From IMG/VR virus record IMGVR_UViG_3300037421_000066, positions 1 through 53,109 of that record: a stretch of DNA of 53,109 bases; one strand, given 5' to 3'. The translations under genes were made by a program, and so were the position numbers. The DNA is from a virus. A model generated the notes under the pieces. That model saw only the letters and a list, made by a program, of their open reading frames with translations, made no database searches and was not told where the DNA came from. Below, piece after piece: positions 1 to 53,109 of the stretch. The first letter of the stretch is position 1; the number at the start of each line of letters is the position of its first letter.

Positions 1-127
1 CGCCTCTCTGCCGGCACGAGCATCCGCCCGCGCGCCGAGGCCGAACGGCGCTGGCAGGTCGATACCCCCGAGCAGTGTGTTTGCGAGCGAAAGACTCATG
101 CTGGGCTTCGCCCTTTGCAAAAAAAAA
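1..127. repeat. Terminal direct repeat, left copy
   Basis: Identical to 52983-53109, base for base, ending in a run of nine A. The length of exactly 127 matches the largest k-mer commonly used by SPAdes-type assemblers, so this is most simply the overlap left when a circular genome is written as a line. It is not a natural T7-like terminal repeat unless read depth shows doubling here. Confidence 0.95.
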
Positions 128-373
128 CGGAAAGCGGAATGTGGCTTCGCCTCTCAGGCTGGGGTTGAGCGGTCGGAGAACTTTGGCGCTTGCGGCTGCT
201 GATCGGCCTACGGCTCTCAAGCTGGGCTTGGTATGCTGGCTCCCGCGCGCGAAGCGTTGGCGGAAATTTTGAAAGTTTTCGGGCTTGCTTCTTGGGATGC
301 GTTGTGGGAGAGTTGATGCGATGGCAGTGCGTTGCTCAAATGCGGTATACTTCCGAAGCAAGGAGGGCAAACC
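128..373. other. Intergenic region before the rightward genes
   Basis: No convincing gene is seen between the end of the terminal repeat and the lipoprotein at 374. The short open frames here lack ribosome-binding sites and have no recognisable composition. The last 30 bases hold a possible -10 box and a strong Shine-Dalgarno sequence for the gene at 374. Confidence 0.6.
346..367 (+). promoter_or_regulatory. Possible -10 box and strong RBS for the first rightward gene
   Basis: TATACT at 346-351 resembles a sigma70 -10 box but no good -35 lies 17-18 bases upstream. AAGGAGGG at 360-367 is a strong Shine-Dalgarno sequence six bases before the ATG at 374. This may be the start of rightward late transcription; the promoter part is tentative. 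Confidence 0.35.
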
Positions 374-526
374 ATGACGATGAGGACGCTCTTGATTGCG
401 ATGTGCGTGGCGCTCGATCTGCCGGGGTGCGCTGCGGCGGTCAAAGCCAGCGGCCCGCTTCCGCCGGTTGTGCCGGCTCACGCGAGGATATGCCCGCCCA
501 ACGTGCATAGCGGTCCTTGCCGCTGA
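374..526 (+). CDS. Small lipoprotein, possible outer-membrane spanin
   Basis: A 50-residue protein with a short basic start, a hydrophobic stretch and the lipobox LPGC near residue 19, followed by a proline-containing tail (PLPPVVP). The ATG at 374 is chosen for its strong Shine-Dalgarno sequence. Small proline-rich lipoproteins in phages are often Rz1-type outer-membrane spanins, which act in the last step of Gram-negative lysis. No adjacent Rz-type inner spanin is obvious, although the gene at 2270 has the right topology. The lipoprotein call is firm; the spanin role is a guess. Confidence 0.6.
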   Translation: MTMRTLLIAMCVALDLPGCAAAVKASGPLPPVVPAHARICPPNVHSGPCR

Positions 527-717
527 GCGCCGATTCTGACCGGGCGGAACTACTGTCGCGTTTGATCGAGACGCAGGCGTCGTATCGGCGGCTGGCTGGT
601 GCTCCGGCGATCGTCCGGTCTGAGATGCTCGAGTCGGCGTTCGAGGCGGTGCTGCTAGTTGGTCGCTTCAACCGGGCTCATCCCGAGTTGCGGATCACGC
701 CGCTACCGTGCTGCTGA
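517..717 (+). CDS. Hypothetical protein
   Basis: A 66-residue protein read from a TTG that overlaps the stop of the lipoprotein gene, suggesting coupled translation. It is predicted helical (residues about 6-50) with no transmembrane segment and no motif that I recognise. It belongs to a chain of overlapping small genes running from 374 to 1592. Confidence 0.5.
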   Translation: MPLSADSDRAELLSRLIETQASYRRLAGAPAIVRSEMLESAFEAVLLVGRFNRAHPELRITPLPCC

Positions 718-827
718 TGCGCGCTGGCGACGACCCGGAACTGTGGATTGCCAGCGTTTTGCTCGCTTCGATGCTGCTCGTGATTGTTGGGCTGGCGGTG
801 ACGTTTGCGATCGGCTTTCACCGGTGA
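717..827 (+). CDS. Single-pass membrane microprotein
   Basis: A 36-residue protein whose ATG overlaps the preceding TGA. Residues about 9-33 form one hydrophobic segment (LWIASVLLASMLLVIVGLAV), ending in a short basic tail. Too short for a confident role. It could be a lysis accessory or membrane-modifying peptide because of its neighbours. Confidence 0.5.
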   Translation: MRAGDDPELWIASVLLASMLLVIVGLAVTFAIGFHR

Positions 828-1015
828 GAGCCCGTGTCCCAGCGCCCGACGAGCCTTCAGAATGGGAGAAGGGGTTTTATGATTATCAGACACATATATA
901 TGCAGAGCACTTGTATACCTGGAAGCATAAAAACTGGTGCCGTCGGTTCGGGTGCTCCTGGAGGGATTGCCCTTACCTCGACAGGATTAAGGCGTTAGCG
1001 CGAGCGCCGGAATAG
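824..1015 (+). CDS. Hypothetical protein, Cys/Trp/Tyr-rich
   Basis: A 63-residue protein from a GTG overlapping the previous stop (GTGA). It is rich in aromatic residues (EKGFYDYQTHIYAEHLYTW) and has two cysteines spaced in RRFGCSWRDCPYL. No family recognised. Base composition is slightly more AT-rich than its neighbours around 880-935. Confidence 0.5.
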   Translation: MRARVPAPDEPSEWEKGFYDYQTHIYAEHLYTWKHKNWCRRFGCSWRDCPYLDRIKALARAPE

Positions 1016-1470
1016 TGGAATTGCATCACCGCCGCTTGATAGATGACCCAGCGTACCTTGCTGAATGCCGCAGCGAATGCCAAGCCCATGATTTTTCCAA
1101 GAATGTCGTCGTCGCCGGTAAACTAGTTCACGATACTGACCGCGAGTGTTGCCGGATTCAAGACTGGGAAACAACAAGGCGTTTGTTAAACCCGGAGCAA
1201 TTCCTGGATAGCACGCCTGATGAGTTTGGCAGATGGGCTAGGGCCTTGAAGGCCGGGAAAATTTCCCAGGAGGAGCACGACGCGCGCTTCTCCATGACGC
1301 GGGCAGAACGCGACGCCTGGTGGGATAAGCATCTGCCACCCCGTATTAGGCTGAGCGCGGCGCGGCACAACGCTCGACATCACGAAGGTGACCCGTTAAT
1401 CGAACACCCCGAGATTGCTCCTTGTACTATTTGTGACGCGCGTAGGCAACATGGAGCGCCCCGTATATGA
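1015..1470 (+). CDS. Hypothetical protein
   Basis: A 151-residue protein started by a GTG that shares a base with the upstream TAG. It has several cysteines (CRSECQAH, ECCRIQDW, CTICDAR) and a charged helical middle (GKISQEEHDARFSMTRAER). The C-terminal CTIC pair with nearby histidines could bind a metal. Function unknown. Confidence 0.5.
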   Translation: MELHHRRLIDDPAYLAECRSECQAHDFSKNVVVAGKLVHDTDRECCRIQDWETTRRLLNPEQFLDSTPDEFGRWARALKAGKISQEEHDARFSMTRAERDAWWDKHLPPRIRLSAARHNARHHEGDPLIEHPEIAPCTICDARRQHGAPRI

Positions 1471-1592
1471 GCGCCCGCCTTCGCTGTTTCTTCACGCATC
1501 GCCGCTGGAACGGCTGGGTGCGGGAGTTCTCGCCCTGGCACCTGGGCGGGCGCCGATGCCTGCTGTGTAACAACTTCTTACCTCGGCTATAA
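1467..1592 (+). CDS. Hypothetical microprotein
   Basis: A 41-residue basic protein whose ATG overlaps the preceding TGA. It contains four tryptophans or neighbouring aromatics and a CLLC pair near the C-terminus. No family recognised. It ends 20 bases before the next ATG. Confidence 0.4.
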   Translation: MSARLRCFFTHRRWNGWVREFSPWHLGGRRCLLCNNFLPRL

Positions 1593-1612
1593 GCCGTGAA
1601 AGGATGCTTCCT

Positions 1613-1828
1613 ATGTATGAAGCTAAGTCCACCGAAGCTCCGCTGCTTGACCGCGTTGCGAACCTTGAGGAGCAGTTAAGCTACACGAATAATACGCTCG
1701 CGCAAGTCACCGACGACTACAACCGGCGTGTTTCTCAACTTGAACATATCCTCGGAACTGACCGAATACCACAGGCTCCGCCAGCAAATTCGATAAGCGG
1801 CGTAAGAATTTCGGGGGCGTTCCGATGA
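1613..1828 (+). CDS. Hypothetical coiled-coil protein
   Basis: A 71-residue protein. The ATG at 1613 is preferred over the in-frame ATG at 1604 because AAAGGA lies eight bases before it. Residues about 8-48 form a charged heptad-like helix (LLDRVANLEEQLSYTNNTLA). Likely an oligomeric small protein; role unknown. Confidence 0.5.
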   Translation: MYEAKSTEAPLLDRVANLEEQLSYTNNTLAQVTDDYNRRVSQLEHILGTDRIPQAPPANSISGVRISGAFR

Positions 1829-2214
1829 CCCGAGAAGTGATCGACCCCGCCGAGCTTCGCGCGTTGAAACGACTTCGCCGCGAGGGCTACGCCAAAATGC
1901 CGAACGAGGGAACGCTGCGCGCGGCGACCGAGTATGAGCGCACGCGGATGGGGTCCTACCAGCAAGAGAAGCAAGTCCGCGATAGCGGCCTGGCGCAAAA
2001 GGCGCAGTTTGCGCTTGGGGTCATCTCGCAGAACGTGCCGGCCGAACGGCGCGACACCGAGCTGGAAACCAAAGCCAAGCAGGTGCTAAACGCCATCTTC
2101 GATGAGGTGCTGACGGAGATCGCCAACCCGCCGAAGCCGCCGAGTGAAGCGCCGCCGCAAGAGCCCGAGGAGTTCGAGGAGTTCGCCCTTGACGGCGCCG
2201 AGGCGGTTGTCTAA
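1825..2214 (+). CDS. Hypothetical protein with acidic, proline-rich tail
   Basis: A 129-residue protein overlapping the previous gene by four bases (ATGA). The N-terminal half is charged and helical. The C-terminus is PPKPPSEAPPQ followed by a very acidic run (EEFEEFALDGAEAVV). Placed just upstream of the packaging genes; function not recognised. Confidence 0.5.
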   Translation: MTREVIDPAELRALKRLRREGYAKMPNEGTLRAATEYERTRMGSYQQEKQVRDSGLAQKAQFALGVISQNVPAERRDTELETKAKQVLNAIFDEVLTEIANPPKPPSEAPPQEPEEFEEFALDGAEAVV

Positions 2215-2269
2215 CCAGGAATCTCCTGCCGCTTTCACCGAATCACCGCGCTCGTAGGAGGGCCGCCGC

Positions 2270-2692
2270 TTGCCCGTCATTTTCAATGTAGCCGCCGCGA
2301 TTGGCCTGATGTTCTTCTTCCTGGTCGCCGTGGCGATGGTCGGCGGAGCGCTTTGGATCTTTGCTCACGCCTTCCGCGAGCTTCAGTTCGCACGCCTGGC
2401 GGCGCTCAACGCCGATGCTTCACGGGAAACATTGCGCGCGAGCAGCGAGGCGGTTGACGAACTGGCCGGACACCGCGAGCGACTGAGCCGCGAGAGCGGC
2501 GGGCTTCCGAGCGATGCGGAACTTCGCCGCGCGGCATTCGAGCAGACGGCGGCGGAACTTGGTTTAGAGGACGCCACGCTGCCCGAGCAATATACAGATG
2601 TAGAACAGAACGCCATGCGCCTGAGCCCCAACGGCGAGGCGGACATTCCTCCGGATTCGCTTTATGACATCGCTGCCGAACGCGAACGGTAG
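2270..2692 (+). CDS. Membrane protein with N-terminal helix and coiled coil
   Basis: A 140-residue protein from a TTG eight bases after AGGAGGG. Residues about 5-32 are a transmembrane segment (VAAAIGLMFFFLVAVAMVGG), followed by a long charged helical region (AALNADASRETLRASSEAVD). This topology is that of Rz-type inner-membrane spanins, but the gene is distant from the endolysin cassette, so the assignment is open. Confidence 0.5.
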   Translation: MPVIFNVAAAIGLMFFFLVAVAMVGGALWIFAHAFRELQFARLAALNADASRETLRASSEAVDELAGHRERLSRESGGLPSDAELRRAAFEQTAAELGLEDATLPEQYTDVEQNAMRLSPNGEADIPPDSLYDIAAERER

Positions 2693-3383
2693 GGTCAGGC
2701 CGGGTGGTCATAAGAAGAAGCGCGGTCTCTCAACTGTGGCCCCAGATGACTTTCCGGGCGCACTTCACTACGAACGAGGCTTGCGCCCTAGCAGAAGAGA
2801 CAAAATCAAGGCGGCCGTCGAGGAGAACGCCAAGCTGAGAGCAGCGATGGAAACGCCGATGGACCGCGAGCAGTGGGCAAAGCACACGCCGCAAGAACTA
2901 CGCGACCAATTCGCCGCCTCGGCCCTTATCGCCGCGGAGCTTCACCCGCACCGTGCGCTCCGTCGCCTAGGATTCTTTATCGAGGACGCCGCCGAGCGCG
3001 AGGCGCTGATAGAGGAGATTTTTGAAACGCCCGGCGTGCAGTCCATCCTCTCAGACGACGCCAAGGCGTTCGCCGGCAAGAAGTCGGTGGTCATGCAGCG
3101 GCTCTATCAGATCGTTCGCACGGAAGCCCCCGACCTGGCCGTGCGGGCCGCCGGGCAACTCTCAAAGATGATCGACGGCTGGCAAGACGGCGAGAAGAAC
3201 AAAAACGCCGGGCAGACGTTGAACTTCTTGATGCAAATGGGGACACCGGCGGGCGTTGCGTCGGTGCGGAATGTTACCGGCGCGGTCGCCGAACTGCCGC
3301 CTGGCGAGGAGATAATCGACGCCGAGGCGTTCTTCGTTGACCGTAGCGAGGAGGTCGTAGCCGTGGTGGACGACCCGAAGTGA
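2664..3383 (+). CDS. Putative terminase small subunit
   Basis: A 239-residue protein overlapping its upstream neighbour by 29 bases. It has a basic N-terminus with GGHKKKRG and a largely helical middle (residues about 45-190). The acidic tail is hydrophobic-ended. Position some 1.1 kb before the large terminase and size fit a DNA-recognising small terminase subunit, which would bind the packaging site and hand DNA to TerL. No diagnostic motif is visible, so this is mainly by synteny. Confidence 0.4.
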   Translation: MTSLPNANGRVRPGGHKKKRGLSTVAPDDFPGALHYERGLRPSRRDKIKAAVEENAKLRAAMETPMDREQWAKHTPQELRDQFAASALIAAELHPHRALRRLGFFIEDAAEREALIEEIFETPGVQSILSDDAKAFAGKKSVVMQRLYQIVRTEAPDLAVRAAGQLSKMIDGWQDGEKNKNAGQTLNFLMQMGTPAGVASVRNVTGAVAELPPGEEIIDAEAFFVDRSEEVVAVVDDPK

Positions 3384-3646
3384 AGCCGCACATTGCCATT
3401 AGTGAATCCGAAGGCCAGACCTTCTACGAGCGATACTTGCGGCCAATTCTTGAGTCTGACCCTGTTTGGCCCCAAATATCCGAAGAACTCAACACCTTTG
3501 CTGAAAATGCCTATACCGGAGGCCTGAAGGGATATACCAGAGAGGAGACTCTCTATCGGTTCAAAGATAGTGTGGAAGCGAAATACGCGCAGCTGCGAAC
3601 CGCCGCGATGTTCGACTTTCCACCGATGGTACCGAGCGGCGAATGA
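3380..3646 (+). CDS. Hypothetical protein
   Basis: An 88-residue protein from a GTG overlapping the previous stop. It is acidic and probably helical (FYERYLRPILESDPVWPQIS). No family recognised. It lies between the putative small terminase and a LuxR-type HTH gene, with four-base overlaps on both sides. Confidence 0.5.
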   Translation: MKPHIAISESEGQTFYERYLRPILESDPVWPQISEELNTFAENAYTGGLKGYTREETLYRFKDSVEAKYAQLRTAAMFDFPPMVPSGE

Positions 3647-4086
3647 GTTGCGTAGCTGCGGTTTACCGCGACAAGCCAACCGCCCGCGATGCTCAGCATC
3701 GGATCTCGCGCCGCTATCACTTCTCAACCAGCATCCGCTTCTGCGAAGAACACGACGGATACCATACCATCGCCAACCTTGGCAGGATGAAGCTCCCCAA
3801 ACGTGCGCTAGAAACGATGGAACTTCTCGGCCAAGGCTTCAACCAAAACGAGATTTGCAAGATTATGGAAGCTCCCCGCTCGACCGTCGAGTGGTATCTG
3901 AGGTGTCTCAAGGACGGATTCGGCGCGAACTCAAATGAACACCTCATGGTCCTTGCGATAGGGACCGGCGCACTCAACGTCACGAACTTTTTGCCCGGCT
4001 TTATAGAAGATGGAGCGAACGACTATGCCCGATCGAACGGTGAGCGAACGAGAGTTGAGGGAGTCAGCGCGGCTAGTAGCGTCTGA
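3643..4086 (+). CDS. LuxR/GerE-type helix-turn-helix protein
   Basis: A 147-residue protein. Residues about 48-105 match the GerE (LuxR C-terminal) HTH pattern: LPKRALETMELLGQGFNQNE, then ICKIMEAPRSTVEWYLRCL and NSNEHLMVLAIG. This is the usual four-helix DNA-binding fold, with the recognition helix near STVEWYLR. There is no receiver or autoinducer domain; the N-terminus (YRDKPTARDAQHRISRRYHF) is short and basic. It may regulate late genes or help DNA recognition by the packaging machinery. The HTH is fairly clear; the role is inferred. Confidence 0.65.
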   Translation: MSCVAAVYRDKPTARDAQHRISRRYHFSTSIRFCEEHDGYHTIANLGRMKLPKRALETMELLGQGFNQNEICKIMEAPRSTVEWYLRCLKDGFGANSNEHLMVLAIGTGALNVTNFLPGFIEDGANDYARSNGERTRVEGVSAASSV

Positions 4087-4201
4087 CCTGCTAGAGAAAA
4101 TACACGAGGCGATAGCCAACCCCGCGCCGAGCCCCGAGAAGCTCGAAGCGTATGCGAACCTGCTGTCGGCGCTCGACGGCTGCGCGGCGGAACCGGGATG
4201 A
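4025..4201 (+). CDS. Hypothetical helical protein
   Basis: A 58-residue protein from the ATG at 4025, nine bases after GGAG, overlapping the end of the HTH gene by 62 bases in another frame. The sequence is almost wholly helical (ELRESARLVASDLLEKIHEA). Function unknown. Confidence 0.45.
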   Translation: MPDRTVSERELRESARLVASDLLEKIHEAIANPAPSPEKLEAYANLLSALDGCAAEPG

Positions 4202-4335
4202 TCGAACTCTATGAGTTCTGGCCCGCAAAAACATTGGTGGCTTGGGGCAAGCTGGCAGTTTGCTGCCCGTACTTTACAAAAGATGGCGATGTTTACACCG
4301 TTCGGTTTTTTGACGCTATGCTTGGGCTGAACTAA
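4198..4335 (+). CDS. Hypothetical microprotein
   Basis: A 45-residue protein starting within the previous stop (ATGA). It contains AVCCPYF and an aromatic, hydrophobic composition, without a clear membrane helix. Its TAA overlaps an ATG at 4335 that is probably the original start of the terminase gene. Confidence 0.45.
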   Translation: MIELYEFWPAKTLVAWGKLAVCCPYFTKDGDVYTVRFFDAMLGLN

Positions 4336-4471
4336 TGATTAGCGCGCCCCGAAGTTAGCGCCAACCAGCGATGCCGAGTGGAAGGCGCGGCTAGAACGCT
4401 TCCGTAGCGATCAACGCTATCGGATAGAGTCGCTGTACTTTATCCGAACGCAGGCTCGTAAGACTATCCGC

Positions 4472-6355
4472 TTGCGCTTCAACGAGGCGCAAGTCAAGTT
4501 GTATGAGTGCCATCAGTGGTTCCGCGAACGTCGGATGCCAGTGAGAATCATTATCTGCAAAGCGCGCCGAGCGGGTCTTTCAACCGGCGTCGAGTCGCTC
4601 ATGTTCGACGACACGACGATGCACGCGCATACCGACTCGCTCATCGTTTCGCACCAACTTAATCCGTCCGAGAACGTGCTTGGTATGTGCAAAGTCTTTT
4701 GGGACCATATGCCACAGAAGCTGCGCTTCAAACTCTCGACGGGCGACGAGATCGTTAACGTGCGCCCGCCGATGCACCCCAAGTATTCCGGCGAATTGCC
4801 AAGCGATAAAATCGAGTTTGCGCCGCCGCTTTCGTCGCGCATTTTCATCGCTACGTCGAAGTCGGTTGACGCCTATCGTTCGTTCGCGTTCCAGAATCTT
4901 CACGCCACCGAAGTTGCGTATTACGCCGACGCGGGCAACCTGTTCACCGCCCTCATTGCTACCGTGCCGCTTGAGCCCGAAACGGCGATTTACATGGAGT
5001 CAACGCCCAACGGCATGGGAGGAGTGGGCGAGTGGTTCTTCGAGCATTGCTATGATGCAGAGCTAAACGGCGCCGAGCCCGACTACGGCGAGTCGCGCCT
5101 CGTCTTTATCCCGTGGCATGAGCTTGTCAAGTCGTTCACGCGCCCGTTCGACTCAATGGAGAACCGCGCGCGGTTCGAGCGAAGCCTAGACGAGCACGAG
5201 AAAGACTTACTCAAGCAGTTTCCGCATATCACGCTGGAGCAACTAAACTGGCGTCGAGCGCGTATCTCGCAGCCCGACTTTGCCAAGGATGAGGAGAAGT
5301 TCTACCAGGAATACCCCGAGTCGCTAACCACCGCGTTTCTTGCCAGCGGCTCGATGGTGTTCTCGCGCCAAGCGATGCAGAGGCTGTCGCTCAACACGAA
5401 GCCGCCGTTATGGGAGGGCGACATCTACTGGGGCGAGTCCGACGCGCAAAACGTCTACGACTCGACGTACAACACCGTTCGTCGCCCGAAGTTCCTCTCA
5501 CCCGGTAAGGCCGAGTCGCAAGGCTTCAGTTCGCACACCATTAACAAGACGATGGATAACCTCAAGGTGTGGCGCTGGCCCAACAAGGGCGAAACGATCG
5601 TCATTGGCGCGGACATCGCTCGCGGAAATCCCCGAAGCAAAGACGCCGACTACTCGGCTATCTGCGTGCTGGTCCTCAACGAACTCGAGCGCGACGAGTT
5701 GATTATGACCTGGCGCGGGCGCATCAACACCATCTCCTTCGGGGACGTGCTGGCGGCGCTCGCGTGGGCTATCCGCTACAACGTCGGGGACAAGATACGC
5801 GCACCGATCCTCGCGCCGGAGTGGACCGGGCCAGGCACGGCGACGTGCACCTATATTGACGAGCGGCGGCTTTACCCGCTGTGGCACTACCGAATGCCGG
5901 GCGTGCAGGGCTTCCCGGCGAGTAAGCACGTCGGCTGGGAAAGCAACGGCAAAACCAAGCCGTTCGCCGTTTCCGCAATGGTGCAGTCGGTAGAAAATAA
6001 GCAGGTTGAAATCTTCTCGAAAGAGCTCGTTCAGGAGATGGCCGCCTATCGTCAGCAGGGGGCGATGGCCGACGAGGCGAGTTACGGCGGCGTCGGGGCG
6101 CACGACGACCTTGTTTCCGCCTTTCAGATTGCCAACGCTATCTGTCGTTTCGAGGCGCGGATTAACCCGCACGAGAGCGATGAAACCTCCGTGGTGAACC
6201 TCGACGCTCCGCCGATTGGCGACTCGGGCGGGATGCGCGTCGAGCCGTTTGACGAGTTCGAGGCGATGGCTGGCCTGCCGCAAGGTGAACGGCTCATCGA
6301 GGACGCGGCCGATGCGTTCAACGAGCTAGACTTCAGCGAGCGCGGCTATTACTAG
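4472..6355 (+). CDS. terL: Terminase large subunit
   Basis: A 627-residue packaging motor, ATPase plus nuclease, read from the TTG at 4472. A Walker A-like KARRAGLST lies at residues 30-38 after RIIIC; the Walker B-like region is NLHATEVAYY. The RNaseH-like nuclease acidic residues appear in IGADIARG (about 380), LAPEWTGPG (about 447) and GAHDDLVSA (about 542). The same frame stays open from 4343 and encodes plausible terminase N-terminal sequence (DAEWKARLERF, FIRTQARKTIRLRFNEAQ) but has no usual start codon there. The TAATG-overlapping ATG at 4335 is one frame off. The true N-terminus may need one more base or a recoding event. Confidence 0.92.
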   Translation: MRFNEAQVKLYECHQWFRERRMPVRIIICKARRAGLSTGVESLMFDDTTMHAHTDSLIVSHQLNPSENVLGMCKVFWDHMPQKLRFKLSTGDEIVNVRPPMHPKYSGELPSDKIEFAPPLSSRIFIATSKSVDAYRSFAFQNLHATEVAYYADAGNLFTALIATVPLEPETAIYMESTPNGMGGVGEWFFEHCYDAELNGAEPDYGESRLVFIPWHELVKSFTRPFDSMENRARFERSLDEHEKDLLKQFPHITLEQLNWRRARISQPDFAKDEEKFYQEYPESLTTAFLASGSMVFSRQAMQRLSLNTKPPLWEGDIYWGESDAQNVYDSTYNTVRRPKFLSPGKAESQGFSSHTINKTMDNLKVWRWPNKGETIVIGADIARGNPRSKDADYSAICVLVLNELERDELIMTWRGRINTISFGDVLAALAWAIRYNVGDKIRAPILAPEWTGPGTATCTYIDERRLYPLWHYRMPGVQGFPASKHVGWESNGKTKPFAVSAMVQSVENKQVEIFSKELVQEMAAYRQQGAMADEASYGGVGAHDDLVSAFQIANAICRFEARINPHESDETSVVNLDAPPIGDSGGMRVEPFDEFEAMAGLPQGERLIEDAADAFNELDFSERGYY

Positions 6356-6363
6356 GGTCCAGC

Positions 6364-6382
6364 GGTCCTAAGTGTTCCAGAG
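6364..6382 (+). repeat. 19-bp intergenic motif, copy 1
   Basis: GGTCCTAAGTGTTCCAGAG starts nine bases after the terminase stop. Identical to the copy at 24002-24020 and one base different from 11399-11417. All three lie on the + strand, just after a stop codon in the late region. There is no clear hairpin. It may be a late promoter element, RNA-processing site or protein-binding site. Confidence 0.8.
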
Positions 6383-6417
6383 TCGTGCGTGCGGGCGACG
6401 GTTTGGAGGATACATGC

Positions 6418-6801
6418 ATGAACGGGGAGGCCTGGGTGGTCCGCTTCTGCATTTCATGCGGAGAGCAAACCCATGATTATCCAAGCGCCAAGAGCCCCGA
6501 GTGCTTCTCCTGTGGCAACGCTAAGAACCCGTACGCGCAGAAGAATATCCGCTTTAGTGTTGACGCCGCCGGCGAGGATTCCACCAACCCGGCACGCATC
6601 GCTGACGGCACGGCGGGTTACAACTTGGCGCTCCCGGACGTTCCCGGCGAGGTCATCGGCAAGGACGCCTACGGAATGACCAAGCGGCGGATGCGTCCGG
6701 TTCTCAATTCGGAGATCGCTTCGACTCGCCAGCTTCGCGAGATGGGCAAGCGCGCAGGTCTTACAATGTTGGAAGCACCCAAGCGCGCAGTAGGGCGCTA
6801 G
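6418..6801 (+). CDS. Zinc-ribbon-like protein
   Basis: A 127-residue protein from the second of two ATGs, chosen for GGAGG eight bases before. The N-terminus has CISCGEQTH then CFSCGNAKN, a four-cysteine zinc-binding pattern (residues about 12-36). The rest is soluble and of unknown fold. It follows the 19-bp motif directly, and precedes a secreted protein gene by eight bases. Confidence 0.6.
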   Translation: MNGEAWVVRFCISCGEQTHDYPSAKSPECFSCGNAKNPYAQKNIRFSVDAAGEDSTNPARIADGTAGYNLALPDVPGEVIGKDAYGMTKRRMRPVLNSEIASTRQLREMGKRAGLTMLEAPKRAVGR

Positions 6802-6809
6802 AGGAGTCT

Positions 6810-7694
6810 ATGAAGAAAGCAATCATCGGTATTCTTGCGGTTCTGGCGATTCTAATTTCCAATGCTCCGGGCATTCGCCTGGCGGCCGCTCCTGCGAGCG
6901 TTGCTTCCATCACGTTCGCGTTGAACAACGGGGCGTGCAGCAGCACCATGACGCTCCCGACTACTGCGGCGCAAGTTGAGGCAGACGTTTACGGGCCTCC
7001 TGGTCCTGGAACAGCAACGGTCCAGTACCAAACCGCCGCTGGAGGGGCCTGGGCGGCAATGCCTGGCCCGACCATTAACGGCGAAGGTGACTACATTTAC
7101 ACTGTGCCGACAGGTGCGTTGACCACGCGCATCTGCGTATCGAATACCGTCAACCCGAACATGAACGGGCAGCTTATGGCTGGCCTCGCGCTGCCGGCTG
7201 GGAATATCTATCTCGGCTGGGCTTCGCCGTCGCCGGGGCCTTTGGCTTCGGTCGCAACGGGAGCGACGGCCTACGTCTATCAGACGTTGCAGAGCTTTCC
7301 CGTTCAGTGCTATAGCTTCTCGCCGACTGGGCAATGCCTGGTCATTTTCAATGGTGACGTGGCGCTCGCCGCCGCGACTCCCATAACGGGAGAGTTCTTG
7401 GCGGCCTGCGTGGCGGTATCGAGTACGCCATCTCCGCTGCCGACTTCAGTTCAATGGACGAACCCTTCGTCTACGACCGCTCCGTGCGCGTCGTCAGCTC
7501 CGACGAACGCGCTTGCCGGGAGTCAGCAGTTCGGCCAGTCGGCGACCAGCACCGATGCGCTTACATCGTATGTGCATTGGTCCGGGACGATGCCTTCGGG
7601 CCAGGCGATCACGCTACTGTTCCAGGTCGAGGGCAGCACTACGTCAACGCAGACCGCGCAGGGCTCCGGCTCGGCCCTGGTGATACCGTTCTAG
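6810..7694 (+). CDS. Sec-secreted protein of unknown function
   Basis: A 294-residue protein with a classical signal peptide (MKKAIIGILAVLAILISNAP) and a probable cut after AAA near residue 29. The rest is beta-rich with many Thr, Ser, Ala, Pro and Gly and about eight scattered cysteines, typical of extracellular proteins. GAGGAG precedes the ATG. It sits between terminase and portal, a strange place for an exported protein. It could be displayed on the infected cell, or be a virion protein whose N-terminal helix has another use. No enzymatic motif seen. Confidence 0.6.
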   Translation: MKKAIIGILAVLAILISNAPGIRLAAAPASVASITFALNNGACSSTMTLPTTAAQVEADVYGPPGPGTATVQYQTAAGGAWAAMPGPTINGEGDYIYTVPTGALTTRICVSNTVNPNMNGQLMAGLALPAGNIYLGWASPSPGPLASVATGATAYVYQTLQSFPVQCYSFSPTGQCLVIFNGDVALAAATPITGEFLAACVAVSSTPSPLPTSVQWTNPSSTTAPCASSAPTNALAGSQQFGQSATSTDALTSYVHWSGTMPSGQAITLLFQVEGSTTSTQTAQGSGSALVIPF

Positions 7695-7695
7695 C

Positions 7696-8043
7696 ATGGG
7701 ATACTTGAATGCGCTCCAATCTGCCGCCGCGCCGATGGGCTCGCCGCCGCCGACGCCTGCGCCGAACGTCGGGACGCCTCCGCCGCTTCCCAGCACCGAG
7801 CCGCCGCCGTATGATGCGGCGCAGGACCCTGCGTGGCGCGGGATTCTTGACCCGCAAAATCATGCGATGCGGACGTTTCTAAATGAGCTGTCACCCGAGC
7901 ATCGGCAAATGTTGCTCCAGGAGATTTTGCGGCACAAGGCGCAAGCGCACCGCCCAAATCCGATTCCGCCACAGGCAGGGCCGATGCCAGTCATGGGTGC
8001 TCCGCCCATTCCCGCAGGCGCATCTCCGCTCGGACCTCCGTAA
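7696..8043 (+). CDS. Proline-rich small protein (MGYL type)
   Basis: A 115-residue protein beginning MGYLNALQ, with long proline-rich linkers (PPPTPAPNVGTPPPLP) around a short helical core (FLNELSPEHRQMLLQEILRH). It resembles the product at 11017 in its first residues and composition. Both flank the portal gene. Likely a minor virion or assembly factor; function unknown. Confidence 0.55.
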   Translation: MGYLNALQSAAAPMGSPPPTPAPNVGTPPPLPSTEPPPYDAAQDPAWRGILDPQNHAMRTFLNELSPEHRQMLLQEILRHKAQAHRPNPIPPQAGPMPVMGAPPIPAGASPLGPP

Positions 8044-8046
8044 CCC

Positions 8047-10122
8047 TTGGCAATCGTTGAAGCCCGACCCGGGATACCTCTGCGTGAGTGGCAATCCCGG
8101 CAGCGCGAAGCGGCTCTGGCAAAGCGCCCCCGCGACGATGAGGACGAGCTTGAGCTAAGCCCCGAAGCGACCGAGCGCTATAGAATTTTGCGCTACTGCG
8201 CGAAAACGCTCGAAACGGCTCGCCGAACGCGTAAGCCGCACGAGACATTTGACCGCGCGTGGGCGCTCTACAAGGGCGACGTGTGGAGCCCGCGCCGCGC
8301 CCCGTGGCGTGCGTCCATCACGATCAACAAGATCCGCGCCTTCATCACGTTCATCCAAGCGATTATGACCGACAACAAGCCGCGCGTGTCGGTCGAGCCG
8401 CTCGTTCCCGGCTCTGAGGACGCCGCCGACCTGCTCCGCAAGCTATCCGACCGCGATTGGGACGAGAACGATATGCAACTCGTCTGCTCGCTGTGGGTGC
8501 TGTACGGGCTCATTTGGGGCTATGCGTTCGTCAAAGTCTACTACGACCCGTACGCCAATGGCGGGCGAGGGAAGCATTGTACCGATGTCATCCCGCCGTA
8601 CGAGATTTTCGTCAACCCCGACGCCAAGAGCGTTGAGGATGCCGAGTACATCATTCATTGCAAGCAGATGACGATGGGCTGGATCCGGCGCAACTTCCCA
8701 GTTCAAGCGCGGATGGTTGATAAGGTCAAAGGTTTCAAGACGCACGACGAGAGCGATAAGATGGGCGACCGCAACCGCGACTACGTTCGCGACGGCGACA
8801 ACAAGGCGCCGCGCATCCTGTCGGCTATGAACATTGACGGAAACGTAACCTACCCGCCGTCGCCTATGACGCAGAACCGTTACTTCGATGACGACCGGGA
8901 AACGGTGGAGATTGCGGAGTATTGGCTGCGCGACGAAACGCTGGAAGCCTATCAGCGCCCGATCGTTAAGGGCGGCAAGATGGAGATGCAGCCGGAGGTC
9001 GTAGACGGCGTTGCGGTCATGGAAGTGGTCGGGACCAAGCAGATAATCAGCGATATAGATGGAACGCTTATCTCGGTCCCCGACCGCCAACCGAAGATGG
9101 TTCCGAAGATGGAAACGGCCTGGCGCCTGAAGTTTCCCAACGGGCGGCTCATCGTTATCGCCGCCGGGAAAATCTTACTTCGCGACATCCCTAATCCGTA
9201 TCAGACCGATGGCTTCCCGTTTTCAATGTGGAAAGACTACGACGTTGGCAGCGTGTACGCGCAAGGCGAACCGCTCGCGCTGCAATCGTGCGCCACGGCG
9301 GTCAACAAAATCGCCAGCCAGGTCTACGAGATTCTGCAGAAGATGGGCAACCCGGGCTGGAAAATCAAGAAGGGCGCGGGCGTCAACACAAACGCCATTA
9401 CCGGCCAGCCGGGACAATGCGTGCCGATGGAAGATACCCAGCAGGGCATGGTGCCGCTCGACAAGCCCACCATTCCGGGCGAGTTCTTCACGCTGTTCAA
9501 CATCATCACCGAGGGCATGGCGGAAGTGTCAGGCGTGAACAACGCCGTCACCGGAACGATGAAAGCTGATAACACCGGATACGCCGCGATCGACCAGCTT
9601 CAAGAGAGCAGCAGCGCCCCGATTCGCTTGAAGGTCCGCAACTTCGAGGCAGGCTTACGTCGTTACGGAAAGCTGCGGATTCAACTAATCCAGCAGTACG
9701 ACAATGGCGATCGACCGCTGAAGATCGAGAAGCCGTTTGATCCGGACGTTGTGCAGCCCGCTGGCGACGTTCAGGTTGAGTTTAGGAACTATAAGAACGC
9801 CGATTTGCAGGGGCTTGTTGATTTCCAGGTTGTGCCCATCTCGTCGCTATCGGTCAGCCCCTCGGGAACGTGGAATCGTTGGCTCACGCTCAAGGACAAG
9901 GGAATCATTGACTTGATCGCGTGGCACGAGAAGAACCGAATCGAGGGCTGGAAAACGACCCTTCCTCGGATGCTGGCGCAGCAGAAAATCGACATGGCGC
10001 AGGCTACCGCCGCGAAGGCGGCATCGAAGGGCGGCGGTAGCGGAGCGAAGTCTGCCGCGCAGTCGAAGCGCGGCCCTGCAAGTCAACTTCCAAGCCGCCA
10101 ACAGAATGCAGCGGTGCGCTGA
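8047..10122 (+). CDS. Portal protein
   Basis: A 691-residue protein from a TTG with no strong ribosome-binding site. The pattern is that of podovirus portals: an N-terminal helical region, INKIRAFITFIQAIMTDNKP, then a WVLYGLIWGYAFVKVYYDP core. It includes VIPPYEIFVNPDAKSVEDAE and a clip/stem region (SMWKDYDVGSVYAQGE, AEVSGVNNAVTGTM). The C-terminus is a low-complexity Ala/Ser/Lys tail. The portal is the dodecameric ring through which DNA is packaged. It lies between terminase and scaffold as expected. Confidence 0.85.
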   Translation: MAIVEARPGIPLREWQSRQREAALAKRPRDDEDELELSPEATERYRILRYCAKTLETARRTRKPHETFDRAWALYKGDVWSPRRAPWRASITINKIRAFITFIQAIMTDNKPRVSVEPLVPGSEDAADLLRKLSDRDWDENDMQLVCSLWVLYGLIWGYAFVKVYYDPYANGGRGKHCTDVIPPYEIFVNPDAKSVEDAEYIIHCKQMTMGWIRRNFPVQARMVDKVKGFKTHDESDKMGDRNRDYVRDGDNKAPRILSAMNIDGNVTYPPSPMTQNRYFDDDRETVEIAEYWLRDETLEAYQRPIVKGGKMEMQPEVVDGVAVMEVVGTKQIISDIDGTLISVPDRQPKMVPKMETAWRLKFPNGRLIVIAAGKILLRDIPNPYQTDGFPFSMWKDYDVGSVYAQGEPLALQSCATAVNKIASQVYEILQKMGNPGWKIKKGAGVNTNAITGQPGQCVPMEDTQQGMVPLDKPTIPGEFFTLFNIITEGMAEVSGVNNAVTGTMKADNTGYAAIDQLQESSSAPIRLKVRNFEAGLRRYGKLRIQLIQQYDNGDRPLKIEKPFDPDVVQPAGDVQVEFRNYKNADLQGLVDFQVVPISSLSVSPSGTWNRWLTLKDKGIIDLIAWHEKNRIEGWKTTLPRMLAQQKIDMAQATAAKAASKGGGSGAKSAAQSKRGPASQLPSRQQNAAVR

Positions 10123-10775
10123 TGGGGGGCCTTCTGCAAAGTCTCTTGCCGCCTAGAGTGCCGTACCCCAAAACGGCTCAAGACTCGGCGCCTCCGGCGA
10201 ACCCGTATCTGGCCGAAGCGACAGCATCTCCGCAACCGACAGCTACGCCCGATATTTGGGAGCAGGCGAGAAAGCAATGGCCTATCCTCAATAACCCAAA
10301 CCTCCACTACATCTACACGCCTAAGTCTGGTCCGAATGTTCCGTATCTTGAAACTTTCCCGCCAGGCGAGGGCGGGGGACCAGGCGAGCCGCGCCCTTCA
10401 CAGTTCCCGATGAATCAGTACGGGATTCAAGTCTATAAACCGGACACGCAACCCGTAAACATACTCGGCGATGCTGTTGTTCACATGATGCGGTTTACGG
10501 ACCCGACGATCAAAAAGTATTACAGCGATTTCGAGCAGTCGCTCACCCCGCAGCAGCAAGCGATATTGCAGCGGCAGTACCAGCATCACGTTCAATACAA
10601 TGGTGAGCAGCGTCCTTACGACGAGTGGTATAAGCAGTCTGGTCTAACGCAGTTATTTGGCGGGTACGCTTTCGGTGGCACAAAGAAGTGGCCGGAAAGT
10701 ATGTATACACCCGCACAGCTAAAAATGTTCAACCAGATGATGCAGTATCTGCAATCAGGAAAGCCTCAGCCGTGA
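10122..10775 (+). CDS. Hypothetical structural-region protein
   Basis: A 217-residue protein overlapping the portal stop by one base. It starts MGGLLQSLLPP, another member of the short M-G-x-L start with proline-rich linker seen near the portal. Later it has a Gln-rich helical part (QSLTPQQQAILQRQYQHHVQ). Function not recognised; a minor virion protein is likely from context. Confidence 0.55.
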   Translation: MGGLLQSLLPPRVPYPKTAQDSAPPANPYLAEATASPQPTATPDIWEQARKQWPILNNPNLHYIYTPKSGPNVPYLETFPPGEGGGPGEPRPSQFPMNQYGIQVYKPDTQPVNILGDAVVHMMRFTDPTIKKYYSDFEQSLTPQQQAILQRQYQHHVQYNGEQRPYDEWYKQSGLTQLFGGYAFGGTKKWPESMYTPAQLKMFNQMMQYLQSGKPQP

Positions 10776-11002
10776 GCAGCCCAGAGCGCGGCGTAGTGCA
10801 GCAACCTCCCGAGCCGAAGTTGAGCCTTGCCGAGCTCTGCGATGCGCTGGAACGCGATGCGGGGCACCTCGGCGTTTTCGCCCGCAGCGAGGAACACCGT
10901 CACCGCCGCGACCTTCTTCTCGCTGCCGCAGCCGAACTTCGCCGCCTTGAAGCCGAGTTGCAGGCGCGAGAGTTCAAACCCAGACCCGCGCCGACGCCAT
11001 GA
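10772..11002 (+). CDS. Hypothetical helical protein
   Basis: A 76-residue protein from the GTG overlapping the previous TGA. The longer in-frame start upstream is rejected because it would overlap the preceding gene by nearly 90 bases. The middle is a charged helix (RDLLLAAAAELRRLEAELQA). Function unknown. Confidence 0.5.
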   Translation: MSSPERGVVQQPPEPKLSLAELCDALERDAGHLGVFARSEEHRHRRDLLLAAAAELRRLEAELQAREFKPRPAPTP

Positions 11003-11016
11003 GATAGGATTACGGA

Positions 11017-11394
11017 ATGGGATATTTAGCGCAGCTTCAGCAGGGCGGAGGCCCGACCGCCCCGCCGCAACCAGCATCGCTCGGCGTCGGAGGCCCACCG
11101 CCTGCTATGCCCGGAATGCCGCCTCCGCCTACGGGCAAAGGCCCGATCCCAACCGGAGGAGCGGGCGGAACGAAGTTGACCGCAGCGGGCGATGCTGTCG
11201 CGGCGCTGAAGAATTTTGTCGGCTTCGCTCCGGAGATGGGGCCGCAAATCAACGCGCTTATCGAAGCCATCAAGGGCGCGACAAAGAAGGACGCGCAGCC
11301 GAGTGGCCCGCCAATCGGTGCGCCTGGCGTGCCCGGTTCGGCGCAGTTGGATTCATCGGAGCTGATGGACAGCGGCTCTCCGGGGGGCATGTAG
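11017..11394 (+). CDS. Proline/glycine-rich small protein (MGYL type)
   Basis: A 125-residue protein beginning MGYLAQLQ, followed by a Pro/Gly linker and an amphipathic helix (DAVAALKNFVGFAPEMGPQI). It shares its start and layout with the product at 7696. Likely a minor structural or assembly protein. Its stop is followed within four bases by the second 19-bp motif. Confidence 0.55.
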   Translation: MGYLAQLQQGGGPTAPPQPASLGVGGPPPAMPGMPPPPTGKGPIPTGGAGGTKLTAAGDAVAALKNFVGFAPEMGPQINALIEAIKGATKKDAQPSGPPIGAPGVPGSAQLDSSELMDSGSPGGM

Positions 11395-11398
11395 CTCC

Positions 11399-11417
11399 GG
11401 TCCTAAGTATTCCAGAG
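11399..11417 (+). repeat. 19-bp intergenic motif, copy 2
   Basis: GGTCCTAAGTATTCCAGAG, one base different from copies 1 and 3. It lies between the stop at 11394 and a basic-protein gene starting at 11484. Confidence 0.8.
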
Positions 11418-11483
11418 GTCTAGCCTTTCGCGCGCGTGCCGCATACTGCCAAGCGTAATCTTCCGGGAAAGGAGGACGAATCG

Positions 11484-11639
11484 TTGGCACGACGCAAATC
11501 GCACGGCAAAAAGTCAGTTAAGCGCGCCCGAAAGGGCCATTCCAGAAAGTCGCTTGGAATGGAGCACCTGAAAAAGGCCGTGAAGAAGCATCATCGCGGT
11601 CGCAAACGCACCGCCAAGCGCGGTCGCAAGCGCAAGTAA
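11484..11639 (+). CDS. Protamine-like basic protein
   Basis: A 51-residue protein from a TTG after AAGGAGG. The sequence is dominated by Lys, Arg and His with few hydrophobic residues (SHGKKSVKRARKGHSRKSLG; RGRKRTAKRGRKRK at the end). It probably binds nucleic acid, as a DNA-condensing or head-internal protein. Two other proteins of this kind close the late operon at 33280-33719. Confidence 0.6.
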   Translation: MARRKSHGKKSVKRARKGHSRKSLGMEHLKKAVKKHHRGRKRTAKRGRKRK

Positions 11640-11640
11640 C

Positions 11641-11683
11641 CGGCCCTCTATAGCAGGGCCGACTTCACATTCGGCCTTGCTAT
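11641..11683 (+). terminator. Strong hairpin before the scaffold/capsid genes
   Basis: A 13-bp stem with one G-U pair forms between 11650-11662 and 11671-11683 around an eight-base loop. A smaller alternative stem, CGGCCCT with AGGGCCG (11641-11647 and 11655-11661), overlaps it, so the two are mutually exclusive. There is no long U tract after it. It may be an attenuator, a processing site or an mRNA-stabilising structure ahead of the highly expressed scaffold and coat genes. Confidence 0.5.
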
Positions 11684-11704
11684 GCTTCCCAGCGTGAAAG
11701 AAGT

Positions 11705-12910
11705 ATGAAGCCAAAGAGCAATCGCGTTCCCGCCCCTAGCGCCCCCGGCTCGCCAGCAGGCGAACATTCGGGTGCGGCGCAGAGATTTATGCGCGAGAAC
11801 CCGGTCGGCAAGCTGACCGACCCGCCGGAGATCGCCGAAGGGCGCGAGAAGCCATTTGCCGGCGACGTTCTCCCGATTGGCGGCGAAACGCCCGAGCAGG
11901 CATTAGCCGAAACTCTTGGCACGCAAGCTCCTGGTCAGGATGCAGAATCTTCGACTGCCATCGAGGCGTCGGCGGCGGGGGAAACCGGGGAAGCGACTCC
12001 GCCTCCGACTCCGCAAGCCGAAACCAAACCCGCCGAAGCGCCCGCCGCGCAACCCGCCGCGCCAGTTGTCGCCGAAGCCGCGAAGCCCGCCGAGCCGCAG
12101 GTCGCCAAACTCGACCTCGCCGCGCAGTACGACCTAGAAGGCAACGGAAACGCATGGGGAACCGGGCAGCAAATTCTTGCGGCGCTAGGGCAACGCGCAG
12201 AGCTGATTCCCAAAGCCGAGCAGGCCGATAAGTTCATCTCGATGTTCGGCGGCGAGTACGCCGAGGCCGAAGCGCGTTGGAAGCCCGTGCTCGAAAAGCT
12301 CGCGGCCAATCCGCAACGCACGCAGTTCCTCGAAGCGGTGCTCGCGACCGAGGACCCCGCCGCGCTTGACTATCTTCAGCGCAGCCTCGCGTTCTACAAC
12401 CAAGAAGTTCCCGCCGACCAGCGCCCAGCCGCCGCAGCGCCGCAAGCGCCTGCCGCCGCCGTCACGCAGAGTCCCGAATACCAAGCGCTCCGCGGCAATA
12501 TGCAAGCGATGGAGGACCAGCTTATGGCCCGTCGCTTCAATGACGAGAAGCGCGAGATTCACGGAACGTATGCGTTCCTGAACCACGACGAGGCCGCGAA
12601 GAAGGCGCTCTACGATGCCGCTGCCGGACTGTTCGCAACTGATGCTGCCGCCGGGAAGCCCGCGCTGCAACGTCGCGGACTAGTCGAAGCGGCCGAGCAA
12701 CTCAAAGTTTTCCTCGAAGCGAAGCAAGCTGTTTTTGACGCTCAACGTCGGCCAAGCCGCGCTGAGTTGAACCCGCAAGTTGGCGCTCAGGCGCTCCTTC
12801 CGGGAACCGGGCCGGGAGCGGCAGGGTCCGCGCGTCCCGCTCCGCCTCGCGAGTACCGCGGCGACCCCGACAAAGCAAAAGACCAATTTATTCAGGACTA
12901 CCCCGACTAA
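11705..12910 (+). CDS. Putative scaffolding protein
   Basis: A 401-residue acidic protein directly before the major capsid gene. The N-terminal 140 residues are disordered, rich in Ala, Pro and Glu. The middle and C-terminus are helical (AEARWKPVLEKLAANPQRTQ; MEDQLMARRFNDEKREIHG). This is the composition and place of internal scaffolding proteins that direct procapsid assembly and then leave. No sequence signature exists, so the call rests on composition and synteny. Confidence 0.7.
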   Translation: MKPKSNRVPAPSAPGSPAGEHSGAAQRFMRENPVGKLTDPPEIAEGREKPFAGDVLPIGGETPEQALAETLGTQAPGQDAESSTAIEASAAGETGEATPPPTPQAETKPAEAPAAQPAAPVVAEAAKPAEPQVAKLDLAAQYDLEGNGNAWGTGQQILAALGQRAELIPKAEQADKFISMFGGEYAEAEARWKPVLEKLAANPQRTQFLEAVLATEDPAALDYLQRSLAFYNQEVPADQRPAAAAPQAPAAAVTQSPEYQALRGNMQAMEDQLMARRFNDEKREIHGTYAFLNHDEAAKKALYDAAAGLFATDAAAGKPALQRRGLVEAAEQLKVFLEAKQAVFDAQRRPSRAELNPQVGAQALLPGTGPGAAGSARPAPPREYRGDPDKAKDQFIQDYPD

Positions 12911-12925
12911 AAGTGAGGATTATCT

Positions 12926-13900
12926 GTGGCTAACGGCATTCCGTATCTGAGCACGAGCGAAGTCAACACCTTCGCCAACCGCTACATCATGCCGAACATC
13001 ATCGACCAGCGCTATAAGTCGCGGGCGTTGCTGGGCGTTATGAACTCCAAAGGCAGGGTCAAAACCATTGACGGCGGCTCGATCGTCGTGCAGCCGATTT
13101 TGGCGCAGCCCAATCAAACGGCAGCGTCCTACTTCGGCGCCGACATTCTCAATGCCGACGCGCAGGAGGAGTTCACCAACGCGCAGATCCGCTGGTGCGC
13201 CGCCTACGCCGCCGCCACGATCGTCAACACCGATAAGCTGCGCTGCACCGGACGAACCGCTGCGCTCGACCTGGTTGAAGCGAAAACCGAGTCGGCCTTC
13301 ATGGCCTGCTTCGATAAGGTCGGCAGCTTCGTGTTCGGCAACGGCAACGGCAACGGCGGAAAAGACTGGGACGGCCTGGGCGCCGCGGTCAACAACGCCG
13401 CGGGCTTCCAGGTCTACCTGGGAATCGACCGCGTGGCGAACCCGTGGTGGCAGGCGCAAGTCGTTAACCCCGGTACGCCGACCGCGCTTTCGACCGCCTC
13501 GATGGGCACGCTCTACGTCAACTGCCAGGTTGACGAGGAGCGCCCGCAACTCATCGTGACGACGCCTGCGGGCTACGTTGCGTTCGAGCAGTTGCTTACG
13601 CCCAACGAACGGTTCATGGACGACACGCTCGGAAACTTCGCCTTCAACAACCTCGCCTTCAAAGGCTCGGCGGTCGTCATGGATTCCGGCTGCCCCGCCA
13701 ACACGATGTACTTCCTGAACATGGACCACCTGCGGCTGTTCCTGCACAAGGATCGCCAATGGGTGTTCGAGGGCTTCAGCAAGCCCGTTTCGCCGAGCGG
13801 CTCGCAAGATGTCGAAGTCGGCTTCGTGTTCGCGATGGGCAACTTCTTCCTCCGTAAGCCGTCGTCGTGCGGCGTCTACCAGAACATCAGCAACGCATAA
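12926..13900 (+). CDS. Major capsid protein
   Basis: A 324-residue protein from a GTG after GTGAGGA. It shows the features of HK97-fold coat proteins of short-tailed phages: N-terminal helical NTFANRYIMPNIIDQRYKSR, QEEFTNAQIRWCAAYAAATI, TTPAGYVAFEQLL and FMDDTLGNFAFNNLAFKGSA. The C-terminal part has FLNMDHLRLFLHKDRQWVFE. Its place after the scaffold gene supports this. It would be the main shell protein of the icosahedral head. Confidence 0.85.
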   Translation: MANGIPYLSTSEVNTFANRYIMPNIIDQRYKSRALLGVMNSKGRVKTIDGGSIVVQPILAQPNQTAASYFGADILNADAQEEFTNAQIRWCAAYAAATIVNTDKLRCTGRTAALDLVEAKTESAFMACFDKVGSFVFGNGNGNGGKDWDGLGAAVNNAAGFQVYLGIDRVANPWWQAQVVNPGTPTALSTASMGTLYVNCQVDEERPQLIVTTPAGYVAFEQLLTPNERFMDDTLGNFAFNNLAFKGSAVVMDSGCPANTMYFLNMDHLRLFLHKDRQWVFEGFSKPVSPSGSQDVEVGFVFAMGNFFLRKPSSCGVYQNISNA

Positions 13901-13908
13901 GGAGAGTC

Positions 13909-14079
13909 ATGGCTAAAGAGCGTCACACCGACAAGGGTTTCAACGAAGTTCCGCGCGAGAGCGTTGAGCTCGACGGCAAGATCATCACGGCTGCGAAGTC
14001 CACGATGGTCGCCGAGGACTATATGGAGGGCTACCCGCTTCCGGAGCCTCGGCTCCACATGAAGCAAGGAAAAGTCTAA
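13909..14079 (+). CDS. Small protein after the coat gene
   Basis: A 56-residue charged protein from the ATG at 13909 with AAGGAG seven bases before. It has no membrane segment. In many phages a tiny gene here encodes a head accessory protein. Function not recognised. Confidence 0.55.
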   Translation: MAKERHTDKGFNEVPRESVELDGKIITAAKSTMVAEDYMEGYPLPEPRLHMKQGKV

Positions 14080-14097
14080 ACTCACACCTCACAGTAT

Positions 14098-14119
14098 GCC
14101 CGGCCATAACGAGCCGGGC
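14098..14119 (+). terminator. Hairpin downstream of coat genes
   Basis: GCCCGG (14098-14103) pairs with CCGGGC (14114-14119) around a ten-base loop. No U tract follows, and the next gene starts at 14134. It may stabilise the coat mRNA or weakly reduce read-through. Confidence 0.35.
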
Positions 14120-14133
14120 GGGGAGAAAACGCA

Positions 14134-15189
14134 ATGCCTTCATGGACTAATATCGGGGATTTCACTACTGGCAGCTTGCCGAATACCGGCGCGCGCGGTC
14201 GGCAGGGCTATCGTCCGAGCAACGCGGCCAACACCTACGTTCCGGGCATCGTGCTCGGGTACGTGGCGGTCGATTCTCAAATCTTACCGGACTTTCAGAC
14301 CGTGCAGCCGCTTGCGGCTGGCACGACCACGCCGCTCGTCGCTGGAGTTGTAGCCCCCGATTGGGCAGGCTTCGACAACGCCGGGACACTCAACGCGTCG
14401 TACCTTTCCGCTGCGTCGGAAACCAACGTCGCCGGCACAGTCTTTATCAACGCGGTCATCAAGGGCATCGCGTACGTCTGGGTCGATCAAAGCGGAAGCG
14501 GCGCGGTGACGCTCACCAACGGCATTTCGCTCGTGTCGTCACGCACCACGGCAGGGTACGCCCAGGGCGTGGCCGTTGCGACCGCGACGGCAGAGAGCGC
14601 CTTCATCGGCGCAGCGAACCTTCCGGCGTCGGGCATCGGCTCATCGCTAACGGCTGCGGCGCTCGCGCAGGCTTCGGGAACCGTCACGCTGACGGGAACT
14701 CCGGCGGCAGGTGACGTTATCAACGTCGTGCTCGGAGCCCCGTACACCGACCTTCAGCCCGGCACGGCGCAGACCGCAACGGTTAGCGTCACGCTCAACG
14801 CGACGACCGCCGCAACGGTCACGACCGCCGCAACGGCTTTGGCTGCGGCTCTCAATGCCAGTCCGTACTTCTCGGTGCAGACGCTCTTTGGAGCTGGAAA
14901 CCCGCCGCCATACTTCCTGGCTACGTCGTCCGCTGGCGTCGTGACCATCACGGTCAACACGCAAGCCAACCCGTTCTTGGTAACGGGCGGCACGACGAAC
15001 GCCGCCGGAACGGCCGCCGAACAGTGGCGCTTCTTCACCTTCATTTCCGGCATGGTCGGCAACTCGATCACGCTTTCAACCACCGTTTCGGCTGGAGCGG
15101 GGACCATCTCCACGGCCAGCGGCGCAACCCTGGCTAGCGGAACGGGCTACAAAGGCAAGGTTCCGGCCTTCATCTACGGGCCGTACTAA
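14134..15189 (+). CDS. Head decoration-like protein with Ig-like module
   Basis: A 351-residue Ala/Thr/Gly/Val-rich beta protein. Its N-terminal part (GYRPSNAANTYVPGIVLGYV) looks like phage head decoration or fibre proteins. From about residue 185 it carries a module GTVTLTGTPAAGDVINVVLG followed by TAATVTTAATALAAALNAS. The same kind of module recurs in the proteins at 18476 and 21320. Likely an external virion protein. GGGGAG precedes the ATG. Confidence 0.6.
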   Translation: MPSWTNIGDFTTGSLPNTGARGRQGYRPSNAANTYVPGIVLGYVAVDSQILPDFQTVQPLAAGTTTPLVAGVVAPDWAGFDNAGTLNASYLSAASETNVAGTVFINAVIKGIAYVWVDQSGSGAVTLTNGISLVSSRTTAGYAQGVAVATATAESAFIGAANLPASGIGSSLTAAALAQASGTVTLTGTPAAGDVINVVLGAPYTDLQPGTAQTATVSVTLNATTAATVTTAATALAAALNASPYFSVQTLFGAGNPPPYFLATSSAGVVTITVNTQANPFLVTGGTTNAAGTAAEQWRFFTFISGMVGNSITLSTTVSAGAGTISTASGATLASGTGYKGKVPAFIYGPY

Positions 15190-15205
15190 TCACTAGAGGG
15201 TCTGC

Positions 15206-15964
15206 ATGAGCAAATCGCTGCTTCAGAAAATCGACCGCGAGCGGTCGCTCACGCAAGCGCGTGAGGTCAAAGTCATCGAGCAACTCTGCCGCATTACCCT
15301 TGCGGCAGACGCGCCTCACCATGAAGATGTCGAGTGGTGCGAAGGGCTGGGCAAAAAGAAGGTCCTCTACGTCTTTGAGCCGGGCAAGCCAGTAACGTGG
15401 AAGCTCAGCAACGCGATTTCGTTCTTCGGCCCCTTCACGCTCTTTGAAGTCTACGAAAAGACCTCCGAGGAGCAGAAGCGCATCGAGATCCGCGACATCA
15501 TCGCCAAGGAAACGGCGCGCGTGCTCGACCGTTATCTCTACCCGTGCGATGACCGGACCGGCAAACCGATTGGCCCGCATCGGCTCCCCGACTTCAGCAT
15601 TGAGGTCGTCAACTCCGATGGCGACGTGTCGAAGCCCTATCGGCTCTACGAACTATACGGCGTCGGCGAGTTCGATGACGTGGTGTTCGATCACAAGCCG
15701 ACTACGGCCGAGATTGAAGCGCACTATCAGGCCAAGCTGCTTGAGGAAGCCCGGATTCGCGACGAGGCACTTGAGGCAGCCCGCCGTGAGATTGCCGAAC
15801 TGCGCGGGATGATTCTCGGCAAAGCTCAGCCTGCTGCGGTGGCTCCAGCCGCTCCGAAGGCGCGCACGGCGCACAACGCGGGCAAGAAGAACCCGCACAA
15901 ACCTGGCTGTCAATGCGCCGCGCATCGCGGGAAGAGTCGCCCGGCCGAACTCGTAGAGGCGTAA
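15206..15964 (+). CDS. Hypothetical virion-region protein
   Basis: A 252-residue soluble protein with a folded N-terminal region (VLYVFEPGKPVTWKLSNAIS) and a charged helix at about 165-205 (ARIRDEALEAARREIAELRG). It ends in a basic tail with HKPGCQCAAHRGKSR. Family not recognised. Co-directional and closely spaced with the head and tail genes. Confidence 0.55.
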   Translation: MSKSLLQKIDRERSLTQAREVKVIEQLCRITLAADAPHHEDVEWCEGLGKKKVLYVFEPGKPVTWKLSNAISFFGPFTLFEVYEKTSEEQKRIEIRDIIAKETARVLDRYLYPCDDRTGKPIGPHRLPDFSIEVVNSDGDVSKPYRLYELYGVGEFDDVVFDHKPTTAEIEAHYQAKLLEEARIRDEALEAARREIAELRGMILGKAQPAAVAPAAPKARTAHNAGKKNPHKPGCQCAAHRGKSRPAELVEA

Positions 15965-15967
15965 GCC

Positions 15968-16117
15968 GTGCCCGAGTCGGCGGTCAAGTACGTCGTGGTC
16001 GAACGCGACTACTCCACCGAGCGGGTAGTGTACGGCCCCACGGGCGACAAGGAAGCCGCTGCGAAGGTCGCGGCCCAGCACGCCGCTCGGCGCATCGTCC
16101 AGAGCAAGGAGCGCTAG
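15968..16117 (+). CDS. Hypothetical small protein
   Basis: A 49-residue protein from a GTG six bases after the previous stop. It has a short beta-like start (VKYVVVERDYSTERVVYG) and an Ala-rich helix. Function unknown; its reading frame is supported mainly by the tight spacing on both sides. Confidence 0.45.
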   Translation: MPESAVKYVVVERDYSTERVVYGPTGDKEAAAKVAAQHAARRIVQSKER

Positions 16118-16118
16118 G

Positions 16119-16346
16119 TTGCCGTTAGCAAAGTACGTCAACTGCCCGAACTGCGGAACGCTATCGTCCTGCATTGGCGAGCCCGATCATTCGGAGCTTT
16201 CCGGCACCTGCCCGTCATGCGGTTGGGGCATCGTGATAGATACCGAAACCGGGAAAACCATCACGCACGAGGAGCTTGTTTCGAGAGGCGAAGCTGCTAA
16301 GGCCAATAGGCAGAAAGAGGCGCAGAGTGGTGTTTCCAGAGTTTGA
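16119..16346 (+). CDS. Zinc-ribbon protein
   Basis: A 75-residue protein from a TTG. CPNCG and CPSCG (residues about 9-13 and 31-35) form a clear four-cysteine zinc ribbon; the tail is a charged helix. It overlaps a tiny open frame and the next gene follows. Role unknown. Confidence 0.55.
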   Translation: MPLAKYVNCPNCGTLSSCIGEPDHSELSGTCPSCGWGIVIDTETGKTITHEELVSRGEAAKANRQKEAQSGVSRV

Positions 16347-16378
16347 GTATCCGCAAGACGAGGGCGACGAGGACGAAA

Positions 16379-16603
16379 ATGAGTAAGGACAAGATAGTAG
16401 GCTACCGCGACGACGCGACGACCGGCTCGACTCCCGCTGGCAACGGCGGGCGAGTTCGTCGGCCGCTGAACATCAACGACGAAGGCATCCCGACATTGGT
16501 GGACCCGGAAAACCTGATCTACTCGGGCATGACCAAGCGCCACGCGATCGAAACTGGCAGCTTTATCGACATAGACTTTCGCGACGAGGACTGGGTTGGC
16601 TAA
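16379..16603 (+). CDS. Hypothetical protein
   Basis: A 74-residue protein. The ATG at 16379 with GAGGACGAAA upstream is preferred to the in-frame TTG at 16343. It has a basic, probably disordered start and an acidic end (FIDIDFRDEDWVG). The last bases overlap the tailspike start. Confidence 0.5.
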   Translation: MSKDKIVGYRDDATTGSTPAGNGGRVRRPLNINDEGIPTLVDPENLIYSGMTKRHAIETGSFIDIDFRDEDWVG

Positions 16604-18473
16604 CACAATTTTCCAGCAGTCGCTGCTGCCCTCGCCTGATATTACCGATGTTATCCCGATTGGTCACCAAGCGGACGGAAAAGGCTATAGCGTAACGCTT
16701 CAATCAATCGGCAACGTCATTGGCGGCGGTGGGGGCTTCGCGGGCGTACTGCCTATCAACACCAACGCTACTGCGCTGACGATCTACAACTACGCGCAAT
16801 ACGGCGCGTTGCAAACCGCCGCCGCGGCGACGAACACAACCGCCATGAATAACATGATTACCGCGATTAACGCGGCTAATCCGATTGGCGGCTGGGTTTG
16901 GATCCCGAAGTATAACTACAGCATCAACTTTGCGTCCGGCGGTTACTTGCTGCCGTACAATACGTTCCTTTGGGGCCTTGGCGGCGGAGGAACCGGCGTG
17001 GGCGGCGGGGCTTCGTCGTACCACTTCACGATGACGGCGGGCGATGGAACGCTTTTCTCCGCAGGCGGCGGCGCGCATAGCTCGGGCGGAAACTACTTCT
17101 TCGGCTTGTCGTCGATTGCAACGGCGACGCTGACGAGCACCTGCTGCATTTACGCTGCCGGTTGGAATCCCCGTGCGATGAAGTGCAACTTCGTCAATTG
17201 GCCGGTCGCGTTCTTTGCCGATGGGTTGTCGTCTGGCATGGAGCAGTGCACAGTTCAGTACAACAGCGGCCCGGCTGGGACAGGCACGACGACCGTGAAC
17301 GGTACGTTGATGCCCGCAGTCAGTGGCGCCAATATCTACGCCGGTTCTCAGCCGGTAATGTGCATACTTTCCTCTCCGCAAGCCTATGTGATCGGACCGG
17401 GCGAGTATCTCAAAAAGAACGGCGCGAGCCCGGCTAACACGGTCGGCATCGGAATTGGCGGGAACTCAGGCGACCCGGCGGGCGGTGGAGTCGTTGAGCA
17501 CGGAACGATTCGAGATATTCACCTTTCGCAGTTCCAATGGGGGATTAGCTACCTCTGGAACATCGGGACGATTCAAACGAACCTCGGAAACTTCGCTGCA
17601 TACGCTGGTAGCAATGGCGCGAAGTTCACCACCGTCACCGGAGTCGAGGTAGATTCATTTAGTTCGGCCGTGCTTATGGCTTGCCCGTTTAACGCCAACA
17701 TCTTTAACGAGAAGTACGTCGGCTGCCTATTCCAGAGGTCCGATGGATCGACCGATAATTCGGCAATCGTCTATATCGACCCGTTGACCTCGTTGGGAAA
17801 TTCAAATAGCGCGATCTTCGACATCGAGTTTACGAACTGTTCGGTTATCAACGCCCAGGACCACTCGACGCTAAACTGCTACGGCTACAACATCGTCGGC
17901 GGGGATTCTATTCGTATCCTCGGAGGCAATGTGTGCAACATGGGCGCAACTGGCGGCGCGAACATCGTCGTTGGCGGGGCCAACAATGTCTCGATTATCG
18001 GAGTTCGGTTGCAGCCCGGCGTTCCGGCGGCGATCAACGGGGTGCCGAACTCTCCGTCACAGTATGCCGTTCTTATCAACGGCACACCCGGCGGGAAGTG
18101 CTTGATCTCCGACTGCATTATGACCGGGTACTCCGGCTCGCCTATTAGTGTGACTGGAACGATAAATCAGGCTGTGCTTTTCGTTATAAACTGCCCTGGT
18201 TACAACGACCAAAACACTCCGATCAACACCGTGGCCAACATTGGGACTGCGGCTCAGCAATCCTATAACCAAACTGCAAACAGCGGCACGAGCTATTACG
18301 GGCCATCGTACGTTCTCTATACGGCCAACGCTGGTGGCGGCACGTTGAAAATAAGCGGTGGCGCTGCGTTCACGCTCGCGGCCAATCAAACCGGGAGTTT
18401 CTTTCTCAATTCTCCGTACGATTCATTCCAGTTCAGCCTCGCGCCCGCAGCAATCCAATGGTACGGTAAGTAA
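16596..18473 (+). CDS. Tailspike/tail fibre with beta-helix fold
   Basis: A 625-residue protein from a TTG overlapping the previous gene. The short N-terminus (QQSLLPSPDITDVIPIGHQA) resembles head-binding parts of tail proteins. Residues about 60-560 have the glycine, asparagine and short-strand pattern of right-handed parallel beta-helices (GGDSIRILGGNVCNMGATGG; GGANNVSIIGVRLQPG), as in tailspikes that bind or cut surface glycans. No catalytic residues can be named. It is the likely host-recognition protein. Confidence 0.75.
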   Translation: MANTIFQQSLLPSPDITDVIPIGHQADGKGYSVTLQSIGNVIGGGGGFAGVLPINTNATALTIYNYAQYGALQTAAAATNTTAMNNMITAINAANPIGGWVWIPKYNYSINFASGGYLLPYNTFLWGLGGGGTGVGGGASSYHFTMTAGDGTLFSAGGGAHSSGGNYFFGLSSIATATLTSTCCIYAAGWNPRAMKCNFVNWPVAFFADGLSSGMEQCTVQYNSGPAGTGTTTVNGTLMPAVSGANIYAGSQPVMCILSSPQAYVIGPGEYLKKNGASPANTVGIGIGGNSGDPAGGGVVEHGTIRDIHLSQFQWGISYLWNIGTIQTNLGNFAAYAGSNGAKFTTVTGVEVDSFSSAVLMACPFNANIFNEKYVGCLFQRSDGSTDNSAIVYIDPLTSLGNSNSAIFDIEFTNCSVINAQDHSTLNCYGYNIVGGDSIRILGGNVCNMGATGGANIVVGGANNVSIIGVRLQPGVPAAINGVPNSPSQYAVLINGTPGGKCLISDCIMTGYSGSPISVTGTINQAVLFVINCPGYNDQNTPINTVANIGTAAQQSYNQTANSGTSYYGPSYVLYTANAGGGTLKISGGAAFTLAANQTGSFFLNSPYDSFQFSLAPAAIQWYGK

Positions 18474-18475
18474 CC

Positions 18476-19648
18476 TTGCCCGGCGCAGGCCAATTCAACC
18501 AATTAGTATGGTCGCCCGGGGAACCAATCGCGTGGGACTCAGTTAATGGCGGCATAATCGAACTCGCTCCGCCCGCGCAAGTCGCGGGGGAGATGACATT
18601 CGCGCAACTCCAATCGAAGGTGTGGCACCTGCTGCGCGAGCCGGGTCCGGATACAGGTGATCCGATTCCTACGACGGGCGACTTCCCTCAGGCTGTCGTG
18701 CAGCGCGACCTGAACCTCATGCTGGCGCAGTTCATCTCCGCAACGGGGCTTGCGCCTACGATTAGCGATAAGCAGGTCACAACGGGAGTATTCCCTGTTC
18801 TTGATATGCCCCTGCCGCCGGATTATCAGTCGATCACGAACATTGACTATACGCCTGCGGGCGGAACGACGTACTCGCTGCTGGCAACGAGCTTTAGCGA
18901 GTGGAACGCCTACTATAGCGGCACGACGGCAATCACGGGCATTCCCGAACGATACCGCCAGCCGTGGGCCGGGTACGTCCGCTTGTGGCCGCAGCCGGGG
19001 CCGGGGCAAGCGTTTGGCCCAGGCATCGGCACGGTGACGTTTACCGGCACGGCTGATGCGGGCGATACGGTGCAGATTACGATTACGAACAACCCGAGCG
19101 CTCCGGTCATCGTGCCGACGTATACCGTGCTGGCGGGCGATACGACGGCGAGCATCGCGCAGGCCGTGGCGAACCTCATTGCGGTAAGCTCCGCGTGCGT
19201 CGGGGTGTCGGCCTTCCTGGCCGTTCCGACCGTTTCGAGCAATTCGTTCCAGCTAACGGCGCTCGTTGCGCCCGGCACGCAAATCTCGTTCCTGACCACC
19301 GTTGTCTCTAGCGATAACGAGCTTCTCGTAACGCCGAATGGGCTGGCCTATTTGCAGCCCAACGGCGACACGATGACGTTCTACTACTCGTCCACCGGAA
19401 CGCTGATGAACGACCCGAACGACTCGCCTGGTATCCCGGTGCAGTTTCACGTCGCGCTCGTGTACGGCGTGCTGGCGGACTATTGGCTTCGTAAGCAAGA
19501 CCCGGACGGCTTGGCCAGAGTGTTCTACACCCGCTTTACTGAAGCGGTGAAGCAGGGCAAGAACTTCGAGTGGGATTCAGACCGAGCGACGGCTCCGACC
19601 GGCGCGTCATTCGATGACAGCGCTATGGACTACGCGGGGTATTACTAA
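18476..19648 (+). CDS. Head-tail adaptor (P22 gp4-like) with Ig-like insert
   Basis: A 390-residue protein from a TTG. Residues about 35-180 (FAQLQSKVWHLLREPGPDTG; DLNLMLAQFISATGLAP; GIPERYRQPWAGYVRLWPQP) match the general pattern of gp4-type adaptors that sit under the portal. A module GTVTFTGTADAGDTVQITIT at about 185-270 interrupts it. After this the adaptor pattern resumes with YLQPNGDTMTFYY and HVALVYGVLADYWLRKQDP. The order adaptor then gp10-like protein supports the call. Confidence 0.65.
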   Translation: MPGAGQFNQLVWSPGEPIAWDSVNGGIIELAPPAQVAGEMTFAQLQSKVWHLLREPGPDTGDPIPTTGDFPQAVVQRDLNLMLAQFISATGLAPTISDKQVTTGVFPVLDMPLPPDYQSITNIDYTPAGGTTYSLLATSFSEWNAYYSGTTAITGIPERYRQPWAGYVRLWPQPGPGQAFGPGIGTVTFTGTADAGDTVQITITNNPSAPVIVPTYTVLAGDTTASIAQAVANLIAVSSACVGVSAFLAVPTVSSNSFQLTALVAPGTQISFLTTVVSSDNELLVTPNGLAYLQPNGDTMTFYYSSTGTLMNDPNDSPGIPVQFHVALVYGVLADYWLRKQDPDGLARVFYTRFTEAVKQGKNFEWDSDRATAPTGASFDDSAMDYAGYY

Positions 19649-19650
19649 CC

Positions 19651-21069
19651 GTGCGTCGGATCCTCTTACCGCTTGCCGGGTTATTTGCGCTGCTCTTACC
19701 GTTCTGCTCGACGTTCGTTCACGCGGCAACGAACGGCACGGCGACCGGGCGGTTTACCTCCTCGTCCTCTAACGCCATCATTGTCTACGGGCTCGTTGGC
19801 GCATACCGCTGCTCGTTTACCTTCGACGCCATAACTTCTCCCGGTACCGGGCCGATCGACGTGAAGGGCGGCTACAACGGTTCGTTCCAAGCCGTTACGG
19901 TCAGCGATGTAAACGGCGGCACGCATAGCTCTCCGTTCACGCCGGTTGCTCACGCGCAGTATTATTTCGGCGTTCAGGCGTGGGATACCGTAGAGTTACT
20001 GCCCGATGCGACTTGGAGCGGCCAGGACGCTACGGGTACGCTTGCGTGCGTTCCGGCTGGCGTCGCGCTGGCAACGCAAAACCCAGTGACGCTTCCGAGC
20101 GGCGTTGCGATCAACTCTCTGCCGCCAGTCGTCTTTGCGACGTGGCAGCCGGTCACGATTCAGTCCTCCGTTCCCGCCCCTGCCGCGACCTGGCCCGTCA
20201 CGACCCCTGCGCCGTGCGCCACGCCAAACTGCAATAACGTCGCGTGGCAAGGAACGTCGCCGTGGGTAGTGTCCACGATAAACCCTTCGCTGCCTGCCCC
20301 ACAGGTAACGTGGCCGGTTACAACGCCTGCGCCCGCCGGGACACTTGGCGTTGTACCACAGGCTGCGTGCGCCGCTGCGTATCCGTGTGGATACCCGACA
20401 CCTATTCCATTTCCGACCATAGGCACCGTCGCGCAAACGACTCCGTGCCCCGGCCCGTCGGACGCCAGCGGCAACTGCAAAGTAAATGTTCAGAACGTGG
20501 TCATCATCGCCACTCCGACGTACAACGTGGCGGCGCAATATACTACCGCCGCGTCCCCCGCTCCAGCAAAGGTCATCGCTCTGGGCTACAACGCTGCTGG
20601 ATCTGCCGCGCCGGTTGTCTGTCAGCACACGGTTACTATCTCGCTTATTACGACGCAAGTAACGGAAACGGTGCTAGTTCCATCTGCAGCGGGGAAAGCC
20701 GTTTACGTTTGCTCGATCATTTCATGGAGCGCCGGAACGGGCATTGCTCAGTTAGAAACGTCTGCAACCAATGTGTGCGGCTCGATGACGACTCTTGCCG
20801 CGCTGGGCGGCGGCGGAGCTGCAATACAACTCGGAACCGGCGTCGGAACTGTAATGCAAACAGCCGCCGGGGTGGCTCTCTGTGCGACCAATACTTCTAC
20901 CGCGCCGACTTCGGAATATGTCACTATTACTTACGAGCAATTTCTCCATTCTCTGACGCCGGAACAAATCGACGCCTTCTGCTCCGTGCCGCATCGCTGC
21001 GCGCTCTACGGGCTGTTCAAGCACCTTAATCACATCCTCGATCACTCGACGGGTCCGATCGTTCCGTGA
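19651..21069 (+). CDS. Sec-secreted, Pro/Thr/Cys-rich protein
   Basis: A 472-residue protein from a GTG with a strong signal peptide (MRRILLPLAGLFALLLPFCS, cut probably after VHA near 25). It holds two copies of TWPVTTPAP, the phrase VAWQGTSPWVVS found in some phage surface proteins, and many cysteines. The C-terminal quarter has CSMTT-like and FLHSLTPEQIDAFCSVPHRC segments. No enzyme motif seen. It may be exported to the surface of the infected cell or be a virion surface protein. Placed between adaptor and stabilisation genes. Confidence 0.55.
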   Translation: MRRILLPLAGLFALLLPFCSTFVHAATNGTATGRFTSSSSNAIIVYGLVGAYRCSFTFDAITSPGTGPIDVKGGYNGSFQAVTVSDVNGGTHSSPFTPVAHAQYYFGVQAWDTVELLPDATWSGQDATGTLACVPAGVALATQNPVTLPSGVAINSLPPVVFATWQPVTIQSSVPAPAATWPVTTPAPCATPNCNNVAWQGTSPWVVSTINPSLPAPQVTWPVTTPAPAGTLGVVPQAACAAAYPCGYPTPIPFPTIGTVAQTTPCPGPSDASGNCKVNVQNVVIIATPTYNVAAQYTTAASPAPAKVIALGYNAAGSAAPVVCQHTVTISLITTQVTETVLVPSAAGKAVYVCSIISWSAGTGIAQLETSATNVCGSMTTLAALGGGGAAIQLGTGVGTVMQTAAGVALCATNTSTAPTSEYVTITYEQFLHSLTPEQIDAFCSVPHRCALYGLFKHLNHILDHSTGPIVP

Positions 21070-21320
21070 AGTATGACCCGCTCCCGCTTCTCGCGGCGGT
21101 CCTCGGTGTGTTCGCGTTCGTCATCATCGGCACGGTCCTGGCGGGGCCCGGTTACGATTCGTCGCCTCGCGATAAGTGGGATGAAGCCTGCCGAGCCGCC
21201 ACGATGCGCTGGTACAAGGCCGATGTCGGCGTGGTGGGCTATGGCAGCGGTGCGTCGCAACTTCAGCGGTCGGATAACGCCTATATTCTCTGCGACAACG
21301 GAAAGAAGATTCCGAAGTAA
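21066..21320 (+). CDS. Small protein with N-terminal hydrophobic segment
   Basis: An 84-residue protein from a GTG overlapping the previous stop. Residues about 7-27 (LLAAVLGVFAFVIIGTVLAG) are a signal anchor or signal peptide. The outside part has two cysteines and ends KKIPK. Function unknown. Confidence 0.5.
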   Translation: MKYDPLPLLAAVLGVFAFVIIGTVLAGPGYDSSPRDKWDEACRAATMRWYKADVGVVGYGSGASQLQRSDNAYILCDNGKKIPK

Positions 21321-23560
21321 TGGCTGGGCAAGCGCCGAAGTCGCGGTACGTTTCGTTCCCCGCGCGTGGTGTTCTCAACGAGATAAACACCCCAGCGGCG
21401 GTCGGCGGCAGCGGTCTGACGGCGGCTGTGAACCTTATCTATCACCGCCAGGGTGCGTGGGGCAAGCGCACGGGCAGCAACTCTACGGTTTTGCCTCCAG
21501 GAGAGGCGCAAACTCCGGTTAGCGGCTTTCGCTGGTACAAAGCCTACCCGCCAAGCAAGGCCATCACGAAACTCGTTACCTACGCGCAGGGCGTACTCTC
21601 AATCGGGAACGATCCGCACCACCTCAATTCTATCGGGACGTTCGCCTTGTCGGGGACGACGGCTCCATGTTTTACGTCCGCGCGTGATCCGCAGGCTAAC
21701 TCGGGCCAAGGGGCCGACGTGCTCATTGTCACCGGACTGATACTCCCCGCAGGCGTAAACTCCGGCTCGCCGAGCACCGGGCAAATCACCATTACGGGCC
21801 TGCCGGGAACGCAACCCAACGGCGTCTACGCGACGATCACCGTGAGCGACGGGACGCACACCATAACCTGCCCGCGCTACTACATTCTCGGCACCGACAA
21901 CCCCGCGAGCATCGCTTCTCAGCTTTGCATCCTGATAAACCAGACGAACGCCTATCTCAACAACGGCGCGCAGAGTTACCCTCCGTGGCTGGGAGAGTTC
22001 TTTTACACCGCGACGAATCAGCCATTTGGCGCAACGCAGGGCAGCGGCGGTGCGAACCCCGGCTCGCCGCAGCCGGGAGCCGCGCCCCCCTCGGCGACGA
22101 TTTACCTAGGGGCCAATGAAGGCGGCACGTCTACTAACGCCTTCACCTACAGCATCACGCTCAACACCGGCTCGGGCGGTGCGGGAACGCTCGCGGTTAC
22201 GCCCTCGGGCGCGACCAACATGACGGGCGGCGGCGCCGCGTGGTCGGGACCTGCGCGGTACGAAACGCCATCCTCGGGCGTCGGGAATCTTGTTCCGCTC
22301 TCATACATGGCCCCGAACGCCTTCTCGCAATGCGTTACCTGGCATAACCATGTGTGGTTTTGGGGAGATCCTGGAACGCCCGATACGGTATTCGCCAGCG
22401 ACATCTTCCAGCCCGAAGCGTTCACGTTTATGATTCAGAACGGGCCGTCAGCCGGGCCGAATGTCGGCACGATGAACGGCGCGAACAACGGCGGCTATCA
22501 AATCGGTCCGGGCGACGGCGATCGGGAGGTGCAAGCCTGCATCCCCATCGGCAACGCGATGTACGTCCTCAAGACAGCCAACATCTACATGATCGAAGGG
22601 TACGACTTCCAGCAGGGCGAGTATCAGTTCTCCGTCACGCCGCAAGTCTCGGGCTACGGGATTCCCAACCCCTATTGCGCGGCGGTGCTCGAGAACGAGC
22701 TCATCTTTTGGAGCGGCAGGAAGTTTCTGCGCTTGGCGGTCGGCGCATACGAGCCTGAGCATATCGGCTTCCCCATCCCATTCTCGGAAGGAACGGTATC
22801 GGGTGCGGGTAGCCAACTGCTCGTGCGCTGCGTAGCCGGCGACTTTCAGGTTAAAGCCGCGCTCACGAACAACTTCGGCCTTCCGCAACCTTACCCAGAC
22901 GCGACTATCATCTACCGCTCGCTGGCGTTGTGGGCGTTTGACGCGACCGAGAGCGGCGCTGCGAACACCGTCATGGTGTACGACGACGAGGCAACACAGG
23001 AGCGCCAGCAGTATGCCTGGGCACCGTGGAGCGGCTGGAGCGTCGGGTGCTGGATTCAGCAGGGCACCGGACCGACCCCAAGCGGCAACGACGTTGACGC
23101 CCCCATCGCCTATTTCATTGACTCGGCGGGCTTCGCGATTCATCAAGTTGGAGCGATTGCGGCGAGCGATTCAGGCACGGCGATTCCCTGGATGGCGCAA
23201 ACGGGGTGGGTGGACTTCTCCAGCCCGGAGGTACTCAAGAACGCGCATCGGATGTTCCTCACCGTCGAGGCGCAGGCTGGCGCGACCTTATCGGCGATTC
23301 TGGCTCCGGGGCGCATCATTCCAAACAGCGGACAAGTTCTTCCGTATAACACGACGCCCATCACTCTAACCTTCGCCCCGACGCTCGCGCCAAGCAGCAG
23401 CGGCGCAGAGTCTTTGAACGACATGGAGCGTTATATCGAGCCGTCAATCCAGGCTGAGAGCATAGTGGTTCAAATAACCGAGCCAGGGAGTTCGCTCACG
23501 GGATTCGAGTTGCAGTCGTGGTCAATCGACGTAAATCCTGAGGAGGCCATGCAGCCGTGA
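21320..23560 (+). CDS. Tail stabilisation/hub protein (P22 gp10-like)
   Basis: A 746-residue beta-rich protein. GAWGKRTGSN, PVSGFRWYKAYPPSKAITKL and VTYAQGVLSIGND follow the pattern of gp10-like packaged-DNA stabilisation proteins of podoviruses. So do HNHVWFWGDPGTPDTVFASD, YVLKTANIYMIEGYDFQQGE and ENELIFWSGRKFLRLAVGAY. An Ig-like insert (GQITITGLPGTQPNGVYATI to ASIASQLCILINQ) lies at about 150-220. It likely forms the tail hub under the adaptor ring. Confidence 0.7.
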   Translation: MAGQAPKSRYVSFPARGVLNEINTPAAVGGSGLTAAVNLIYHRQGAWGKRTGSNSTVLPPGEAQTPVSGFRWYKAYPPSKAITKLVTYAQGVLSIGNDPHHLNSIGTFALSGTTAPCFTSARDPQANSGQGADVLIVTGLILPAGVNSGSPSTGQITITGLPGTQPNGVYATITVSDGTHTITCPRYYILGTDNPASIASQLCILINQTNAYLNNGAQSYPPWLGEFFYTATNQPFGATQGSGGANPGSPQPGAAPPSATIYLGANEGGTSTNAFTYSITLNTGSGGAGTLAVTPSGATNMTGGGAAWSGPARYETPSSGVGNLVPLSYMAPNAFSQCVTWHNHVWFWGDPGTPDTVFASDIFQPEAFTFMIQNGPSAGPNVGTMNGANNGGYQIGPGDGDREVQACIPIGNAMYVLKTANIYMIEGYDFQQGEYQFSVTPQVSGYGIPNPYCAAVLENELIFWSGRKFLRLAVGAYEPEHIGFPIPFSEGTVSGAGSQLLVRCVAGDFQVKAALTNNFGLPQPYPDATIIYRSLALWAFDATESGAANTVMVYDDEATQERQQYAWAPWSGWSVGCWIQQGTGPTPSGNDVDAPIAYFIDSAGFAIHQVGAIAASDSGTAIPWMAQTGWVDFSSPEVLKNAHRMFLTVEAQAGATLSAILAPGRIIPNSGQVLPYNTTPITLTFAPTLAPSSSGAESLNDMERYIEPSIQAESIVVQITEPGSSLTGFELQSWSIDVNPEEAMQP

Positions 23561-23991
23561 TTATCCGCAGCATTCAAGAGCGCCGTGAGCGACGCACGCA
23601 AGCCGGTAACGACCACCGAATTGCCAACAGGTTGCGGAGATACTTCGTCCCTGCGAGTACCTTCCCGCCGCCGAACTCCGTCCGCGGCGCGACCGGCAAC
23701 CGCAACGTCACCCTCTCGGCGCAGAACTCGTCCAACAGCGCGCCAACCGATTCCGCGATCATTCAGCTTATTCCGGGCGGCACGGTAGCCACGGCGACCT
23801 GGACCTTCAAGACGAAGTTCAACTCCCCGCCAATCGTGTCGGCCATTGCGCTGACGACAAGCGCCACGGGCAACCCGCAGGAAATCACGATTGCCGGCCA
23901 GCTTAACAAGGGCGACTCGGGCGTGATTTTCCAGAGCTCCGACCCGGGGGACGCGCGGTTCCTCCACGTCACGGCGGTCGGCTCCAATTGA
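23557..23991 (+). CDS. Tail-associated protein, lectin-like fold possible
   Basis: A 144-residue protein from a GTG overlapping the hub gene. After a basic N-terminus it has short strands (TATWTFKTKFNSPPIVSAIA; VIFQSSDPGDARFLHVTAVG) similar to small H-type lectin-like domains at tail tips. This similarity is only by pattern. Its stop is followed by the third 19-bp motif. Confidence 0.5.
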   Translation: MIIRSIQERRERRTQAGNDHRIANRLRRYFVPASTFPPPNSVRGATGNRNVTLSAQNSSNSAPTDSAIIQLIPGGTVATATWTFKTKFNSPPIVSAIALTTSATGNPQEITIAGQLNKGDSGVIFQSSDPGDARFLHVTAVGSN

Positions 23992-24001
23992 CTAGGGCGG
24001 T

Positions 24002-24020
24002 GGTCCTAAGTGTTCCAGAG
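24002..24020 (+). repeat. 19-bp intergenic motif, copy 3
   Basis: GGTCCTAAGTGTTCCAGAG, identical to 6364-6382. It begins eleven bases after the stop at 23991 and lies in a 65-base gap before the gene at 24057. ACTAGGG stands shortly before both copy 1 and copy 3. Confidence 0.8.
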
Positions 24021-24056
24021 GGGAACGGCCTGCAAAGGCAGGGCGAAGATGGGCTT

Positions 24057-24521
24057 ATGCTCGCTACGCGAAGCCGCCAGCGGGTCCTTGAGGTTATCCC
24101 GGCGTTGCTCGTGATGATGCTCAGTGACCTTGGAAAGCTGCCTGAGATTCCCAACCTGCCGAAGCCGACCACTTGCGGCTTCCGTAAGCCAGAGTTAGCA
24201 GATATGGAGTCTTTGCGTTGGCTAGCGTGTTGGGGTGGGGCGAGAACGGATAGGGACGGCTTTAGGCGCGTCGCCGGACTCGCCTCATTCCGCGACGTTT
24301 ACGATTGGCATTTATCTTCCGACGTACGGGAACTTGTCGCCATTCGCGGCTCGAAGCGCGCGTGTGTCGAGCTAACCCGATGGCTCGTTGCTGATGGAAT
24401 GGCGCACGGCCGGCGGCTAGTCGGTGCGGTGAAGAAGGACGACTCAGGCCTCATTCACCTGATGGAGCGCTTAGGCGGCCACATCACGCGCCGCTTCATG
24501 GAGTACGCGTGTCCAGCTTAA
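24057..24521 (+). CDS. GNAT-like/internal virion protein A-like
   Basis: A 154-residue protein; the ATG at 24057 places the 19-bp motif outside the gene, as at the other two sites. The C-terminal half (SKRACVELTRWLVADGMAHG, RRLVGAVKKDD, HLMERLGGHITRRFMEY) resembles the acetyl-CoA-binding half of GNAT folds. Such proteins occur in podoviruses next to internal virion genes. No catalytic claim is made. Confidence 0.5.
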   Translation: MLATRSRQRVLEVIPALLVMMLSDLGKLPEIPNLPKPTTCGFRKPELADMESLRWLACWGGARTDRDGFRRVAGLASFRDVYDWHLSSDVRELVAIRGSKRACVELTRWLVADGMAHGRRLVGAVKKDDSGLIHLMERLGGHITRRFMEYACPA

Positions 24522-24745
24522 TCGCCGAACTTCAGAAACTCACACCGCAACCCGGCGCAATGCAGCCCGGCCAGCCGACCTTATTGCAACGCCTCCTGGC
24601 GGGCGACTACGGCGGCGGCGGGAACGGAACGTTTATGAACAGCGGGCAGTCTCCGAGCGGCGCATCGTCCACGCCGACAGCAGCGCCTCCTAGCTCTAAT
24701 CCCTACGACGTAAATACCGCACCGCAGCCTGCGAGGACATACTGA
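24509..24745 (+). CDS. Proline-rich small protein
   Basis: A 78-residue protein from a GTG overlapping the previous gene. It starts MSSLIAELQKL and then is low in structure (Pro, Ser, Gly). The next gene starts MSSLIAGL, so the two share their first residues. Likely an internal virion or assembly protein. Confidence 0.5.
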   Translation: MSSLIAELQKLTPQPGAMQPGQPTLLQRLLAGDYGGGGNGTFMNSGQSPSGASSTPTAAPPSSNPYDVNTAPQPARTY

Positions 24746-25329
24746 TGTCGAGTCTTATCGCGGGATTAGCTGGAGCCGGTGGTGCAGCTCAAAATGCGGG
24801 CAACTACTATACCGCGGCAATGCAGAACGAAATCAACGCGGCTGGCTCTCCGGCAGCGACAGACTTTGCGCGCTTGCAGATGGCAACGCTGCGCCCGGAG
24901 ATTACGGCGCAGAACAACCAGCTTCTCGGCACGCTCGCGGCGACGGGCCTTGGCGGAAGCGGAGCAGGCCGCAGCCTTGGCGGGAATGTCGCGTCGAACG
25001 AAGCGTCAACGCTCGCGGGCGTAACGGCTCCGCTCTATCAGCAGGCATTGCAAGGGTACAGCAACATTAACGCGCAGATGCCGGGGGCTCAAGAGCAAGC
25101 GTACAGCGCTGCAATCCAGCAGTTCTACCAGGCTCTCAGCGGTGCGGCTTCTACGGCAGGAATGTTTATGGGCTTACCGAGTGGCTCGCCGCCAATGAAC
25201 TACTCTGGCGGGCTGCCAAGTTCGAGCGACATTATGGGTAGCCAGGGCTACAATCCGTACGCGGGCGCGACTAGCGGCATGGACACGGGCGGCATGAACC
25301 AGTACGGAATGCCGAGCGGGTACTACTGA
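24745..25329 (+). CDS. Putative internal virion protein
   Basis: A 194-residue protein overlapping the previous stop by one base. It is Ala/Gly/Gln-rich and mostly helical (QEQAYSAAIQQFYQALSGAA), with a Gly/Tyr/Met-rich tail. The composition is that of ejection or internal proteins of podoviruses. Function by context only. Confidence 0.5.
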   Translation: MSSLIAGLAGAGGAAQNAGNYYTAAMQNEINAAGSPAATDFARLQMATLRPEITAQNNQLLGTLAATGLGGSGAGRSLGGNVASNEASTLAGVTAPLYQQALQGYSNINAQMPGAQEQAYSAAIQQFYQALSGAASTAGMFMGLPSGSPPMNYSGGLPSSSDIMGSQGYNPYAGATSGMDTGGMNQYGMPSGYY

Positions 25330-26306
25330 TGGCGCTGTTAACGGCGCTCGCCGCCGCGTATGGAGGTTGGGGTCAGGGTCGGCAGCAGCGAACGCAAAAC
25401 CAGCAAGAGCAAGAGCGGCTGAACCAGCAGCAGGCATACCAGAACGCCGAGCTTACGCTTGACCAGCAGCGAGCGCAACGCGAGCAGGACATCTACACGC
25501 GCAACCGTGGCATTGACCCGGCAACGGGCAAACCGTTCGTTCTTCCGTTGCCGCTTACGCAAGCTCGGCCGAACAACAAAGGCAAGGGTGGCCCGGCTAC
25601 CGATCAGGAAACGCTGACGCTTCTGTACGCCCAGGCCAATCACTATTACCAAACCGGGCAGACCGACCTCGCGGCGCAGACAATGGATCGCGCTAAAGCG
25701 ATGGAAGCGGACATACGCGCAAACAACGCCCAGATTCTACGCCAGCAGCTTGACATATACAACCAGGGCGAGCAAGACAAACGCACGGCTGACATCATCG
25801 CTGGCGCTAACCAGCGTTCAGATGCGCGGCTTGGAGCGCCAACCTATAGCGAGCAGTGGAACATTCAGCATGGCTACCCGCCATGGTATCGCGCACCGAG
25901 TGGTGGCGGGGCTAACTCACCCGAGAAGGTGCAGGACGCAATAACAAAATGGCACGAGTCGTTCGCTAAGGCAACTGCTAGCACGCAGCACCAAAAATAC
26001 CCGGGCGTAGCTGGAAGCCCGATGGTTGGCAAGGCTCCGCTCGTTTCAGCGGGAGATATTTCCGCTATCCGCGGTCGGCTACAGAACGCTCGCGCTAAGG
26101 GGTACAAAGGGCCGCTCGATCCGTTCGCGGCGATTGACGCCGACTCGGACCCGATCGCCTTGTCGAAGCAGCTTGCAGACATGACGGGAAACCAAACGCT
26201 CAAGGTGCTGCTGCTATCGCGTGGCAAAACGGCGCTCATGCAGCGGTCGGCTTCTCAACCTGGAGGAAGCAATGCCGCGCCGGACCCTCAGTATCCGGGG
26301 CCATAG
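25329..26306 (+). CDS. Putative internal virion protein, subject to -1 frameshift
   Basis: A 325-residue Gln/Ala-rich protein with a long N-terminal helix (QQEQERLNQQQAYQNAELTL). It ends at a TAG directly after CCG GGG CCA. On the GGGG run a one-base backward slip would put the ribosome in the frame that continues for 109 codons into a peptidase-like domain (see 26300). The short form is a likely ejection-type protein. The extended form would be about 433 residues. Confidence 0.6.
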   Translation: MALLTALAAAYGGWGQGRQQRTQNQQEQERLNQQQAYQNAELTLDQQRAQREQDIYTRNRGIDPATGKPFVLPLPLTQARPNNKGKGGPATDQETLTLLYAQANHYYQTGQTDLAAQTMDRAKAMEADIRANNAQILRQQLDIYNQGEQDKRTADIIAGANQRSDARLGAPTYSEQWNIQHGYPPWYRAPSGGGANSPEKVQDAITKWHESFAKATASTQHQKYPGVAGSPMVGKAPLVSAGDISAIRGRLQNARAKGYKGPLDPFAAIDADSDPIALSKQLADMTGNQTLKVLLLSRGKTALMQRSASQPGGSNAAPDPQYPGP

Positions 26307-26626
26307 AGTCCCAAGGTGGTACGCCAAAGCTCGCGCAAGCGACTACAAACTTTAACGGCTTCTCGCAGTACCCGATCGACTCGGTTCGACGCGCAACGCC
26401 TGGAACGGGGCCGGGGCACCGTGAGGGGCGAGCGGTTGACGTGGGCGTTCCTGATACGCAAGAGGGGTTCAACTACGTCGTCGCGGCGATTCGTTCGGGG
26501 CAGTTTGCTAAGGTCGGAACTAACCCGCGTTGGATTCCCGAACTGCAGCCGCTAGCGCAACAGTACGGCGTGGAGTTATTTAGTGACTACGCGCAAGTCC
26601 ATGCCCACCTAGAAGTAGCGCCGTAA
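26300..26626 (+). CDS. M15-peptidase-like C-terminal domain in the -1 frame
   Basis: This frame is open from 26300 and has no start codon in its first 140 bases, yet its product looks real throughout. It contains PGTGPGHREGRAVDVGVPD and ends with DYAQVHAHLEVAP. His-x6-Asp and a later HxH are the zinc-ligand pattern of M15/VanY-type D-Ala-D-Ala peptidases. It is most likely the end of the protein at 25329, made by -1 slippage at G297-G300 of the 26,000 block. An alternative is a separate 61-residue gene from the GTG at 26441, or a one-base assembly loss. Confidence 0.5.
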   Translation, partial: AIESQGGTPKLAQATTNFNGFSQYPIDSVRRATPGTGPGHREGRAVDVGVPDTQEGFNYVVAAIRSGQFAKVGTNPRWIPELQPLAQQYGVELFSDYAQVHAHLEVAP

Positions 26627-26627
26627 G

Positions 26628-29228
26628 ATGCCGCTAACCCAAGATCAACTTCAGGCAACGACGGCCGCGACGCCTCCTCCGTTGCTTCCGCCAGGTACGA
26701 CTCCGACGCCCAAGCCGCAAACTCTGCCGTCGCACGCGGGAGCGGTGCCATCGGTACAGGCTGAGGCGCTAAAGCTGCTCACTCCGTTCTTGCCGGTTGC
26801 GACAGGAGCCGCGCGCGTGGCCGGTACGGGCGTTAGTAAAACGTTCGACGTACTCAACCGCCTGAGCGCAGCGAATCAGGCTCGTATCCTGCGCGGGCCG
26901 CAAGCCTACGACCAAACGCTTATGCACTCGATAACGCCTGAGCAGTACCAGGCTGATACGGCGGCTGTTGCTAGACGCGACATGGCGAACGATCGTGCCT
27001 TTGGTTTGATGCCGCTACTGCCTTCGTTTGGGCCGCGCATTGGCAAGCCGATGACCAAGGCTGAGTATGACGCCATGCCTGGGTGGTGGCATCAGGCGGT
27101 CGAGTTGGAAACGCAGATTCGGCATGACCCGCTGACCTACGCTGGCGGAGCGGGGATTCTTGAGCATTTGACCGAGGCGATTACCTCGCGGTCGGTTGTC
27201 CCGCTGTCGCGGGCCATTGAAGGGATGCTCTCTAGCGCGAATGATGAGGTTCGTTCGGCCGGCAAGGGGCTTGCGTGGGCTTACGACAAGACGCATTTCA
27301 AGGGCGCAACGCAGAGGACTTTAGCGGCAAAGTACGGCGACGAGGGTCTGCACTACTTTCGCGGGCTGAAGGCAATCAACAACGCTCGCCGTTCGAAGGG
27401 CGGCGGTTTGTCGCATGAGCTTCTGTCGCAGTACGACTCGGTTACGAAAGGCTTGAGCGAACCCGAGGAGATGCAACTCTACGACGCCATCCATAGCGGA
27501 GCCGTCGCGAAGTTGCCGCCGAACCTTGCGATGCGTGCGGCGAAGTTCAAACAGGTCACCGATTCGCTCGCGCATCTTGAGGGGACCGGCGCCCTACAAG
27601 CCCTGCTAGCTAAGGGCGGCACGGTAGAACATGGTGCCGGAAGGACCACTGAGATTCCAGGCGGATTCGAACTAAATAAAGCCTTGCGTCCGTTCGAGAG
27701 TGCAGAGCCGCGCGGCTTGCAGGGGTCAGCCTCCTTCAAAGGCGATTACGTTCCGACGCAACACGCCGTAAGCAAAGGCGTTGAGCAAATACCGAAAGGT
27801 AGCCTTCTGCACTTAGACGAGCCTGCCACCTCCGATGCGCGTTCGCTTTCGGAGATTCTGCGGGCGCCAACGGAAGAAGCCGAACGCAAGACGCCGGGGC
27901 TCAACGCCGAGGATAAGGCTCTGCTCGAACGCGGCGAGGGCGCGAAGCTGCTTGGCCCCGCGTTGCAACGGCGCGTAATCGAGGCTCGCCTCAAGGGCGG
28001 AGCGCAAGCGATTGCCGCTCACGATGCGGAACAGCAGGTGGCAAAGCTCTTTGGAAAAGAGTCGTGGGCGAAGGTTCCCAATGACGCCAAAGCCTTCTTC
28101 CAGGAAACATGGAATGAGCCAGGCGGAGCAGAGTTCTGGGGCGGGTTATTCAAGAAAGGCATTGACATTCCCAAAGCCGCGCTTTTCGCGTTGCCGTTCC
28201 GTCACATGGCGAACATCGCATCGCTATCGTTCCTGGCCGACCCGTCGCTCGCGCAGACCTTTGGCACGGCGGGGCGCTTCATGCGACTAATTTTGACCAA
28301 GGACCCGGAAGTTCGCCAAAAGATTATGGGCAAGGCTGGGGAGTACGGAATAGGCGCAACCTCATTCGACCGCAGGCCAGGATGGGTTGGGGAGATACCG
28401 CTTCTCGGCAAGCTCTACAAGGCGTCGAATCATACGCTTTGGACCTTTGACGACGCAGCGAAAGCTACGCGCTTCGACCGCCTGCTCAAGAAGTTCACGG
28501 CCGAGGGAATGGACGAAGCGCACGCGGCGTATCAGGCAGCCGATCGCGTCGGCGCGGAGATGGTGGACTACTCCAACAGTTCGCCTCTCACCGAGATTCT
28601 GCGGTATATTTTTCCGTTCGCATCATGGCGCACGAAGTTCCCGCTTGCCGTTGCGGGCTCAGTGGCGCGGCATCCCGAGGTGGCGACGAACATCGGCCGC
28701 GTGGCCCCCGAGATGGTCGGGGACATTCAGCAGGCTCCCGGCCTAACGCAGTACGGCGAGCAGAAGGGCGGCAAGTCAAACCTGCCGCTAGCCGAGGTAT
28801 TCCGAGGGGTTGAAAATCCGTGGGAGTTCGGTCGCGCCGCGCTGGGCTACCCCGCGCAGATGGCCGCCTCGGCGCTTGGCATCCACAGCGACGATTACAA
28901 AAACTATATGACCTACGGCAAGGACCCCGACCTGAAGTTCCTGCTCAACGCCACGGTCGGGCAGTTCCCGTTCGCGTCGTTCGGACTGAGCAAAGCCGGG
29001 CTAGGAGAGTTCCAGAGCCAGGGTGATCTGTCCGGGTCGGTCGGCCAGCAGCTCGGCTTCACGCAGACTCACGGCCCTTCGCCGCAGCAGCAAGAAACGG
29101 CGATGTACGTCCAGCAGAAGCTCGCCGAGATTTCCGCCGCTCGTCAGGCCAAGCAGCCCGAGCTGGTCAAAGCTATTGAGGGGGACCTGAAATACTACCT
29201 CAAGAGCCACCAGCAATATGAGAAGTAG
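26628..29228 (+). CDS. Large internal virion/ejection protein
   Basis: An 866-residue protein, the largest in the genome. The N-terminus is proline-rich; the remainder is mostly helical with amphipathic hydrophobic stretches (IPKAALFALPFRHMANIASL; LTEILRYIFPFASWRTKFPL). It ends in a Gln/Lys helix. The last large gene of a podovirus tail/internal block commonly encodes the ejection protein that crosses the cell envelope with the DNA. Assigned by size, composition and place. Confidence 0.6.
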   Translation: MPLTQDQLQATTAATPPPLLPPGTTPTPKPQTLPSHAGAVPSVQAEALKLLTPFLPVATGAARVAGTGVSKTFDVLNRLSAANQARILRGPQAYDQTLMHSITPEQYQADTAAVARRDMANDRAFGLMPLLPSFGPRIGKPMTKAEYDAMPGWWHQAVELETQIRHDPLTYAGGAGILEHLTEAITSRSVVPLSRAIEGMLSSANDEVRSAGKGLAWAYDKTHFKGATQRTLAAKYGDEGLHYFRGLKAINNARRSKGGGLSHELLSQYDSVTKGLSEPEEMQLYDAIHSGAVAKLPPNLAMRAAKFKQVTDSLAHLEGTGALQALLAKGGTVEHGAGRTTEIPGGFELNKALRPFESAEPRGLQGSASFKGDYVPTQHAVSKGVEQIPKGSLLHLDEPATSDARSLSEILRAPTEEAERKTPGLNAEDKALLERGEGAKLLGPALQRRVIEARLKGGAQAIAAHDAEQQVAKLFGKESWAKVPNDAKAFFQETWNEPGGAEFWGGLFKKGIDIPKAALFALPFRHMANIASLSFLADPSLAQTFGTAGRFMRLILTKDPEVRQKIMGKAGEYGIGATSFDRRPGWVGEIPLLGKLYKASNHTLWTFDDAAKATRFDRLLKKFTAEGMDEAHAAYQAADRVGAEMVDYSNSSPLTEILRYIFPFASWRTKFPLAVAGSVARHPEVATNIGRVAPEMVGDIQQAPGLTQYGEQKGGKSNLPLAEVFRGVENPWEFGRAALGYPAQMAASALGIHSDDYKNYMTYGKDPDLKFLLNATVGQFPFASFGLSKAGLGEFQSQGDLSGSVGQQLGFTQTHGPSPQQQETAMYVQQKLAEISAARQAKQPELVKAIEGDLKYYLKSHQQYEK

Positions 29229-29262
29229 CCCAATGTTAAAATGCACCCCAGGAGGTCGCACC

Positions 29263-30684
29263 TTGAGGAATCCTATTCGCCGCCTTTTCGCGCTAGTCGG
29301 GACGCTAACCGTCGTGCTGGCCTTCTGCGCCATGCGGCTGCCTGGGAACGCCCAGGCGGTCGTCGGGCCGATCACGCAGGCGTTCACGGGCCCCGGCAGC
29401 CCTGGAATCCGCGCCTGCGGGCTGAAGGGTCAGAACTCTGCTACCTTTCAGGAAGTTGGTACGCCCGGTCCGACCGACGCCTACGTTGGGAACGACGGCG
29501 TTAGCTGGACGCCTACTGTTATTACGACAATGGCTGCAGCGGTTCAAAGCCAGCCGTTTACTCCGACAAACGGGGTCACCTATCAGGTCACCCCGACGAC
29601 CGCCGACTGCGTGCTGATTGCCCCCGATAGCACTTGGGGAGCGCAGAACGCAACGGTCACGGCGCGTATCTCTACCTCCATCTCTCGGCTTCAAGGCGGG
29701 GTAGGCCCATCCGGCCCCCCGGGCCCTACGGGACCGCCAGGAGTGCCAGCGCCGACGATCTGCCCCTCGGCGGGTGCGAACATCAACATTACGGGAACAT
29801 ATCCCTGTACCATTGCAGCTAGCCCGATTCCGAGTCCACAAATAACGTCTGGTGCTTGCGCGAGTTCCCCGACGATTACGGGCGTTCCGCCGCTTGAAAC
29901 GTATACTGTGCCAAACTGCACCGCGGGGCCCGCTCTGCCGCTCTCGGTTCTTAACGGCGGTACGGGTCTTGCGTCTCCGAACCCAACGGTGAGCCTGGCG
30001 GCCTGCGGTGCCGTCCCAACGGAGAGCGGCTCCTTTCCGTCACAGGTAATCAACGTAGAATCGTGCGGCTATACGCCCGCGCCGCTTGTGACTTCGACGC
30101 CGTTCACCTTTACTAACACAGGCGTCCCTGGGTTGACAACCGCCGATTGGACGTTCAACTCGACGGCCGCTTCGGGGTGCGCGTCCGGAAGCAACGATCT
30201 CATATTTCAGATAACGAACACGGCGGGCAGCACCTTCAACTTTCAATGCAACAACGGTTTCTCGACGACAGCGACCGCCGCTCTAACGGGAGGCATCAAC
30301 GTCAAGGCCGTCCTTGCTACGAACATCCAGGACAGCGCCCTAGCTTCGGCAACCGCTGCGGTGCTTTGCGGCGGGACCACCATTAACTTTTCGCAATGCA
30401 CGGTCAATCAAACCGTCCACGCCTACCAAACGACGTTGACCTCCGCGTCGGGTTGCACGGCCCTTACGCAATGCGGTACTATCGCGTTCACTTTCCCAAC
30501 TGCGTATGCCGCCTCTCCGTTCTGTTCAGCGCCTGGGATTCAGGACACTTCAACGCCCGCAGACCTTTGGGTAGGCGACATTGACGCGATAAGCACTACG
30601 GCGATCACGTATAGCTACGCGACGCTCATTTCGATCGTCGGGACAAAGAACCTCACCGTGACATTTACCTGCGGTTCTGTCTAG
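29263..30684 (+). CDS. Sec-secreted protein with collagen-like segment
   Basis: A 473-residue protein from a TTG after AGGAGG; upstream in-frame starts lie inside the previous gene. A signal peptide (RLFALVGTLTVVLAFCAMRL, cut probably after NAQA) is followed by beta-rich sequence. At about residue 145 comes a Gly-x-y stretch VGPSGPPGPTGPPGVPAP that could form a collagen-type triple helix. Paired cysteines are spread through the rest. Third exported protein in the late operon; possibly a trimeric surface fibre. Function unknown. Confidence 0.55.
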   Translation: MRNPIRRLFALVGTLTVVLAFCAMRLPGNAQAVVGPITQAFTGPGSPGIRACGLKGQNSATFQEVGTPGPTDAYVGNDGVSWTPTVITTMAAAVQSQPFTPTNGVTYQVTPTTADCVLIAPDSTWGAQNATVTARISTSISRLQGGVGPSGPPGPTGPPGVPAPTICPSAGANINITGTYPCTIAASPIPSPQITSGACASSPTITGVPPLETYTVPNCTAGPALPLSVLNGGTGLASPNPTVSLAACGAVPTESGSFPSQVINVESCGYTPAPLVTSTPFTFTNTGVPGLTTADWTFNSTAASGCASGSNDLIFQITNTAGSTFNFQCNNGFSTTATAALTGGINVKAVLATNIQDSALASATAAVLCGGTTINFSQCTVNQTVHAYQTTLTSASGCTALTQCGTIAFTFPTAYAASPFCSAPGIQDTSTPADLWVGDIDAISTTAITYSYATLISIVGTKNLTVTFTCGSV

Positions 30685-30696
30685 GAAGGAACAATC

Positions 30697-30885
30697 ATGC
30701 TAGAATTCGTAGTTTCGGCGCTCATCGCGCTGTTCGTTATCTGTGTCGTCGCAGCGATTATCTACTTTATCTTGCAAAAGATTGGCGTTCCGGCCCCGTT
30801 CCCCAACTATGTGTGGGCCGCAGCGGCGCTCGTCTTTCTAATCTGGCTGCTCAAGAACATCGGCGCGCTAGGCGTTCATCTTTAG
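30697..30885 (+). CDS. Two-helix membrane protein, holin candidate
   Basis: A 62-residue protein with two hydrophobic segments (VVSALIALFVICVVAAIIYF; YVWAAAALVFLIWLLKNIGA). AGGAAGGAA precedes the ATG. It opens the lysis cassette and could be a holin or pinholin. A second two-helix protein lies at 32225. Confidence 0.55.
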   Translation: MLEFVVSALIALFVICVVAAIIYFILQKIGVPAPFPNYVWAAAALVFLIWLLKNIGALGVHL

Positions 30886-30888
30886 TGC

Positions 30889-31554
30889 ATGGCTGATGCT
30901 CCGCAACCGCCTCAGACCGTCAACGCGAAGGTCGATGAGATTCTCACAATCGTTCGGAACCAAAAGGTTCCCGACCCGATACCCCTCATTGACCCTACAG
31001 CCAATGTTTTGGCGCTCGTCAAGGCCGCGATGGAGCGGCAGGACGACCTGCGCTCTGCGGAGTCACGGCGGCTTGGTGAGATTCTCGCGTTGCAAGACAA
31101 GTGCTCACACGAAGTCGCGGAGGTCCGACTTAGAGCGCAGCAAGACCTTGCGGCGGCTGAGTCCAACCGCATCAACGCGCTCACGCTCGCGGAGTCACGG
31201 CGCATCGACGCGCTCCTTGCAGCCGCTCAAAGCGCGGTCGCTCTTGCAAGCACGAGGGCCGAGTTGACTGCCTCTGCATTGGCCGAGCGGGTCGATACGA
31301 GCGCAAAGGCGCTGGCCGCATCGGTTGTTGCGTCGGCGGAGGCGCTCGGAAAACAGGTCGCCGCTCAGAGTTCGGTGTTCGACGCGCGGCTCACGCGCTT
31401 GGAGCAGCAGGGCTACGAAATCGGCGGGCGGACTTCTCAGCGGCTGGAGGCGCGCGAATCAACCCAATGGTCGATCGGGACGGTTATCGCCAGCATGGGG
31501 TCGCTGATTGCCATTGCCTCCATCGTCATCTACGCTTTGATAGGGCACCACTAA
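30889..31554 (+). CDS. Coiled-coil protein with C-terminal membrane anchor
   Basis: A 221-residue protein. Residues about 45-185 form a long charged coiled coil (RRLGEILALQDKCSHEVAEV; RIDALLAAAQSAVALASTRA). The C-terminus is a transmembrane segment (VIASMGSLIAIASIVIYALI). It lies between a holin candidate and the endolysin, so a role in lysis is plausible. This tail-anchored topology differs from a classical Rz spanin. Confidence 0.55.
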   Translation: MADAPQPPQTVNAKVDEILTIVRNQKVPDPIPLIDPTANVLALVKAAMERQDDLRSAESRRLGEILALQDKCSHEVAEVRLRAQQDLAAAESNRINALTLAESRRIDALLAAAQSAVALASTRAELTASALAERVDTSAKALAASVVASAEALGKQVAAQSSVFDARLTRLEQQGYEIGGRTSQRLEARESTQWSIGTVIASMGSLIAIASIVIYALIGHH

Positions 31555-32228
31555 TGCCGTTTGACCCGACAAACGGCTTCGGCGGCGGCCCACTTCTTCC
31601 CGAGGCGCTCGACGCGGGCAAAGGGCTCATGGCGGCGCTGCCCACGATCGCGCCGGGCCTTCTCACGCGCGGTTATCTGCATTGGAGTGTATCGTCCTAC
31701 GGCTCGACGTTCTCCGACTACAACGGCATGGTCGTCCTCCAAGGCGGGCGGTGGGCGCTGGTCGTCACGCACGACCCGCGCGACAACGCGCCGGGCCTCA
31801 ACGACAACGCGCCCGCGTCGCACACCTGGCATCGCAACACCGGGGCGTTCGGAATCTCGATTGCCGGAATGATGGGGGCCGACGTTCACAACTTCGGCAT
31901 CTGTCCAGTCCAGATGCACCAGCTTGAGTTCTTGTGCGCTGCCGCTGCGGCGTTTTGCGTCAAGTATGGCGTGGATACCAACGGGACGGTCGTAACAGGC
32001 TGGACGCATACCGACAACGACGGCAACCCGGTCAACACCGCCGGCGAGCACAACCTCTTGACGCACGCCGAGTGCGCGGTCATCGACGCTTATCCGTCGG
32101 AGCGGTGGGACCTCGGCTCGTTCATTCCGCTTCCGGCCGAGCTTGACCTAACGACGGCGATGCGGTCGGCGTGCGGGGATGCTTTGCGCGCTCGCGCTCA
32201 TCTCTACGCGGCGGCGTTGAAGCTATGA
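31554..32228 (+). CDS. Endolysin, N-acetylmuramoyl-L-alanine amidase type
   Basis: A 224-residue protein; its ATG overlaps the previous TAA (TAATG). It has the PGRP/Amidase_2 pattern. LTRGYLHWSVSSYGSTFSDY carries the first zinc histidine (H43); RWALVVTHDPRDNAP, HTWHRNTGAFGISIAGM and GVDTNGTVVTGWTHTDNDG follow, then LLTHAECAV with the second histidine and RWDLG. It would cut the amide bond between muramic acid and the stem peptide. No signal peptide, so it depends on a holin. Flanked by small membrane proteins. Confidence 0.8.
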   Translation: MPFDPTNGFGGGPLLPEALDAGKGLMAALPTIAPGLLTRGYLHWSVSSYGSTFSDYNGMVVLQGGRWALVVTHDPRDNAPGLNDNAPASHTWHRNTGAFGISIAGMMGADVHNFGICPVQMHQLEFLCAAAAAFCVKYGVDTNGTVVTGWTHTDNDGNPVNTAGEHNLLTHAECAVIDAYPSERWDLGSFIPLPAELDLTTAMRSACGDALRARAHLYAAALKL

Positions 32229-32440
32229 ACATATCGCCGAAAACCGCAGGAGCGACCGGCGGCAGCGTTACGGGAGGCGCGGTGTCGCTCATCCTGCTTT
32301 GGGTTTTCGGCCTGATTAGGCCGGATATTGTCGTCCCGAACGAAGTCGCCGTCGCCTTTTCCGTTGTGATTAGCGGCATCCTAGCGTTCGCGGGCGGCTG
32401 GCTCCCTCGTTCGACCTACTCGACGCCGCCGAGTCCCTAA
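32225..32440 (+). CDS. Holin-like membrane protein
   Basis: A 71-residue protein overlapping the endolysin stop by four bases. It has two hydrophobic segments (GGAVSLILLWVFGLI and VAVAFSVVISGILAFAGGWL) and a short polar tail. Small size, two helices and contact with the endolysin gene make it the better of the two holin candidates. Confidence 0.6.
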   Translation: MNISPKTAGATGGSVTGGAVSLILLWVFGLIRPDIVVPNEVAVAFSVVISGILAFAGGWLPRSTYSTPPSP

Positions 32441-32441
32441 C

Positions 32442-32795
32442 ATGACCCAATGGTACGACAAGTACAATCCGAACCCACCGAAGAAAGTAGTTACTATGAG
32501 TCTCATAACATCATCCGAAAAAGCAATCCTGCTGTTCGTTGCAGGCGAGCTTACGAACAACAAGGCGGGCATCGAAGCGGTCACCGGGCCGATCGTGCTC
32601 AACGTAGTCAACGGCGCGCTCAAGGTCGCCGCTGCCGCGTTCGCCAAGCTGCCATTCGGCATGGGCGGCCTCATCGACGCGGCCTTGGCAAGCTACGTCG
32701 CGCAATACACCGACAACCTCGCGACCTATGAAGGCCAGGGCATCGACGCCCTCGCCCTCATGCTCACGAAGATTGCGAACGGACTGCCAGCGTGA
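32442..32795 (+). CDS. Hypothetical protein of the lysis region
   Basis: A 117-residue protein from the ATG at 32442; an in-frame ATG at 32496 is an alternative since neither has a strong ribosome-binding site. It is Ala/Leu-rich and amphipathic (LNVVNGALKVAAAAFAKL; GLIDAALASYVAQYTDNL) but not clearly membrane-spanning. Function unknown. Confidence 0.5.
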   Translation: MTQWYDKYNPNPPKKVVTMSLITSSEKAILLFVAGELTNNKAGIEAVTGPIVLNVVNGALKVAAAAFAKLPFGMGGLIDAALASYVAQYTDNLATYEGQGIDALALMLTKIANGLPA

Positions 32796-33277
32796 CTTGG
32801 CTCGGCGTCATCATCGGCATCCTGCTAGGGGTGCTCCTGAGCGCCGCGTTCGAGTATCATCACCGTCACCGCAAGCGTGCGGTGTCGCTCCACCTCATGC
32901 TCCCTATCGTCACTTACAAAGGAACAAACATCATGGCTGATATAGCCCTCGCAAACGACCTCGTTTACACCATCGGAATCGTCGGCATCGACGGAGCGGG
33001 AAACCCCGCGCCGCTCCCAGCCGGCGACGTTGCCTCAGCGGTCTCGAGCGACGCGACTGCGCTTGGCGTTACCATCGGAACCATCGGAGCAGGCGCGCCG
33101 GCCGTCGTACTCACGCCGCTCAAGCAGAACGCTACTGGCGTAACCGTCACCGTGACCGACACGGCCGGGCTGACGCAGGACGTGGCGACGTTCGACATCG
33201 GACCTGGCGTAGCCAAGAGCCTCGGCCTCGACTTCGCCAACGAAACGACGACGCCGCAGCCGGTGCCGCCTAGCTAG
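32792..33277 (+). CDS. Ig-like protein with two possible starts
   Basis: A GTG at 32792 overlaps the previous stop and gives 161 residues with a membrane helix (WLGVIIGILLGVLLSAAFEY). An ATG at 32933 in the same frame, preceded by AAAGGAAC, gives a soluble 114-residue form starting MADIALANDL. The body is a Val/Thr/Gly-rich beta domain (VVLTPLKQNATGVTVTVTDT), resembling small phage decoration or Ig-like proteins. Both forms may be made. Function unknown. Confidence 0.55.
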   Translation: MTWLGVIIGILLGVLLSAAFEYHHRHRKRAVSLHLMLPIVTYKGTNIMADIALANDLVYTIGIVGIDGAGNPAPLPAGDVASAVSSDATALGVTIGTIGAGAPAVVLTPLKQNATGVTVTVTDTAGLTQDVATFDIGPGVAKSLGLDFANETTTPQPVPPS

Positions 33278-33279
33278 TC

Positions 33280-33510
33280 GTGGCAACGCGCAAGCGGAAG
33301 CGCAAGGGCGGGCGTTGGCTGCAAAAAGCTAGCGCCCGCATGAAGGCCCGCGGAACCAAAGGCAGCTACGGTCACAAGACCGTGGCGCAGATGAAGCGCG
33401 ATAAGGCGAAGGGCGGCGCGATTGCGCGTAAGGCGAATTTCGCTTTGAACGCCCACCGGATCTCCGCTCGCCGCAAGAAGCGCAGCCGTAGGCTAACGGC
33501 GCGCCGCTAA
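33280..33510 (+). CDS. Very basic, protamine-like protein
   Basis: A 76-residue protein from a GTG. It is dominated by Lys, Arg and Ala (TRKRKRKGGRWLQKASARMK; SARRKKRSRRLTARR). Likely binds DNA or RNA. Its stop overlaps the start of the next basic gene (TAATG). Confidence 0.55.
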   Translation: MATRKRKRKGGRWLQKASARMKARGTKGSYGHKTVAQMKRDKAKGGAIARKANFALNAHRISARRKKRSRRLTARR

Positions 33511-33719
33511 TGCCTCTGCCGAAGCCGCTCTCGCGCCGCGCCAGCAAGAAAAAGAAGCGTCGGCGAATGTCAGAGGTAATGCACGACCTTCGCCACGGCA
33601 AGCATCACAAGGACCGAACGCGGGCTCAAGAGATTGCCATTGCGCTGAAAAGCAGCGGACAGAGCCGTAAGCGAAAGCGGACTAAGAAACGGGCTCGGCG
33701 TCGCGCTTCGCGACGATAG
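33510..33719 (+). CDS. DUF6496-like basic protein
   Basis: A 69-residue protein. The core MSEVMHDLRHGKHHKDRTRA followed by QEIAIALKSSGQSRK matches the pattern I know as DUF6496, small proteins of phages and bacteria. It is flanked by Lys/Arg-rich ends. It ends the rightward operon and overlaps the convergent nuclease gene by 38 bases. Confidence 0.6.
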   Translation: MPLPKPLSRRASKKKKRRRMSEVMHDLRHGKHHKDRTRAQEIAIALKSSGQSRKRKRTKKRARRRASRR

Positions 33720-34044
33720 CCTTAACGGCGTCTAGCAGCTCGTGGAAGAATCCCGCATCCATCGTGACCAGCGCCCCGTGCTCGCCCTTCTTGCGGGTGT
33801 AGAGGAACACGTTTCGCGGGGTCTTGCCGTGCTTGCGCGCATCGGCCTGCGCTGCGCGGAACATCTTGTGGTGCTCGAACTTCGAGCGCAGCTTACATTC
33901 GCATAACGCATCGAGGTCGGCTGGCATTAAAATGTCACCCGGGCCGTGCGCCGAGTTGATGCCCGAGAGCGGCGTTCGGCGTGTTCCCCAAGCCCGCGCC
34001 ACCTCCGACTCGAATCCTTTCCAACACGATCGCGAGGTGCTCAA
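33682..34044 (-). CDS. Holliday-junction resolvase-like PD-(D/E)XK nuclease
   Basis: A 120-residue protein read from the TTG at 34044, which overlaps the upstream stop (TTGA); a GTG at 34065 is the longer option. It shows the order of Hjc-type or related phage nucleases: WKGFESEVARAWGTRRTPLS with the first Glu, GPGDILMPA with the catalytic Asp, then CECKLRSKFEHHKMF giving the E-x-K. It would resolve branched DNA before packaging. Last gene of the leftward unit. Confidence 0.7.
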   Translation of the reverse strand: MSTSRSCWKGFESEVARAWGTRRTPLSGINSAHGPGDILMPADLDALCECKLRSKFEHHKMFRAAQADARKHGKTPRNVFLYTRKKGEHGALVTMDAGFFHELLDAVKAIVAKRDAEPVS

Positions 34045-34241
34045 TGCCTCGGCCCCACGTCCCACAGGTCGCGAAACTCCTCGGTCATCCGCGTCACAGA
34101 CAGCGGCGGGTACGGCACCGACGATAGCTGCAGGGTGTCAACGATGAGGCAGACTAGCCACGCTACGAAACGCACGGCGAGCCAAAGCGCGAGCATTGTC
34201 CCGGCGTAGGCTTCGAGCGTCTGCAGGAGAAGCTCAGGCAT
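34041..34241 (-). CDS. Single-pass membrane microprotein
   Basis: A 66-residue protein with one hydrophobic helix (TMLALWLAVRFVAWLVCLIV, about residues 15-36) and a soluble C-terminal tail. It overlaps both neighbours by a few bases. Function unknown. Confidence 0.5.
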   Translation of the reverse strand: MPELLLQTLEAYAGTMLALWLAVRFVAWLVCLIVDTLQLSSVPYPPLSVTRMTEEFRDLWDVGPRH

Positions 34242-34353
34242 CGCGGTCCTTTCTTGTTGCTGCCCAATAGATACGCCACGGTGCCGACACGAAAAGAGTG
34301 ACTATACAGGTCCCAACTAGCCAAAACCCGACGCGATAAAACAAGTCAGTCAT
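34234..34353 (-). CDS. Single-pass membrane microprotein
   Basis: A 39-residue protein with one hydrophobic stretch (FYRVGFWLVGTCIVTLFVSA) and a basic tail (RKDRDA). Its TGA overlaps the next ATG region. It is supported by spacing and by the membrane-segment pattern only. Confidence 0.4.
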   Translation of the reverse strand: MTDLFYRVGFWLVGTCIVTLFVSAPWRIYWAATRKDRDA

Positions 34354-34363
34354 GCGCAAGCGC

Positions 34364-34504
34364 CTATCGGGACAGTTCGCGCTTCAAACCGTCATTCGCG
34401 GCGGTAAGACGCTTTATAAACTGCTCGACACTTTCTTCTTGCGGAGTACGACACTTGGGGCAGAATGTCACCCCGCGCCCGTGCTTGCAAAACTCCTCGG
34501 GCAC
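34364..34504 (-). CDS. Small zinc-binding, coiled-coil protein
   Basis: A 46-residue protein from a GTG sharing one base with the previous stop (TAGTG). CKHGRGVTFCPKC gives a Cys/His cluster; a charged helix follows (ESVEQFIKRLTAANDGLKRE). Function unknown. Confidence 0.45.
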   Translation of the reverse strand: MPEEFCKHGRGVTFCPKCRTPQEESVEQFIKRLTAANDGLKRELSR

Positions 34505-34656
34505 TATGGACGTTCTTTCTGAATATATCCGATAGGAACGACTGCAAGCGCAGCACTTGCTACATCTGGAACAGCTAAGATGGCGCTGATAACCTTCGCG
34601 GTTACATCACCTTGCGGGTCATCGGGTACGGTATATACTACTTCAAATAGCGGCAT
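34504..34656 (-). CDS. Hypothetical microprotein
   Basis: A 50-residue protein with AAGGAGAAC eight bases before its ATG, a strong Shine-Dalgarno sequence. Beta-alpha pattern (LFEVVYTVPDDPQGDVTAKV) with an Ala/Val-rich C-terminal part. No family recognised. Confidence 0.5.
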   Translation of the reverse strand: MPLFEVVYTVPDDPQGDVTAKVISAILAVPDVASAALAVVPIGYIQKERP

Positions 34657-34671
34657 TTTTGTTCTCCTTTA

Positions 34672-34782
34672 TCAGTTATCGTATGTGTCTTGTCTCTTAA
34701 TCATAGCTCGGATACCGAGCGCAATGACGCTCGCACCTAGAACAAACGCGACAAGCAACGCGATGAGGTCGAAGCTAGTCAT
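34672..34782 (-). CDS. Single-pass membrane microprotein
   Basis: A 36-residue protein with a helix LIALLVAFVLGASVIALGIR and a short charged tail. Its ATG overlaps the upstream TGA (ATGA). Function unknown. Confidence 0.45.
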   Translation of the reverse strand: MTSFDLIALLVAFVLGASVIALGIRAMIKRQDTYDN

Positions 34783-34970
34783 CGCTGCGCTCCCGGAAGC
34801 TCGCCCATTTCGGGCTGCGGGCCTATCGCGTCAAGCAGTTCGCGCTCGAAGCCGAGGCCGACGCGAGGTACGCCGTCAATGCACGAACGGCACTTGAAGA
34901 TGCCTGCGACACCTTTGGGATTCGTTCGGAACAGCGCCTTGTCGGTGCGCCCGCAACCGTCACACTTCAC
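34779..34970 (-). CDS. Small zinc-ribbon protein
   Basis: A 63-residue protein. The GTG at 34970 overlaps the upstream TGA and follows GGGGGAG, so it is preferred to an upstream in-frame ATG lying inside the neighbour. CDGCGRTDKALF and FKCRSCIDG form a two-pair zinc ribbon. Function unknown. Confidence 0.55.
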   Translation of the reverse strand: MKCDGCGRTDKALFRTNPKGVAGIFKCRSCIDGVPRVGLGFERELLDAIGPQPEMGELPGAQR

Positions 34971-35362
34971 TTTTTCTCCCCCTCTCGCACCGAGAGCGCG
35001 GCTTGTTTCCGTTGCCAATAATGAACGGCGTCTATCGCAAGGAGAGCCAGCGCGTTGCAGTTGCCTCCGTCGCCGCAGGCTATAGAATGTCGGTGACAGT
35101 CACCGTGCCTCCAACTATCGCTGAGAACGTACTGCACCCAACAATCCATAGACTCATGCCAGGGGACGAGGTGTTCTTTCAGGGTCATCCATCGCGTATA
35201 GGCTTCGTCAAAGTTTACCCCATAGGTCAACTGCATCGCGGCGTTAGCATCGAGTAACTCAACGGCGGGGTCGTGCGCGGCATCGCCGCTATCCAAGCCC
35301 TCGCGCAACTCATCCAACTGCGCGGCAAGCTCGCTCGGGGTGGCGCTTGGCTGAGAGGTCAT
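34967..35362 (-). CDS. Hypothetical protein with AALSVREGE tail
   Basis: A 131-residue acidic protein (FDEAYTRWMTLKEHLVPWHE). Its end, AALSVREGEKK, is nearly the same as the end of the product at 35858 (AALSVRQGE). The DNA there shares 27 of 29 bases, a sign of module exchange. Function unknown. Confidence 0.55.
   Translation of the reverse strand: MTSQPSATPSELAAQLDELREGLDSGDAAHDPAVELLDANAAMQLTYGVNFDEAYTRWMTLKEHLVPWHESMDCWVQYVLSDSWRHGDCHRHSIACGDGGNCNALALLAIDAVHYWQRKQAALSVREGEKK
34976..35004. repeat. 29-bp direct repeat, copy 1
   Basis: Matches 35861-35889 at 27 of 29 positions. Both copies lie at the 3' ends of leftward genes and encode the AALSVR(E/Q)GE tail. Confidence 0.75.
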
Positions 35363-35553
35363 GCCCCACCAAACACTTCCGGCGATTGAACCGACAACCC
35401 AGCAACGCTATTGAGCAGCGCGATAACGAACGACTCCCGGTCGGGTGGAAATACACCACCCTGATTTTCCTTCGCCCATGCTTGATAGGCGCGCTCTGCG
35501 GTTTCGCTCCACAGGAGCGTTAGGACAACTTTCTCCGGCGTTAGGTCACTCAT
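35359..35553 (-). CDS. Hypothetical protein
   Basis: A 64-residue protein with a helix (EKVVLTLLWSETAERAYQAW) and a second helical half (ESFVIALLNSVAGL). GGAG in the stop region of the upstream gene serves as ribosome-binding site. Function unknown. Confidence 0.5.
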   Translation of the reverse strand: MSDLTPEKVVLTLLWSETAERAYQAWAKENQGGVFPPDRESFVIALLNSVAGLSVQSPEVFGGA

Positions 35554-35561
35554 ATTTTACT

Positions 35562-35858
35562 TCACTCCTCGCTGGTCGCCCATTCGCCGCCACGAAAATA
35601 GCCATGCCAATCGCAGTCTCCGTCCTCGTGTGGTTGGTGGATTTTTATGCTTGGGGAAAGCGTTGGCTTGTCGCGGTTACCGTCCCAATGCCAAGCATTT
35701 GGACCCGCAACAGGAATCGTGTGCAACCGTCCGCAGCCAGGGCATCCGAACAGTAGCTTTATTGTTCCGCCTGGGTACGAATCGGAAAACCAAAAGTCGC
35801 CGCGTCGTCGTCCGTTGAGTTTCCATTGTGCCGAATCTGCAACGTGTCGTCCGGTCAT
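35562..35858 (-). CDS. DUF6527-like protein
   Basis: A 98-residue protein starting at the ATG that overlaps the upstream TAA (TAATG). It has CPGCGRLHTIPV, NAWHWDGNRDKPTLSPSI and CDWHGYFRGGEW, the set of motifs I associate with DUF6527, a Cys/His phage protein family of unknown function. The pattern suggests a zinc site. The longer in-frame start upstream is rejected. Confidence 0.6.
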   Translation of the reverse strand: MTGRHVADSAQWKLNGRRRGDFWFSDSYPGGTIKLLFGCPGCGRLHTIPVAGPNAWHWDGNRDKPTLSPSIKIHQPHEDGDCDWHGYFRGGEWATSEE

Positions 35859-36205
35859 TACTCCCCCTGTCGAACCGAGAGCGCGGCTTTCCATCCGGCC
35901 CTAAAACTTGAAGCGGCGCTCGGCGCTGGCATCCCGTCGTCAATCCAGCTTGCGACCCACTCTCTGCAAGCCGTGCGTTCTTCCGCCTCCGTAACAGCAG
36001 CGGGCGCTGCCTGGTCGCGTTGCAGGGCTCCAGCCAAGTATGCGCCGACCATTTCTTCGGCCCATCGTTCGTAATAATCAGAAAAGACGGAGCCACCCAT
36101 CGTATGTTTGAAACGCGGAGATAATGCGCGACGACGACCTTCAACGTATTCTGCCGCCAGCTGCTTCACAAGCTCGCGTACCGAGGCGCGAGTATCATCC
36201 GGCAT
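35858..36205 (-). CDS. Hypothetical protein with AALSVRQGE tail
   Basis: A 115-residue protein from the ATG at 36205, eight bases after GAGGAG. It holds QRDQAAPA, also found in the upstream neighbour, and ends GWKAALSVRQGE. The early small genes here seem to be built from shared pieces. Function unknown. Confidence 0.55.
   Translation of the reverse strand: MPDDTRASVRELVKQLAAEYVEGRRRALSPRFKHTMGGSVFSDYYERWAEEMVGAYLAGALQRDQAAPAAVTEAEERTACREWVASWIDDGMPAPSAASSFRAGWKAALSVRQGE
35861..35889. repeat. 29-bp direct repeat, copy 2
   Basis: Matches 34976-35004 at 27 of 29 positions; both encode the C-terminal tail of neighbouring leftward genes. Confidence 0.75.
36003..36023. repeat. 21-bp exact repeat, copy 1
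   Basis: Identical to 36811-36831. Both encode the QRDQAAP segment in the proteins at 35858 and 36195. Confidence 0.75.
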
Positions 36206-37073
36206 TTTTGCTCTCCTCATAGCAGGCGTCTAGGGCGGTTTCTATCTTGACGGCGAGGTCGTAGGCGAATGTCGGGCCCTCGCCGCGTTGCGTAACACGG
36301 TCGCATAGCTTCCAAGCTGCCGCGACCCTTTTGTTTTGCAGTTCAAGCGCGGACACAACTTTATCGCGCGAGTATTCCGCGTTGCGGCAGGCTTGGCAGG
36401 TGCCGCAAGGCTCGCCTTCGCCCATAATGTACGCTTTGCAGGGCTCCGGGGCTTGGCTATGATCCGCCAGGGATTCTAGGGTGTCGGCGGAGGCGGTGAG
36501 CACGGCGTAGTCGGTTTTTTCGTACTCAGGCTCGCGGTTGTCAACGACGGCCTGTTCACTCTCGGTTAGTGTTTGCCCCCATCCCGAGAAGATGAAGTCG
36601 GGCCACTTGCCCGTCAACTCGCGGAACGCTTGCGAAATAGCGGCGCGCATTGGGCCGTCTGCACCGCGTCTTGGGCTCATCGCATCATTCAAAATGTCGC
36701 GGGTAGTTTGCCCGACTTTGCAGTACCAAATGTCGCGCTTAAAGTCAGCAGGCGGCTTTTCGCGCATCGAACGCAACCGATTCACTAGTTCCCGTACGGC
36801 TTCGCTGCTTGGCGCTGCCTGGTCGCGTTGCCTCGCCCGCCATTCTGAGCCTGCGTACCACATATCGCGCATCGCGTCTGCGAATATCACGACGCCCGTT
36901 CGATAGGCTTCGGCCACGCTTCGCATCGCGCAATCCATCGCCTCCGCTTCCGAGGCGGGCTTCGCCTGGTCAGTCGGTGGGTATGCCATCGTTGCTAGCT
37001 CCTTCGCGGTCAGCGATGTTTCGTCCATCCGGTCGGGCGTCTCGATGATGCGGTCGGATAGGTTGCGGGTCAT
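36195..37073 (-). CDS. Hypothetical protein
   Basis: A 292-residue protein beginning in the upstream stop (ATGA). It has a central helical part (RELVNRLRSMREKPPADFKR) and a cysteine cluster CKAYIMGEGEPCGTCQACRN at about 225-245 that may bind zinc. RQRDQAAPSS links two regions, as in its neighbour. Function not recognised. Confidence 0.5.
   Translation of the reverse strand: MTRNLSDRIIETPDRMDETSLTAKELATMAYPPTDQAKPASEAEAMDCAMRSVAEAYRTGVVIFADAMRDMWYAGSEWRARQRDQAAPSSEAVRELVNRLRSMREKPPADFKRDIWYCKVGQTTRDILNDAMSPRRGADGPMRAAISQAFRELTGKWPDFIFSGWGQTLTESEQAVVDNREPEYEKTDYAVLTASADTLESLADHSQAPEPCKAYIMGEGEPCGTCQACRNAEYSRDKVVSALELQNKRVAAAWKLCDRVTQRGEGPTFAYDLAVKIETALDACYEESKNAG
36811..36831. repeat. 21-bp exact repeat, copy 2
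   Basis: Identical to 36003-36023, in the neighbouring gene; encodes the same QRDQAAP stretch. Confidence 0.75.
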
Positions 37074-37453
37074 GGTCGCGGGCTCGCGTCAGGCCAGCGC
37101 GGCACGGGCACCCACCCGTGCGGCGTCCAGCGCCACTCACCCCGCGCGCAGATGATGTACGCGCTGCCGTCGTCGCTGCGGAACGCGAGGCGCGCGTGTC
37201 CGGCGTTGTGTTCGTGGCAGAAGCGTTGCAACGCATCGGGCGGGCGGCAGGCGATCGGGCCGAAGGCATCGAGCGTGCATGACGGCTTGGGCGTTGGTAA
37301 AGATGCCGCACTTGCACCACCCTCGGTGCGGCGCGAGTCAGTAACCCCGTGGCCTGGGGCACGGTAGAGCGCAGGTTGTTCCACGGGCCGTGGTACACTT
37401 TGCGAGGGCGTCGGCGCGGTCGCGGCGAGGAGCAGGGCAGCGAGGAGAATCAT
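37070..37453 (-). CDS. Small secreted protein
   Basis: A 127-residue protein from the ATG overlapping the upstream TGA. A signal peptide (MILLAALLLAATAPTPSQS) is followed by a Pro/Ser linker. The C-terminal domain has cysteines and tryptophans (CTLDAFGPIACRPPDALQRF; YIICARGEWRWTPHGWVPVP). It likely acts outside the cytoplasm. Function unknown. Confidence 0.5.
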   Translation of the reverse strand: MILLAALLLAATAPTPSQSVPRPVEQPALYRAPGHGVTDSRRTEGGASAASLPTPKPSCTLDAFGPIACRPPDALQRFCHEHNAGHARLAFRSDDGSAYIICARGEWRWTPHGWVPVPRWPDASPRP

Positions 37454-38523
37454 CGTTGCAAAGCCTTGGCCTTCCAAGCGTCGCGCAGGTCCGGGCTAAG
37501 TTCGTAGTCGCGTGTGAGAAAAGGCTTCTGACCTCGGCAGCGGCGGTGCGCTCGAACCACAGAGATTCGCCCGGTCGCCTGTGTGCGAAGGTGTGAGCGC
37601 ACGTCATGCTCCCGACGCTCACGGATATTCTTCTTCTCGCCGATTTCTTTGCCAATCGTATTAGGCTTGCCTCGAATGACGATGCGGTAGTGTTCTTGCT
37701 CTTTGTATTTCTGAGCGCGACGTTGTTGGCGCGTTTCCGGGCGGTTTGGGTCGGGGATAGCAACCGCGTGAACGTCGCGATGATTGGCAAAGGCGCAAAA
37801 GGCGCGTACTAAAGCCGGACCTGATAGCGAAGGGCCGGGAAGATCGCCACCAGAGCCAAACATTTTGTTCTTCTCGTAGGCTTCTTCGTCGAACGAACCG
37901 TCGAATGGGTCTAGCCTCATCGGAGGGCTACAGTATTGAACGACGTACTCACCTTTCACGCGGTTTGCAATACGCTCGTAAAACTTTAGTTCATCTTTCT
38001 CATAATTAGGGTCATAGAAAAGCGTCACAAGGGCGTGTTCTCTTATATGCCATGCGGCACTATCTCTTGCGTCTACAATCCAAGCTTCTGGCGCGAATGT
38101 TTTAAGCTGAGTGGCTCTGTCGTCCGCGTTGATTTCTGCCGGGAGTATGTATTCGGGCCGCTCGTCAAGGACGATCTTAAATATCGGGAACGGGGCCACG
38201 AAGATCGGGACCTCGTTTACCGGATAAGCAATAAGCAGAGTGCGCGCGATATGTACGTTGGCAATGTGAAAGACCTTAGCTTCAGAGTTAAGAGCCTTCC
38301 AGCGCGCTATGTCGTCGTCTTGTCCACACTCCTTTTTGAAGCAGTCGATGATCTTATCTACGGCGCCTTCTGCCTTACGGTCTATCTTGCGGATTTCAGC
38401 TTGAAGCTCCCGTCGCATACGTTTAGCTTCGTTCTTGGATTTCGGGATGGGGTGCCCCGAGGGCAGCTTTCCGTCCGGGTAAAGCTCGCGGGCCATGTGC
38501 TCAAACGCGTTAGTGGCGCTCAT
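37450..38523 (-). CDS. Hypothetical protein, possibly AcrVA2-like
   Basis: A 357-residue protein from the ATG that overlaps the upstream stop. Residues about 75-245 look like a folded domain (KVFHIANVHIARTLLIAYPV; GEYVVQYCSPPMRLDPFDGS). The C-terminal part has HYRIVIRGKPN, REHDVRSHLRTQATGRISVV and RAHRRCRGQKPF. This basic H-V-R-S-H ... R-x-H-x-R-G layout is one I associate with phage proteins annotated as AcrVA2-like. AcrVA2 lowers Cas12a production. The link is by memory of pattern and uncertain; an RNA-binding role is the safer reading. Confidence 0.4.
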   Translation of the reverse strand: MSATNAFEHMARELYPDGKLPSGHPIPKSKNEAKRMRRELQAEIRKIDRKAEGAVDKIIDCFKKECGQDDDIARWKALNSEAKVFHIANVHIARTLLIAYPVNEVPIFVAPFPIFKIVLDERPEYILPAEINADDRATQLKTFAPEAWIVDARDSAAWHIREHALVTLFYDPNYEKDELKFYERIANRVKGEYVVQYCSPPMRLDPFDGSFDEEAYEKNKMFGSGGDLPGPSLSGPALVRAFCAFANHRDVHAVAIPDPNRPETRQQRRAQKYKEQEHYRIVIRGKPNTIGKEIGEKKNIRERREHDVRSHLRTQATGRISVVRAHRRCRGQKPFLTRDYELSPDLRDAWKAKALQR

Positions 38524-38642
38524 CGCTCCCCTCCGCCGCCGAACAGCCGTGCGGGCCACGCAGCGTTCGGGAACGCGGCGCAGGCGAGAATCATCGCCAA
38601 GCCTACGAGGTCGGCCAGCGCGGTGACGAGGCGGTTAGTCAT
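38520..38642 (-). CDS. Single-pass membrane microprotein
   Basis: A 40-residue protein from the ATG that overlaps the end of the phosphoesterase gene. One hydrophobic helix (LADLVGLAMILACAAFPNAA) with a Gly/Arg end. It is co-translated with a secreted lipoprotein gene, perhaps acting with it at the membrane; this is a guess. Confidence 0.45.
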   Translation of the reverse strand: MTNRLVTALADLVGLAMILACAAFPNAAWPARLFGGGGER

Positions 38643-39975
38643 CGTCGGGCGCTCCGCTGCCCATCGGTTGCCGCAAGAAGTAGCGCGCGTCGTGCGCGGC
38701 CCGAATCCGCTTGAACGGCCGCGCCTTAGACCCGCTAAAACAGTCAGCGAGGTCGTCTGCTGCCGCGTCGCTCGTTCCCATTGAAGGCAGGCCAAACTCC
38801 TCCTCGATAAACTTCAGGATCGAACCAAACTCGTGAGGGACGTGGGAAACGTAACCGCTTTTAGCATACGGTGAGATAACAAGCAACGGCACACGGAAGC
38901 CGAGTTCATAGGAATTGCGGACTGTCGGCGTAACTGGATCGAAGAACCCACCCCAGTCATCGGGAAATTCGAAGATCGCCGTCGAGTTCCAATACTGCGA
39001 CCCGCCGATGGCGTTAACGATGCTGGCCACCCAAGCCGGTCCGGAGCCGTCGGTCTTGAGCGCGTGGTCCGACGCGGCGGCGGTCGGCGTCACGAACGAC
39101 ACGCTCGCGAGGTTCCCGGCGGCAATATCGGTGAGCACCTGTGACGGCGGATAGACGACGTTCGTCGCGTACTCGGGCTTCTGCCAAATCTGCTTGATGG
39201 CATCGACCGCGTTCCAAGCCGAGCTGCCGCTGTGCCATTGGTAGTAGCGCCAGCTTATGCCCGCCGTGTCGAGCTCGTCGAAGATCGACGTGCGGTCGAA
39301 GCACGGGAACGGGCCGTCGTGCTGCTTGCCAGCCGAGTCGATGACCTTCACCCGCGCGTCGGCCAGCGAGTCGCAGCCGCCCTGGCTGCCGATGTGCTGT
39401 GGGTCAGACGGGTTGTCGTCGGCCAGCAGGCTCGAGCCGTTGGCGATCGACGACGTGCCGCTGATGAGGTACTGATGCGCCGGGAAGCTCGGGCCTTCGT
39501 TGCTCTGGAACATCTCATCGCCCAGGACGTACTGCGTCGCCATGTCCCAATACGGCTGCACCTCAGACTGCGGGACGTAGGCGAACGCGGCGGTACCTTT
39601 GGGCGGGCAGTTGCGGGCGCAGTTCACGCCGTCGAGGTCCCACCCGTTCATCGCTCCGCCGGCGTACTCGCGCTTGAAGCTCTCGTGCAGGTGCCCGAGG
39701 TCGTAGTGCGCCGTGAGCGACTGCGGGACAAGCGTGACCGTCTGGCCGTAGGAGTTCTGCCCGCTCGTGGCCGTCGTCGCGCCGGGGAAGTTCATAAACA
39801 GGTTGTTGAGACTGCGGTTCTCCTGCACGATGATCACGACGTGGGTGATTGGCGGGAGCGGGCCGTGCGGGCGAGTCGTCGGATGCGGAACGCCAGGCAG
39901 CGAGGCAGAGGATCCGCCTCCGCTCGAGCAGGCGGCGAGAGCCAGGAGCGCCGCGATAGGCAGCGAGCGAGTCAT
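38635..39975 (-). CDS. Secreted lipoprotein phosphoesterase (phospholipase C/acid phosphatase family)
   Basis: A 446-residue protein with a lipoprotein signal (LLALAAC, Cys16). The mature part carries the motifs of PF04185: HVVIIVQENRSLNNLFMNFP at 45-64, PYWDMATQYVLGDEMF and NEGPSFPAHQYLISG with the likely nucleophilic Ser. WDWGG-type FPDDWGGFFDPV and GFRVPLLVISPYAKSGYVSH complete it. Known members hydrolyse phosphate esters of lipids or other substrates outside the cytoplasm. The usual D-H of WGGfyDHv is FDPV here. It follows an RHH gene under its own promoter, as morons do. Confidence 0.85.
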   Translation of the reverse strand: MTRSLPIAALLALAACSSGGGSSASLPGVPHPTTRPHGPLPPITHVVIIVQENRSLNNLFMNFPGATTATSGQNSYGQTVTLVPQSLTAHYDLGHLHESFKREYAGGAMNGWDLDGVNCARNCPPKGTAAFAYVPQSEVQPYWDMATQYVLGDEMFQSNEGPSFPAHQYLISGTSSIANGSSLLADDNPSDPQHIGSQGGCDSLADARVKVIDSAGKQHDGPFPCFDRTSIFDELDTAGISWRYYQWHSGSSAWNAVDAIKQIWQKPEYATNVVYPPSQVLTDIAAGNLASVSFVTPTAAASDHALKTDGSGPAWVASIVNAIGGSQYWNSTAIFEFPDDWGGFFDPVTPTVRNSYELGFRVPLLVISPYAKSGYVSHVPHEFGSILKFIEEEFGLPSMGTSDAAADDLADCFSGSKARPFKRIRAAHDARYFLRQPMGSGAPDDD

Positions 39976-40121
39976 AGCTTTGCCTCGGGGCGGACCATCG
40001 CGATCACCGCCATCCGAACGACCGACGCGACCGAGAGTTGCCTGTGCTTGGCGAAACGCTCAACCTCTGCGTAAAACTTCTTGGTGACGACGGCCTTCAA
40101 AAGCGTCCTCGGGTCTTGCAT
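39972..40121 (-). CDS. Ribbon-helix-helix-like regulator of the phosphoesterase
   Basis: A 49-residue protein from the ATG at 40121. LLKAVVTKKFYAEVERFAKH then SVASVVRMAVIAMVRPE fits a strand plus two helices of RHH proteins. The gene starts six bases after a -10 box, and an inverted repeat covers that box. It is therefore a likely autorepressor controlling itself and the phosphoesterase. The fold is a prediction from a short sequence. Confidence 0.55.
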   Translation of the reverse strand: MQDPRTLLKAVVTKKFYAEVERFAKHRQLSVASVVRMAVIAMVRPEAKL

Positions 40122-40123
40122 GG

Positions 40124-40136
40124 GCCCATTATGGGC
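40124..40136. promoter_or_regulatory. Operator-like inverted repeat over the -10 box
   Basis: GCCCAT-A-ATGGGC on the minus strand is a perfect 6-bp inverted repeat with one central base. It covers the -10 box CATAAT of the phosphoesterase cassette promoter. A repressor bound here would block transcription. Confidence 0.6.
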
Positions 40137-40157
40137 TTGTGCAGGGTCCGCCGTCAA
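40128..40157 (-). promoter_or_regulatory. Sigma70-type promoter of the phosphoesterase cassette
   Basis: On the minus strand TTGACG (40157-40152) and CATAAT (40133-40128) are 18 bases apart. The ATG at 40121 starts six bases after the -10, where transcription normally begins, so the mRNA could be leaderless. Confidence 0.7.
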
Positions 40158-40159
40158 GG

Positions 40160-40579
40160 TCAGAGCCCGACTTCGGTGGCGTGGCTGAGGAGTTCGTCGG
40201 AATCATCGCCGCCTTTGCGGCGCCGCGCGCTCTCCCGCTCGCGCACAGCTTTCGCTCGCCGGTGCTCCTGCTCGCGCATCGAGGCGGCCAGGGCGTCGCG
40301 GTCTCGCTCGATCGCGGCGTCAAAGGCCCGCTCGGCGTCCTCGTAGCGCAAGCCGCGCTCCTCGGCCTCTTGGAGCCAGCGCCAGCGGCGAAGCAGCGCG
40401 TACCCGAGCGGAGTCGCAAAATCCCCGGTGCTTTGCCCCCTAGAATCGGCCAGGATGGCCGCAACGCCCGCCTGGCGGCAATCTTCCAGGAAGCGGCGCC
40501 AATCGGCGTAGGAGCGCCCTGGAGGCTTGATTCTGGCAAGTTCGACCATCGGCCCAAAAAGGTCGTGGAGTCTGTTCAT
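40160..40579 (-). CDS. Hypothetical protein
   Basis: A 139-residue protein with a folded, aromatic N-terminal half (PPGRSYADWRRFLEDCRQAG) and a long, charged, Arg-rich helix (AFDAAIERDRDALAASMREQ). It overlaps the methyltransferase stop. The helical tail may bind nucleic acid. Function unknown. Confidence 0.5.
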   Translation of the reverse strand: MNRLHDLFGPMVELARIKPPGRSYADWRRFLEDCRQAGVAAILADSRGQSTGDFATPLGYALLRRWRWLQEAEERGLRYEDAERAFDAAIERDRDALAASMREQEHRRAKAVRERESARRRKGGDDSDELLSHATEVGL

Positions 40580-41703
40580 GCTTCTGCTCCGAATAGGCTG
40601 CGTTGCTGGAGCCTCGCCTCAATGAGCGGGCGGTAGCCTTCGTTCAGCTCATAGCCGACCCACGCGCGACCGAGCGACTCCGCGACTTCGAGGGTCGTTC
40701 CGCTGCCAGCGAACGGATCGAGAACGAGGTCGCCTGGCTTGGAGCCTGCGCGGATGCAAAGCGACGGAATCTCGGGCGGGAATGTGGCGAAGTGGGCGTC
40801 GGGATACGGCTCGACGCCAATCGTCCACACGTCACGCTTGTTCCGCTGGTAACCTTCCCACGGAATTGAACCCGCTACGCCATCTTTTGGGCAGCCTCGT
40901 TCGGTCGCCGCTTTCCGCTTTTTATTTCCAGATCGCGACGGAACGTGAGAGACGTTTTGGTATGAGTTTTTTCCGGCCGCTAGGTGCGCTGGTGTTCCAA
41001 TCTTTTCGCAGGGCTCGGCAATCGCGGTGGCATCCCAGAAGTAGTCTTTCGACTTAGAAAACATGAAAATGTATTCGTGGGATTTAGTGCAGCGGTCGGA
41101 CACACTTTCCGGCATAGGGTTTGGCTTCGCCCAAATAATATCCTGACGAAGGCGCCAGCCTTGGTCACGGAGCGCGAAGGCGACCGACCACGGTATACCA
41201 ACTAAGTCTTTCTCTTTTAGATTCGTTCCAGCTAACCTATTCGGGCGTTTCGTTTCCGAGTCCGGCGAACCGTTACCCATAATCGAGCGACGAGCGCAAG
41301 CCCAAGCAGAAGCGTAGGAATCTCCAAGGTTGAGCCAAAGCGTTCCGTCCTCTCGGAGAACGCGGCGCACTTCATCGAATACCGAGACTAGCCGGTCAAC
41401 GTATGCCTCTGGCGTGGGCTCTAAGCCTATCTGCTCGTCAACGCGAACCGCGCCGCATCGCGGGCATGATTCCGGGAAGCCTTCGCGCTGGTGCCCGGTC
41501 GTCGCTTTGCCGCCACCAAGGGTTGAGGATTCTATCTTAGGGTCGAGGCGAACAGCGTGTCCGCACTCCGGGTCGCCGCCATCCCAAGAGCCTGTTCCGT
41601 AATCGCGAAGCCCCCAATATGGCGGCGAGGTCACGCAGGTCTGCACGGTGCCATCCGCGATCTCGGGCATCGTTTCGCACGACCGATAGAAAACGCGGTT
41701 CAT
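40576..41703 (-). CDS. DNA methyltransferase (N4-cytosine or N6-adenine)
   Basis: A 375-residue protein with the beta-class order of amino-methyltransferases. The catalytic motif is TSPPYWGLRDY at 25-35, and the SAM-binding DPFAGSGTTLEVAESLGRAW lies near residue 335. SPPY (rather than DPPY) is more often found in N4-cytosine enzymes. No cognate endonuclease is nearby, so it is probably a solitary methylase that protects phage DNA or changes its regulation. C-terminal YRPLIEARLQQ completes the fold. Confidence 0.88.
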   Translation of the reverse strand: MNRVFYRSCETMPEIADGTVQTCVTSPPYWGLRDYGTGSWDGGDPECGHAVRLDPKIESSTLGGGKATTGHQREGFPESCPRCGAVRVDEQIGLEPTPEAYVDRLVSVFDEVRRVLREDGTLWLNLGDSYASAWACARRSIMGNGSPDSETKRPNRLAGTNLKEKDLVGIPWSVAFALRDQGWRLRQDIIWAKPNPMPESVSDRCTKSHEYIFMFSKSKDYFWDATAIAEPCEKIGTPAHLAAGKNSYQNVSHVPSRSGNKKRKAATERGCPKDGVAGSIPWEGYQRNKRDVWTIGVEPYPDAHFATFPPEIPSLCIRAGSKPGDLVLDPFAGSGTTLEVAESLGRAWVGYELNEGYRPLIEARLQQRSLFGAEA

Positions 41704-42347
41704 GCTTCGGCGGCCTTTCTCGCCCTGTAGACGGCGAGCTCCTCGAGGAATCTTTGAACGCGAGATAACTCCCGAACCGGCTCAGACTCTTTTCGGCAGG
41801 CGCACTCCCAGGCCGCGACGATCTGCTCAGGCGAGTACCCGCCGTGAACGAACGAATCGGCGACGCGGGTGTTGCGCCGCTTCCAGTCCGTCCAGGTGGT
41901 CGATCGCCCGATGACCGGCTCGACGTGGAGCCATACGGCCCGGAGGATGGCTACCCTCGCATCGAGTTCTGGCCTCGGAAGCGGCAGGCTTCGGACTTTC
42001 CCATTCGCTGCTACGGGCGACGGCTTGCCGTTGCCGGAGGAGGAGGTACGAAGTACCGACGACTCCTGAGAGAATAGAGATACCTCTTTTTCGCGCGAAG
42101 TCGCGTCCGCTTTGCGTCCAGAGTGAGTACAGGCTGCGTCCCCCGTGCTTGATTTTTGCGTCCCGACCGAGACACTCTTGCGACCGGGACGCGTCCCGAA
42201 AGCGGACAGCCAGCCCCGGAGTTCCGTTTCCCTGAATCGTAGCTTTAGCTCAGAGCGAAGGAGCCGACCGACCTGCCGCACGGAAGGCTTTGCGCCGCGG
42301 CTTTCGAGATATTTCCAGAGGGCGACGGCCTCTTGCTGAGGGCTCAT
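41700..42347 (-). CDS. Possible replication protein
   Basis: A 215-residue protein. An N-terminal winged-helix-like part (VALWKYLESRGAKPSVRQVG; RETELRGWLSAFG), a polar linker, and a C-terminal helical domain (RSTTWTDWKRRNTRVADSFV; YSPEQIVAAWECACRKES) resemble DnaD- or O-type replication organisers. The upstream gap holds an origin-like inverted repeat. No sequence signature proves this. Confidence 0.4.
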   Translation of the reverse strand: MSPQQEAVALWKYLESRGAKPSVRQVGRLLRSELKLRFRETELRGWLSAFGTRPGRKSVSVGTQKSSTGDAACTHSGRKADATSREKEVSLFSQESSVLRTSSSGNGKPSPVAANGKVRSLPLPRPELDARVAILRAVWLHVEPVIGRSTTWTDWKRRNTRVADSFVHGGYSPEQIVAAWECACRKESEPVRELSRVQRFLEELAVYRARKAAEA

Positions 42348-42376
42348 GCGTCGGGTTCAGCGGCCAGGGGTTGTGA

Positions 42377-42396
42377 ACACCTTGTTCGCAAGGTGT
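42377..42396. repeat. Perfect inverted repeat, origin or operator candidate
   Basis: ACACCTTG and CAAGGTGT pair over a four-base TTCG spacer. It is 29 bases before the ATG of the putative replication gene and abuts DnaA-box-like sequence. Confidence 0.6.
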
Positions 42397-42550
42397 GGAT
42401 ATCTCCAAAAAGTAGCGCGTGGTTGATGCACACCCCGTGTTTCAGGGAGTGGTTTATGGCCGCGATTGGAAGCGTGCAGGCTCCGATTCGGCAGAGCGTT
42501 CGGATCGGCTGTTGTCGGGATTTTCCGCGACGTTGGTTACGGTACAAAAG

Positions 42551-42585
42551 CGCACTCCCTCGATTTTGCGTCGAGGGAGCGTGCG
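42551..42585 (-). terminator. Hairpin, possible terminator
   Basis: CTCCCTCGA (42555-42563) pairs with TCGAGGGAG (42571-42579) around seven bases, with further pairs outside. On the minus strand it is followed by GCTTTTG. It could end or attenuate leftward transcription before the replication and methylase genes. Confidence 0.5.
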
Positions 42586-42697
42586 AAAGGTGCGATGCGC
42601 CGGCTCGCGTCCGCGCTCGGGGACCCTTCGGCTCGGTCGCCCGGCGCCGATGCGCTCGCGCTACCTCGGCCGAGGCGGCGCTCGCCCGCCTAGTATC

Positions 42698-42805
42698 TCA
42701 CCTCCCACGTCGCCGCGCAACCCCCGCGCGCGGCAGGCGACGCACCGGCAGGGTGGCGAGCACGCGGGCGAGCTCCGCAAGCTGAATCGCAATGGCGAGG
42801 GTCAT
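42698..42805 (-). CDS. Hypothetical microprotein
   Basis: A 35-residue open frame overlapping the upstream stop (ATGA): MTLAIAIQLAELARVLATLP then an Arg-rich end. Amphipathic helix possible. Supported mainly by the overlap typical of this operon. Confidence 0.3.
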   Translation of the reverse strand: MTLAIAIQLAELARVLATLPVRRLPRAGVARRRGR

Positions 42806-43098
42806 CGCTTTGCCGCCGGGGCTGGCTCGCTGAAAAACTTGAAGCCGGCACAAACCCGGAGCGGCAAATCAGGGCGCTCGTGGCAGTAAAACTCCTCGTC
42901 CTCTCTCATGCATTCGATGGCGTCCAATATGGTTTGAGCGCAACCGTTCGGGTAGGTTCCGAGGCGGAACGCGCACGTTCTGCAGGGTTCCTCGAATATA
43001 ACGCCGGCCGCGACTAGTTCCTCACGCGCGGTCCAGGCCAAACGTGCAAGGTGGAACCCGGCTTCGCGGCCTTCAGGCGACGGCTCGTTACGAATCAT
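42802..43098 (-). CDS. Cysteine-rich small protein
   Basis: A 98-residue protein with CRTCAFRLGTYPNGCAQT, FYCHERPD and RVCAGFKFF. This spacing of cysteines is common in small early phage proteins and suggests zinc or disulphide sites. ATGA overlap upstream. Function unknown. Confidence 0.5.
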   Translation of the reverse strand: MIRNEPSPEGREAGFHLARLAWTAREELVAAGVIFEEPCRTCAFRLGTYPNGCAQTILDAIECMREDEEFYCHERPDLPLRVCAGFKFFSEPAPAAKR

Positions 43099-43217
43099 CG
43101 CTTTGCCTCCACTCCTTGCATTAGCTTGTCAAGCAGTTCGGGGTCATCGCAAAACGGGCAATCTGGGACCTTCTTGGGCTCAGTCACCTTGGCGTAAAAA
43201 CGATCCTCTAGACTCAT
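43095..43217 (-). CDS. Hypothetical microprotein with CxxC
   Basis: A 40-residue protein (MSLEDRFYAKVTEPKKV, then DCPFCDDPELLDKLM). It overlaps both neighbours through ATGA junctions. One CPFC pair; function unknown. Confidence 0.45.
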   Translation of the reverse strand: MSLEDRFYAKVTEPKKVPDCPFCDDPELLDKLMQGVEAKR

Positions 43218-44284
43218 TGCTTGGTTTCCTCGTTAGCTTTGACGCGGGCGACAAATGCTTGCAGCGCTCGACTAAACTGCTGAAGCTGAACCAAGTCTAA
43301 TTTCGTGCTAGAGACTTCTTCATCCGGCTTGTCGCGAAACAATTCTTCGAACGTATCTCTTAAAACAAACTTGTAGAGCCCGTCCTTCTCGCTCGTGTCG
43401 ATGCCACGATTCGCGCACCACACATGAATGTTCTTGATGCCCTCTTTGCGGCGGCGCGTTGCTTCGGCCGGGCTCTCGACAGGCGGCGCTTTCGGAGCGG
43501 CCTTTGCGGCCGGGGGCGTCACGTTGCGCGGCTCGCCCTGCGCGGCCATCGTTGCGGGCATATCCTCAACGCCTTGCGTGAAAATGTCGCTGCATCCGGT
43601 CGCCACTAACGTCGCGGCAATCAGCGCCCGCTTGTCGGCCATTTTCTTGATCGTGTTTTGAAGTTCGGAAACGTCCTCGTTCGCAACCTTGCCGGCATTC
43701 TGTGATTCGATCGCCGCGTCGCCGTCGCGAAACTTCGCGCCGCAGCCGTCTTTTTTCTTGAAGCAAACCCAGCCGCCGCCGTAGTCGGCCTTGCCTTTGA
43801 TGATGGCTTCCTTGCCGCATTGCGGACAGACGCGGGACGAGTTGCGGTAGCGGTACTTTGGCTCCCAGGAGTTGCACGCACCGCCAAGGTTAGCCACTTC
43901 GATCCGGTCGTTCACAGTCGGCCCGGTCTGCCGGTAGATGCGGCAATAGCGGTCGTACATGATAAACGGCTCGCCGCCGTGGTCCTTGCCGGTGAAGTCT
44001 AAAATCGGCGGCGATTCGTTCCCGGTTTCCGAACGTAGCCCCATGCCAGAGAGCAGCGCCTCCGCGCCCGGCTTGTAAAGCGTCGGCTTCTGCGTGCCAG
44101 GGATGACGCCGTAATGAACGCCCTCTTTGAGCCGTTCGCGGTAGAATCGGTCGCGCTCGCGCAGCATGGCAAGCTGGTCGTCAACGCTGGTCGCGAAGCG
44201 CGGCGTCCACTCGGCGGGAGCGAAAGTCTCGCGTACCGCAAGCGGCTGCTCTGTCACCTCGCCTTCGATTATCTCTTGGCTCAT
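43214..44284 (-). CDS. Phage recombination-associated protein, putative single-strand annealing type
   Basis: A 356-residue protein with a well-marked phage pattern. HYGVIPGTQKPTLYKPGAEA comes near residue 60, NSWEPKYRYRNSSRVCPQCG and GGGWVCFKKKDGCGAKF (a zinc ribbon) follow, then IKKMADKRALIAATL and SDIFTQGVED. The tail is Ala/Pro-rich plus a C-terminal helical domain. Such proteins often lie beside a Cas4/RecB-like nuclease, as here, which suggests a Red-beta-like partner. The family is recognised; the exact activity is inferred from the pairing. Confidence 0.6.
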   Translation of the reverse strand: MSQEIIEGEVTEQPLAVRETFAPAEWTPRFATSVDDQLAMLRERDRFYRERLKEGVHYGVIPGTQKPTLYKPGAEALLSGMGLRSETGNESPPILDFTGKDHGGEPFIMYDRYCRIYRQTGPTVNDRIEVANLGGACNSWEPKYRYRNSSRVCPQCGKEAIIKGKADYGGGWVCFKKKDGCGAKFRDGDAAIESQNAGKVANEDVSELQNTIKKMADKRALIAATLVATGCSDIFTQGVEDMPATMAAQGEPRNVTPPAAKAAPKAPPVESPAEATRRRKEGIKNIHVWCANRGIDTSEKDGLYKFVLRDTFEELFRDKPDEEVSSTKLDLVQLQQFSRALQAFVARVKANEETKQ

Positions 44285-44763
44285 GCTGTGCTCCTCATAT
44301 CAATTCCGGGCATATTCTTGCGCCTCCACTCCGCCGCTACCAGCGCCGCTTCCGAAAGAGTTTTATACCTTCCGAGGTTCAGCCGCTTCCCGTTGCATCG
44401 AATCTGCACCATGTAATGAGCACGGCGGCGCGACGTTTCCGGGTAGAACCAGACGTTCTTCACGCCAGTTTTTGACCACGGCCGAGCCTCGGTATTGTGG
44501 CAGTTCACGAAATGAGCAACGATCCGAAGATTCGCTCGGCGGTTGTCTAGCCGATTGCCGTTAATGTGGTCAACTTGCTCGCGTCCCTGAGCGTTTGTCA
44601 GTATCCGATGAAGCCTAACGGGCAGCCATTTGCCGCCTATCTTGAAGTTTGAGGTCGCGTAGCCACCAGAATCAATGTGCCAATTCTTAGAGGCCAAAAA
44701 AGATCGGTCGCATTCGTCAAATATCAGCCACTCAGGAATAAGCTTTCGCGGCCCTTTAGGCAT
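44281..44763 (-). CDS. HNH homing endonuclease
   Basis: A 160-residue protein with LHRILTNAQGREQVDHINGN then LDNRRANLRIVAHFVNCHNT, the HNH core. An AP2-like C-terminal half (KTGVKNVWFYPETSRRRAHY; GRYKTLSEAALVAAEWRRK) binds DNA. It sits between the nuclease and annealing-protein genes and overlaps both by a few bases, so it inserted without breaking them. Related to the copy at 45687. Confidence 0.85.
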   Translation of the reverse strand: MPKGPRKLIPEWLIFDECDRSFLASKNWHIDSGGYATSNFKIGGKWLPVRLHRILTNAQGREQVDHINGNRLDNRRANLRIVAHFVNCHNTEARPWSKTGVKNVWFYPETSRRRAHYMVQIRCNGKRLNLGRYKTLSEAALVAAEWRRKNMPGIDMRSTA

Positions 44764-45514
44764 GAAGGCTGGCCTTTAGCTGTTCGCTAACATCTGGCTG
44801 AAAATCTGGATTCTTGGGACATTGTTTCACTAGACACCCGCGACAGCGCCACGGCGCGTCCGGATCGCCTTCCGGTTCCACCGGCCCGAGCGCGGCCTGC
44901 AAGCGCAAGCCTTCGCCGATGAGCGCGTGCTGCCAATCCCCGAGTCGAAACCAATCGACGCGGAGCTTATCAGGCGAAGCTGGCCCGCTCGTCATGATCG
45001 CGAAATCCTCAACGCCTTTCGCGGCGGCGTATTTTGCGGCCTGAAGGCATTGGTAGCGCGCACGCTGCTCCGGGTCGGTTAGCGCGCGAGGCCACATCGT
45101 AACCTTGTGCTCCACTACGCCTTGCTCGTTTACTTGATAGCCGAGATAGCGATAGTAAAGGTCTATATGTCCCGGCGTACCATCGTGCTCTACCTCGGGC
45201 TCTAACTCGACGTAGTATCCCTCATCGGCAAGCGAAGCGGCGAGCAGACACATTCTCCACGCCCCGATGAGCGTTCCGTTGTCGAGGTTATCGAGTTGCA
45301 CCTCGGGCGAAAACTTTTCTTCCTCGCCGCGCGCGAGATGCCAGAGCTTGCGGACGCATTGGCCCGCGTCTGAGATGCGGAGCGTTCCCGGCTTGCGCTC
45401 ATGGTTGGCGGCGTCGAACAGCCCCGGCGCGATCTCGGCCCACCGCTCGGCGGCGGCAGCGCGAAGCTCGGGATCGACGGCAGCGGCACGAATGCGGGCG
45501 GCGACGTCTAACAT
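44756..45514 (-). CDS. Cas4/RecB-like PD-(D/E)XK exonuclease
   Basis: A 252-residue protein from the ATG at 45514, four bases before the end of the upstream gene. Motifs: ISDAGQCVRKLWHLARG, GHIDLYYR (Asp), VVEHKV (Glu and Lys) and QCLQAAKYAAAKG (Q-motif). The end has CRGCLVKQC. The single Cys near the start plus three at the end suggest an iron-sulphur cluster as in Cas4/AddB-type nucleases. It probably resects DNA for the neighbouring annealing protein. Flanked on both sides by HNH genes. Confidence 0.75.
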   Translation of the reverse strand: MLDVAARIRAAAVDPELRAAAAERWAEIAPGLFDAANHERKPGTLRISDAGQCVRKLWHLARGEEEKFSPEVQLDNLDNGTLIGAWRMCLLAASLADEGYYVELEPEVEHDGTPGHIDLYYRYLGYQVNEQGVVEHKVTMWPRALTDPEQRARYQCLQAAKYAAAKGVEDFAIMTSGPASPDKLRVDWFRLGDWQHALIGEGLRLQAALGPVEPEGDPDAPWRCRGCLVKQCPKNPDFQPDVSEQLKASLHA

Positions 45515-45690
45515 TTGACGGCTCGGCTTCCCGCTACCGTTACGTCGATAATCTTCATGTTGCTGTCCGAGCCGTATGCGCTCGCGAGATTGTCGGGCAT
45601 CCAATCGGCTAACTCTCGTGCGCGCGTTTCGGCACGATTGTCGTTCTCGTCGTCAAACGCGAAAGTAATAACCACGCAGTATCGCGTCAT
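45508..45690 (-). CDS. Hypothetical protein
   Basis: A 60-residue protein with a strand-helix-strand outline (RYCVVITFAFDDENDNRAET; NMKIIDVTVAGSRAVKC). It overlaps the HNH gene upstream and the exonuclease downstream. Function unknown. Confidence 0.5.
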   Translation of the reverse strand: MTRYCVVITFAFDDENDNRAETRARELADWMPDNLASAYGSDSNMKIIDVTVAGSRAVKC

Positions 45691-46334
45691 GCCGTCGGCG
45701 GCTCGTGGCCCCAGCGCCGCAGCTCAGCCAGCGCAGCGGCGAGGTAATCCGGGCGCGATCTAAGATCGTAGCCTGGTATATGCTTTTGCTTCCATCGCTC
45801 TACTGCGTCTTTAGCTTCCAGTATCGTCGCGAAAGACCCAAGGCAGTAACACACCCCGTCTACTCTCACCTGGGCGTAATAAGGCAATCTTCCTAAACGG
45901 TTAGCAGGGTAAACATTTTTAACGCCGGTTTTGGAGGATTTTGAAACCGGGGTATTGTGGCAGTTCACAGAATGCCTTACAACCCGGAGGTTTTCTCGCC
46001 TATTGTCTAGCTTGTTGCCATTTATATGGTCCACCTCGAAGCCTGGCGGGACATCCTCAATTATCTCTCGATGCAAGCGTATTTTTCGCCTTGACATAAC
46101 GTAGCCGGAGCCGTCGAGCCACCAGCGACGTCCTTCAAGGATGCTGCGATCTTTTTCGTCTACTAAGACTCCTTTAGGAACATACGCAGGTCCTCTGGGA
46201 GCGCGCGATTGGTGACGACGGACAAATGTATTCCAATGCCCTTCGTAGACTGTCCATTCTGTAGCGTTGCCACATCCACACGCGCAGAGAGGGGGGCTTT
46301 GATCCAGGGGTTTAGCGTACCGATATTTTCCCAT
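45687..46334 (-). CDS. HNH homing endonuclease
   Basis: A 215-residue protein. A short N-terminal part has CACGCG and a basic stretch. The HNH core is LHREIIEDVPPGFEVDHING, NKLDNRRENLRVVRHSVNCH, and an AP2-like half follows (KTGVKNVYPANRLGRLPYYA). Its C-terminal tail of about 30 residues is absent from the relative at 44281. Both lie next to the exonuclease. Confidence 0.85.
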   Translation of the reverse strand: MGKYRYAKPLDQSPPLCACGCGNATEWTVYEGHWNTFVRRHQSRAPRGPAYVPKGVLVDEKDRSILEGRRWWLDGSGYVMSRRKIRLHREIIEDVPPGFEVDHINGNKLDNRRENLRVVRHSVNCHNTPVSKSSKTGVKNVYPANRLGRLPYYAQVRVDGVCYCLGSFATILEAKDAVERWKQKHIPGYDLRSRPDYLAAALAELRRWGHEPPTA

Positions 46335-46460
46335 TTAGTTTGGGTCCTTGGGTATGCGCGGAGGAGCCTCTAGCCAGTCAACTCCAGGGGTGGAGCATCG
46401 GTCGCACGCGAAGCGCTCATCGCGGCGCAGAGGCTGTTGGCAGAAGGCGCAGGTTTTCAT
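46335..46460 (-). CDS. Small zinc-ribbon protein
   Basis: A 41-residue protein from the ATG overlapping the upstream stop. CAFCQQPLRRDERFACDRC is a two-pair zinc ribbon. Function unknown. Confidence 0.5.
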   Translation of the reverse strand: MKTCAFCQQPLRRDERFACDRCSTPGVDWLEAPPRIPKDPN

Positions 46461-46690
46461 GCGTGGCCTCCAGGGTGAAGAATCGTGCATCCGAGGTCGT
46501 ACGCTGCGGCAACAAAAAGGACAAGTGAGATAAGGCAGACGCCTACGATAACTACTACCTGAACCCACATCGGCAGCTCACCCAAGAACAGCGGCGGCAG
46601 CTTAGAAACTAGCCAGTAGATGCCCGTAATAACGGCGACGAAGCCAATGATGACGCCAAAACCTACTAGGAAGCAAAGCGCGGCGCTCAT
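46457..46690 (-). CDS. Two-helix membrane protein
   Basis: A 77-residue protein from the ATG overlapping the upstream stop. Two hydrophobic helices: LCFLVGFGVIIGFVAVITGI and WVQVVVIVGVCLISLVLFVA. A superinfection-exclusion or envelope role is possible; nothing specific seen. Confidence 0.5.
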   Translation of the reverse strand: MSAALCFLVGFGVIIGFVAVITGIYWLVSKLPPLFLGELPMWVQVVVIVGVCLISLVLFVAAAYDLGCTILHPGGHA

Positions 46691-46860
46691 ACATCCTCTC
46701 CCAGCCCGGCAAGGCGGTCCTCGTAGCGTATGCCGTGAGGCGCGAGCCCCATTTCGGAGCGCACCCGCTCTCGCAGGTGGTCGTCGCAAAGCGCCAGGCG
46801 CTCGCATCCGTCAAGCGGCATTTCCTCGCCTCGGCAACGCCAACAGGCTAGGCTCGTCAT
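46687..46860 (-). CDS. Small Cys-rich protein
   Basis: A 57-residue protein: ACWRCRGEEMPLDGCERLAL then CDDHLRERV. The Cys/His set may bind zinc. ATGA overlaps on both sides. Function unknown. Confidence 0.5.
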   Translation of the reverse strand: MTSLACWRCRGEEMPLDGCERLALCDDHLRERVRSEMGLAPHGIRYEDRLAGLGEDV

Positions 46861-46982
46861 TGCGAGCCCAGCGCGAGCCACGCCCCAGCCGCGAGGCAGA
46901 ACAGCAGGAACACGCCGACTAGCAGGTCCAGCCAAAACTCGCGCCGCTTCCAAGCTCGCCGGCGGTCAGCAACGCTGCTCAT
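46857..46982 (-). CDS. Single-pass membrane microprotein
   Basis: A 41-residue protein with a basic start (SSVADRRRAWKRREFW) and one helix (LDLLVGVFLLFCLAAGAWLA). ATGA overlap upstream. Function unknown. Confidence 0.5.
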   Translation of the reverse strand: MSSVADRRRAWKRREFWLDLLVGVFLLFCLAAGAWLALGSQ

Positions 46983-47221
46983 GATTCGCTTTCGATCGGC
47001 GGCCGCTTGCCGTTCGCGGGGGCGGGGCGGAGCGTAAAGTCCATCGCGGTCCAAAGCGGGAGCGCCTCGGGCAGCGTGACGTACAGCGTGGCGTCGTTCC
47101 CGGCCGCGATTTCGTGCCGGTATCCGCCGCCCAGGTTCGTCACGCCGACCGCGTGAACGCCCACGACTTCGCCGAAAAACGTCCGCTCTTGCGTCGCGGA
47201 AGCCTCTGGTGTACGATTCAT
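46979..47221 (-). CDS. Hypothetical protein
   Basis: An 80-residue beta-rich protein (RTFFGEVVGVHAVGVTNLGG; ATLYVTLPEALPLWTAMDFT). AAAGG lies before the ATG. Function unknown. Confidence 0.5.
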   Translation of the reverse strand: MNRTPEASATQERTFFGEVVGVHAVGVTNLGGGYRHEIAAGNDATLYVTLPEALPLWTAMDFTLRPAPANGKRPPIESES

Positions 47222-47247
47222 GCGGGACCTTTCTTTCGAAGTGTTGA

Positions 47248-47499
47248 TCAGGCTGAGGCCCGGGGACCTAAACCTCGGGCCTCAGGCATGCCCTGGGCCG
47301 GAATCCGAGCGCCGTCCTCGCTCTGCTCGCCATTACGCTGCGAGCGACGATTCCCCAATACTGCGTCGGTCTTAGCCTCAAGCGCCGTGAAGGCGAATGT
47401 CGAGAGGGTCAGGCCGAGCGCCTTGGCCGCCCGGATGATGCGCCGCTTCTGCTTGTCCGTCACGCGCACCGCGATGGTTGCCGAGCGGATTGGAGTCAT
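47248..47499 (-). CDS. Ribbon-helix-helix regulator
   Basis: An 83-residue protein. SATIAVRVTDKQKRRIIRAA then LGLTLSTFAFTALEAKTD fits Arc/CopG-type RHH proteins, followed by a polar tail. The ATG lies six bases after a strong -10, with two 10-bp direct repeats in the promoter that may be its operator. First gene of the long leftward unit C; a likely autoregulator. Confidence 0.65.
   Translation of the reverse strand: MTPIRSATIAVRVTDKQKRRIIRAAKALGLTLSTFAFTALEAKTDAVLGNRRSQRNGEQSEDGARIPAQGMPEARGLGPRASA
47253..47285 (-). terminator. GC-rich hairpin at the end of the RHH gene
   Basis: CTGAGGCCCG (47253-47262) and CGGGCCTCAG (47276-47285) form a perfect 10-bp stem within the 3' end of the RHH gene. 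No U tract. It may lower read-through into the rest of unit C or protect the RHH mRNA. Confidence 0.45.
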
Positions 47500-47505
47500 G
47501 CCTAG

Positions 47506-47534
47506 ATTGTATCACGGACGTTTCACGGCGTCAA
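47506..47534 (-). promoter_or_regulatory. Sigma70-type promoter of leftward unit C
   Basis: On the minus strand TTGACG (47534-47529), 17-base spacer, TACAAT (47511-47506), then six bases and the ATG at 47499. One of the best promoter matches in the genome. The predicted transcript is leaderless. Confidence 0.8.
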
Positions 47535-47544
47535 ACGTTTCACG
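47518..47544. promoter_or_regulatory. Direct repeats in the unit C promoter
   Basis: ACGTTTCACG occurs at 47518-47527 and 47535-47544, 17 bases apart, across the spacer and upstream of the -35. Likely operator of the RHH protein encoded next. Confidence 0.55.
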
Positions 47545-47558
47545 CCTGCGTTGAACAC

Positions 47559-47592
47559 AAAAAAGAGAGGCCCGCATCGCTGCGAGCCCCTC
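47559..47592 (-). terminator. Rho-independent terminator of leftward unit B
   Basis: A 12-bp stem with two G-U pairs (47592-47581 with 47576-47565, minus strand), loop GCGA, then six U. It separates the genes above from the unit C promoter. Confidence 0.8.
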
Positions 47593-47624
47593 GTCCCCAC
47601 TGCTTGCTCAGGAGTGCCGGAGGT

Positions 47625-47795
47625 CTACGCCTCGGCGGTCGGCTGCACCTCTCGCCGGCGGCGCTGCTTGGGTGGCGCGCAGGCGGGATGCTCGGCGTCG
47701 TCGAGGCTTCGCCCGCAGAGGCAGACGCTGGCGATCCGCTCCCGCAGCGGACGAGCGTCGAGGCCCAGGCCGTAGCTCGGCGCGGGGGATTTCAT
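47625..47795 (-). CDS. Hypothetical small protein
   Basis: A 56-residue basic protein from the ATG overlapping the upstream stop (ATGA). SVCLCGRSLDDAEHPAC has three cysteines. Last gene before the terminator. Function unknown. Confidence 0.45.
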   Translation of the reverse strand: MKSPAPSYGLGLDARPLRERIASVCLCGRSLDDAEHPACAPPKQRRRREVQPTAEA

Positions 47796-47995
47796 GCGGG
47801 CACCGCTTCGCGGTCCGCCAGCGCCTTCCGCGTTTCGATGAAGTGCTGGGTGCACAGCGCGCTTTTTGTGTCGAACGGGTGCGCGTGGCGAGCTCGGCGC
47901 GAGCAGCGGCGGAAGCCGTCAGTCGAACCGTCCTTTGCCGCGTAGTTGGCATCATTCGGGTAGCGGTCCCGGACCATTCGTGAGCATCTAATCAT
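47792..47995 (-). CDS. Hypothetical small basic protein
   Basis: A 67-residue protein after AGAAGGACT. Rich in Arg, Asp and Tyr (CSRMVRDRYPNDANYAAKDG). Its C-terminal half (ALCTQHFIETRKALADRE) is helical. Function unknown. Confidence 0.45.
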   Translation of the reverse strand: MIRCSRMVRDRYPNDANYAAKDGSTDGFRRCSRRARHAHPFDTKSALCTQHFIETRKALADREAVPA

Positions 47996-48025
47996 GGCTT
48001 TGGAGTCCTTCTTTCTGTGAGGCGA

Positions 48026-48334
48026 TTAGGGGCGGGGTTCGAGGGCATCGGAGAGCTTGCGGGCCAGGCCGTCGAGCACCTCGGCGCGAACCTCGGCCGC
48101 GCGCTCGCGGACCGGCTCGAGCGCCGCTTCGGTGAACGGGTCGGGCGGGGCTTGCGGGGCAGGCGCAGCGGTCGGCGCGAGGCTCGGCGGCGGCGCAGGC
48201 TTGCGGCGGCGGGCTGCGCGGGTCAGCGTGGCCCGCGCCCATTCCGCGACCGGAGTATCGCCCGCGGCGGCCTTGAACGCCTCGCGGTCAGCGGGCGCAA
48301 TCGGCACGGTCAGGCGGTCAGTATAGCGGGGCAT
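48026..48334 (-). CDS. RHH-like protein with Pro/Ala-rich linker
   Basis: A 102-residue protein. DRLTVPIAPADREAFKAAAG then TPVAEWARATLTRAARRR fits a strand-helix-helix DNA-binding fold. A Pro/Ala linker and a helix (VRERAAEVRAEVLDGLARKL) follow. The start overlaps the upstream stop (TAATG). Possible second early regulator. Confidence 0.5.
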   Translation of the reverse strand: MPRYTDRLTVPIAPADREAFKAAAGDTPVAEWARATLTRAARRRKPAPPPSLAPTAAPAPQAPPDPFTEAALEPVRERAAEVRAEVLDGLARKLSDALEPRP

Positions 48335-48744
48335 TAGCGCGCCTCCCGGTTCGGCGTGGTCGTCGGCACTTCGCCGCTTAGCGCCGCGCGAATCCTGGCG
48401 AACGAAAGCTCCATGAGCTCGTGAACCTTGCTTCCTTCGGGCCGCAGTTCGCTTGGCGCGATTGACATTATACGGTCCATCGCGGTGAAGGCAGCGGTGA
48501 TGCGGCGCTGGTACTCGCGAACGTCTGCGCTTAGCTTCAGAAGATCGGGCACGCGCTCCAACCCTTGTGGGCCACAGGAACAGGGAAAGGGGCCCGTTGC
48601 TCCTACTGATTTTTCGACGCAGGCTTGAGTATGCTGATACACGGCGGCCTCAAGGCAGGCGGTATGCCAATACCGCTCTTCGTACTCGTCGTCAAATCCG
48701 ATTGGCTCATCGCAACCCTGGCAACGATCCACGGCAACAAGCAT
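48334..48744 (-). CDS. Cysteine-containing protein
   Basis: A 136-residue protein from the ATG at 48744, nine bases after GGAG; an ATG at 48753 is the alternative. Residues CQGCDEPIGFDDEYEERYWH with later C and PFPCSCGPQG could form a zinc site. The C-terminal half is helical. Function unknown. Confidence 0.5.
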   Translation of the reverse strand: MLVAVDRCQGCDEPIGFDDEYEERYWHTACLEAAVYQHTQACVEKSVGATGPFPCSCGPQGLERVPDLLKLSADVREYQRRITAAFTAMDRIMSIAPSELRPEGSKVHELMELSFARIRAALSGEVPTTTPNREAR

Positions 48745-48745
48745 T

Positions 48746-49063
48746 TTAGTCATCTCCATCCTGTGTCGGAAGCGGTCCACCGTAATGCGTTGGTGCAACG
48801 TGCCGTCGCCCAAGGTGCCTCTCGGCACATTCCTGGCAAACCTTGTCGAACGCATCCCAAATCCGCCTGTTTTCCGCTTCGAGGGCCAAGTTTTCGCCCC
48901 GCTTGGCCTCCAGCATATCGTGAAGCTCGTGGACCCTTTCGCTGAGTAAGCGGATACTGCTAGCGGCTTCAACGAGAGTCATGCGAATGTTTTGATGCGC
49001 TTCTTTCTTGGAGAGGCGCTCTAAATCGGCAGCAAGGGTAAAGGCGGAACTTCTCATTAGCAT
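48746..49063 (-). CDS. Coiled-coil protein
   Basis: A 105-residue protein whose start overlaps the upstream TAA. A long helix covers residues 10-75 (SSIRLLSERVHELHDMLEAK; NLALEAENRRIWDAFDKVCQ), with CQEC and His in the end. Function unknown. Confidence 0.5.
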   Translation of the reverse strand: MLMRSSAFTLAADLERLSKKEAHQNIRMTLVEAASSIRLLSERVHELHDMLEAKRGENLALEAENRRIWDAFDKVCQECAERHLGRRHVAPTHYGGPLPTQDGDD

Positions 49064-49377
49064 TATGGCCCCACAATCTTGGCAAGGTGGCTTTCGCCGT
49101 GAACGTCACAGGGAGCCAACGGCGGGTTTTCGTGGTCGGGATGGTAGCACGCCATTGGAATCGGCACGTCGCGCCACAGGTAGAACGGCGGCTCTCCGCT
49201 GGCGTATGGCGAGCGGTAGCCAGCCGAAGCAAAGTATATCGCGCAATCCATACACCACAGGTCGTCGCGTTCAGGGTCGTATGCGACCGCGTGCGCGTCG
49301 TGACCGGCGTGCGTCGAGCGTATCCACCGCTCCGCCTCGATGCGGTCGCGGAGCTTCTCAGCCTCTTTCCAGCTCAT
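49063..49377 (-). CDS. Hypothetical Cys/His-rich protein
   Basis: A 104-residue protein with LWCMDCAIYF, PMACYHPDHENPPLAPCDVH. The Cys/His groups look metal-binding. Overlaps with both neighbours. Function unknown. Confidence 0.5.
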   Translation of the reverse strand: MSWKEAEKLRDRIEAERWIRSTHAGHDAHAVAYDPERDDLWCMDCAIYFASAGYRSPYASGEPPFYLWRDVPIPMACYHPDHENPPLAPCDVHGESHLAKIVGP

Positions 49378-49586
49378 CGAATATAGACCTCAATATCATT
49401 TGCTATAGCTAGGAGCTCATCGCGGGTTTCGGGCCAAAGCCATTGAATCGACATATCCTGCGTGTAGGTGATCGCTATGTCGTCGCCGTGCGCCGGGATA
49501 ACCTCGCACGTTTCCGCGACAGTACGCAGCCATGCCGCCGTGTTCTTCCAATCGCGCCCGATACTCATACCCTTATCGCGGCTCAT
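49374..49586 (-). CDS. Hypothetical protein
   Basis: A 70-residue alpha/beta protein (DWKNTAAWLRTVAETCEVIP; SIQWLWPETRDELLAIANDI). Overlaps by ATGA on both sides. Function unknown. Confidence 0.5.
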   Translation of the reverse strand: MSRDKGMSIGRDWKNTAAWLRTVAETCEVIPAHGDDIAITYTQDMSIQWLWPETRDELLAIANDIEVYIR

Positions 49587-49939
49587 CGGTCGTCGTCCGC
49601 ATAGTAGCGGCCATCGAGGCCGCGCCGCACAGCATCGTCGGTCGCGACGCCACGCATCGGCTCGTCCGATTGCTCGACGGCGATGCTGCTCCCGTTGTCG
49701 AACTCGATGCGATCTTGTGGTTCGGGAACATCAGCTCGAATTGAGGTTACAGCCTCTTTGTCTTTACGCCTATGCTTCGCCGCGTCTTGCTCCCATTCGA
49801 CTCCAGCCTTGAAGGCTCGCCGAGCTTCAGATTCCGCGACAACCAATGCCATTGCATCGCTTGCTTTCGTTCCGCTTGGCGGCCTAAAATCCCGTTTCAC
49901 GATGTAGCACTCAACGGCGGCTTCTAGGTCGTCACTCAT
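49583..49939 (-). CDS. Hypothetical protein
   Basis: A 118-residue protein from the ATG overlapping the upstream stop. The first half is helical (SDAMALVVAESEARRAFKAG); the second is charged and flexible. The much longer in-frame reading upstream is a shadow of two neighbouring genes. Function unknown. Confidence 0.5.
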   Translation of the reverse strand: MSDDLEAAVECYIVKRDFRPPSGTKASDAMALVVAESEARRAFKAGVEWEQDAAKHRRKDKEAVTSIRADVPEPQDRIEFDNGSSIAVEQSDEPMRGVATDDAVRRGLDGRYYADDDR

Positions 49940-50154
49940 AGTGTTCCCTCGATAATCGCGCGCGCCGTCGGATCCTTCATGCATAGCGTACAGGAACAGG
50001 CTGCGACCGGGTGCGATACGTTCGGGTCGTGCGCGAAGCCGTCGTTTTGAGCTACTCGCCACCGGGCGCGGATACACCGGCACGTTATCGGCGCAATTAG
50101 GTCGCCTGAGCAGACGAACCCGGCGTCGCCTAGCCGTTCGCATTTCACGTGCAT
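49936..50154 (-). CDS. Cysteine-rich protein
   Basis: A 72-residue protein after GAAGGAAG. CERLGDAGFVCSGD, ITCRCIRARWRV and ACSCTLCMKD give eight cysteines, most likely two zinc sites. Function unknown. Confidence 0.5.
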   Translation of the reverse strand: MHVKCERLGDAGFVCSGDLIAPITCRCIRARWRVAQNDGFAHDPNVSHPVAACSCTLCMKDPTARAIIEGTL

Positions 50155-50321
50155 CTTCCTTCGCAAATCCGGCTTGAAAGCATCGTGTCGCGGAAGTGGA
50201 GCGGCGTCTTGTTGCGTCCGCCACAGACCGGGCATTCCGACACGTATTCGGTGAGGAGGTTCCCAGGCGCGGCATCGAGCTCTTCGCGCGTGTAGAGTTG
50301 GCCATCGGGGTCTTTATACAT
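50145..50321 (-). CDS. Small zinc-finger protein
   Basis: A 58-residue protein (MYKDPDGQLYTREELDAAPG), with ECPVCGGRNKT and ICEGRC. Its ATG overlaps the upstream stop and its end overlaps the next gene. Function unknown. Confidence 0.5.
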   Translation of the reverse strand: MYKDPDGQLYTREELDAAPGNLLTEYVSECPVCGGRNKTPLHFRDTMLSSRICEGRCT

Positions 50322-50544
50322 TGGCTGCCTTTCTTGCGGCTAAGACGATCGGCAGGGAGCCGGTGCGGTTCCATTTCGAGCCGTCCTTGCCTTCGACGAT
50401 CGAGGCGTCGGAATTGGTGCGATAGGTGCGGCCATCGTGGGTGAACTCTGCCATCTTTGCGTCGCGCAAGGCTTCCTGCAGCATCGGCGACGGCGCTAGC
50501 GTCCGCTTCTCGCGGGCGGAGAGCTTGTAACGATACTGTGTCAT
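50314..50544 (-). CDS. Hypothetical protein
   Basis: A 76-residue protein from the ATG overlapping the upstream stop. A basic start (MTQYRYKLSAREKRTLA) is followed by a small beta part (FTHDGRTYRTNSDASIVEGK). Function unknown. Confidence 0.5.
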   Translation of the reverse strand: MTQYRYKLSAREKRTLAPSPMLQEALRDAKMAEFTHDGRTYRTNSDASIVEGKDGSKWNRTGSLPIVLAARKAANV

Positions 50545-50846
50545 GCTAGGGCCTCCATATCTTCCCAAGCAATCGCGAACGATGCTTCGAGAAGCGGGTG
50601 TTCCTGGTATTCGTTCGCGCGGTCGAGCTCGTAGCGCACGTCGGCTAGCGTTTCGCGCAGGCCGTTTAGCGTCAAGCTCGGCCGCGAGCTCGCCTGGCTA
50701 AGGATGCGCGCGATATACGAGCAGCCATCCTGACCGGCATAGCGCGCGAGCCGATCGGCGATGAACCGGAGCTTGCGGTCGGGGCGCGGGTCGGCCGCGT
50801 AGTCGCGTAGGCCGGAGCCGGTATCGAGAAGCAAAGAGTTCAGCAT
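50541..50846 (-). CDS. Hypothetical helical protein
   Basis: A 101-residue mainly helical protein (KLRFIADRLARYAGQDGCSY; LADVRYELDRANEYQEHPLL), first gene of leftward unit B. AGAAAGGAAC lies before its ATG, so unlike the neighbouring units it has a normal leader. Function unknown. Confidence 0.55.
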   Translation of the reverse strand: MLNSLLLDTGSGLRDYAADPRPDRKLRFIADRLARYAGQDGCSYIARILSQASSRPSLTLNGLRETLADVRYELDRANEYQEHPLLEASFAIAWEDMEALA

Positions 50847-50870
50847 TGTGGAGTTCCTTTCTGTATCTAC

Positions 50871-50899
50871 ATTGTACTCCCAAATGTACTCCCGTGCAA
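50871..50899 (-). promoter_or_regulatory. Sigma70-type promoter of leftward unit B
   Basis: On the minus strand TTGCAC (50899-50894), 17-base spacer, TACAAT (50876-50871). The 9-bp direct repeats TGTACTCCC at 50873-50881 and 50885-50893 (12-base period) cover spacer and -10 and look like an operator. Confidence 0.75.
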
Positions 50900-50947
50900 G
50901 GGGTTCGCCAGCCTATTTTCGCGGCTAGCGCCCCAAACCGCCGCCAG

Positions 50948-50979
50948 CAAAGGAAAGGCCCGGGGGGTTAGGCCGGGCC
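50948..50979 (-). terminator. Terminator of leftward unit A
   Basis: On the minus strand GGCCCGG (50979-50973) pairs with CCGGGCC (50963-50957) and is followed by TTTCCTTT. It ends the unit that contains the gene at 51001. Confidence 0.65.
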
Positions 50980-51000
50980 GGGGGTTCGCTAGCTAGCTGG

Positions 51001-51492
51001 CTAGGCGGACGCTAGCGTATCGGCCTTGCGTCGCTTACGCCAGGCCTGCACGCGCGCGGTTTCCTTCGCCATGCAATCCTCGCAGAGGGTGCGGCCGGCT
51101 AGCGTAGGCCGCGCAAGGTAGCTAGGGCAGCGAGCGCAGAAGCCTTTCGCGCGGCGATCGGCCAGGATGCGCTTTTGGCGTTCGGCGTTCGATCCCATAT
51201 CCTCGTTATGGTACTGCGTCGAATCGAGGTTCGCAAGGGCCTCGCAGAGCAAGCCTTCGACGGTATCGAGCGGCAGCGTGTAGCCTGCCTTGCGAAGCAG
51301 CGAGCGAAGGCGCTCCGCCTCCGCCTTGTTGTAGGCGAACGCGCCTCGCTCACCGTTGCCGTAGGCGCCGCGAATATGCGCGTTGCCGTAGTCGTCGACG
51401 ATGACGGCCGTGCCCTTGTGCTCCGCCTCTCGAACGTCCTTGGCGAACGCGGCGACCTGCGCCTCGAGCTCGCGCGGCAGAGCGACTACCAT
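51001..51492 (-). CDS. Hypothetical protein with C-terminal zinc ribbon
   Basis: A 163-residue protein from the ATG overlapping the upstream stop. It has an N-terminal helical part and a small beta part (AVIVDDYGNAHIRGAYGNGE). The end is CARCPSYLARPTLAGRTLCE then DCMAKETARVQAWRKRRK, a zinc ribbon with a basic helix, likely nucleic-acid binding. Confidence 0.55.
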   Translation of the reverse strand: MVVALPRELEAQVAAFAKDVREAEHKGTAVIVDDYGNAHIRGAYGNGERGAFAYNKAEAERLRSLLRKAGYTLPLDTVEGLLCEALANLDSTQYHNEDMGSNAERQKRILADRRAKGFCARCPSYLARPTLAGRTLCEDCMAKETARVQAWRKRRKADTLASA

Positions 51493-51701
51493 GCGAAGCC
51501 TGCCGGAGCGTCGAGCAGAGGTTCGCATTCGTGGCATTCGGAATCGATCGCCGCGCCATGCTCGCACGTCTCGAATAGCGCCCGAGGGAGGGCGGAGGCC
51601 GGCGAACCGGCCCCCTTGCGGATGTCGGCGAGCTCCTGGGATAGCGGGCGGCCGGAGGCAAACGCGGTTCGCTCGGCCGCGGCGATGAATAGGTCGCTCA
51701 T
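51486..51701 (-). CDS. Hypothetical small protein
   Basis: A 71-residue protein from the ATG overlapping the upstream stop. A helical first half (SDLFIAAAERTAFASGRPLS) and a C-terminal CEHGAAIDSECHECEP with Cys/His. Function unknown. Confidence 0.5.
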   Translation of the reverse strand: MSDLFIAAAERTAFASGRPLSQELADIRKGAGSPASALPRALFETCEHGAAIDSECHECEPLLDAPAGFAW

Positions 51702-52096
51702 GAGGCCACCTGCTTGTAGTAGCCAGGAAGCGCGGCCGCGAAGCGTTGCATCTGGTAAACGCACGATCCGTAGGCTGGAGGAGGAACGACGGAGAGAGGC
51801 CCGCGCGTGATTGCGTCCTCGAATGAGAGCTCGCGCAGAATCCAGCCTGCGGGCGCTCCTGTCCGCCAATCGCGCCGCGAGATAGTGTCTAGGATTCCGA
51901 AAAGCACCTGCTCCTTCGCCATCTCTCGCTCGCGCGCCGCGTTAATGCGCGCTTCGATTCCGCGATGCTTGTAGCTGAGGGTGACGTAGTAAGGCGCGCC
52001 GTACTTGGATTCGGCGTCGCGAATGAGGGTATCCGTGCGCTCCTTAGCCTTTAGCCAGGCTTCGCGCGCCGCGTAAAACTTGGTCCGGTAATCCAT
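51698..52096 (-). CDS. Hypothetical protein
   Basis: A 132-residue protein after AAGGGACC. A charged helical N-terminal two thirds (AREAWLKAKERTDTLIRDAE; IEARINAAREREMAKEQVLF) and an aromatic tail. Function unknown. Confidence 0.5.
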   Translation of the reverse strand: MDYRTKFYAAREAWLKAKERTDTLIRDAESKYGAPYYVTLSYKHRGIEARINAAREREMAKEQVLFGILDTISRRDWRTGAPAGWILRELSFEDAITRGPLSVVPPPAYGSCVYQMQRFAAALPGYYKQVAS

Positions 52097-52152
52097 TGTT
52101 GAGGTCCCTTCTGCCGGTTGAGGCCGGCGGCAGTATGGCGAGGGCCGGCGCG

Positions 52153-52284
52153 CTAGTGATCCTTATTGTGCTCGCGGAGCTCGCGATCGTACTCGTCGCG
52201 CGCGGACACTTGCTTGGAACGGCGCGCCTTTTGCGCCTTGATAGCCGCGAGAATCTGCTCGCGAACGGTCTGGTGCTTATCCAT
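52153..52284 (-). CDS. Basic helical microprotein
   Basis: A 43-residue protein (MDKHQTVREQILAAIKAQKA then RRSKQVSARDEYDRELREHN). It starts six bases after a -10 box and so may be translated without a leader. First leftward gene from the divergent promoter region. Its charge and position suggest a regulator or RNA-binding peptide, which is speculative. Confidence 0.5.
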   Translation of the reverse strand: MDKHQTVREQILAAIKAQKARRSKQVSARDEYDRELREHNKDH

Positions 52285-52290
52285 GTACCC

Positions 52291-52319
52291 ATGTTACCAT
52301 AATGGATACCATAACGCAA
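52291..52319 (-). promoter_or_regulatory. Sigma70-type promoter of leftward unit A
   Basis: On the minus strand TTGCGT (52319-52314), 17-base spacer, TAACAT (52296-52291), then six bases and ATG at 52284. TACCATAA occurs twice on the + strand at 52295-52302 and 52307-52314 with a 12-base period, as an operator would. Confidence 0.7.
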
Positions 52320-52337
52320 GAGGGCGCGGAAAGATAC

Positions 52338-52367
52338 TTGCGCGTACTTGACATGAGGGCGTAGAAT
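52338..52367 (+). promoter_or_regulatory. Rightward promoter of the C4-like RNA
   Basis: TTGCGC (52338-52343), 18-base spacer, TAGAAT (52362-52367). Transcription would start near 52374, at the base of the first hairpin. It is back to back with the leftward unit A promoter, the two -35 boxes being 18 bases apart. Confidence 0.6.
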
Positions 52368-52371
52368 GCAA

Positions 52372-52474
52372 GAAGCCCGCGGCCTCAACTCCGCGAGCTT
52401 CCAAAAGGTCGTGCTGGCGACCCGCGCCAAGTCTACCACGGAAACCGCCAGCACGCAAGAAAGGCGGTTTTGTT
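52372..52474 (+). ncRNA. Structured leader, C4-like antisense RNA candidate
   Basis: Hairpin 1: GAAGCCCGCGG (52372-52382) with CCGCGAGCTTC (52391-52401), one mismatch. Stem 2: GTGCTGGCG (52411-52419) with CGCCAGCAC (52446-52454), enclosing AAGTCTACC (52429-52437); an alternative small inner hairpin GGCG-CGCC reuses its last four bases. AAACCGCC (52442-52449) is also complementary to GGCGGTTT (52463-52470), which lies over the ribosome-binding site of the next gene and forms a terminator-like hairpin with a T-rich end. Two hairpins plus a site complementary to a downstream start region is the design of C4 RNA of phages P1 and P7. I recall the family but cannot score it. Confidence 0.55.
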
Positions 52475-52693
52475 ATGGTTCGAGGGAAAGGCGCGACCGG
52501 GTGCGCGATGCAACTCGTTCGCATTCCTCGCCACAAGCCGCGCAAGAAGGTTCTGCAGCGCCGCGCCGCCGTTAAGGCCGCGATCGCGCGCTATTGCCCA
52601 GGGTGCAGCACGCCTTTGATCCGAACGCGCCGGCCGAACGAAGAAGCCTGGCGGATGACCTGCTCGAGCTTCTGCGGATTCGAGGCCGCCTAA
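52475..52693 (+). CDS. Small zinc-ribbon protein under the C4-like RNA
   Basis: A 72-residue basic protein: the first half is Lys/Arg-rich (RIPRHKPRKKVLQRRAAVKA), the second a likely zinc ribbon (YCPGCSTPLIRTRRPNEEAW, TCSSFCGF). GAAAGG ten bases before the ATG is the likely ribosome-binding site and can be covered by pairing with the upstream RNA. In P1 the target is an antirepressor; no such family is recognised here. Confidence 0.55.
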   Translation: MVRGKGATGCAMQLVRIPRHKPRKKVLQRRAAVKAAIARYCPGCSTPLIRTRRPNEEAWRMTCSSFCGFEAA

Positions 52694-52982
52694 CGCACGC
52701 CGCCAAGACGCCTTCACCGCGTCGAACCTCTGGAGCTCGCCGGCGCCCGCCTGAGCTCGAGGCCGATGGGAAGGAGAACCTACGGAGAGGATGGGCGAAC
52801 TGCGCCCGCTAGGGCGCGCTACCTTCAGGACGACCGGAGGGAGGACAACCCGGAGGGTTTCTGGCCTGAGGCCAGGGCGGAGCCGCCACGAGCCAACAGC
52901 AGGAGCGGCCTTAGAAGGCCGCGACCGACACGCGAAGCGCCATAGCTCGTCGTAATGCTCCGCAATTGACTCTCCCTCCGCC
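52694..52982. other. Region with clustered inverted repeats
   Basis: No firm gene. Two short overlapping open frames on the + strand (59 residues from 52766, 55 residues from 52789) are possible; the second has GGAG-like sequence before it. Three compact inverted repeats follow each other: CTGGCC-TGA-GGCCAG (52861-52875), GGCGG-AG-CCGCC (52876-52887) and GCGGCCTT-AG-AAGGCCGC (52905-52922). They may mark a terminator, packaging site or origin. Confidence 0.45.
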
Positions 52983-53109
52983 CGCCTCTCTGCCGGCACG
53001 AGCATCCGCCCGCGCGCCGAGGCCGAACGGCGCTGGCAGGTCGATACCCCCGAGCAGTGTGTTTGCGAGCGAAAGACTCATGCTGGGCTTCGCCCTTTGC
53101 AAAAAAAAA
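52983..53109. repeat. Terminal direct repeat, right copy
   Basis: Exact copy of 1-127; see the left copy. Remove one copy to obtain the circular genome of 52,982 bp. Confidence 0.95.

Follow-up and report, generated by a model that had tools for sequence, protein, structure and literature searches.

A candidate attenuator leader, distinct from C4 RNA, ahead of a zinc-ribbon-like reading frame in an uncultivated phage

The C4 RNA is excised by RNase P from a longer transcript, in phage P1 from the leader of the very transcript that it represses, and it binds two target sites through the loops a' and b' (PMC5320573). In phage HK022, the put RNA of about 73 nt forms two long stem-loops that meet at a bifurcation, and it binds RNA polymerase (PMC9378689). 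Bacterial 5' attenuators of the terminator/antiterminator type have leaders of ~100 nt with mutually exclusive stems, the later of which resembles a terminator and stands before the start codon. The leader described here, which stands ahead of a 72-residue open reading frame (ORF) in a viral record of 53,109 nucleotides (the window), had originally been predicted to be a C4-like antisense RNA.

The main outcome of the present analysis is a corrected label, because the leader does not belong to the C4 family and should not be filed as C4. The general idea of the original prediction, a post-transcriptional switch in which the ORF beginning at 52475 has its ribosome site hidden by RNA structure in the leader, survives; the C4 antisense form of that switch is not supported. 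The most unusual feature of the leader is its set of perfect stems that share bases, part of which had been missed. In this respect, as well as in length, in the position of a terminator-like stem before the start codon and in predicted folding order, the leader resembles the bacterial attenuators; however, it differs from them in having no known signal, no Rfam leader match on this strand and no relatives, in a U-tract and loop that are not ideal, and in a terminator stem that also holds part of a ribosome site.

Mutually exclusive stems in the leader

The two successive hairpins of the original prediction, P1 and P2, were both recovered (Table 1), as were the segment AAGTCTACC at 52429-52437 and the complementarity between AAACCGCC (52442-52449) and GGCGGTTT (52463-52470), which lies directly before the ATG at 52475. 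AAACCGCC and GGCGGTTT are 13 nt apart on the same strand and form a hairpin, T, which is followed by the U-tract UUUUGUUA running into the start codon; this arrangement in cis had been overlooked. The stem of T consists of 8 perfect pairs, its loop is long, and T is not reported by a standard terminator scan. In the class of perfect stems with 7 or more pairs and loops no longer than 20 nt, T has the most U-rich tail on either strand of the genome, with 7 T in the nine bases past the last G or C, and only four hairpins of this class in the whole genome have at least 5 T in those nine bases. Since T holds part of the presumed Shine-Dalgarno sequence GAAAGG, it could also act on translation.

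Table 1. Features of the leader locus, by position in the window
Feature	Coordinates	Strand	Description
Putative weak promoter	52338-52367	+	TTGCGC (52338-52343), 18 nt, TAGAAT (52362-52367); read from sequence
17-mer GTAGAATGCAAGAAGCC	52361-52377	+	Common to this virus and related contig L007
Overlapping 69-codon frame, possible leader ORF	52366-52575	+	Begins at ATG 52366; GAGGG six bases upstream; coding score ambiguous
Hairpin P1	52372-52401	+	Two 5-pair stems with a 1x1 internal loop (10 pairs); -16.0 kcal/mol
Hairpin P2	52407-52422	+	GGUCGU/GCGACC, 6 pairs; -9.3 kcal/mol; coexists with T, excluded by P3
Stem P3, antiterminator-like	52410-52455	+	CGUGCUGGCG (52410-52419) with CGCCAGCACG (52446-52455); perfect 10 pairs; -17.9 kcal/mol
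Hairpin T, terminator-like	52441-52471	+	AAACCGCC/GGCGGUUU plus a G-U pair; 13-nt loop; U-tract UUUUGUUA; -12.7 kcal/mol
Presumed Shine-Dalgarno sequence of the 52475 ORF	52459-52464	+	GAAAGG, with GG inside T; read from sequence
72-residue ORF, presumed target	52475-52693	+	C-x2-C...C-x3-C, zinc-ribbon-like; sub-threshold Pfam match

A second repeat, also missed previously, is formed by CGTGCTGGCG (52410-52419), the exact complement of CGCCAGCACG (52446-52455). The resulting stem, P3, takes up most of P2 and four bases of T (52446-52449), and by sharing bases with both it excludes both. Perfect 10-nt inverted repeats with spacers of up to 30 nt are rare, numbering only three in the genome with P3 among them. 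When the 112-nt leader was shuffled, a 10-nt inverted repeat arose in 0.4% of shuffles, and 0.1% had at least two repeats of 8 nt or longer, in a test that was made only after the P3 repeat had been noticed. In predicted folds of the growing transcript, P1 and P2 appear first, followed by P3 (1.00 at 52454-52466) and then by T (0.97 at 52474), and P2 comes back beside T as further sequence is added; P3 is in these folds an alternative stem that shares terminator bases and forms earlier. The T state is predicted to be ~3 kcal/mol better than the state in which P3 is forced.

We propose, tentatively and with a rough probability of 0.45, that the leader is a cis-acting attenuator which controls the 72-residue zinc-ribbon-like ORF through termination and/or masking of its ribosome site. 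The RNA would begin near 52374, and P1 and then P2 would fold. Once 52446-52455 emerged, P3 would displace P2 and keep CGCC, four bases of the terminator stem, occupied; the emergence of 52463-52474 would then allow T to form at the expense of P3, and T, comprising the U-tract and some bases of the ribosome site, would terminate transcription; in transcripts that read through, it would block translation instead. The gene would be on when P3 was kept or T was broken, whether by polymerase speed, by a ribosome on the 52366 frame, or by a phage or host factor. The attenuator reading is supported by the perfect 10-nt and 8-nt repeats with their shared bases, by the U-tract of T, by the predicted folding order and by the folding energy of the leader relative to shuffles. 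It is weakened by the lack of a diverged relative, the weak promoter, the 13-nt loop, the absence of T from the standard scan, a fold rank that is only moderate, the folding of both strands, the ambiguous coding scores of the ORF and the post hoc character of the P3 test. The leader is ordinary in kind, unproven and an orphan. Should it prove real, a divergent junction in an uncultivated phage lineage would carry a compact element of RNA control, with one hairpin serving as both terminator and ribosome-site mask.

Presumed start, relatives and reading frames

The first alternative to be weighed, which we regard as unlikely, is that the structure arose by chance in G+C-rich DNA and that there is no RNA element at all. 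The overall folding energy of the leader is only moderately unusual (z = -2.84 versus shuffles); 5% of genome windows fold as well after G+C correction, and the opposite strand folds nearly as well as the leader strand (z = -2.15). A weak promoter, an orphan sequence and a second predicted pairing that occurs at chance level (see below) also fit this explanation. The enrichment of inverted repeats, matched in 0.1-0.4% of shuffles, and a U-tract that is rightly placed argue against it.

The promoter named in the original prediction is present and agrees with the consensus at 8 of 12 positions, but it is weak, and a consensus scan reports none. A perfect TTGACA lies at 52348-52353, but its spacing to TAGAAT is only 8 nt. 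At the presumed start of the RNA, GTAGAATGCAAGAAGCC occurs as exact copies that are confined, within the viral collection, to two contigs, namely this virus and L007 (2414-2430), a related virus with a TerL that is 48% identical. The identity is real, but the L007 copy precedes a gene on the minus strand, in the place expected for a promoter of that strand (TTGCAT-17-TATAAT), and the RNA downstream of it is unstructured, so it was rejected as a relative of the leader. Given this setting in L007, GTAGAATGCAAGAAGCC may be a DNA signal or a chance match (BLAST E ~0.01).

Searches with the 72-residue protein in viral contigs, genome contigs and named phages returned only an identical contig of the same virus. 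Searches with TerL and portal sequences led to related contigs (L005-L032), mostly at 42-58% identity, and neither the leader nor the 72-residue ORF was found in them; one related contig at 97% ends before the leader region. An exact 23-mer of the leader and the 10-nt inverted repeat, used as patterns in the viral contigs, matched the same virus or unrelated repeats lacking T. Altogether, these searches found the identical contig as the sole copy of the leader or of the gene, and no diverged one. On the leader strand, none of the Rfam leader families matched. Weak minus-strand Rfam matches (best E 0.05, far under the gathering scores) were judged to be chance matches to terminator-like hairpins.

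The coding evidence for the 72-residue ORF is weak. Its match to Pfam Zn_ribbon_Nudix scores 21.4 bits, under the cut-off of 25.6; its codon score is reached by 9% of decoys, while 11% of real gene segments score lower; and its structure model has low confidence (pLDDT 62). This weak coding support speaks for a second alternative, in which the locus yields a plain small RNA of ~100 nt that would act in trans, or a transcript that simply ends at T, with no switching; P3 would then be incidental and the 52475 ORF either untranslated or otherwise expressed. Also in favor of such a product, T resembles a terminator and has the best U-tract in its class, and P1 would stabilise the 5' end. Nevertheless, a repeat that shares bases in the manner of P3 is rare, and T stops right at a start codon whose ribosome site is usable. 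This alternative appears unlikely; together with chance structure, it is the main rival of the attenuator reading.

The frame that begins at 52366, for which GAGGG is a good ribosome site, crosses the whole leader, and its translation, if it occurs, would melt T. A phage switch unrelated by descent to described leaders might be built on this, with translation of the 52366 frame or a phage factor picking between P3 and T, and with one hairpin both terminating transcription and masking the site at which a new zinc-ribbon protein begins; we consider a switch of this particular kind quite improbable. Two longer minus-strand ORFs that overlap the region (52433-53005 and 52044-52454) were rejected on account of their negative codon scores.

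Comparison with C4 and put RNAs

As with C4 of P1/P7, the phage RNA would be short and would lie ahead of a small ORF whose ribosome site is complementary to one of its segments. The C4 covariance model RF01695 (Rfam 15; gathering score, 45 bits) gave no match at the gathering score in the whole window and none in stretches of 141-261 bases even with E relaxed to 10, and a dedicated genome-wide C4 search returned no match either; the original prediction had proposed a search with this model and had listed the lack of a hit among the results that would speak against it. The identical procedure recovered C4 from phage P1 at 68.8 bits, together with the a1/b1 target family at 51 bits. The upstream a1/b1 target element (RF03163), present in P1, had no Rfam match in the window. 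Furthermore, the C4 consensus in the P1 search has a long outer stem around two hairpins, whereas no C4-type outer stem joins the 5' and 3' ends of the leader, and its predicted fold is a series of successive hairpins, with no stem around any two of them. An ANT antirepressor domain was not found in the genome.

C4 pairs through both a' and b', with one of its two target sites at the ribosome site. Here the pairing at the ribosome site is present, a perfect 8-nt match to this region being found in 2-6% of shuffled leaders. The second pairing of the original prediction, between GGTCGTGC and GCGCGACC (52491-52498), does exist and includes one G-U pair, but GGTCGTGC lies at 52407-52414, one base away from the position first given, and 32% of shuffled leaders contain such a pairing. 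A leader-target duplex of equal stability is formed by 24% of shuffled leaders. With the second pairing at chance and the duplex no better than in shuffles, the two-site antisense picture is reduced to one modest match.

A separate proposal is an RNA that does not belong to the C4 family by descent but, in the manner of C4, acts in trans, with the 52475 ORF as target at its ribosome site. It draws on the 8-nt match between AAACCGCC and GGCGGTTT, on the antiparallel and nested order of the two proposed pairings, and on the fact that C4 of P1 is likewise cut from the leader of the transcript that it represses. We nonetheless hold it to be very unlikely, given the failure of RF01695 to match despite a working control and the chance-level values for the second pairing and the duplex; in addition, the complementary segments are 13 nt apart in one transcript, which makes pairing in cis the simpler reading.

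An antitermination RNA of the put type, in which P1 and P2 would bind polymerase and enable it to read through terminators downstream, appears highly improbable: two successive hairpins do open a presumed phage transcript just past its presumed promoter, as in HK022 putL (PMC9378689), but P2 spans only 16 nt and P1 only 30 nt, with CAAAA or so between them, versus the ~73 nt of put, a comparison of hairpin sizes and spacing made with the published description (PMC9378689) and not by sequence, and there are few terminators in this genome.

Genome ends and gene context

The final 127 bases of the record (52983-53109) are identical to its first 127 (1-127), and the identical contig of the same virus spans the joint between the record ends. 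This terminal repeat points to a genome of 52,982 bases that is probably either circular or circularly permuted, so the leader element would not lie at a true end. The leader region is flanked by leftward genes on one side and by the rightward 72-residue ORF on the other; the nearest leftward gene (52153-52284, minus strand) is clearly coding by its codon score. The original description of the virus as a phage without integrase was borne out for the tyrosine and serine families, as no integrase of either was found.

Across the joint, the next likely rightward gene, ~660 bases past the 52475 ORF, is a 50-residue ORF on the plus strand (374-526); its ribosome site, AGGAGGG, is strong, and its start resembles that of a lipoprotein. 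A leftward cluster on the minus strand encodes a DNA N6/N4 methyltransferase (PF01555) and two HNH endonucleases (PF13392), at 40576-41703, 44281-44763 and 45687-46334. Also on the minus strand, a 446-residue ORF (38635-39975) matches Phosphoesterase PF04185 (E 7e-51) and represents unusual phage cargo. Two further structured sites were observed elsewhere in the genome: a strongly folded plus-strand RNA around the point where the large terminase gene begins (4381-4543; ~3.2 SD under the G+C trend), and a long near-perfect hairpin, CTGAGGCCCGGGGACCTAAACCTCGGGCCTCAG, at 47253-47285, which contains one of the three perfect 10-nt inverted repeats in the genome.
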